Assembly: GCA_947626825.1 (NCBI GenBank)
Contig: CANQTM010000017.1
Location: 1-35,693, forward strand
Origin: an uncultured Bacilli bacterium
GTDB lineage: Bacteria > Bacillota_I > Bacilli_A > RFN20 > CAG-631
Direction: 5' to 3'
DNA length: 35,693 nt
Positions within the stretch are counted from its first letter, which is position 1. Each line of letters opens with the position of its first letter. The notes beneath the pieces are model-generated. The model worked only from the letters and a program-made list of their open reading frames with translations, was not told where the DNA came from and did not search any database. Shown in pieces: positions 1-35,693 of the stretch. The position numbers and the translations under genes are program-made.

Positions 1-68
1 ACCGAACACAGAAGTTAAGCACCGTAGCGGCGAATGTATCCTTTGGAGAGATTAGCACGTTGCCGGGC
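1..68 (+). rRNA. rrf: 5S ribosomal RNA, 3' portion (truncated by window edge)
   Basis: The window opens inside a 5S rRNA gene. The conserved loop sequence ACCGAACACAGAAGTTAAGC is at 1-20 and the 3' closing-helix strand TTGCCGGGC ends at about 68, followed at once by a run of T. The 5' part lies outside the window. An rRNA operon therefore sits directly upstream of the str operon, on the same strand. Confidence 0.93.
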
Positions 69-88
69 TTTTTTTTTACTTTTTTATA

Positions 89-117
89 TTGACTTTTGCA
101 TTTAGATTGTGTAGAAT
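89..117 (+). promoter_or_regulatory. Promoter of the rpsL (str) operon
   Basis: The -35 TTGACT (89-94) and -10 TAGAAT (112-117) are separated by exactly 17 bases. Both are close to the housekeeping sigma consensus. The site lies just after the T-run that ends the 5S gene, so the str operon has its own start in addition to any read-through from rRNA. Confidence 0.8.
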
Positions 118-134
118 AATTAGGCATACGAAAA

Positions 135-179
135 GACTTAATAAGTCATTTTTTGTGAGACCGGTTTGAAACACCCGGT
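135..179 (+). promoter_or_regulatory. Leader stem-loops upstream of rpsL
   Basis: The 90-base leader holds two small inverted repeats: GACTT/AAGTC (135-139 with 143-147) followed by a T-run, and ACCGG/CCGGT (160-164 with 175-179) with a 10-base loop. The second ends 13 bases before the ribosome binding site. They could serve attenuation or ribosomal-protein feedback, but nothing in the sequence proves a function. Confidence 0.35.
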
Positions 180-207
180 ATTGTGTGAGTGAAAGGAGAT
201 ACACATT

Positions 208-627
208 ATGCCAACAATTAATCAACTTGTCAGATATGGAAGACAAAAAAGTGTTGTAAAATCAAAAGCTCCAGCATTAGGAAAAAGTAGAAATCTTTTA
301 ACTAAAAAAGAAATAAAGGTTAATTCTCCTCAAAAGAAAGGTGTTTGTACTCGTGTAAGCATTATGAACCCTAAAAAACCTAACTCAGCAAATAGAAAAT
401 ATGCCCGTGTTAGATTATCAAATGGTATTGAAGTAACAGCTTATATTGGTGGTGAAGGACACAACCTACAAGAGCACTCAGTTGTTATGATTCGTGGAGG
501 CCGTGTTAAAGACTTACCAGGTGTACGTTATCACATTATTAGAGGAACAAGAGACTGTGCTGGTGTAAAAGATAGAAAGCAAGGTCGTTCATTATATGGA
601 ACTAAGAAGCCAAAAGCTTCTAAATAA
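208..627 (+). CDS. rpsL: 30S ribosomal protein S12
   Basis: S12 forms part of the decoding centre of the small subunit. At 139 residues it has the length usual in Gram-positive bacteria. The decoding loop PKKPNSA and the second loop [13 protein letters not shown] are intact, including the lysines and proline linked to streptomycin resistance in other bacteria. The residue after PNSA, normally Leu, is Asn here. The start is set by AAGGAGAT at 193-200. It is the first gene of rpsL-rpsG-fusA-tuf, the classic str operon order. Confidence 0.98.
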
Positions 628-652
628 TTAAGGATAAGGAGGAAATCAAAAT

Positions 653-1123
653 ATGTCACGTAGAGGAAATATTGCTAAAAGAGATGTACTACCTGATCCA
701 GTGTACAATTCAAAACTAGTTACAAAATTAGTAAATAAAATTATGCTTGATGGTAAAAAAGGAACTGCTCAAAAAATTCTTTATAAAGCATTTGCTTTAG
801 TTGAAAAGAAAACAGGAGAAGCTGCCTTAGATGTTTTTGGAAAAGCATTAGGAAATATTACACCAACTGTTGAATTAAAAGTTCGTAGAATTGGTGGACA
901 AAACTATCAAGTACCAGTAGAAGTTGCAAACGAAAGAAAAATCACATTAGGTTTAAGATGGTTAGTTAACTATTCAAGAAACCGTGGTGAAAAAACTATG
1001 GAAGAAAAATTGGCAGCAGAAATTATTGATGCCGCTAACGGAGTAGGAGCATCTGTTAAGAAAAGAGACGATACTCACAAGATGGCTGAAGCAAATAAAG
1101 CTTTTGCACATTTCCGTTGGTAA
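653..1123 (+). CDS. rpsG: 30S ribosomal protein S7
   Basis: S7 nucleates assembly of the 3' domain of 16S rRNA and contacts the E-site tRNA. The 156-residue protein has the family start [16 protein letters not shown] and the conserved ARENRKI-like region ([16 protein letters not shown]) and C-terminal [14 protein letters not shown]. It lies 25 bases after rpsL with a strong AAGGAGG site. In other bacteria S7 is the translational repressor of this operon; no such site can be confirmed here. Confidence 0.98.
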
Positions 1124-1143
1124 TTATTTGTTAGAAAAAAACT

Positions 1144-3216
1144 ATGGGACGCGAATATAATTTAGAAAAAACAAGAAATATCGGCATTATGGCACACATT
1201 GATGCTGGTAAAACAACGACAACAGAACGTATTTTGTTTTATACAGGTGTTAGTCATAAAATTGGTGAAGTTCATGATGGAACAGCAACAATGGACTGGA
1301 TGGAACAAGAACGTGAAAGAGGTATAACAATTACTTCAGCTGCAACTACTGCTCATTGGAAAGGATATAGATTAAATATTATTGATACTCCTGGCCATGT
1401 GGACTTTACTGCTGAAGTTGAAAGATCATTAAGAGTCCTTGATGGAGCTGTAACGGTTCTTGATGGGAAAAATGGTGTTGAAGCACAAACAGAAACAGTT
1501 TGGAGACAAGGATCAAAATATAATGTACCAAGAATTGTTTTTGTTAATAAACTAGATGCAATTGGTGCTGATTTTGAAATGTGTATTGATACATTACATT
1601 CAAAACTAGGCGCAAATGGTTATGCTGTTCAATATCCAGTTGGAACTGAAAGTCAATTTAAAGGAATTATTGATATCATTGAAAAGAAGACGTATATCTA
1701 TAATGATGATAAAGGTTTAGATATCTCAATTATTGATAATGTTATGGAAGGCTATGAAGATAAAGTTGTTGATTTAAGAAAAAAATTATTTGAGGCCATT
1801 TCACAATATGATGATGAATTTTTTGAAAAATATATGGAAGACCCAACTGGCGAAAATATGAGTGTTGATGAAATTAAATCAGCTATTCGTAAAGGCGTTT
1901 TAACTGGAGAATTTTTCCCAGTATTTGCAGGAGCATCATATAAAAATAAAGGAATTCAATTATTACTTGATGGTGTTATTGACTATTTACCTAGTCCACT
2001 TGATATTGAACCTGCAAAAGGAACATTGAATGATGAAGAATGTGTTGTAAAAACATCTGATGAAGATCCATTTGCAGCATTAGCATTTAAAGTAATGACA
2101 GATCCATTTGTAGGTAAATTAACATATATCAGAGTATATTCAGGAAAATTAACTTCTGGATCATATGTAATAAATTCTACAAAAGGTCAAAAAGAAAGAG
2201 TTTCAAGAATTTTATTGATGCATGCTAATTCACGTCGTGAAATAAATGAAATTTATTCTGGAGATATATGTGCAATTATTGGTTTAAAAGATACAACAAC
2301 AGGTGATACATTGACAGATGAATCTAGAGAAGTTGTACTTGAATCACTTGAATTTCCAGAACCAGTTGTATCACAAGCAATTGAACCAGCAAGTAAAAAT
2401 GATCAAGAAAAATTACAAACTGCTTTAGGAAAATTAGCAGCAGAAGATCCAACATTTAAAGCATATACAAATGCAGAAACAGGACAAACAATCATTGCAG
2501 GTATGGGTGAATTACACCTAGACATTATTGTTGATAGATTGCGTAGAGAATTTAAAGTTCAAGCTAATGTTGGCGAGCCACAAGTTTCTTATCGTGAAAC
2601 AATTACTCAAGAAGGAGAATGTGAAGGTAAGTTTATTAGACAAAGTGGTGGTAAAGGACAATATGGTCATGTTTGGATTAGATTTGAACCAAATCCTGGA
2701 AAAGGTTTTGAATTTGTAGATGCGACTATTGGTGGAAGTGTTCCTGGAGAATACATAAAACCAGTTAAAGATGGATTAGTTGACGCTATGCAAGGTGGTA
2801 TTAAATTTGGATATCCAACAATTGATGTTAAAGCTACATTATTTGATGGTTCATACCATGAAGTCGATTCATCAGAAGCAGCATTTAAAATTGCTGCATC
2901 TATGGCTTTCCACGCATCTGCAAATAAATGTAAACCAGTATTACTTGAACCTATTATGAGTTTGGAAGTAACAGTTCCAATGGAATATATGGGTGATGTT
3001 ATGGGGAACATTTCTTCAAAACGTGGTAAGATTGATGGAATGGAAGCTAAAGGTAATGCTCAAATTATTAAAGCATTTATTCCACTTGCTGGAATGTTTG
3101 GATATGCAAATTCACTTCGTTCTTTGACAGCCGGTCGTGGAACATTTACAATGCAATTCTCACATTATGAAGTTGTTCCTGAATCGATTACAAAGAAAAT
3201 GGAAACAAAAAATTAA
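1144..3216 (+). CDS. fusA: Elongation factor G
   Basis: EF-G is the GTPase that drives ribosomal translocation and, with RRF, ribosome recycling. The 690-residue length is normal. The P-loop AHIDAGKT (residues 17-24), switch [10 protein letters not shown] and the NKLD base-recognition motif are visible, followed by the usual domains II-V. The start is fixed by homology ([18 protein letters not shown]). Only 20 bases separate it from rpsG, and no Shine-Dalgarno sequence is present in them, so translation probably depends on coupling to rpsG. Confidence 0.98.
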
Positions 3217-3244
3217 AAAAAATAGGTTTTGAATCAATAAATTA

Positions 3245-3273
3245 TTGATTTAAATTATAAAAAATAATAAAAT
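3245..3273 (+). promoter_or_regulatory. Candidate promoter upstream of tuf
   Basis: TTGATT (3245-3250) and TAAAAT (3268-3273) are 17 bases apart in the 91-base fusA-tuf gap. The -35 is the right arm of an inverted repeat AATCAAT/ATTGATT (3232-3238 with 3244-3250). A separate tuf promoter is common, but the gap is so AT-rich that other alignments are possible. Confidence 0.45.
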
Positions 3274-3307
3274 ATTGCTATAGTAAAAATATTGGAGGAA
3301 AAAAACA

Positions 3308-4492
3308 ATGGCAAAAGCTAAATTTGATAGAAGTAAACCACATGTTAATATAGGTACTATTGGTCACGTTGACCATGGTAAGACAACACTTACTGCAGCC
3401 ATTACAAAGGTTTTAGCAGAACAAGGTGGCGCTACTTTTACTCGTTATGATGAAATTGATAAGGCACCAGAAGAAAAGGCAAGAGGTATAACTATTAACA
3501 CTGCTCACGTTGAATACCAAACTGCTTCAAGACATTATGCACATGTTGACTGTCCAGGACACGCTGACTATGTTAAAAACATGATTACTGGTGCTGCACA
3601 AATGGATGGTGCTATTCTAGTTGTTGCTGCAACAGATGGACCAATGCCACAAACACGTGAACATATCTTACTTGCTCGTCAAGTTGGTGTTCCTTACATT
3701 GTAGTATTTTTAAACAAATGTGATATGGTTGATGATCCTGAATTATTGGATATAGTTGAAATGGAAGTTCGTGACCTATTAACAGAATATGGATTCCCTG
3801 GTGATGATACTCCAATTATTCGTGGTTCAGCTTTAAAAGCACTTGAAGGTGACAAAGAAGCTGAAAAAGCTATTTTTGAATTAATGGATGCTGTTGATGC
3901 TTATATCCCAACACCTGTTCATGATACTGAAAAGCCTTTCTTAATGCCAATTGAAGATGTTATGACTATTTCTGGTCGTGGTACAGTTGTTACTGGCCGT
4001 GTTGAACGTGGTAGAATTAACTTAAACGACCCAGTTGAAATCGTTGGTATTAGAGAAACTCAAAAATCAGTTGTTACTGGTATTGAAATGTTCCGTAAAT
4101 TATTAGATTTTGCTGAAGCAGGCGATAATGTTGGTGCTTTACTTCGTGGTATTAACAGAGATCAAGTACTTCGTGGTCAAGTTCTTGCTAAACCTGGAAC
4201 AGTTCATCCACATAGCAAATTTACAGCAACTTGTTATATTTTAACTAAAGAAGAAGGCGGACGTCATAAACCATTCGTTAAGAATTATCGTCCTCAATTC
4301 TACTTCAGAACTACTGATGTTACTGGTGTTATCGAACTACCAGATGATATCGCAATGGTTATGCCAGGCGACAATGTTACATTCACAGTTGAATTAATTC
4401 ACCCAATTGCTGTTGAAAAAGGTACTAAATTCTCAATTCGTGAAGGTGGTCGTACAATCGGCGCTGGTAATGTTGTAGACATTATTGAATAA
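3308..4492 (+). CDS. tuf: Elongation factor Tu
   Basis: EF-Tu carries aminoacyl-tRNA to the ribosomal A site as a GTP complex. The 394-residue length is standard. The P-loop GHVDHGKT (residues 19-26), switch I RGITI, switch [10 protein letters not shown] and NKCD motifs are all present, followed by the two beta-barrel domains. A GGAGG site lies at 3294-3298. It is the last gene of the str operon and is followed by a clear terminator. Codon choice is richer in C than in the neighbouring genes, as expected of a highly expressed gene. Confidence 0.99.
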
Positions 4493-4508
4493 TTAAAATT
4501 ATTAAATT

Positions 4509-4545
4509 AAACTTACCTTATGTTTTGTGGTAAGTTTTTTTTTTT
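4509..4545 (+). terminator. Intrinsic terminator of the str operon
   Basis: A nine-pair stem AAACTTACC/GGTAAGTTT (4509-4517 with 4529-4537) with an 11-base loop runs into a T tract ending at 4545, 17 bases after the tuf stop codon. Confidence 0.9.
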
Positions 4546-4547
4546 GG

Positions 4548-4556
4548 TGGTATAAT
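4548..4556 (+). promoter_or_regulatory. Extended -10 promoter of uvrA
   Basis: TGG followed by a perfect TATAAT (4551-4556) forms an extended -10 element directly after the tuf terminator T-run. No good -35 is visible, which is usual for extended -10 promoters. No LexA-type operator was recognised near it. Confidence 0.65.
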
Positions 4557-4585
4557 AAATAAGAAAAAATTAAGGATGTGGAACA

Positions 4586-7408
4586 ATGAATGATAAAATA
4601 ATTATTAAAGGTGCTAGAGAAAATAATTTAAAAAATATTGATTTAGAATTACCAAGGAATTCATTAATAGTTATGACAGGTTTATCTGGATCAGGAAAAA
4701 CTTCATTAGCTTTTGATACAATTTTTGCAGAAGGTCAAAGAAGATATGTAGAATCATTATCACCATATGCAAGGCAATTTTTAGGTGGTGTTAGAAAACC
4801 AGATGTTGATTCAATTGAAGGCTTATCACCTGCTATTTCTATTGATCAAAAAACCACATCTCATAACCCTCGTTCTACAGTTGGTACAGTAACTGAAATA
4901 TATGATTATCTTCGTTTATTATATGCTCGCATTGGTGTTCCATATTGTCCTAAACACCATATTCCTATTGTTGGTTTAACAATTAGTGAAATTAAAAATA
5001 AAATTTTTGAATATCCTGAAAATTCAAAACTTGTTGTCATGTCACCAGTTGTTTATGAAAAAAAAGGATCTCATAAAGATTTATTATCGAAATTATTAAA
5101 ATCTGGTTTTGTTAGAGCTAAAATTGACAATACAATGACAATGATTGAAGATTATATTGAAGATGGACTTGACAAAAATAAAAAGCATACAATTTTTTTA
5201 GTAATTGATAGAATTATTTTAAAAGAAAGCAATAATGATCGATTAGTTGAAGCTTTAGAACTTGCAGATAAATATTCAAATGGTATTATATGTCTTGAAA
5301 TTGATGGTAAAGAAGTATCTTTCTCAACAAATTATGCTTGTAAAGAATGTGGATTTACTATTGAAAAGATTGAACCAAGATTATTTTCATTTAATGCACC
5401 TCAGGGTGCATGTTATGATTGTAAGGGCTTAGGATTAAAAATGGAAGTTGATATTGATATTTTAGTACCAGATGATAATCTATCTATTAACCAAGGAGCA
5501 ATTACATATTATAAAAATATACTTGGTTCTGAAAACCTTGAATGGCAAGAATTTGAATATCTTTGTGATTATTACAAAATTGATAGAAATAAACCTTTTA
5601 AAGATTTAACAAATTATGAAAAGCAAATTGCCTTAGTTGGTTCTGATATTCCTTTAAAATATACTTTAGTTTCAAGAAGTGGCAATCAAACTAATCGTTT
5701 TCAATATGTTGAAGGACCAAAAAAACATATTGAAAGATTATATGTTGAAACACAATCTCAGTTACTTAGGGATTGGTATTTTACTTTTATGAGAGAAATT
5801 AAATGTACAACTTGTAATGGGCAAAGGCTTAATGAAAAGGCCTTATCTGTATTAATTGATGGCGTTAATATTGCTCAATTAACAGAAATGCAAATAGGAA
5901 ATATTTATAATTTTTTACAAAATATGAAAATCACAAATCAGCAAAAAGAAATTTCAAGATTATTAGTAGAAGAAATTTGTAATAGATTACAATTTTTGAT
6001 TAGTGTAGGCTTAGATTATTTGACATTATCAAGAATGGCTTCAACATTATCAGGTGGTGAAGCGCAAAGAATTAGACTTGCAACACAAATTGGAAGCAAA
6101 TTAACAGGTGTGTTATATGTGCTTGATGAACCATCAATAGGACTTCATCAAAAGGATAATGCTAAATTAATTGAAACCATGAAAAAAATGCGTGATTTAG
6201 GTAATACATTAATTGTTGTTGAACATGATGAAGAAACAATGTTAAGTGCTGATTATCTTGTTGATATTGGACCTGGTGCAGGTGTTCATGGTGGTGAAGT
6301 TGTAGCTTGTGGTACACCAAATGAGGTCATGAAATGCCAAAATTCAATTACAGCCGATTATCTTTCTAAAAGAAAAAAAATCCAAGTTCCAAATGTACGA
6401 AGAAAAGGTAATGGCAAATTTATAGTTATAAAAGGTGCTAGAGAAAATAATTTAAAAAATATTACTGTAAAAATTCCTTTAGGGAAATTCACAGTAATTA
6501 CAGGAGTATCAGGAAGTGGTAAATCAACATTAATTAATGATACATTGTATAAAGGAGTATTTAGTAGTATTTATCGAAAAAATAAAATGAAATTTGGTGC
6601 ATGTGATGGAATTGAAGGAATTGAAAACATTGATAAAATAGTTAATGTTTCACAAGAGCCTATTGGAAGATCACCAAGGAGTAATCCTGCCACTTATACA
6701 GGCGTTTTTGATTTGATTCGTGATGTATTTGCTTCAACAATTGAAGCCAAAGAAAGAGGATATGATAAAGGCAGATTTTCTTTTAATGTTCGTGGTGGTC
6801 GTTGTGAAAAATGTGAAGGTGATGGTGTCATTCGTGTTCCAATGCATTTTTTACCAGATGTTTATGTTCCATGTGAAGTATGTGGTGGTAAACGATATAA
6901 TGAAGATACATTAAAAGTTAAATATAAAGGCAAAAATATTTATGATGTTTTAGAAATGACAATTGAAGAAGCATATGATTTTTTCATAAATCATTCTAAA
7001 ATTGCCAATAAATTTAAAGTTTTACTAGATGTTGGTCTTGGATATGTAAAGGTTGGCCAAAATGCTTTAACTTTATCAGGAGGAGAAGCACAAAGAGTTA
7101 AACTTGCTTATGAATTACAAAAAAAAGCTACAGGAAAAACATTATTTATTCTTGATGAACCAACAACAGGTTTGCATACTGATGATGTAAGAAGATTAAT
7201 TGATGTAATTAATCGTATCGTTGATAATGGCGATAGTGTTGTTATGATTGAACATAATCTTGATATGATTAAAATTGCTGATTATATCATTGATTTAGGT
7301 CCAGATGGCGGCGATAAAGGTGGAAAAATTATTGCAACTGGAACACCAGAAGAAGTAAGTAAAAATGCTAAAAGTTATACTGGACAATATTTAAAAAAAG
7401 TTTTATAA
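4586..7408 (+). CDS. uvrA: Excinuclease ABC subunit A
   Basis: UvrA is the damage-recognition ATPase of nucleotide excision repair and loads UvrB onto lesions. The 940-residue length is typical. Two ABC modules are present: Walker A GLSGSGKT near residue 32 and GVSGSGKS near residue 645, each with an LSGGEAQR signature. Two zinc modules with CxxC pairs are also present: CKEC...CYDC in the first half and CEKC...CEVC in the second. Its own promoter and the strong upstream terminator make it a separate unit. Its partner uvrB is 4.5 kb downstream on the same strand. Confidence 0.98.
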   Translation: MNDKIIIKGARENNLKNIDLELPRNSLIVMTGLSGSGKTSLAFDTIFAEGQRRYVESLSPYARQFLGGVRKPDVDSIEGLSPAISIDQKTTSHNPRSTVGTVTEIYDYLRLLYARIGVPYCPKHHIPIVGLTISEIKNKIFEYPENSKLVVMSPVVYEKKGSHKDLLSKLLKSGFVRAKIDNTMTMIEDYIEDGLDKNKKHTIFLVIDRIILKESNNDRLVEALELADKYSNGIICLEIDGKEVSFSTNYACKECGFTIEKIEPRLFSFNAPQGACYDCKGLGLKMEVDIDILVPDDNLSINQGAITYYKNILGSENLEWQEFEYLCDYYKIDRNKPFKDLTNYEKQIALVGSDIPLKYTLVSRSGNQTNRFQYVEGPKKHIERLYVETQSQLLRDWYFTFMREIKCTTCNGQRLNEKALSVLIDGVNIAQLTEMQIGNIYNFLQNMKITNQQKEISRLLVEEICNRLQFLISVGLDYLTLSRMASTLSGGEAQRIRLATQIGSKLTGVLYVLDEPSIGLHQKDNAKLIETMKKMRDLGNTLIVVEHDEETMLSADYLVDIGPGAGVHGGEVVACGTPNEVMKCQNSITADYLSKRKKIQVPNVRRKGNGKFIVIKGARENNLKNITVKIPLGKFTVITGVSGSGKSTLINDTLYKGVFSSIYRKNKMKFGACDGIEGIENIDKIVNVSQEPIGRSPRSNPATYTGVFDLIRDVFASTIEAKERGYDKGRFSFNVRGGRCEKCEGDGVIRVPMHFLPDVYVPCEVCGGKRYNEDTLKVKYKGKNIYDVLEMTIEEAYDFFINHSKIANKFKVLLDVGLGYVKVGQNALTLSGGEAQRVKLAYELQKKATGKTLFILDEPTTGLHTDDVRRLIDVINRIVDNGDSVVMIEHNLDMIKIADYIIDLGPDGGDKGGKIIATGTPEEVSKNAKSYTGQYLKKVL

Positions 7409-7433
7409 AATTTTTTAGAAAAAATGAAATATT

Positions 7434-7459
7434 TATTAATGTTTAACAAAACATTAATA
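7434..7459 (+). repeat. Perfect 11-bp inverted repeat upstream of lgt
   Basis: TATTAATGTTT (7434-7444) and AAACATTAATA (7449-7459) are exact inverted copies with a 4-base spacer. No T-run follows, so it does not look like a simple terminator. It overlaps the -35 of the candidate lgt promoter (TTAACA 7443-7448, TAAAAT 7465-7470, spacing 16), so it may be an operator or a transcript-stabilising hairpin. It does not match an operator I recognise. Confidence 0.6.
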
Positions 7460-7494
7460 TGTGATAAAATAATAACAAGATTGGATGTGGGAAA

Positions 7495-8553
7495 ATGTTT
7501 CTTGCTAATTTAATTATAACATTGTCAAATCAAAATGGCTTTTTTCCTTATTTAAAAACAAAAGCAGGTGAAGATTTTGGCGTATTTTTAAGATTAGGAA
7601 ATTTTCAAATTGCTTGGTATGCTGTTTTTATTATTACAGGTATGGTTATATGTCTTTTAAGATGTCGCCATGAACTTGCCAAAAAAGGAGCTCCAAAAGA
7701 TTATTATGATAATTTTTTCTTTTCAGTAATCCCAATTGCTTTAGTTGGAACAAGGCTTTGGTATGTAGTTTGTAATTTAGATCAATTTCCTACATTTTTG
7801 GATGTTCTTGGTTATGATACAACAACACACACAATAAATTTATCAGGCCTTGCCGTTCAAGGAGGAGTTGTATTTGGTGTTGTATGGGGCTTTATTTATT
7901 TTGCTTTTATAAAAAAAAGATACCCTCTAGGTTTTCATTTTGATTTGATTATACCATCAATATTGATAGGTCAAGCCTTGGGACGATGGGGAAATTTCTT
8001 TAATGGTGAAGTATATGGAATAACAGTTAATAGATCTTATTTAAAATGGTGGATTCCAAAATTTATTATAGATTATTGTACAGGAACAGGAACAGCTTCA
8101 CAAGCTGGTGCTGAAAATGTTCATATTCCATTATTTTATATTGAAAGTATTATTAATATTATTGGTTTTATTTTAATTGCATATGTCATTTGGCGCTTTT
8201 GGAAAAAAGGCCGTAAACCATTCCAAGTAGGTAGTTTATATTTTATTTGGTATGGAACAGTTAGATTATGTTTAGAACCTTTACGTGATCCTGAATATAT
8301 AATGGGAGAACAATATAATGTTAGAACATCAATGATAATGTCTATAATTTATATTATTGTTGGACTATCGTTCTTTATTTATGGCGCTATCAAATATCAT
8401 AAAGTTCCTTATGAAAGAATTTATATAAATGAAGCATATGAAGCTGAAGAAAATAGAAAAAAAGAAGAACACGATCGTATATTAAATGAAAAAATAGCAG
8501 CTAAAAAGGCAGAAATAAGAGCACGAAAGGCCAGTGAAAAGACTAATGAATAG
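7495..8553 (+). CDS. lgt: Phosphatidylglycerol-prolipoprotein diacylglyceryl transferase
   Basis: Lgt transfers diacylglycerol from phosphatidylglycerol to the lipobox cysteine of prolipoproteins, the first step of lipoprotein maturation in the membrane. The signature GRWGNFFNGEVYG is at residues 163-175 within a multi-spanning protein. At 352 residues it is longer than the usual 260-290. The extra length is mainly a charged lysine/glutamate-rich C-terminal tail of about 45 residues after the last membrane helix, probably cytoplasmic. The ribosome binding sequence is GGATGTGG, a one-mismatch version of the consensus that recurs in this window. It heads a run of five tightly spaced genes. Confidence 0.95.
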   Translation: MFLANLIITLSNQNGFFPYLKTKAGEDFGVFLRLGNFQIAWYAVFIITGMVICLLRCRHELAKKGAPKDYYDNFFFSVIPIALVGTRLWYVVCNLDQFPTFLDVLGYDTTTHTINLSGLAVQGGVVFGVVWGFIYFAFIKKRYPLGFHFDLIIPSILIGQALGRWGNFFNGEVYGITVNRSYLKWWIPKFIIDYCTGTGTASQAGAENVHIPLFYIESIINIIGFILIAYVIWRFWKKGRKPFQVGSLYFIWYGTVRLCLEPLRDPEYIMGEQYNVRTSMIMSIIYIIVGLSFFIYGAIKYHKVPYERIYINEAYEAEENRKKEEHDRILNEKIAAKKAEIRARKASEKTNE

Positions 8554-9451
8554 CCCAATTTATGATTTAGTAATTATTGGTGCAGGACCTGCTGGACTTA
8601 GTGCAGCAATTTATGCTAAAAGAGGCAATTTAAATGTTATAATTCTTGAAAAGAATGTTCCAGGTGGGCAATTAGTCAATATAAATAAAATTGCTAATTA
8701 TCCTGGATATAAAGATTTAGATGGTGCCAATTTAGCTTATATAATGTATGAACAAGTGAATGATTTAGAAATTCCTATGATTTTTGAACAAGTTATTGAT
8801 GTTCATATAAATGATGAATATAAAGAAATTGTAACTGAAAAAAATAGTTATAAATCTAAAAATATTATTGTAGCTACAGGTACAACTTATCAAAATTTAA
8901 AAATAAATAATGAAAAAAAATTTATAGGTAAAGGTATCTCATATTGTGCTATTTGTGATGGAAAATTGTTTACAAATCAAGATATAGCTATTTTAATTAA
9001 TAATAATCATGCCTTAAAAGATTGTTTATATCTTGAACAATTTGTTAACAACATATATTTAATTTATAATGAAAATGTAAATTTAACAAAAGAAATATTA
9101 AATAATCAAAAATATCATTTGCTTTATAATTATAATATTAGCAAATTGATAGGTGATGAGTTTTTAAATAAAATTGAAGTTACTAATAATAATGAAACTA
9201 AAATAATAGATGTTAATGGTTTATTTGTTTTAAATACCACTTTACCAGTTAATAGTTTTTTAAGTGATTATCCTATTTTTTCAAGCAATGGCTATATGCA
9301 AGTTGATAATCATTGTGAAAGTAAAATTCCTGGACTTTTTGGAATAGGTGATGTTGTTGATAAATCTTTAAAGCAAGTAATAACTGCTTGTGCTGATGGG
9401 GCAATAGCAGCACAACATATTGCTTCAAATAGACAAAAATATTTAAAATAA
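8546..9451 (+). CDS. Thioredoxin reductase-like flavoprotein with degenerate NADPH site
   Basis: The fold is that of low-molecular-weight thioredoxin reductase. An N-terminal FAD motif GAGPAG lies at residues 12-17, the redox pair CAIC at C134 and C137, and the C-terminal FAD motif GLFGIGDV followed by QVITACADGAIAA. The NADPH half has lost its signature: the usual GGGDSA is NNNHA at residues 152-156, and the HRRxxxR phosphate-binding motif is absent. The electron donor may therefore not be NADPH. Flavin thioredoxin reductases that use ferredoxin are known in clostridia and also lack these motifs. The ATG at 8546 overlaps the lgt stop; a GTG at 8534 is an alternative start. I withhold the symbol trxB because of the NADPH site. 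Confidence 0.88.
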   Translation: MNSPIYDLVIIGAGPAGLSAAIYAKRGNLNVIILEKNVPGGQLVNINKIANYPGYKDLDGANLAYIMYEQVNDLEIPMIFEQVIDVHINDEYKEIVTEKNSYKSKNIIVATGTTYQNLKINNEKKFIGKGISYCAICDGKLFTNQDIAILINNNHALKDCLYLEQFVNNIYLIYNENVNLTKEILNNQKYHLLYNYNISKLIGDEFLNKIEVTNNNETKIIDVNGLFVLNTTLPVNSFLSDYPIFSSNGYMQVDNHCESKIPGLFGIGDVVDKSLKQVITACADGAIAAQHIASNRQKYLK

Positions 9452-9464
9452 AGGACGTGAATTA

Positions 9465-10379
9465 ATGTCATTTGCATCTAATGTGAAAAATGAATTAGCC
9501 TTAATTGAAGCTAAAGATGTTAAAGTTGAATTAGCAGCAATATTAAAAACTGCTGGACATATATCAATTGTTGATAAGCAAATGTCAATTATTTTTAAAA
9601 CTGACTATTCAAAAATTGCTTATCGTGTTTTTAGACACATTCATCTTTTATATAATTGCAAACCGACAGTTTCAATTTGTCAAACTTTAAAACTTAAAAA
9701 AAATAAGACATACATAATTAAAATAGATGATAATGTTAGTACTATTCTAGATGATTTACAATTATTAAATATGGACAATGTTCATGAAAGAATAAAAACT
9801 AGTGAAGAATTAACTTCATTTTTAGCAGGTTGTTTTATGGCTTGTGGTTCTGTTAATGATCCACAAACTTCAAATTATCATTTAGAATTATCTTTTACCG
9901 ATGTTTATTTTGCCAAAGAAGTTATAAAAATAATAAAAAAGAAAAGACTTTCTCCAAAACTTATTCAAAGGAGAAACTATTATGTTGTTTATCTTAAAAA
10001 GTCTCAAGAAATTGCAGATTTTTTAGCATGTATGAATGCTATGAAAAATTATATAGAATATGACCAAATTCGTATAAGAAGAGATTATTATAATTCAAAT
10101 AATCGTGTTGTTAATTGTGATATTGCAAATTATATTAAAATAAATACTGCTGCAACAAGTCAACTCGATAATATTAATTTAATTGAAAATAAAATAGGAC
10201 TGGATATCTTAAATGAAGATTTAAAAAATGTTGCTAATTTAAGAAAACAATTTCCTGATAGTTCTTTAAAAGAAATTACAGAACAATATAATAAACTTAC
10301 AGGTAATAAAATAAGTAAAAGTAGTATTAATAGAATGTTTGAAAAAATTAAAGAAATTGCATTAATATATAAATCATGA
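9465..10379 (+). CDS. whiA: WhiA-family DNA-binding protein
   Basis: WhiA proteins combine a degenerate LAGLIDADG homing-endonuclease fold with a C-terminal helix-turn-helix. They affect cell division and chromosome segregation in Bacillus and act as sporulation regulators in Streptomyces. The family start MSFASNVKNELA, the central AGCFMACGSVNDP, and the C-terminal LRKQFPDSSLKEI...KISKSSINRMF are all visible. Length 304 is close to the usual 300-320. It lies 13 bases after the flavoprotein gene with AAAGGACGTGA as ribosome binding site. It is the only gene noted here whose stop is TGA. Confidence 0.95.
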   Translation: MSFASNVKNELALIEAKDVKVELAAILKTAGHISIVDKQMSIIFKTDYSKIAYRVFRHIHLLYNCKPTVSICQTLKLKKNKTYIIKIDDNVSTILDDLQLLNMDNVHERIKTSEELTSFLAGCFMACGSVNDPQTSNYHLELSFTDVYFAKEVIKIIKKKRLSPKLIQRRNYYVVYLKKSQEIADFLACMNAMKNYIEYDQIRIRRDYYNSNNRVVNCDIANYIKINTAATSQLDNINLIENKIGLDILNEDLKNVANLRKQFPDSSLKEITEQYNKLTGNKISKSSINRMFEKIKEIALIYKS

Positions 10380-10388
10380 GGCTAGGTT

Positions 10389-11939
10389 ATGGAAGAAAAT
10401 AGTGAAAAAAAAGTTAATGAAAATAACAAAAAACAATTAACAATAAGAATTATTATTGGTGCATCTTTGACTTGCATTTCTTTGATTATTGGAGTTGTTT
10501 GTGGTGTTAAGATTGCCACAAAAACAAATAATATTTCTACAGATAATCAATTTTCAGAAATTACTAATATTTTGGAAAAAAATTGGTTAAGTGATATATA
10601 TTATGGACAAGATGTTGATGAAAAAATTTTAATTAATCAATTTGTTGGAGCATTATCAACATCTGATACCAAATTTTTAGATCCATATACTTATTTAATA
10701 AAAAAAGAACCAGCAACAGTAGATAAAACTGGTAAACTTGGTATTACAATTGGTTCTTATTATAATGTTCCAGTTATTATTGAAATTAGTGAAAATAGTG
10801 TTGCTAAAGATGATTTACAAGTTGGAGATATTATAGTAAGTGCTGGGAAAAATAATTCTGAAGAAGTATCAATAAAAGATGAAAATATAAATTATTCAAA
10901 TTTATTGTCAAGTGTTATGGGGTTACCAAATGAAAAAATATGGTTAAAGGTTGCAAGGTTTAATACCCAAAAAAAAATTGAATATCTTGATTTTTCTTTT
11001 TCATTAGGTAAAAATAAAGAAACACCATATTCATATACTGAACCTGAAAATATTGATGATACAATAATGGTTAAACTTACTGGATTTACATCTGGTAAAA
11101 CAGCTGAACAATTAGATAAAATATTAAAAAATGATCATTCTAATAATTTAATAATAGATATTCGTGATAATGGTGGTGGTGATTTAGCATCCGTTGTTGA
11201 TGTTTGCGATTTGTTTTTAAAAGCTAATGAACTTGTTACCACTCTTGAATATAAAGATAGTGATGAAAAAGTAAAACAAGAATATTATACAACTAACAAT
11301 GCAAAATATGATTATGATAAAATTATAATTTTGCAAAATGGCAATACAGCCAGTGCCTCAGAAATTTTGATTTCTACTTTATGTTATTATTTAAAAGATA
11401 AAGTTACTTTAGTTGGTTCAAAATCATATGGTAAAGGAATTGCTCAAAGAACGACTTCTGTTTTAAATAATAAATATACATTACAATATACTTGTGCTAG
11501 ATGGTTGCGTCCAGACAATTCTTGGATTGGAATGCATGGCTCTTTTTATGAAGATGGTTATCAATTAGGCTTTGAACCATTAAAACAAAATACATTAGAA
11601 AAAAATAATTTATTAAATTTAATGGAAGCAAATAATACAAATATAAATTGGAAAGATAATTCCTTTGCATATAAAGAAGATTATGTTGCCTCACAAAATA
11701 AATATATTTTTGAGATATATAACGAAAAATACAACACTAATATTCGAACAGATGGTTATTTTGATGAAAATTGTAAACAAGCTATTAAACAAATTCAAGA
11801 AGAAAACAATTTAGAATCAACAGGAATTTTGGATTTTGATACTTATTTATATTTCGTTAAAGATTTTTATGATGCAAAAATGTCTTTTTCAAATGAGCAT
11901 TTAAAAATTGCTGAAAATATAATTTTAGGAAACAATTAA
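10389..11939 (+). CDS. S41-family C-terminal processing protease with peptidoglycan-binding domain
   Basis: This is a membrane-anchored serine protease of the CtpA/CtpB group. A single N-terminal membrane helix lies at about residues 20-43, then a PDZ-like segment (about 110-200), then the S41 core. The catalytic Ser322 is in NTASASEI and Lys349 in SYGKG; the substrate-loop motif is IRDNGGGD. The C-terminus (about 440-500) resembles a peptidoglycan-binding type 1 domain. The catalytic half is thus predicted to lie outside the membrane. It starts 9 bases after whiA and ends 2 bases before uvrB. Bacillus has ctpB in the same general neighbourhood. The substrate is unknown. Confidence 0.9.
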   Translation: MEENSEKKVNENNKKQLTIRIIIGASLTCISLIIGVVCGVKIATKTNNISTDNQFSEITNILEKNWLSDIYYGQDVDEKILINQFVGALSTSDTKFLDPYTYLIKKEPATVDKTGKLGITIGSYYNVPVIIEISENSVAKDDLQVGDIIVSAGKNNSEEVSIKDENINYSNLLSSVMGLPNEKIWLKVARFNTQKKIEYLDFSFSLGKNKETPYSYTEPENIDDTIMVKLTGFTSGKTAEQLDKILKNDHSNNLIIDIRDNGGGDLASVVDVCDLFLKANELVTTLEYKDSDEKVKQEYYTTNNAKYDYDKIIILQNGNTASASEILISTLCYYLKDKVTLVGSKSYGKGIAQRTTSVLNNKYTLQYTCARWLRPDNSWIGMHGSFYEDGYQLGFEPLKQNTLEKNNLLNLMEANNTNINWKDNSFAYKEDYVASQNKYIFEIYNEKYNTNIRTDGYFDENCKQAIKQIQEENNLESTGILDFDTYLYFVKDFYDAKMSFSNEHLKIAENIILGNN

Positions 11940-11941
11940 TT

Positions 11942-13921
11942 ATGGATAAGTTTGAATTAGTTAGTAAATTTACTCCAACAGGAGATCAACCTGAAGCTAT
12001 AAATAAACTAGTAAATGGTTTAAAAGAAAATAAAAAAATTCAAGTTTTACTTGGTGCTACTGGCACAGGTAAAACTTTTACTATTGGCAATGTAATTGCA
12101 TCAATTAATAAACCAACTATCATTTTGGTTCATAATAAAACATTAGCTGGTCAATTATATGCTGAATTTAAAGAATTGTTTCCTAATAATCGAGTCGAAT
12201 ATTTTGTTTCTAATTTTGACTTTTACCAACCTGAAGCTTATATACCATCAACTGATACTTATATTGATAAAACGGCACAATCAAATATGGATATAGAAAT
12301 GATGAGAGTGTCTGCAGTTTCATCAATTTTATCAAGAAAAGATACTATTGTTGTGGCTTCTGTTGCAGCAATATATGCTTTAAGCAATCCAGAAGAATTT
12401 CGTAATTTAACATATGATTTTCGTATAAATGAATCATATGATCGTAAAGAAGTAATTAAATCATTAATTGAAGCTCAATATAGTCGTAATGATGTTGAAT
12501 TACAACCAGGAATGTTTTCTTTTAAAGGCGATGTTTTAGAAATTGCTCCATTTGATGCTAATCAAGAAATAGTACGTATTGAATTTTTTGGTGATGAAAT
12601 AGAAAGAATTAATATTGTTGATCCTTTAACTAAAAAAGTTAAAAAAGCCATGAATTTATTTTCTTTATTTCCAGCATATGAACATATTTCATCAAGAAAT
12701 AAAATTTTAAAAGCATGTGAAAGTATTCGTAATGAATTAGATTTGCGTTTAAAATATTTTAATGAACAGGGGAAATTACTTGAAGCAGAAAGATTATCTC
12801 AAAGAACATTTCATGATTTAGAAGCATTAAAAGAATTTGGCTTTTGTAGTGGTATTGAAAATTATTCAAGACATATTGATAATAGAAAAGAAGGCCAAAC
12901 ACCATATTGTATTTTTGATTATTTTCCTGATGATTATTTGTTAGTAGTTGATGAATCACATGTTTCTTTGCCACAAATAAGAGGAATGTATAATGGCGAT
13001 AGAAGTAGAAAAGAATCTTTGGTTGAATATGGTTTTCGTTTACCTAGTGCTTTAGATAATCGTCCATTACGCTTTGAAGAATTTGAAAATAAAATAAAAC
13101 AAGCAATCTTTGTAAGTGCTACGCCTGGTGATTATGAACTTGAAAAAGTAAATAATGAAGTTGTAGAACAAGTAATTCGTCCAACTGGATTATTAGATCC
13201 TATTGTTGAAATTCATCCAACAAAAAATCAAATAGATGACATTATATTTAATATTAATGAAAGAATTAAAAATAATGAAAGAATAATGATAACTACTTTG
13301 ACAATTAGAATGGCTGAAGACTTAACTTCATATTTAAAAAACATTGGTTTAAAAGTTGTATACATGCATAATGAAATAAAAACTTTAGAAAGAACACAAA
13401 TTTTATATGAATTAAGAAAAGGTAAATATGATGTTTTAATTGGTATAAATTTATTAAGAGAAGGTCTTGATTTACCAGAAGTTTCCTTAATTTGTATCCT
13501 AGATGCTGATAAAGAAGGATTTTTAAGATCTTATAGAAGTTTAGTACAAATAATTGGTAGAGCTGCAAGAAATGAACATGGAAAAGTAATTATGTATGCA
13601 GATAATATGACTGAATCCATGGAAAAAGCCATAAACGAAACAAATAGAAGAAGAAAAATCCAAAATGATTATAATGTTAAGCATAACATAGTACCACATA
13701 CTATTATTAAAGAAATCAAAGAACCAGAAACTTTAGTAAATAAAGAAAAATTGTTAGATGATTATAAGAATCAAAATAAAAAATTAGCTAAAAAATCTCT
13801 TGATGAATTAATCAATTCTTTGACAAAAGACATGAAAGAAGCCGCTAAAAATCTTGATTTTGAACAAGCAGCATCTTTAAGAGATATGATTTTGGAATTA
13901 AAAGCCGAAAAAAATAATTAG
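11942..13921 (+). CDS. uvrB: Excinuclease ABC subunit B
   Basis: UvrB is the helicase-like subunit that verifies damage and recruits UvrC. The 659-residue length is standard. Visible motifs are Walker A GATGTGKT, the beta-hairpin region DFYQPEAYIPSTDTYIDK, the DESH box, and the helicase motif RSLVQIIGRAARN. A C-terminal UVR motif (residues about 620-655) would bind UvrC. Its ATG is 2 bases after the protease stop and no Shine-Dalgarno sequence is visible, which suggests coupled translation. No terminator separates its stop codon from the next promoter. Confidence 0.98.
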   Translation: MDKFELVSKFTPTGDQPEAINKLVNGLKENKKIQVLLGATGTGKTFTIGNVIASINKPTIILVHNKTLAGQLYAEFKELFPNNRVEYFVSNFDFYQPEAYIPSTDTYIDKTAQSNMDIEMMRVSAVSSILSRKDTIVVASVAAIYALSNPEEFRNLTYDFRINESYDRKEVIKSLIEAQYSRNDVELQPGMFSFKGDVLEIAPFDANQEIVRIEFFGDEIERINIVDPLTKKVKKAMNLFSLFPAYEHISSRNKILKACESIRNELDLRLKYFNEQGKLLEAERLSQRTFHDLEALKEFGFCSGIENYSRHIDNRKEGQTPYCIFDYFPDDYLLVVDESHVSLPQIRGMYNGDRSRKESLVEYGFRLPSALDNRPLRFEEFENKIKQAIFVSATPGDYELEKVNNEVVEQVIRPTGLLDPIVEIHPTKNQIDDIIFNINERIKNNERIMITTLTIRMAEDLTSYLKNIGLKVVYMHNEIKTLERTQILYELRKGKYDVLIGINLLREGLDLPEVSLICILDADKEGFLRSYRSLVQIIGRAARNEHGKVIMYADNMTESMEKAINETNRRRKIQNDYNVKHNIVPHTIIKEIKEPETLVNKEKLLDDYKNQNKKLAKKSLDELINSLTKDMKEAAKNLDFEQAASLRDMILELKAEKNN

Positions 13922-13950
13922 TTGACTTTATATGTCGACAATGATAATAT
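13922..13950 (+). promoter_or_regulatory. Promoter of the riboswitch / cation exchanger transcript
   Basis: TTGACT (13922-13927), 17 bases, then TGA-TAATAT (13942-13950), an extended -10. The -35 begins at the base after the uvrB stop codon. Transcription would start at about 13957, just before the riboswitch. Confidence 0.8.
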
Positions 13951-13960
13951 TGTTTTGGTT

Positions 13961-14051
13961 GAAAAGGGAGTAGAAACCATTTTTAAATGGAATGAATTCG
14001 TCAAGACAGTAATTTTATTACTCGGATTTATTTTAAAATTCAAGACTTTTA
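13961..14051 (+). promoter_or_regulatory. yybP-ykoY (Mn2+) riboswitch aptamer
   Basis: The element matches the yybP-ykoY aptamer in order. P1 is AAAAG/CTTTT (13962-13966 with 14046-14050). The conserved loop GGGAGTAG is at 13966-13973. P2 is CCATT/AATGG (13977-13981 with 13986-13990). P3 is AATTCG/CGGATT (13995-14000 with 14023-14028) carrying the conserved TCGTCA at 13998-14003, capped by hairpin AGTAAT/ATTACT (14008-14013 with 14017-14022). The closing strand CAAGAC is at 14041-14046. Members of this family bind Mn2+ and turn on metal exporters. The 3' strand of P1 is shared with the terminator that follows, so metal binding should favour read-through. Confidence 0.85.
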
Positions 14052-14080
14052 CCCATAATAGGGATAAGAGTCTTTTTTTT
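14042..14080 (+). terminator. Terminator of the riboswitch expression platform
   Basis: AAGACT (14042-14047) pairs with AGTCTT (14069-14074), with an inner CCC/GGG pairing (14052-14054 with 14061-14063), followed by T to 14080. The left arm contains the CTTTT that closes P1 of the aptamer, so the two structures exclude each other. It is also the first terminator met by transcripts coming from uvrB. Confidence 0.88.
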
Positions 14081-14098
14081 CGAAAGGATGTGGTTCTT

Positions 14099-15097
14099 AT
14101 GATTTTTTTATATATATTATTATTAATTGTAGGAATGGGATTTTTAATTAAAGGAGCAGATTTTTTTGTTGATGGTTCAAGTAAAATAGCAAAAACTTTA
14201 AAAATATCTCCATTAATTATTGGCCTAACTTTAGTATCTATTGGCACCTCATTACCAGAACTTAGTGTAAGTGTTAATTCATCAATACAGCAATTAAATG
14301 ATTTAAGTTTAGGTAATGTTGTTGGTTCAAATATATTTAATGTTTTTGTTGTAATTGGATCTAGTGCTTTATTTACCCCAATGTTAGTTTCCAAAACAAT
14401 GTTTAAATATGATATTCCAATCCTAATTTTTATTTATATAGTACTATTTCTTTTTGCTTTTGCAATTACTCCCAATGTCATTAATTTAGCAGAATCAATT
14501 ATTTTACTTTTAATGTTTATTTTATATATATGTTTTTTGATTTTAAGAAGTAAAAAATTTGCTGATGAAAAAGTTGAAGAAGTTATTGATGATAAACCAA
14601 GAAAATGGTACATAAATGTTATTTTTATTGTAATTGGTTTAGTAGGAATTATAGGCGGTGGTGAATTAGTTGTTGAAAGTGCTAGTAAAATAGCTACTTC
14701 CCTTGGAATGAGTGAATTACTTGTTGGTTTAACAGTAGTAGCTGTTGGCACCTCATTACCAGAACTTGTTACAAGTATAGTTGCGGCAAAAAAACACGAA
14801 AATGATATAGCAGTTGGCAATGCTATTGGGTCATGTATTTTTAATATTTTATTAATATTAGGATTATCATCTACTATTTCTAATGGTGGTGCAAAAGTGG
14901 AAAAATCACATATTATTGATATGTCCTTTATGTTATTGAGTGTTATTTTGGTATTTCTATTTGCTATTAAAAATAGAAAAATTGGTAGAATTGCCGGGAT
15001 TATTTTAATAATATTATATATTGTATATCTAGTTTATATTATATTAAGAAATTTTTATCCTGAAGTTTTTGTTTTCTCATTATTAAATTTATCATAA
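14099..15097 (+). CDS. CaCA-family cation exchanger (YrbG-like), probably Mn2+-responsive
   Basis: This 332-residue membrane protein belongs to the Ca2+/cation antiporter superfamily. Its two inverted alpha repeats are visible as GTSLPE at residues 49-54 and 217-222, each followed by a GNVVGSNIFN or GNAIGSCIFN segment; about ten hydrophobic helices are present. A start at 14099 is preferred over the TTG at 13922, because AAAGGATGTGG precedes it and the upstream part is the riboswitch. The family exchanges Ca2+ for Na+ or H+. The upstream Mn2+ riboswitch suggests that this one exports Mn2+, or Ca2+ in balance with Mn2+. Confidence 0.92.
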   Translation: MIFLYILLLIVGMGFLIKGADFFVDGSSKIAKTLKISPLIIGLTLVSIGTSLPELSVSVNSSIQQLNDLSLGNVVGSNIFNVFVVIGSSALFTPMLVSKTMFKYDIPILIFIYIVLFLFAFAITPNVINLAESIILLLMFILYICFLILRSKKFADEKVEEVIDDKPRKWYINVIFIVIGLVGIIGGGELVVESASKIATSLGMSELLVGLTVVAVGTSLPELVTSIVAAKKHENDIAVGNAIGSCIFNILLILGLSSTISNGGAKVEKSHIIDMSFMLLSVILVFLFAIKNRKIGRIAGIILIILYIVYLVYIILRNFYPEVFVFSLLNLS

Positions 15098-15155
15098 TTA
15101 TATTTTAGGAAGAAATTAACAATTGAAAAAAAATATTCCTTTATAAATTTGATTA

Positions 15156-15164
15156 TGGTATAAT
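15156..15164 (+). promoter_or_regulatory. Extended -10 promoter of secG
   Basis: TGG plus a perfect TATAAT (15159-15164), the same arrangement as at uvrA. No convincing -35 is seen. It lies 52 bases before the secG start codon. Confidence 0.65.
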
Positions 15165-15216
15165 AAATTCGTTTCTAATAAAAAAATGTTAATAATTTAA
15201 TTTAGGAGGTTTATAT

Positions 15217-15444
15217 ATGTCAGTATTTCTACATGTTTTATTTTTTATAACTGCAGCTGTTTTAGTTGTTGCGACTCTTTTACAAGGTGGTAAGTCTGCA
15301 GGTGCTTCAGGTGCTATTATGGGTGGCGGCATGAATTTGTTTTCAAATGTTAAAGAAAGAGGAATTGAAAAAATAGTTTCAAGAATTACTTTGATTGCTG
15401 GCATTGCCTTTATGACTTTAGCTGTTTTAATTAAAATTATTTAA
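15217..15444 (+). CDS. secG: Preprotein translocase subunit SecG
   Basis: SecG is the small accessory subunit of the SecYEG export channel. The 75-residue protein has two membrane helices (about residues 3-22 and 52-72) joined by the family loop GGKSAGASGAIMGGGMNLF. An AGGAGGT site sits 10 bases before the ATG. It has its own promoter and a strong terminator 3' of it, with rnr and smpB next, the order also seen in Bacillus. Confidence 0.95.
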   Translation: MSVFLHVLFFITAAVLVVATLLQGGKSAGASGAIMGGGMNLFSNVKERGIEKIVSRITLIAGIAFMTLAVLIKII

Positions 15445-15465
15445 AGAGCCTTGGCTCTTTTTTTT
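15443..15465 (+). terminator. Intrinsic terminator after secG
   Basis: AAAGAGCC (15443-15450) and GGCTCTTT (15453-15460) form a tight hairpin that runs into T to 15465. The stem begins within the secG stop codon. Some read-through is likely, since no clear promoter lies in the 14 bases left before rnr. Confidence 0.88.
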
Positions 15466-15479
15466 GAAGATGGAAGATT

Positions 15480-17558
15480 ATGGATTTAAAAGAAAAAATT
15501 GTAAATTATATTTCTACAAATAGTTATAATAAAGAAAAAGTTGATGAACTTTTTTTATCTTTAAGTTTGGAAAACAATTTGTTTAAAGATTTTGTTAAAA
15601 CTATTAATGAACTTGATGATGAAGGTGTAATTTATATTACAAATCAAGGTTATATTCATAATGCTTCTAAACTTAATATTTTTTTAGGAACAATAAAAAA
15701 TATAAAACGTTATTATGCTATATGTGAATTAAATAATCATGAACTAATAACTATTTATAATGAAAATCTAAAAAATGCATATTTAAATGATTATGTTAGA
15801 GTTCATATAAATAAAAATGATACTGGTGAAGTAATGGATGTTTTAAAACATAGTTTATGGGAAATAATGGCAACATATAAAAATCATTCATATATTATTG
15901 ATGATCGTTTCTTTCCTTATGAACTTATTGTTTCTAATCCTAAAAAAATTCATTTAGTAGATGGACATATTGTTAAACTAAAAATAAATAGTTATGACGA
16001 TATGCTTATAAAATGTGAAGTTAAGGAATTAATTGGTCATAAAAATGATCCAGGAATGGATATTTTAAAATTTGTTATTCAAAGTGGTGTTCCTTATGTT
16101 TTTGATGAAGAAACATTAAAAGAAACTAATAAGATTATAAATAATTATCAAAAGAATTTAGAAAAAGAATTAAAAAATAGATTAGATTTAACTAATGAAT
16201 TAATAGTAACAATTGATGGTTTAGATGCAAAAGATTTAGATGATGCTATATCATTAAAAATAAATGATAATGGTAATTTTTTACTAGGTGTTCATATTGC
16301 TGATGTTTCATATTTTGTGAAAGAAGATTCTATTTTAGATAAACAAGCTTTTACAAGAGGAACTTCAATTTATTTAGTTGATAGGGTTATTCCTATGTTA
16401 CCTCATCAATTGTGTAATGATGTTTGTTCATTAAATGAAAATGAAATAAAATTAACAATGTCTTGTATTATGGAAATTGATAATTTAGGTAATGTTATTG
16501 ATTATGAAATAAAACCATCATTTATTAAATCTAATGCTAGACTTGATTATGATGATGTTAATAATCTTTTTGAACATAAATCAACTAATAAAAAGTATAC
16601 TAAAGAAATTAAAGAAATGCTTTTTATGATGAAAAGATTATCAGATATATTAAGTAAAAAAATGTTAAATAATGGCTATATTCAATTAAATATTGATGAA
16701 GCTAAAATTATTATGGATGATAAAACTAATAAAATAATAAAAATAGAAAAAAGAATCAGTAAAGCTGCAGAAAAATTAATTGAAAATTTTATGATTTTAG
16801 CTAATGAAACGGTTGCATCTCATATTTTTTATTTGCAATTACCTTTTATTTATCGTGTCCATGCTCCAATTGAAGCTACCAAAATGTCCACATTAATAAG
16901 TGAATTGCAAGGAATTGATGCAAGCATTCATCTAAAAACAGCCACTTTATCAAGTAAAAAATTACAAGAAATTTTAGATAAATTTAAAAATAAAGATAAT
17001 GAATATATTGTAAATAATTATATTTTAAGGAGTATGTCAAAAGCCATATATTCCATTGATAATATTGGTCATTTTGGTTTAGGAAGTAAATGTTATACAC
17101 ATTTTACAAGTCCTATAAGACGTTATCCTGATTTAATTGTTCATAGATTTTTAAAAAAATATTTAGTTTTAAATGATTTCGCTGATAAAACTGAATTTTT
17201 AGATCAAGCTGCTTTAAATTCAAGTGTTACAGAACGTAGGGCTATGTTACTTGAAAGAGATGTTGAAGATATGAAAAAAGCTGAATATATGAGTGATTAT
17301 ATTGGCTGTGTTTATGAAGGAATAGTAACTGGAGTTATGGATTTTGGATATTTTATAAAACTTGATAATACTTGTGAGGGCCTTCTTCGTTTAGAAAATT
17401 ATTATAATCCATATTATTTTAATGATAAAAAAACTCCTTTAAAAATTGGTAATAAAGTAATGGTCAAAGTCATTTCTGTTAATATTTTAAATGGAGAAAT
17501 TAATTTTGCATATGCTCAAAAAAAACATTATAATAAAAAAGGTGATAACAGATGCTAA
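15480..17558 (+). CDS. rnr: Ribonuclease R
   Basis: RNase R is a 3'-5' exoribonuclease that degrades structured RNA and works with tmRNA-SmpB in clearing damaged messages. The RNB catalytic motif DGLDAKDLDDAIS lies at residues 246-258, with four acidic metal ligands. N-terminal cold-shock-type segments come before it, and an S1 domain (about residues 605-685) ends in basic residues. Length 692 is at the short end for the family. The 3' end overlaps the smpB start (ATGCTAA), which fits their shared role. Confidence 0.95.
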   Translation: MDLKEKIVNYISTNSYNKEKVDELFLSLSLENNLFKDFVKTINELDDEGVIYITNQGYIHNASKLNIFLGTIKNIKRYYAICELNNHELITIYNENLKNAYLNDYVRVHINKNDTGEVMDVLKHSLWEIMATYKNHSYIIDDRFFPYELIVSNPKKIHLVDGHIVKLKINSYDDMLIKCEVKELIGHKNDPGMDILKFVIQSGVPYVFDEETLKETNKIINNYQKNLEKELKNRLDLTNELIVTIDGLDAKDLDDAISLKINDNGNFLLGVHIADVSYFVKEDSILDKQAFTRGTSIYLVDRVIPMLPHQLCNDVCSLNENEIKLTMSCIMEIDNLGNVIDYEIKPSFIKSNARLDYDDVNNLFEHKSTNKKYTKEIKEMLFMMKRLSDILSKKMLNNGYIQLNIDEAKIIMDDKTNKIIKIEKRISKAAEKLIENFMILANETVASHIFYLQLPFIYRVHAPIEATKMSTLISELQGIDASIHLKTATLSSKKLQEILDKFKNKDNEYIVNNYILRSMSKAIYSIDNIGHFGLGSKCYTHFTSPIRRYPDLIVHRFLKKYLVLNDFADKTEFLDQAALNSSVTERRAMLLERDVEDMKKAEYMSDYIGCVYEGIVTGVMDFGYFIKLDNTCEGLLRLENYYNPYYFNDKKTPLKIGNKVMVKVISVNILNGEINFAYAQKKHYNKKGDNRC

Positions 17559-18001
17559 AATTAGTAGCAAATAATAAAAAAGCTAGTTTTTTATATTTTA
17601 TTATAGAAACTTATGAAGCAGGAATTGAATTGATTGGAAGCGAAGTTAAAGCTATTAGAGAAAAAAATTGTTCTATTGCTGAAAGTTATATTCAAGTGTC
17701 TAATAATGAAATTTATATTTATAATATGAATATTCCTGAATATACTTATGGAAATATCTTTAATCATGATCCTTTAAGGATACGTCGTCTACTAATGCAT
17801 AAAAAAGAAATTTTAAAATTACAAATTAAAGTAAAAAAAGAAGGAATGACAATAATTCCTTTAAAAGTATATTTTAACAACGATAATCGCGTCAAATTAG
17901 AAATTGCCTTGGTTAAAGGCAAACATAATGTTGATAAAAGACAATCGATAAAAGAAAAAGATATCAATAGAGATATCTTAAAGAATCATAAAGATCGTTA
18001 A
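17552..18001 (+). CDS. smpB: SsrA-binding protein SmpB
   Basis: SmpB binds tmRNA and delivers it to stalled ribosomes for trans-translation. The 149-residue protein shows the family pattern GIELIGSEVKAIREKNCSI near residue 30, the RRLLMHKKEI segment, and the C-terminal DKRQSIKEKDINRDI that acts on the ribosome. The tail ends soon after that, so it is slightly short. It overlaps rnr by seven bases, with GGTGAT as ribosome binding site inside rnr. In Bacillus the tmRNA gene follows smpB; here a terminator and minus-strand genes follow instead. Confidence 0.95.
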   Translation: MLKLVANNKKASFLYFIIETYEAGIELIGSEVKAIREKNCSIAESYIQVSNNEIYIYNMNIPEYTYGNIFNHDPLRIRRLLMHKKEILKLQIKVKKEGMTIIPLKVYFNNDNRVKLEIALVKGKHNVDKRQSIKEKDINRDILKNHKDR

Positions 18002-18004
18002 TTT

Positions 18005-18034
18005 AAAGTGCTATATTATAAATAGTACTTTTTT
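18005..18034 (+). terminator. Intrinsic terminator after smpB
   Basis: A ten-pair stem (18005-18014 with 18022-18031, one G-T pair) with a 7-base loop, ending in T to 18034. It overlaps the stop codon of the convergent gene, so the two transcription units abut. Confidence 0.88.
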
Positions 18035-18845
18035 AATAACCTTCAGGTTTTTTATGTTTTTCGTAATATTCTTTTAATAATTTTAATGAAACATTGTCAT
18101 CTTTAGCAGCCTTAATAGCTTTTACTAAATGTTCAACATTAACTTTGTTAACAAATTGCCCTTTTTCAATATTTGCTCCAGTTGGATCACCAGCAATTTG
18201 TGCAGGATAATCAGCATACCAACTAATTCCTGTATATAATCTAGCTTCAGCAAGAAAATCAAGCCTTCCTAATGGAGTTGTTTCTTTTGGATTGATACGT
18301 TCCATGCGCATTAAAGAATTATCAATTTCACAGACACTTGAGGCTTCAAAAACATCAGCATGGCCACTTCCAGTTACTCTACCATATTTTGCTTGGTAAT
18401 CATGCCAAAATTGTTCACCTTTATCACCAACATCAAAATAATATGTAACATATGGATGATAATTTTCAAGACGTGATTGCATAAAATATTTCAAAAAGTT
18501 TTTATTACCACCATGACCATCAACAAAAATAATTTTATTATAGTCATTGCGAGCTAATTCATCACATAATTCTTCAAGCATATGATAAATTAAATTACTA
18601 GTTAAACTAATTGTGCCTTTTTTATGTTTGACTTCCCCAACAATGCCAAATGGCAAATATGGAAAAACCATGGCTTTTTCAATTTCACTAGCTCTAATTG
18701 ACATTGTTCTAGCAATTAAAATGTCTGTACCAATTGGCATATGATTACCATGTTTTTCAAGGCAACCAATTGGAACTAAGACTACACCTTTTGTTTCTTT
18801 TAATGATGCTTCAAAATCATCAACAGTCAAATTTTCCCAAATCAT
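18033..18845 (-). CDS. Creatininase-family metal-dependent amidohydrolase
   Basis: The family includes creatinine amidohydrolase and related cyclic-amide or formamide hydrolases. The metal-ligand pattern is clear: E30, H32 and D41 in GCLEKHGNHMPIGTD, VDGHGGN near residue 120, and GHADVFEAS near residue 172. The start at 18845 (270 residues) is chosen because AAGAAGGA lies just upstream on the minus strand. A longer frame to 18878 would overlap the upstream gene and has no such site. The true substrate cannot be told from sequence; creatinine itself is only one of several options. Confidence 0.88.
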   Translation of the reverse strand: MIWENLTVDDFEASLKETKGVVLVPIGCLEKHGNHMPIGTDILIARTMSIRASEIEKAMVFPYLPFGIVGEVKHKKGTISLTSNLIYHMLEELCDELARNDYNKIIFVDGHGGNKNFLKYFMQSRLENYHPYVTYYFDVGDKGEQFWHDYQAKYGRVTGSGHADVFEASSVCEIDNSLMRMERINPKETTPLGRLDFLAEARLYTGISWYADYPAQIAGDPTGANIEKGQFVNKVNVEHLVKAIKAAKDDNVSLKLLKEYYEKHKKPEGY

Positions 18846-18864
18846 AAATTTTTCCTTCTTTCTT

Positions 18865-19527
18865 TTAATGCTTTTCAAATTTAAAATAAGTTATTAATTG
18901 AATTATTGTATAACTAACTATATAAATAATAGAAGTTGCAATTGTACCATTTATAAAAGTTTTACATTCACTAAAAGTCAAATCATATCCTAAAAAATTT
19001 AAAGTAATAGGATCAATATGACGAGATATAAAAACATAACCTGCATCAAAATTAAAATATAATATGACTATAGCCATCGAAGCTAATAAATTTAAAACCA
19101 TTGTTAGACTTTGTAAATCTAATTGTTTAAATGAATAATCTTTTTTAAAAAAGTCTTTTATAGCATAAATTATTGTAAAAATAGCAAAAGTTATAAAAAA
19201 TGCTTGGTTAAAATTTAAAATCCAATTATATATTGTTTTAAATGTTTCCAAATCAACATTAGAAAAATAAAAAACAAAAAAATTAATGGCTTCTAAAACA
19301 ATAAAACTTCCAATAAAGGTCATTGATAACAAATAAAATCTTCTAAGTCCAATTTTTTTTGAATTATTTAATAAATATGGCAAAATAATGAAGAAAATAC
19401 CAGCAATTAAAATGCCAAATCCATATACTAAAGGTTTTTGTTCAGCATTTAAACGAATCAAAACTAAAAATAAGATAAAAAAGATAAAAATTAAACCGGT
19501 AAAACTTTTTTCTAAAATTTTCTTCAT
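18865..19527 (-). CDS. Unrecognised multi-pass membrane protein
   Basis: A 220-residue hydrophobic protein with about six or seven membrane segments: near residues 9-26, 35-53, 65-88, 105-123, 140-160 and 185-212. I recognise no family. The start at 19527 is preferred because GGTGATAGC lies immediately before the ATG; TTG and GTG codons just upstream are less likely. The stop is 19 bases before the creatininase-family start, so the two genes probably form one minus-strand unit. The pairing hints at transport plus hydrolysis of one compound, which is only inference. Confidence 0.75.
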   Translation of the reverse strand: MKKILEKSFTGLIFIFFILFLVLIRLNAEQKPLVYGFGILIAGIFFIILPYLLNNSKKIGLRRFYLLSMTFIGSFIVLEAINFFVFYFSNVDLETFKTIYNWILNFNQAFFITFAIFTIIYAIKDFFKKDYSFKQLDLQSLTMVLNLLASMAIVILYFNFDAGYVFISRHIDPITLNFLGYDLTFSECKTFINGTIATSIIYIVSYTIIQLITYFKFEKH

Positions 19528-19599
19528 TGCTATCACCAATTACATTTTAATATATTTTCGTTGAAAATGCTAGATAATTCAAATTATAGGTACTATTTT

Positions 19600-19616
19600 A
19601 TATCATTATATGATAT
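19600..19616 (+). repeat. Inverted repeat in the divergent intergenic region
   Basis: ATATCAT (19600-19606) and ATGATAT (19610-19616) with a 3-base spacer lie just before the ribosome binding site of the DJ-1-like gene. Another inverted repeat, ATTTTC/GAAAAT (19554-19559 with 19563-19568), lies nearer the minus-strand gene. These may be operators. The region is AT-rich, so chance is possible. Confidence 0.4.
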
Positions 19617-19644
19617 TATTAATAAAAAAGGAGGCAAAAAACAT

Positions 19645-20190
19645 ATGAAAGGATTAATGATTTTTGCTAATGGTTTTGAAGATGTTGAAGGTATAGCTAC
19701 TCTTGATATTTTAAGAAGAGCTAAAATTGATATTACTTGTGCAGTAGCAACAGATAATTTACAAATATCAACTGCTCATAATGTTCATATTGTTTTTAAA
19801 ACTTTATTAAAAAATGTCCATTATCAAGATTATGATTTTTTGATTATTCCTGGAGGCCCAGCTGTATTTAACACATTAGATAATATTTCATTAGTAAGTG
19901 AAATTATAAAAGATTTTTGTTTAAAAAATAAACTTGTTTGTGCGATTTGTGCAGCTCCTCATTTGATTGGAAAACTTGGATTTTTAAATGATGTTAGTTA
20001 TACTTGTTTTCCTGGTTGCAATAAAGAAATTATAGGTGGTAATTTAGTTGATAAGGGTGTTGTTCATGATAAAAACTTTATTACTGCAAGATCAATGTAT
20101 TATGCTAATGATTTTGCTTTAGAAATAGTTTTGACTTTAAAAGGCAATGAGGTTGCAATGGAACTTGCAAAACAAATTAAAGGTTTATAA
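19645..20190 (+). CDS. DJ-1/PfpI-family protein
   Basis: A 181-residue member of the DJ-1/PfpI superfamily. The nucleophile elbow AICAAPH carries Cys102, and the supporting acid is Glu15 in GFEDVEG; IIPGGP is at 67-72. These are the residues of the DJ-1/YajL type, linked to protein deglycase or chaperone activity and oxidative stress. The exact biochemical role in bacteria is debated. The start is set by AAAGGAGG at 19627-19634; the open frame extends upstream to 19561 but without a good start. galT follows 9 bases later. Confidence 0.88.
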   Translation: MKGLMIFANGFEDVEGIATLDILRRAKIDITCAVATDNLQISTAHNVHIVFKTLLKNVHYQDYDFLIIPGGPAVFNTLDNISLVSEIIKDFCLKNKLVCAICAAPHLIGKLGFLNDVSYTCFPGCNKEIIGGNLVDKGVVHDKNFITARSMYYANDFALEIVLTLKGNEVAMELAKQIKGL

Positions 20191-20199
20191 TTTATTAAT

Positions 20200-21675
20200 A
20201 TGAATATATTTCAATTGATTGATAGTTTAATTATATATGGGCAAAAACATAATTTAATAAACAAATTAGATTATGATTTTTATGTTAATGAATATCTAAA
20301 TTTATTTGGTTTATCAAATTTTGTTAAAGTTGATAAACATTTAGATGTTGATTTAGATATTATTTTAGCAAATGCTATTGAATATGCCATTGATAATAAA
20401 ATTATAGATAATACTAATGAATCAAAAGATTTGTTTGATACTAAAATAATGGGAATATTAACACCATTACCTTCAAAAGTTATAAATAAATTTAATAAAT
20501 TAAAAAAATCTAATGCTATTTTAGCAACAAATTATTTATATAAACTATCAAAAGATGTCAATTATATTAGAACAAGTCGTATTAAAAAAGATGTGAAATA
20601 TATTTATAATAGTAAATTTGGTAAAATAAATATTTCTATTAATTTATCAAAACCTGAAAAAGATCCTAATGATATAAAAAAATTATTAAATATAAAAAAT
20701 TATGATTATCCTAAATGTCAACTATGCAAAGAAAATGAAAATTATTATGGTCATATTGGATATCCTGCAAGACAAACATTAAGATGTGTACCAATTACTT
20801 TAAATAAAGAAAATTTTTATATTCAATATTCTCCTTATAGTTATTTTAATGAACATTTAATTTGCTTTCATAAAGAACATTTTAATATGCATATTAGTGA
20901 AAACACATTTAAAGAATTAATCGATTTTGTTAGTCAATTTCCTCACTATTTTATTGGTAGTAATGCGGATTTACCAATTGTTGGTGGCTCAATATTAAAT
21001 CATTATCATTTTCAAGGTGGTAAAGCTTGTTTACCAATGGAAAATGCACAGAAGGTTTTTATTAAAGAAATTGATAATATTAAAGTTTATCGCCTTTTAT
21101 GGCCATTAGCTGTCATTCGCCTTATTGGACAAAATAAAAATAAAATAATAAAAGTAGCAACAACTATTTTACAAAAATGGCAACAATATAAAAATGTAGA
21201 CTTAAATATAATTAATTATAATGAAAATGGTTTACATAATACAATTACTCCAATAGTTAGAAAAAAGGGTCGCTTATATGAATTTGATTTAGTTTTAAGA
21301 AATAATATTTCAAATTATGATTATCCATTAGGATATTTTCATCCAAATGAAAAATATTGGCATATTAAAAAAGAAAATATTGGTTTAATTGAAGTTATGG
21401 GCTTAGCTATTTTACCTGCAAGGTTACATAAAGAATTAGAACTTGTTAAAAAATATTTATTAAATGAAAAATTATCTGTTGATGATTTAAATTTAATTGA
21501 TAAACATTTACCTTGGATTTATCAATTACAAAATAAACATAAAATAACAATAAAAAATGTTGATAAAATAATAAAAGATGGTGTTGGTGAAGTTTTTGTT
21601 AATGTTTTAAAAGATTGTAATGTTTTTAAAAAATCTAAACAAAATGAATTTGATGATTTTTTAATGTCAATATAA
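20200..21675 (+). CDS. galT: UDP-glucose--hexose-1-phosphate uridylyltransferase, class II
   Basis: GalT exchanges UMP between UDP-glucose and galactose-1-phosphate in the Leloir pathway. The 491-residue length and the motifs YGHIGYPARQTLRCVPI and GGSILNHYHFQGG (residues 262-274, active-site His region H268 and H270) mark the Gram-positive class II enzyme, which is unrelated in length to the class I type. Most class II members have HDH where this one has HYH. galK and galE are not in the window. No Shine-Dalgarno sequence precedes the ATG, which lies 9 bases after the DJ-1-like gene. Confidence 0.9.
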   Translation: MNIFQLIDSLIIYGQKHNLINKLDYDFYVNEYLNLFGLSNFVKVDKHLDVDLDIILANAIEYAIDNKIIDNTNESKDLFDTKIMGILTPLPSKVINKFNKLKKSNAILATNYLYKLSKDVNYIRTSRIKKDVKYIYNSKFGKINISINLSKPEKDPNDIKKLLNIKNYDYPKCQLCKENENYYGHIGYPARQTLRCVPITLNKENFYIQYSPYSYFNEHLICFHKEHFNMHISENTFKELIDFVSQFPHYFIGSNADLPIVGGSILNHYHFQGGKACLPMENAQKVFIKEIDNIKVYRLLWPLAVIRLIGQNKNKIIKVATTILQKWQQYKNVDLNIINYNENGLHNTITPIVRKKGRLYEFDLVLRNNISNYDYPLGYFHPNEKYWHIKKENIGLIEVMGLAILPARLHKELELVKKYLLNEKLSVDDLNLIDKHLPWIYQLQNKHKITIKNVDKIIKDGVGEVFVNVLKDCNVFKKSKQNEFDDFLMSI

Positions 21676-21693
21676 AGAAAGGACTATACGACA

Positions 21694-22089
21694 ATGGAAA
21701 ATAAAGAAATTAAACAAGAAAATAATGTTGAAATGACAAATGAAAAAAAAGAAGTTAATAATGAAAATCCTAATATGAAAACTTTTACTGATGATGAATT
21801 AATTGAAGATATTAAAAGTGATGATGATGCACCAGTACAAATTATTTATCGTTGTAAAAAATGTGGGCAAATATTATCATCAGATGCTAAAGATTGTTGG
21901 AAATGTTCAAGTAAAGATATAGAAGAAGTTGTTGAAGAAGAAACTAAAGAAGTAAAAAAGATAATGCTTCAAGCACGTATGGATAAATTAGAAAATGACA
22001 ATAAATCATTAAAGAAAAGTAATGATTTCTTATATATTCTTTTTGCTGTTTTAGTTATTTCTTTAATTATTATTATATTTACAAAATAA
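21694..22089 (+). CDS. Zinc-ribbon protein with C-terminal membrane anchor
   Basis: A 131-residue protein with no function I recognise. An acidic, Asn/Glu-rich N-terminus (about 1-48) is followed by a zinc ribbon with C54, C57, C68 and C71, a short charged coiled-coil-like stretch, and one C-terminal membrane helix (about 109-129). That layout predicts a tail-anchored protein with the ribbon in the cytoplasm. AAAGGA precedes the start. Its stop overlaps the next gene's ATG by one base, so the two are translationally linked. Confidence 0.75.
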   Translation: MENKEIKQENNVEMTNEKKEVNNENPNMKTFTDDELIEDIKSDDDAPVQIIYRCKKCGQILSSDAKDCWKCSSKDIEEVVEEETKEVKKIMLQARMDKLENDNKSLKKSNDFLYILFAVLVISLIIIIFTK

Positions 22090-22544
22090 TGGAACAGATT
22101 GTAGTTGCAAGTGATTCTCATGGAAATAAAAAAATTTTAGATGAGATTGTTTTAAGACATCCAAGAGCTATAAGTTATTTACATTTAGGCGATAGCGGAT
22201 TATCTCAAGATGAAATATATCCATTTATTAGTGTTAAAGGTAATAATGATTATTTAATTGATAATGAATTTAGAATTGTTAATATTAATTTTTTAAATAT
22301 ATATATGGTTCATGGCCATAAAATGTATTTAAGTAAAGAAAATATGGCTAGCAAAGCACGCCAAAACAATTGTAATTTTTTCATTTTTGGTCATACTCAT
22401 AGGCCATATTTTGAAATATATCAAAATGTTTATCTTTTAAATCCTGGTGCTCTTGCTTATCCAAGAGGTAATATGGGTGCTACTTATGCAATTATAAATA
22501 TTTTGGACAAAGAACAAATAAAGGTGGAATTTATCCAAATTTAA
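22089..22544 (+). CDS. Metallophosphoesterase of the YfcE/MJ0936 family
   Basis: A 151-residue metal-dependent phosphodiesterase. The five metal motifs are in order: DSHGN at 9-13, LGD near 34, GNND near 52, VHGHK near 76, and FGHTH near 99. Family members hydrolyse small phosphodiesters in vitro and their natural substrate is usually unknown. It shares TAATG with the preceding zinc-ribbon gene and closes this gene run before the T-box promoter. Confidence 0.9.
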   Translation: MEQIVVASDSHGNKKILDEIVLRHPRAISYLHLGDSGLSQDEIYPFISVKGNNDYLIDNEFRIVNINFLNIYMVHGHKMYLSKENMASKARQNNCNFFIFGHTHRPYFEIYQNVYLLNPGALAYPRGNMGATYAIINILDKEQIKVEFIQI

Positions 22545-22555
22545 TGAAAAAAAAC

Positions 22556-22584
22556 TTGTTTTTATAATTTAACAATTATATAAT
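22556..22584 (+). promoter_or_regulatory. Promoter of the thrS T-box transcript
   Basis: TTGTTT (22556-22561), exactly 17 bases, then a perfect TATAAT (22579-22584). Transcription would begin at about 22591, at the base of the T-box stem I. Confidence 0.8.
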
Positions 22585-22590
22585 TTGTTT

Positions 22591-22777
22591 GCGATGATTA
22601 AAGACAATAGTATTATAAAAACTTTTTAGAGATTAAATCCTTGGCTGAAAGATTTATAAGATAATATAATACTTACTACTTTATGAGCACTATTAATAGT
22701 AGCGTACATTCTGCGAAAAAGAATACATTGAGTGCATAGGAAACTATGAACTAAGGTGGTACCGCGTGAAATTTGCG
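22591..22777 (+). promoter_or_regulatory. T-box leader of thrS
   Basis: The canonical T-box sequence AAGGTGGTACCGCG is at 22753-22766. Stem I can be seen from AGTATTAT (22609-22616) paired with ATAATACT (22666-22673), next to ACT triplets at 22675-22677 and 22678-22680 that fit a threonine specifier. CTAAGG (22751-22756) can pair with CCTTAG (22779-22784) to form the antiterminator. Uncharged tRNA-Thr would stabilise that form and allow expression of thrS. The precise specifier codon is inferred. Confidence 0.92.
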
Positions 22778-22806
22778 TCCTTAGATTTTTTCTAAGGATT
22801 TTTATT
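22778..22806 (+). terminator. T-box terminator upstream of thrS
   Basis: TCCTTAGA (22778-22785) and TCTAAGGA (22791-22798) form an eight-pair stem with a 5-base T loop, followed by a T-rich run. It competes with the T-box antiterminator because both use CCTTAG. Confidence 0.9.
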
Positions 22807-22826
22807 TCTTTATGGAGGTTAAAAAA

Positions 22827-24569
22827 ATGATTAATATCAAAGAAAATGAACAATTAAGTATTTTAAATCATAGTTGTGCACATTTAATGGCTCAGGCTAT
22901 TAAACATTTATATCCTCATGCTAAATTTTGGGTTGGTCCTGTAGTTGAAGATGGTTTTTATTATGACATGGATTTAGGAAATGATGTTATCAAAGAAGAA
23001 GATTTTCCAATAATTGAAAAGGAAATGAAAAAAATTTCCAAAGATGGCAAGAGAATTGTTAGAATAGAACTTACTAAAGAAGAAGCTTTAGAAATGTTCA
23101 AAGATGATGAATATAAATTGGATTTAATTGAAAATTTACCAATTGATGCAACTATAACTGCTTATCGCCAAGGCGATTATACTGATTTATGTCGTGGACC
23201 GCATGTTGAAAGTGTTAAAGAAATTAAATATTTTAAATTATTAAAAGCTAGTGGTGCTTATTATAAAGGCGATAGTAAAAATAAAATGCTTCAAAGAGTT
23301 TATGGTGTTTGTTTTTATTCACAAGAAGATTTAGACAAACAATTATATCTAATAGAAGAAGCAAAAAAAAGAGATCATCGTAAATTAGGTAAAGAACTTG
23401 AATTATTTATGTTTGATGAAACTGCTCCAGGTATGCCATATATGTTGCCAAATGGTTTAATCATGTATAATACATTGGTTGATTTTTGGCGTAAAGAACA
23501 TTTAGCAAATGGTTATCAAGAATTTTCAGCTCCAATGCTAAATATGGCTACATTGTGGCAAACATCAGGCCACTGGGATCATTATAAAGATGATATGTTT
23601 GTTTTAGAAGATACAGATGGTGTTATGCAAGCTTTAAAACCAATGAGTTGTCCAAATTCAATATTGGTTTATAAAAATAAAATTAGAAGTTATAAAGATT
23701 TACCTTTAAGATTTTGTGATGTTGATGCAATTCATAGAAATGAAGGTGCAGCAAGCTTACATGGTTTACTTCGAGTAAGAGTATTCCATCAAGATGATTC
23801 ACATAATTTTATCCGCCAAGACCAAATCTTTGATGAAATTACTTCTATTTTGCAAATGGCTAAGCGTTTTTATGATATTTTTGGATTAACATTTACTCCT
23901 TATTTATCAACTCGCCCAGAAGATTATATGGGTGAACTTGAAAAATGGAATGATGCAGAAGCTAAACTTACTGAAGTTTTAGAAAAAAATTTTGGTCATG
24001 ATGGTTATGTTTTAAATCCAGGCGATGGCGCTTTTTATGGTCCAAAAATTGATTTAAAAATGCAAGATGCTTTAGGACGTGAATGGCAAATGGGTACTAT
24101 TCAACTTGATTACCAATTACCAGAAAGGTTTGATATTACTTATGTTGCTGCAAATGGTGAAAAAGTACGCCCAGTAATGGTTCATAGAACTATTTATGGT
24201 TCATTAGAAAGATTTATTGGTTTACTTATTGAACAATTTGCAGGCCATTTTCCACTATGGATTGCTCCAAGACAAGTTAGTATTTTACCTGTAAGTAATG
24301 AATATCATCTTGAATATGCTAAAAAGGTTTTACAATCTTTAAAAGATGCTAATATTCGTGCTGAACTTGATGATCGTGAAGAAAAACTTGGTTATCGTAT
24401 TAGAGATAATCAAATTAAAAAAGTTAATTATCAAGTTGTTTTAGGTGATGCAGAAAAAGAATCTGGTACAGTAAAAGTACGAAAATATGGTTCACAAGAA
24501 CAAATTAGCTATACTTTAGATGAATTTATTAAACTTCTACAAGATGAAATAAATACTAAGGCTAGATAA
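22827..24569 (+). CDS. thrS: Threonyl-tRNA synthetase lacking the N-terminal TGS domain
   Basis: ThrRS charges tRNA-Thr. GGAGGT at 22814-22819 sets the ATG at 22827 (580 residues). The protein begins directly at the editing domain, with HSCAH (H15, H19) and CRGPH, and lacks the roughly 60-residue TGS domain of the usual 640-residue enzyme. In the catalytic domain the three zinc ligands remain: Cys in MSCPNS, His in HQDDSH and His in MVHRT. The first of these motifs is normally MNCPGH or MNCPNH, so it is altered. The tRNA-binding C-terminal domain is complete. It is controlled by the T-box and followed at 3 bases by trmB. Confidence 0.95.
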   Translation: MINIKENEQLSILNHSCAHLMAQAIKHLYPHAKFWVGPVVEDGFYYDMDLGNDVIKEEDFPIIEKEMKKISKDGKRIVRIELTKEEALEMFKDDEYKLDLIENLPIDATITAYRQGDYTDLCRGPHVESVKEIKYFKLLKASGAYYKGDSKNKMLQRVYGVCFYSQEDLDKQLYLIEEAKKRDHRKLGKELELFMFDETAPGMPYMLPNGLIMYNTLVDFWRKEHLANGYQEFSAPMLNMATLWQTSGHWDHYKDDMFVLEDTDGVMQALKPMSCPNSILVYKNKIRSYKDLPLRFCDVDAIHRNEGAASLHGLLRVRVFHQDDSHNFIRQDQIFDEITSILQMAKRFYDIFGLTFTPYLSTRPEDYMGELEKWNDAEAKLTEVLEKNFGHDGYVLNPGDGAFYGPKIDLKMQDALGREWQMGTIQLDYQLPERFDITYVAANGEKVRPVMVHRTIYGSLERFIGLLIEQFAGHFPLWIAPRQVSILPVSNEYHLEYAKKVLQSLKDANIRAELDDREEKLGYRIRDNQIKKVNYQVVLGDAEKESGTVKVRKYGSQEQISYTLDEFIKLLQDEINTKAR

Positions 24570-24572
24570 TTT

Positions 24573-25211
24573 ATGCGTGGACGAAATAAAAAGTGGGCCA
24601 AAGAGTTTATCTTAGAACATCAAGAATTAATTTATAATAAAAATATAATAAATGATAAATCATTAACTTTGGAAGTTGGAATTGGTAAAGGAGATTTTAT
24701 AATTGCCAATGCTAAAAATAATTTAGATTATTTACATATTGGTGTGGAAATTAATGAATCAATTTTTGCAATCGCCATGAAAAAAATTGTTAATGAAAAT
24801 ATTGCCAATATTAAATTAATCAATTGTCCAGCAATGAATTTATTAGAATATGTTAATGAAAATTCAATTAGTAAAATATATTTAAATTTTTCTGATCCTT
24901 GGCCACAAAATGGCTATCGAAAGCGTAGACTTGTTCACCCACTTCATTTAGAAATTTTTGAAAAGTTAATTATTGATGGTGGTATGTTATATTTTAAAAC
25001 AGACAATTTAGGTTTGTTTGAAATGGGCATTAGAAATTTCAAAATTAGAAATTATGAAATTTTAAGTGAATCTTATGATTATCAATTAGAAAATGATGAT
25101 TATATGACAGAATATGAAAATAAATTTCGTTCTTTAAATATGAAAATATATCGTGCTGTTGTCAAAATTAATAAAGAAAATTTAAAATCATGGAATGACG
25201 CAATAAAATAA
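24573..25211 (+). CDS. trmB: tRNA (guanine-N7-)-methyltransferase
   Basis: TrmB makes m7G46 in the tRNA variable loop, using S-adenosylmethionine. The 212-residue protein starts MRGRNKKWAKEF and shows the SAM-binding motif LEVGIGKGDF and the family signature NFSDPWPQNGYRKRRLVHP. It begins 3 bases after thrS with no Shine-Dalgarno sequence, so it is probably coupled to it and placed under the same T-box control. Confidence 0.95.
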   Translation: MRGRNKKWAKEFILEHQELIYNKNIINDKSLTLEVGIGKGDFIIANAKNNLDYLHIGVEINESIFAIAMKKIVNENIANIKLINCPAMNLLEYVNENSISKIYLNFSDPWPQNGYRKRRLVHPLHLEIFEKLIIDGGMLYFKTDNLGLFEMGIRNFKIRNYEILSESYDYQLENDDYMTEYENKFRSLNMKIYRAVVKINKENLKSWNDAIK

Positions 25212-25223
25212 TTTATATCATTA

Positions 25224-25252
25224 TTGCAAAAAAAAAAATAAAATGATATTAT
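25224..25252 (+). promoter_or_regulatory. Candidate promoter of the 54-residue ORF
   Basis: TTGCAA (25224-25229), 17 bases, then TGA-TATTAT (25244-25252), an extended -10. An additional perfect TTGACA lies at 25257-25262, but its best -10 (TAGATA, 25281-25286) would start transcription at the ATG itself. The first option leaves room for the ribosome binding site. Confidence 0.5.
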
Positions 25253-25290
25253 TTATTTGACAAATAAAATTAACTGAGGGTAGATAGAAT

Positions 25291-25455
25291 ATGGCAAACG
25301 AAAAAGAACAAGAAAAGAAAGAAACTCTATCAGATGAAACAATTGTTGTAACTACTGAAGAGATTAAAACAGTTTTAAGTGAACAGTCAAATCAAGAAAA
25401 AAATAATAAAGAAAATTGGTTTAAACGTTTATTTAAAAAAAATAAAAAAGATTAA
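25291..25455 (+). CDS. Small charged protein, 54 residues, unknown function
   Basis: The frame reads from MANEKEQEKK to FKKNKKD and stop. It is preceded by TGAGGG ten bases upstream, by a promoter candidate, and followed 8 bases later by a strong terminator, so it looks like a complete one-gene unit. The N-terminal two-thirds is acidic and polar; the C-terminus NWFKRLFKKNKKD is a basic amphipathic stretch that could sit on a membrane surface or bind nucleic acid. I recognise no family. Confidence 0.6.
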   Translation: MANEKEQEKKETLSDETIVVTTEEIKTVLSEQSNQEKNNKENWFKRLFKKNKKD

Positions 25456-25462
25456 TAATTAA

Positions 25463-25501
25463 AAAAGCATAAGATTGCATGTGCACAATCATATGCTTTT
25501 T
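25463..25501 (+). terminator. Intrinsic terminator after the small ORF
   Basis: AAAAGCATA (25463-25471) and TATGCTTTT (25492-25500) enclose GATTG/CAATC (25473-25477 with 25486-25490), with a single A-A mismatch. T-rich on the + side and A-rich on the other, so it can also stop minus-strand transcription. Confidence 0.88.
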
Positions 25502-25505
25502 ATTT

Positions 25506-25582
25506 GGCTCTCCTCGAAAACGTGGGGTTTTTCACTCCCACGTAATGAACAACTTTTTTTGACCCCACAAAAAAATAGGGCC
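25506..25582. repeat. Nested inverted-repeat element with alternative pairings
   Basis: GGCTCT (25506-25511) pairs with AGGGCC (25577-25582, one G-T pair) and closes the element. Inside, ACGTGGG (25520-25526) pairs perfectly with CCCACGT (25537-25543). Alternatively GTGGGGT (25522-25528) pairs perfectly with ACCCCAC (25562-25568). The two inner helices exclude each other. It is clearly more GC-rich than its surroundings and ends at the stop codon of the minus-strand gene. It may be a mobile miniature repeat or a 3' regulatory RNA; I do not recognise it. Confidence 0.55.
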
Positions 25583-25584
25583 TT

Positions 25585-26862
25585 TTATTTTAAATCATCA
25601 ATTTCAGCCCTAATATCATCTATTTCTTCTGAAATTAGATTCGTAATAAATTCATTAAAATTATTATCATTTTTTAGTTTATTTAAGATGTTTTGATATA
25701 TTCTTTTTTCAAGAATATTAGCAAGATTATCTATATCAAGATTATTTTTTTGTGATATTTTATCTAAAAGAATTTCTTCATCAGTATATTGTCTTGATAT
25801 TGTTAATGTATCATCAACCAACTCACATGTAAATTTGTTAAATTGACCATTAATAGTTTGTTCTTCAAATAATTCATTATTGTGTAAAAGATCTTTTAAT
25901 TCATTTAATTTATATTTATTATCAAACAATAAAGAAATAAAAACTAAAAAGTCATAATATGAATTGTCTCCAATAATAACAAAACCTTTTTTTGGAACAA
26001 CAAATTCATAATTTTGATATAAATGTTCATCTTGAATGGTTTCTAAAACAATTTGTTTTCCATCAAAAAATATTTTATTAAGGTTTAATAAACCACAAGG
26101 TATTTGTTTATAAGACCAAGGATTATTAAAGAAATTATTATTATATTGTTGATATGAAATAGATTGTAGAAAATCAACAAAATCTTTATTTTTAGAATTA
26201 CCTATAATTATCATACCACCTTCTGGAATTACAAATTCATAATTAAGATATTCATTATTAGAAACGCCTTTTTTATAATATTGAAAATTATTGTTTAATA
26301 TAAAACATTTATTAATTAAATCTTCTTTATTTTTATTAGCCATATAAAAGTTATCACTTGGTGAACCATAGCCATAACCACTTTGATTAGTCATATAAAT
26401 GATTTTATTATCTTTATCAATGGCAATAATAATATCATCAGGATTATCACTTACTTTATAAGATTCGTTAGCTAAACATCTATGGCGCTTTGAAGAACTA
26501 TAAGATGTCATTGCAATAGTATCATTAATTTTATAATCGCTAAAAATGGCAAATGATGAATATGAATTAATAGTAACATTGTATTTTTTAGTTATTATTT
26601 TATATTTATCACGTTGATTTTCTGAAAATCTATCTTTAAAGAAAACAAAGTTATCTTTTAAAATAAAACATTCCTTATCCGCTAAATTACCTTCTCCATC
26701 ATAATATGTCTTATCACTTGGTGAAGCATATCCATACCCTAACCCATACCCAGCATAAATGATTTTTCCAAATTGATTGATAGCTAAAATATTTTTGTTT
26801 TGATCATCACTAGCTTTAAACATTAATAAACTATCACATCTATGATATGAAGGATCAGGCAT
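25585..26862 (-). CDS. C-terminal part of a frameshifted XRE-type regulator; duplicated unknown domain
   Basis: A 425-residue open frame beginning MPDPSYHRCDSLL, with no ribosome binding site at that Met. The same frame stays open upstream to the homopolymer at 27009-27015, where it joins the helix-turn-helix fragment, so this is the body of one roughly 524-residue gene. It contains two tandem copies of an unrecognised domain, about residues 10-110 and 120-220. Each has a YGYASPSD or YGYGSPSD motif, a CFIL strand and a C-terminal FVIPEGG-like strand. A third, partial copy follows. The C-terminus EEIDDIRAEIDDLK looks like a coiled coil. A ligand-sensing role is inference. Confidence 0.6.
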   Translation of the reverse strand: MPDPSYHRCDSLLMFKASDDQNKNILAINQFGKIIYAGYGLGYGYASPSDKTYYDGEGNLADKECFILKDNFVFFKDRFSENQRDKYKIITKKYNVTINSYSSFAIFSDYKINDTIAMTSYSSSKRHRCLANESYKVSDNPDDIIIAIDKDNKIIYMTNQSGYGYGSPSDNFYMANKNKEDLINKCFILNNNFQYYKKGVSNNEYLNYEFVIPEGGMIIIGNSKNKDFVDFLQSISYQQYNNNFFNNPWSYKQIPCGLLNLNKIFFDGKQIVLETIQDEHLYQNYEFVVPKKGFVIIGDNSYYDFLVFISLLFDNKYKLNELKDLLHNNELFEEQTINGQFNKFTCELVDDTLTISRQYTDEEILLDKISQKNNLDIDNLANILEKRIYQNILNKLKNDNNFNEFITNLISEEIDDIRAEIDDLK

Positions 26863-26969
26863 AGAAATATTTGGGTTGTCATCTTTATCAGTAAAAACAG
26901 AAAAACCACTATTACAATTTAATTTTATTTTAAAATAATTCTTTTTAATAGGTATTTCCTTAACATTAT

Positions 26970-27158
26970 CTAAAAGATAATCAATAGTAACATCAAAATG
27001 ATTGGCAATTTTTTTAACAAAGTTATATCTGGCATGGCTATATCATTTTCCCATTTGCTAACTGATTGAAATGAGATATTTAGAAAATCAGCTAAATCTT
27101 GTTGACTTTCTTTTTTGTTGATTCTTAAACGTTTGATTGTTTTTCCTAATTCACACAT
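26970..27158 (-). CDS. N-terminal XRE helix-turn-helix fragment of the frameshifted regulator
   Basis: The first about 50 residues are a typical XRE/Cro-type helix-turn-helix: MCELGKTIKRLRINKKES, then QQDLADFLNISFQSVSKWE and MPDITLL. After that the frame breaks into a hydrophobic nonsense tail and stops. Adding one A to the 7-A run restores KKIANHFDVTIDYLLDN, the usual continuation of this family, and joins the downstream frame. AGGAGA precedes the start at 11 bases. Confidence 0.75.
   Translation of the reverse strand: MCELGKTIKRLRINKKESQQDLADFLNISFQSVSKWENDIAMPDITLLKKLPIILMLLLIIF
27009..27015 (-). other. Homopolymer of 7 A (minus strand) where the regulator frame breaks
   Basis: The T7 run on the + strand is the point where the helix-turn-helix frame and the downstream frame disagree by one base. 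Eight A would give one continuous gene. The cause could be a true mutation, reversible slippage, transcriptional slippage giving some full-length protein, or an assembly error. Confidence 0.75.
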
Positions 27159-27181
27159 TTTATTTACATTCTCCTAAGTCT

Positions 27182-27187
27182 ATTATA
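27182..27187 (-). promoter_or_regulatory. -10 element of the XRE gene
   Basis: A perfect TATAAT on the minus strand, a few bases upstream of the AGGAGA site at 27170-27175. The predicted transcript start would be about 27175, so the leader is very short. No strong -35 is visible. Confidence 0.45.
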
Positions 27188-27282
27188 CAAAAAAACAATT
27201 TATTAACACTAACATAAATGACAAAAAATCTCAACCATTAAATGAAAATGGAAAAAATCAATTTTTTAAATAATTTATATAT

Positions 27283-27313
27283 AAAAATAGGAATCCCACA
27301 AATTCCTATTTTT
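27283..27313 (-). terminator. Intrinsic terminator of the coiled-coil gene
   Basis: AAAAATAGGAAT (27283-27294) and ATTCCTATTTTT (27302-27313) form a 12-pair stem with a 7-base loop. Read on the minus strand it ends in TTTTTATAT. It lies 25 bases after the coiled-coil stop codon and separates it from the XRE gene. Confidence 0.88.
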
Positions 27314-27337
27314 TAAAAATTCAATATTTAATTTTTC

Positions 27338-27571
27338 TTATATATCGTTTTCTAAATCATCAATACGATCTGATAAGTCATCTATGTTTGAACGAAGATC
27401 ATCTATTTGTTCCATTAATTCATCAATATCAATTTCTTCATCATCATTTAATGATTCTTCTAAATCATCAAGTCTATCATTTACATCATCAAGTTGACCT
27501 TTTAATTCATCAACATCATTTTCTAAATCATCAAGTCTTTGCATTATTTCATCAAGTAAAACATCATCCAT
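27338..27571 (-). CDS. Small acidic coiled-coil protein
   Basis: A 77-residue, very acidic protein made almost wholly of heptad-like repeats such as LDDLENDVDELKGQLDD and IDDLSDRIDDLENDI. Aspartates and leucines dominate and there is no Cys, Trp or Pro. A long coiled coil, broken near the middle by NDDEEIDID, is predicted. GAGGGGG precedes the start. Its repeats resemble the DDIRAEIDDLK end of the nearby XRE-type protein, so the two may interact by coiled coil; this is inference. Low-complexity composition makes homology searches unreliable. Confidence 0.72.
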   Translation of the reverse strand: MDDVLLDEIMQRLDDLENDVDELKGQLDDVNDRLDDLEESLNDDEEIDIDELMEQIDDLRSNIDDLSDRIDDLENDI

Positions 27572-27607
27572 TTTCTTTTTCCCCCTCTAAAATGATCATC
27601 TGGCTAT

Positions 27608-27636
27608 AAGATAACATAAATATATATAAATAGCAA
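27608..27636 (-). promoter_or_regulatory. Promoter of the coiled-coil gene
   Basis: On the minus strand, TTGCTA (27631-27636), 17 bases, then TGT-TATCTT with the -10 at 27608-27613, an extended -10 arrangement. It points away from the divergent hrcA promoter. Confidence 0.5.
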
Positions 27637-27692
27637 TTTATAATTTAAAGAAATTATTGTTATATTTTTTGGTGTTGAAAAATATAATAATT

Positions 27693-27719
27693 TTAGCAAT
27701 CTTTTGTTGACAGTGCTAA
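27693..27719. promoter_or_regulatory. CIRCE operator, upstream copy
   Basis: TTAGCAATC (27693-27701), a 9-base spacer, then CAGTGCTAA (27711-27719). It differs from the CIRCE consensus TTAGCACTC-N9-GAGTGCTAA by one base in each arm. It overlaps the -35 of the hrcA promoter, so HrcA bound here should block RNA polymerase. Confidence 0.8.
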
Positions 27720-27734
27720 AAATTGGTGTATAAT
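27707..27734 (+). promoter_or_regulatory. Promoter of the hrcA-grpE-dnaK-dnaJ operon
   Basis: A perfect TTGACA (27707-27712), 16 bases, and a perfect TATAAT (27729-27734). It is one of the strongest promoters in the window, as expected for one held down by a repressor. Confidence 0.9.
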
Positions 27735-27738
27735 ATTG

Positions 27739-27765
27739 TTAGCACTTGAGAAAGAATAGTGCTAA
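27739..27765. promoter_or_regulatory. CIRCE operator, downstream copy
   Basis: TTAGCACTT (27739-27747), a 9-base spacer, then TAGTGCTAA (27757-27765), one mismatch per arm to the consensus. It covers the transcription start and the leader up to the Shine-Dalgarno sequence of hrcA. Confidence 0.93.
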
Positions 27766-27776
27766 GGAGCATCAAG

Positions 27777-28811
27777 ATGGAACAAATATCAAGAAGATTT
27801 ATGATTCTAAAATTAATTGTTGAAGAATTTATTAAATCAGCTAAACCTGTTGGTAGTCAAACTTTGATTGATGAATATAATTTACAATATTCAAGTGCCA
27901 CAATTCGAAATGAGATGTTTTCTTTAGAAGAAGATGGTTATATTGAAAAGCCACATACTTCATCAGGAAGGGTTCCTTCAGCAAAAGGTTATCGTTATTA
28001 TATTGAAAATTTAAGAAGTAAAAACGATAAAGCTAATTTAATTAAAGACCGTTTAAACAAGTTTATTGATGAAAATGGAAAAACAATGCATACTGATCAA
28101 ATAATTGATGAATGTTGTGCCATCATTTCTAATATGACTAATTTAGTATCTGTTGTTTTAGGACCAAATAGTGAAGAAGAATCTATTGCTAAAGTAGAAC
28201 TTATTCCTTTAAATAATACAACAGCTATTGTAGTCTTTATTACAAATAGTGGTTATGTAGAACATAAAACTTTAAATGTTCCAAATGAAACAAATATTGA
28301 AGAATTACAAGATTGTATTAAAATTATCAACAAACGTATTGATGGTATTAATTTAAATCAAATTAATAATGTATTAGATGGTGTTCAATTAGTTTTATCA
28401 GAACATATTAAAAATTATGAAGCTGTTTATAATGCTTTTGCAAATACGTTTTTAAGATTTGCCAAAGAAAGAATTTCTTATTATGGTAAAAATAATTTAT
28501 TATCACAAAAAGATTTTGATGATATTGGTAAAATTAAAAAAATTGCTTCTTTACTTGAAAATACAAGTATTTGGAAAAGTTTCGATAAAGAAGAAGAAGG
28601 TATTAATGTAAGCATTGGCAAAGAAAATAATATAGAAGATCTTTCTGATGTCTCTGTAGTTTCAACAAAATTGAAAGTTCATGAAAACAATGTTGGTAGT
28701 GTTTGTGTTATTGGACCAACAAGAATGGATTATAATCAAGTCATTGATGCCTTAGAATTTCTAAGTGATAAACTAGAAGAACTAGGAAATGACAAAAAGG
28801 AGGATTCATAA
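27777..28811 (+). CDS. hrcA: Heat-inducible transcription repressor HrcA
   Basis: HrcA represses chaperone operons by binding CIRCE and is kept active by GroEL in other bacteria. The 344-residue protein begins MEQISRRFMILKLIVEEFI, and the N-terminal winged-helix region contains SSATIRNEMFSLEEDGYIEKPHTSSGRVPS-type sequence. The start at 27777 is chosen because AAGGAG at 27764-27769 serves it; a GTG at 27759 lies inside the operator. The C-terminus carries IGPTRMDYNQVI, the family end motif. It is autoregulated by both CIRCE sites. Its stop overlaps the grpE start (TAATG). Confidence 0.97.
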   Translation: MEQISRRFMILKLIVEEFIKSAKPVGSQTLIDEYNLQYSSATIRNEMFSLEEDGYIEKPHTSSGRVPSAKGYRYYIENLRSKNDKANLIKDRLNKFIDENGKTMHTDQIIDECCAIISNMTNLVSVVLGPNSEEESIAKVELIPLNNTTAIVVFITNSGYVEHKTLNVPNETNIEELQDCIKIINKRIDGINLNQINNVLDGVQLVLSEHIKNYEAVYNAFANTFLRFAKERISYYGKNNLLSQKDFDDIGKIKKIASLLENTSIWKSFDKEEEGINVSIGKENNIEDLSDVSVVSTKLKVHENNVGSVCVIGPTRMDYNQVIDALEFLSDKLEELGNDKKEDS

Positions 28812-29497
28812 TGGCAAATAATGATGAAAAAAAACAAAATAAAAAATCTGTTGATGAAAAAACATCAAAAGAAAAACAAGAAATAGATATTGAAATTAAA
28901 GACAATAATGATTCAAAAGATAACAATGACAAAAAAGAAAAAAAAGATAAGCATAAAAAAGAGTTAGCAAATAAAGATGAAGAGATTTCTTCATTAAAAA
29001 AGCAACTTGAAATGTTTAAAGATAAATATTATCGTGCTATTGCTGATATGGACAATCAACGAAAGCAATATGATAAAGAATATCATCAAACATTAAAATA
29101 TGCTTCGCAAAACTTAGCAGAAAAACTTTTACCTAGTTTTGAAATGTTTTCAATGGTTATAGAAAGTGGAGATAAATTACCAAGCGAAGTAAAAAATTAT
29201 GTTATTGGTTTTGATATGGTTTATCGCCAAATGATTCAAGCATTAGAAAGCGAAGGCATTAGTGAAATTAAGGTACAAGTTGGAGATAAATTTGATCATA
29301 CCATTCATAGTGCAATGGAAACTCAAGAAGTTAGTGATGAAAAATTAGATAATACAATCACTAAAATAATTCGAAAAGGTTATAAAATTCATGATCGTTT
29401 AATTAAACCAGTAGCAGTTGTTGTTGGTAAATTAAAAAAAGATGAAGAAGTAGAAGAAGTAAAAGATAATAAAATAGATAATCAAGCGAAAGCTTAA
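28811..29497 (+). CDS. grpE: Nucleotide exchange factor GrpE
   Basis: GrpE releases ADP from DnaK. The 228-residue protein has a highly charged Lys/Asp-rich N-terminus (about 1-55), a long coiled coil (about 56-110), and the beta-wing domain with FDHTIHSAMETQE and KGYKIHDRLIKPVAVVVG. It is preceded by AAGGAGG within the end of hrcA and overlaps that gene by one base. Confidence 0.95.
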   Translation: MANNDEKKQNKKSVDEKTSKEKQEIDIEIKDNNDSKDNNDKKEKKDKHKKELANKDEEISSLKKQLEMFKDKYYRAIADMDNQRKQYDKEYHQTLKYASQNLAEKLLPSFEMFSMVIESGDKLPSEVKNYVIGFDMVYRQMIQALESEGISEIKVQVGDKFDHTIHSAMETQEVSDEKLDNTITKIIRKGYKIHDRLIKPVAVVVGKLKKDEEVEEVKDNKIDNQAKA

Positions 29498-31354
<1,857 letters not shown>

Positions 31355-31369
31355 TTATTAAAAGATAAA

Positions 31370-31394
31370 TAGGAGTGTAGTCTCTACACTCCTA
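31370..31394 (+). terminator. dnaK-dnaJ intergenic hairpin, possible attenuator or processing site
   Basis: TAGGAGTGTAG (31370-31380) and CTACACTCCTA (31384-31394) pair perfectly over 11 bases with a TCT loop, followed by only CCTTTTAG. The short T-run suggests partial termination or 3'-end protection, which would lower dnaJ relative to dnaK. Confidence 0.65.
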
Positions 31395-31419
31395 CCTTTT
31401 AGTAAATGGGAGGATATGT

Positions 31420-32571
31420 ATGGCAGAAAAAAAAGATGTATATGAAACTTTAGGAATAAGTAAAAACGCTTCCCAAGATGAAATTAAACAAGCCTACCGA
31501 AAAATGGCTAAAAAGTATCATCCTGATTTAAATCATGAACCAGGTGCTGCAGAAAAGTTTAAAGAAGTTCAAGAAGCTTATGATATTTTATCAGATACAA
31601 ATAAAAAAGCTCGCTATGACCAATTTGGCTGGCCAGGAGTAGATCCTCAAGCAGGTGGTTTTGGTGGTCAAGGCTTTGGTGGACAAGATTTTGATGGCGC
31701 CGGCTTTTCAGATTTAGGAGATATATTTGCTTCTTTTTTTGGCGGTGGGGCTCGTCAAAGGCAAAGTAGTTCTGCAGGTCCAGTGCGTGGTGAAGATATT
31801 TATTCACAACTTAGAATTACTTTTATGGAATCAGTAAAAGGTGTTATTAAAGTAATACCATTATCATATTATAGAAAATGTTCAAATTGTCGTGGAACAG
31901 GTGCTCAAACTCCAAGAGATTTTGAAACATGTCCAAGATGTAATGGTATTGGTCGAATTCGTTATACACAACAAACATTACTTGGTGCTATGACTTCAGA
32001 AAGAACATGTCCTGAGTGTAATGGCGTTGGTAAAAAAATAAAAGTTCGTTGTACTACTTGTAATGGTGCAGGTTATGAAAGAATTAAAGAAAATTATGAA
32101 CTAAGAATACCTCAAGGAATTAATAATGGACGCCAATTACGTTTACAAGGTAAAGGCAATCCAGGTAAACTTGGTGGAGAATGTGGAGATTTATATATTG
32201 AAATTCAAGTAGAAAGTTCTACTACATTTAAAAGAGAAGGAAACAATATTCGCATTGAACTACCAATATCACCTCTTGATGCAATTTTAGGTGCTACTGT
32301 TGATGTTCCAACAGTTTATGGAATTGAAAAACTAAATATTCCAATTGGTGTTCAAAATGGCGATGTTTTAAAAATAAAAAATAAAGGCTTTAAAGTAATA
32401 AATAGTGATTCTTTTGGTGATGAATTAATTACATTAATTATTAAAACGCCAACATCACTTTCAAAAGAAGAAAAAGCAATGTATGAAGTTTTAAGACAAT
32501 CAGAACTAAAAGGTAAAAATAGACCAACTGAAGCTTATACAGATAAAGTAAAAAAACTCTACAAATTATAA
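31420..32571 (+). CDS. dnaJ: Co-chaperone DnaJ (Hsp40)
   Basis: DnaJ delivers substrates to DnaK and stimulates its ATPase. The 383-residue protein has the J domain with HPD at residues 34-36, a Gly/Phe-rich linker (about 75-110), four CxxCxGxG-type zinc motifs (CSNCRGTG, CPRCNGIG, CPECNGVG, CTTCNGAG) and the two C-terminal beta domains. This is a type I DnaJ. It is the last gene of the heat-shock operon and is preceded by GGGAGG. Confidence 0.98.
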   Translation: MAEKKDVYETLGISKNASQDEIKQAYRKMAKKYHPDLNHEPGAAEKFKEVQEAYDILSDTNKKARYDQFGWPGVDPQAGGFGGQGFGGQDFDGAGFSDLGDIFASFFGGGARQRQSSSAGPVRGEDIYSQLRITFMESVKGVIKVIPLSYYRKCSNCRGTGAQTPRDFETCPRCNGIGRIRYTQQTLLGAMTSERTCPECNGVGKKIKVRCTTCNGAGYERIKENYELRIPQGINNGRQLRLQGKGNPGKLGGECGDLYIEIQVESSTTFKREGNNIRIELPISPLDAILGATVDVPTVYGIEKLNIPIGVQNGDVLKIKNKGFKVINSDSFGDELITLIIKTPTSLSKEEKAMYEVLRQSELKGKNRPTEAYTDKVKKLYKL

Positions 32572-32598
32572 AAATGTGTGTGCTTACACATTTTTTTT
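32571..32598 (+). terminator. Terminator of the hrcA-dnaJ operon
   Basis: AAAATGTGT (32571-32579) and ACACATTTT (32586-32594) form the stem with a 6-base loop, followed by T to 32598. It starts at the last base of the dnaJ stop codon. Confidence 0.88.
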
Positions 32599-32647
32599 AT
32601 TCTTTTGTAAAAAAATTAATACATTTAAAATACAATAACATTTGTTA

Positions 32648-32676
32648 TTTATTTTAATTTTAAAACAAGTTATAAT
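32648..32676 (+). promoter_or_regulatory. Candidate promoter of ftsK
   Basis: TTTATT (32648-32653), 17 bases, then a perfect TATAAT (32671-32676), 25 bases before the ftsK start codon. Confidence 0.55.
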
Positions 32677-32700
32677 ATTAGTGAAAATAGGTGAAGCATT

Positions 32701-35517
32701 ATGAAGGAAAAGAAAAGTAATATTAAAGAAAATGAAATGTCTGTTGATGATGAACAAAAATTATCCTTAATACGTTTAATAGGATTATTTTTAATTGTTT
32801 ATAGTATTTTATGTTTAACAACAGCCGCTACAACTTCAAATAATACATTTGGTGGTATTATTAGTTCACCATTTACTTTTTTGCTTGGCTCTTTTTCTTT
32901 GATAGCTTTAATAATTGTAGGCTTTATTGGTGTCTACATGTTATTTTTTAAAAAATTATTTAATTTTATTAAACCAATACAATATGTCTTAATTGTTTTA
33001 GCAATTTTATTTTATTTATCAGTGACAACATATACCACTGCCACTTCTAATATGACATTTGGTAGTTGTTTTAAAGATTATCTTGATATTTATAATATTA
33101 ACCATGCTTTCTTTATTAGTGGTGATGGGGCTATTGGAAAACTTGGTGGTGGAATGATAGGCTATATGGTTTTTGGTTTGATAAATAGCATGACTAATAA
33201 AAATTCAAATGTAACATTTATTATAAGTTTAATTATTTTTATTGGTGTACTATTTATTTTATTTGCGCCATTATTTAGAAAAATTATAAAATTTATTATT
33301 AGAAATATTAAAAAAATGAAAGCTCGTCATAAAGAAAAAAAGGCCTTAAAAGAAGAAAAAAGAAAACAAAAAGAATTAAATAAAAAACAACAAGAACTTC
33401 AAGTTGAAACTGATGAGTTAGATGCTAAAAATGATGATTTTGATTTTAATAATAATAGTAATAAAGATCAAGAAGATGATTTATTAGAAACAACTGAAAT
33501 AAACATTTTTGGTGATGATTATTCATATCAAAAATCATCTAACAATGTAAAAGAAAAATTAGAAACAATATTAGAACCTTTTGATGAAGAACTTTATTCA
33601 AATGAAATGAAACATAATAATATTTCATCAAATAATAAACATGAAAATTTTCAAACTGATTTTGTAAATAAATTTGATGAAGATTTTTCAACAGTAACAA
33701 TTACTAACCTTAATTTAAATAATGATGAAAAAGAAGATAATAATGTAATAATCTCAAATGATGAAGAAACAGAAGTTAAAGTTGTTGATGAAAGTATCAA
33801 ATTAACTGATTTTAATAATAAAGAAATAGTTGAACAAGTTAATATTGTCACAAATCAAGAAAAAGATATTAATCAAAATAATAAAGTTGAAAATGAAAAT
33901 GTTAATAATATTTCTAGTGGTTATGTAGAAACAAAACCTATTGTTAATAATAATCAACAAACAAATAAAAAAGAAGATGTTATAGAAGAAACAAAAATAG
34001 AACCAGCAATTGATTTTAATTTAATAGATTATGAATTGCCACCTCTTTATTTATTAAAGGAAGCAGTTGATAATGGTGTCAATAGTCAAAATGAAGAAGT
34101 TGCTAAAGAAAAAGCAGAAATATTATTAGAAAAGATGAGAGAACTTAATGTGTCTGCATCTATTAATGCTTTTGTTGTTGGCCCTTCTGTTACTCGTTTT
34201 GAAATTTCATTAGCACCAGGAGTTAGAGTAAATACATTTACTAATTTACAAGATGATTTCAAATTAGCATTAGGTGTTAACTCTGTACGTATTGAATCAC
34301 CAATTCCTGGTAAATCAGCTATTGGTGTTGAAGTTCCAAATAAATATCGTGCTATGGTTTCTATGAAAGAAATAATAACACAAATGCCAAATAAGAAACA
34401 CAAATTATATGTTCCAGTTGGTAAAGATATTACAGGTACTCCTCTTTCAATGGCAATATGCGATATGCCACATTGCTTAATATCTGGTGCAACAAATTCT
34501 GGTAAATCAGTTTGTGCTAATACTATTATTTTAAGTTTATTAATGAATTATAAACCTAGTGAAGTTAGAATGATTATGGTTGATCCTAAACGAGTAGAAA
34601 TGTTATTTTATAAAGATATTCCTCATTTGTTATGTCCAATAATTACAGAAGCTGATAAAGCTAGTGTGGCCTTAGATAAATTATGTAAAGAAATGGATCG
34701 AAGATTTACTACATTTTCACAAATTAGTGTTAAAAACATTGCATCATATAATGAAGTGATGGTATCTCAAGGAAAATTTAAAATGCCATTTATTATTTTG
34801 ATTGTTGATGAATTTGCTGAATTAATGCTTTCAAAAAATCAAAAAGTAGTTGAAGAAAGAATCCAAAAAATAGCCCAATTAGGTCGGGCAGCTGGTATTC
34901 ATTTGATTTTAGCCACACAAAGACCTGATGTTAATGTTATTCCAGGTACAATTAAAACTAATTTACCATGTAGAATGACATTTAGATTATCATCACTTGC
35001 TGACTCAAGAACAGTTATTGATGTTGGTGGTGCTGAAAAATTATTAAATAATGGTGATATGCTTTTATTAACACCTGATTTTACAGGACTTAGAAGAGTT
35101 CAAGGCGTTTATGTTTCTGATAAAGAAATATCAGATGTTGTTGAATATTGTAAAAAACAAGCATCTCCTCAATATGATCCTGAATTTTTAGATTTGAGAA
35201 CTGATGAACAAAAAGCTGATGATGAAAGATTAAAATTTGCATTAGAGGGTAAAGATAATGATGCTGATAATGATAACGATGATGAAATGTATGAAGAAAT
35301 AAAAAAATTTGTTATTAAAGAACGAAAAGCTTCAACATCTTATTTAAAAAGGAAATTTAACATTGGTTATTTTAGAGCAGCTAAAATGATAGATAGATTA
35401 GAAGAAGAAGGTATTATAGGACCTGAAAATGGTTCAAAACCTCGTGAAGTGTTAATTGGTAATGATGAAGATGGTGAGTCAATATTAGATTCATCAAGTG
35501 ATGATGATAATGAATAA
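32701..35517 (+). CDS. ftsK: DNA translocase FtsK/SpoIIIE
   Basis: FtsK/SpoIIIE pumps DNA through the closing septum. The 938-residue protein has about four N-terminal membrane helices (within about residues 20-200), a basic then Asn/Asp/Glu-rich low-complexity linker (about 205-435), and the alpha/beta motor with Walker A GATNSGKS and Walker B VDEFAELM. The C-terminal winged-helix gamma domain (about 865-920: ASTSYLKRKFNIGYFRAAKMI) reads DNA orientation sequences. The start is set by AGGTGA. The family symbol is given by function; the sequence cannot separate FtsK from SpoIIIE. Confidence 0.95.
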   Translation: MKEKKSNIKENEMSVDDEQKLSLIRLIGLFLIVYSILCLTTAATTSNNTFGGIISSPFTFLLGSFSLIALIIVGFIGVYMLFFKKLFNFIKPIQYVLIVLAILFYLSVTTYTTATSNMTFGSCFKDYLDIYNINHAFFISGDGAIGKLGGGMIGYMVFGLINSMTNKNSNVTFIISLIIFIGVLFILFAPLFRKIIKFIIRNIKKMKARHKEKKALKEEKRKQKELNKKQQELQVETDELDAKNDDFDFNNNSNKDQEDDLLETTEINIFGDDYSYQKSSNNVKEKLETILEPFDEELYSNEMKHNNISSNNKHENFQTDFVNKFDEDFSTVTITNLNLNNDEKEDNNVIISNDEETEVKVVDESIKLTDFNNKEIVEQVNIVTNQEKDINQNNKVENENVNNISSGYVETKPIVNNNQQTNKKEDVIEETKIEPAIDFNLIDYELPPLYLLKEAVDNGVNSQNEEVAKEKAEILLEKMRELNVSASINAFVVGPSVTRFEISLAPGVRVNTFTNLQDDFKLALGVNSVRIESPIPGKSAIGVEVPNKYRAMVSMKEIITQMPNKKHKLYVPVGKDITGTPLSMAICDMPHCLISGATNSGKSVCANTIILSLLMNYKPSEVRMIMVDPKRVEMLFYKDIPHLLCPIITEADKASVALDKLCKEMDRRFTTFSQISVKNIASYNEVMVSQGKFKMPFIILIVDEFAELMLSKNQKVVEERIQKIAQLGRAAGIHLILATQRPDVNVIPGTIKTNLPCRMTFRLSSLADSRTVIDVGGAEKLLNNGDMLLLTPDFTGLRRVQGVYVSDKEISDVVEYCKKQASPQYDPEFLDLRTDEQKADDERLKFALEGKDNDADNDNDDEMYEEIKKFVIKERKASTSYLKRKFNIGYFRAAKMIDRLEEEGIIGPENGSKPREVLIGNDEDGESILDSSSDDDNE

Positions 35518-35693
35518 ATCATTGTTAAAATTTATTAGAACATAAAAGTTTTTGGTTAACTTTTATAAAAATAAATAGTTATTTATATTTAAAATAATTA
35601 TTTTATTAACATTATTATAGGGCGATTGCAAAGTCCTAATAAAATGAAAAAATAAACAAAATTGGAAGAATAGTAATAGATTTTAAACTATTC
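35518..35693 (+). other. AT-rich 3' intergenic region with hairpins, cut by window end
   Basis: No coding frame is supported. ATAAAAGTT/AACTTTTAT (35542-35550 with 35558-35566) is a nine-pair hairpin after ftsK, without a T-run. A TATTAT-type -10 lies just before GGGCGATTGC at about 35621, and the window ends in GAATAGT/ACTATTC (35668-35674 with 35686-35692), a perfect seven-pair hairpin with an 11-base loop. This looks like the start of a structured leader RNA of an unseen gene; its class cannot be named. Confidence 0.4.

Follow-up and report, generated by a model that had tools for sequence, protein, structure and literature searches.

A compact yybP-ykoY riboswitch without P4 precedes a CaCA-superfamily exchanger predicted to export manganese in an uncultured Bacilli bacterium

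Here we report a compact leader, confirmed by comparative sequence evidence as a P4-less riboswitch of the Mn2+-sensing yybP-ykoY family, in front of a CaCA-superfamily exchanger gene of an uncultured Bacilli bacterium (assembly GCA_947626825.1). The window analysed is the whole 35,693-nucleotide stretch of contig CANQTM010000017.1. We consider it highly probable that this leader acts as a transcriptional ON switch for an exchanger that exports surplus Mn2+, and at the window locus we infer all three terms of this reading, namely Mn2+ as the ligand, Mn2+ as the substrate and export as the direction.

Organisation of the leader and the exchanger gene

The uvrB stop codon lies directly 5′ of a probable sigma-70-type promoter (13922-13950, forward strand, as for all window features below), which comprises TTGACT at 13922-13927, a 17-nt spacer and TAATAT at 13945-13950 and, as a consensus match only, has 9 of 12 consensus letters plus a TG before the -10. 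With the promoter right behind the uvrB stop, the exchanger gene is probably transcribed separately, from a start that on sequence grounds would probably lie a few bases 5′ of the aptamer.

The aptamer occupies positions 13962-14050 and is best drawn as a three-way junction, a compact yybP-ykoY form assigned to Mn2+ by its family. Its switch helix P1.1 pairs AAAAG (13962-13966) with CUUUU (14046-14050), and L1 is made of GGAGUA (13967-13972) on the 5′ side and AAGA (14042-14045) on the 3′ side, followed inwards by P1.2, in which GAA (13973-13975) pairs with UUC (14039-14041). Hairpin P2 (13977-13990) leads into the 5′ strand of P3.1 (13991-14000), which forms ten pairs with 14023-14032 and encloses L3, UCAAGAC (14001-14007), and hairpin P3.2 (14008-14022). 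Within L3, A14003 corresponds in position to A41, which binds Mn in the L. lactis structure. There is no P4, as the UUAAAA at 14033-14038 is unable to form a hairpin; its absence is not defining, since a three-way-junction member of the family, that of S. pneumoniae mgtA, has been described (PMC9495176). An earlier note made from the sequence had claimed that the aptamer could be read base by base, and every letter that it named is in place (GGGAGTAG at 13966-13973, TCGTCA at 13998-14003 and CAAGAC at 14041-14046), as are the family-typical L1 letters GGGAGUAG ... AAGAC; the covariation and conservation described below also support that reading.

Downstream, an intrinsic terminator (14042-14080) consists of a hairpin at 14042-14074 with a predicted energy of -15.0 kcal/mol and a tract of eight U at 14073-14080. 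Its 5′ arm includes the 3′ strand of P1.1, so that the proposed reuse of this strand in the terminator is borne out, and removal of the strand leaves only a 3-bp hairpin of -3.8 kcal/mol. A probable ribosome binding site, AAAGGA (14083-14088, identified by eye), precedes the exchanger gene at 14099-15097, which starts at ATG 14099 (alternative GTG 14090) and encodes 332 amino acids with two alpha repeats, matching TIGR00367, “calcium/sodium antiporter”. A 391-aa frame opening at a TTG (13922-15097) was rejected as a longer version of the exchanger, as it reads through both leader and terminator.

In crystal structures of the yybP-ykoY aptamers of L. lactis and X. oryzae, A41 and A48, respectively, contact Mn2+ via N7 (PMC6754395); work on these aptamers has shown that Mn2+ sitting between L1 and L3 stabilises P1.1 and keeps the terminator from forming (PMC6754395, PMC9190785). 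The parts of these aptamers are present in the window, so the gene is expected to be turned on by Mn2+. In the absence of metal, the 3′ strand of P1 and the 3′ side of L1 (14042-14050) would form the terminator with the segment that ends at 14074, and transcription would halt before the exchanger gene. With enough Mn2+, L1 and L3 would come together around Mg2+ and around a Mn2+ bound via N7 of A14003, and hold P1.1 closed; the terminator would thereby be blocked and read-through would allow the exchanger to be made and cytosolic Mn2+ to be lowered.

Assignment of the leader to the yybP-ykoY family

The earlier note had looked to a significant match with the Rfam yybP-ykoY model, and on this point its expectation failed: no Rfam family matches the window at its gathering score, and RF00080 is silent even with relaxed thresholds. 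Yet RF00080 (Rfam 15; 177 positions, gathering score 45 bits) gives even the proven E. coli mntP riboswitch a sub-threshold 41.6 bits (L146 1962-2058), and because the model under-scores a proven switch its silence on the window weighs little. The RF00080 model itself seems poorly tuned. Other Rfam matches that appeared at relaxed thresholds, including snR5, PyrR and malK-II, were set aside as chance on the basis of E-value and biology.

The closest named Rfam family is RF02617/SSRC10, which matches 13961-14079 end to end at 26.6 bits (E = 0.0036, gathering score 56); being under the cut-off, the window element is no member by Rfam's rule and would be a distant relative. SSRC10, an RNA detected on Northern blots of S. 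pyogenes, is encoded ahead of a gene for a “putative calcium transporter” (PMC3675131). Gene context and layout lead us to infer that SSRC10 and the leader of streptococcal mgtA (formerly caxP) are one element, and SSRC10 is probably a P4-less Mn/Ca riboswitch misfiled as a small RNA. Like the window leader, SSRC10/mgtA lacks P4, and the SSRC10 match spans the terminator, with a downstream gene first called a calcium transporter; however, that gene is a P-type ATPase, whereas the window switch would control an exchanger. With the E. coli mntP and alx, L. lactis yoaB and X. oryzae aptamers the window element shares L1 GGGGAGUAG, the invariant A of L3 (A41/A48) and the P1 switch helix, but the solved structures of RF00080 aptamers show a four-way junction with P4, and the genes downstream encode MntP, TerC or an ATPase.

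The leader region folds better than shuffled sequence (z = -2.76), and comparison of homologues was more informative. For six leaders upstream of CaCA orthologues (the window and five homologues), the structure was written by hand and the pairs were counted: 88.8% are paired, 15 of the 27 pairs are changed on both sides, none of 500 shuffles did as well, and the signal is lost when the strands are slid by one base. A covariance model built from these six leaders (R1) scores the window at 93 bits; as the window is itself inside R1, this score is not independent evidence, which comes instead from conservation and covariation. A search with R1 yielded 66 leaders; across these, covariation is seen at 26 of 27 pairs, with a score of 0.746 against 0.209 in shuffles for an alignment that is fitted to the model. 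P1.2, for example, occurs among the homologues as GAA/UUC, GCU/AGC or GUU/AAC, and the position of A14003 is an A in all 66. A second model built from these 66 leaders (R2) recovers two proven E. coli switches in the correct place and on the correct strand, that of mntP at 36.9 bits (E = 5.8e-7) and that of alx at 19.5 bits (E = 0.0064). By script, a terminator overlapping P1 lies behind 43 of 47 homologous leaders, a count that includes some long and doubtful folds (for example L013, L084 and L106).

Distribution and gene context of the element

We took the 80 best-matching relatives of the exchanger from named genomes; 34 of their genes carry the element upstream, always on the strand of the gene. 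It lies directly before the exchanger gene in 26 cases, with mntP between the two in six (L096, L097, L103, L112, L113 and L117) and a Na/Pi-cotransporter-PhoU gene between them in two (L065 and L069); the mntP arrangement was also seen at L157 and L165-L167. One locus, L113, has two copies of the riboswitch in a single operon (2069-2151 and 2879-2965), one each before mntP and the exchanger gene. A tree of 110 exchangers, made quickly by a short search and containing some long branches, requires approximately 26 changes in riboswitch linkage, of which at least 13 are forced by well-supported branches, and we take this number of forced changes to mean that the linkage has been gained or lost many times.

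The element also precedes other genes. For 30 R1 matches in the order, the next gene, read by eye from translations, is a YoaB-type P-type ATPase in 18 cases, a CaCA exchanger in eight, mntP in three and a Na/Pi-type gene in one. The 26 R2 loci of the phylum sample comprise nine with a CaCA gene, four with mntP followed by a CaCA gene, four with mntP, six with an ATPase, one with an SPFH gene and two unassigned. Na/Pi-cotransporter-PhoU genes recur beside CaCA genes or right behind the riboswitch (L065, L069, L066, L067, L088, L118, L132 and L134; also L037 and L041), and a link of Mn (or Ca) to phosphate export is possible. At L155 and L158, a Mn-type leader precedes a gene whose product resembles, by eye, a CNNM/CorC-type (DUF21) membrane protein.

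The only other match to the element in the genome of the window lies on the reverse strand (G000:C31:1767-1852, equivalent to L142 1767-1852) before an SPFH/flotillin-like gene (Band_7), and a sister species of the same genus has a counterpart on the forward strand (L143 3830-3912, G020:C83), again before an SPFH/flotillin-like gene. Both leaders keep L3 and the overlapping terminator, and in both GGGAG has become GGAAG (the third G) and AAGAC has become AAAAC or AAAC. A search of the class for this variant core, with a pattern stricter than the sister-species variant, matched one of 395 genomes, that of the window. A flotillin-like gene at L156 lies behind a leader with standard GGGAG and GAGAC. 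In B. pertussis, changing two conserved G residues of the aptamer, which may or may not correspond to those altered in the flotillin leaders, abolished the response to Mn (PMC8546581). Judged from its letters, the flotillin leader is possibly a variant with altered specificity. A wider proposal, which we regard as rather unlikely, is that leaders without P4 make up a large yybP-ykoY lineage of Bacillota missed by RF00080, parts of which would have shifted in metal specificity, towards dual Ca2+/Mn2+ sensing before CaCA genes and further still at the flotillin leader.

Metal sensed, metal moved and implications

The exchanger would by annotation be called a Na+/Ca2+ antiporter, as had been anticipated: it contains two Na_Ca_ex domains (PF01699, 236 bits) and scores 253 bits with TIGR00367 against a cut-off of 179.65, which places it in the YRBG branch of the CaCA exchangers. 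Its closest solved homologue is NCX_Mj (PDB 3v5u), to which it is related over its whole length. The two proteins share the two alpha repeats and the ligands T50, S51, E54, S77, N81, T209, S210, E213 and S236, but D240 of NCX_Mj is replaced by N in the window exchanger, as it is in most relatives with or without the riboswitch. When riboswitch-linked exchangers were compared with unlinked ones, no residue at the ion site separated the two groups, and the best columns fell outside the transport core. As the ion ligands are the same in both, the moved ion cannot be read from the protein sequence. The case for Mn as substrate comes instead from context, in that the switch is common to MntP and YoaB-like exporters and exchanger-mntP operons recur, and from the precedent in B. 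pertussis; the exchanger is accordingly predicted to be an exporter of Mn2+, possibly of Mn2+/Ca2+. The same genome encodes an MntP without such a riboswitch, a CDF exporter, four P-type ATPases and a DtxR-type regulator; an Nramp importer was looked for in this genome and none was found. Given these other exporters, the exchanger is a candidate outlet among several, and the main route of Mn export may be another.

The literature pairs yybP-ykoY with exchangers in BP3410 of B. pertussis and in yrbG, which lies behind yybP-ykoY in V. vulnificus (PMC13274385). BP3410, annotated as a calcium:cation antiporter, has a yybP-ykoY riboswitch through which Mn induces it, whereas Ca does not; when BP3410 was functional, cells contained about 5-fold less Mn (PMC8546581). 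By description rather than by alignment, the two loci are alike in having yybP-ykoY directly before a CaCA antiporter gene, an own promoter, an ON switch acting by control of termination, and NCX_Mj as closest solved homologue. They differ in that BP3410 is proteobacterial, its BprK leader passes Rfam (E 8.5e-15) while the window leader fails, and Mn export was measured for BP3410 only. The ON direction and the Mn2+ export put forward in the earlier note thus hold as far as sequence can tell, with BP3410 as their published match (PMC8546581).

The main rival to this reading is dual Ca/Mn sensing, as in pneumococcal mgtA, in which the P4-less aptamer would answer both Ca2+ and Mn2+ and the exchanger, true to its annotation, would export Ca2+ first and Mn2+ second. 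We think this unlikely, while giving it real weight: the S. pneumoniae mgtA riboswitch has been reported as a three-way junction with Ca2+ or Mn2+ (PMC9495176; also PMC11434433), among named Rfam families the nearest is the leader of a “putative calcium transporter” gene of streptococci, and the NCX_Mj Ca2+-site residues T50, E54, T209 and E213 are kept in the exchanger. However, activation of mgtA in vitro was stronger with Mn (PMC9495176), mntP sits inside the same riboswitch operons in several genomes, and the B. pertussis exchanger gene is not induced by Ca (PMC8546581).

Alternatively, the riboswitch might sense Mn2+ while the exchanger moves Ca2+ or Na+ to offset Mn stress, with no export of Mn2+. 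This would accord with the relief of Mn toxicity by Ca2+ in S. pneumoniae mntE mutants (PMC11434433) and with the presence behind the element of non-transport SPFH/flotillin genes and Na/Pi cotransporter-like genes, but we judge it improbable, as the element otherwise stands mostly before genes for exporters of the MntP and YoaB-like types, and BP3410 provides a precedent for Mn export by an exchanger of the CaCA superfamily (PMC8546581). From the lack of an RF00080 match and the filing of SSRC10 in Rfam as an sRNA, it might be argued that the leader resembles the family by chance, or that it is a small RNA acting in trans and no cis switch. We find this scarcely credible, and the conservation data largely refute it: across many genomes the element keeps its place and strand, its covarying pairs, the letters of the metal site and the overlap with the terminator, and the B. 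pertussis “sRNA” BprK is the leader of a comparable gene, cut short by termination (PMC8546581). A trans-acting sRNA in particular was rejected on account of the conserved cis position and the reuse of the P1 strand in the terminator.

The principle that an exchanger behind a Mn switch exports Mn is already proven in B. pertussis, and the gain here is one of breadth. What seems to be added is the spread of the pairing in Bacillota, the recurrent mntP-exchanger operons and a compact form missed by RF00080; we found no paper stating any of the three, in a literature search whose coverage of the key yybP-ykoY papers was incomplete. For users of Rfam, the practical consequence is that RF00080 misses this compact form of the Mn riboswitch. 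More broadly, the presence of the switch at 34 of 80 relatives, several with mntP in the operon, supports re-annotating as manganese exporters many Bacillota proteins now labelled “calcium/sodium antiporters”.
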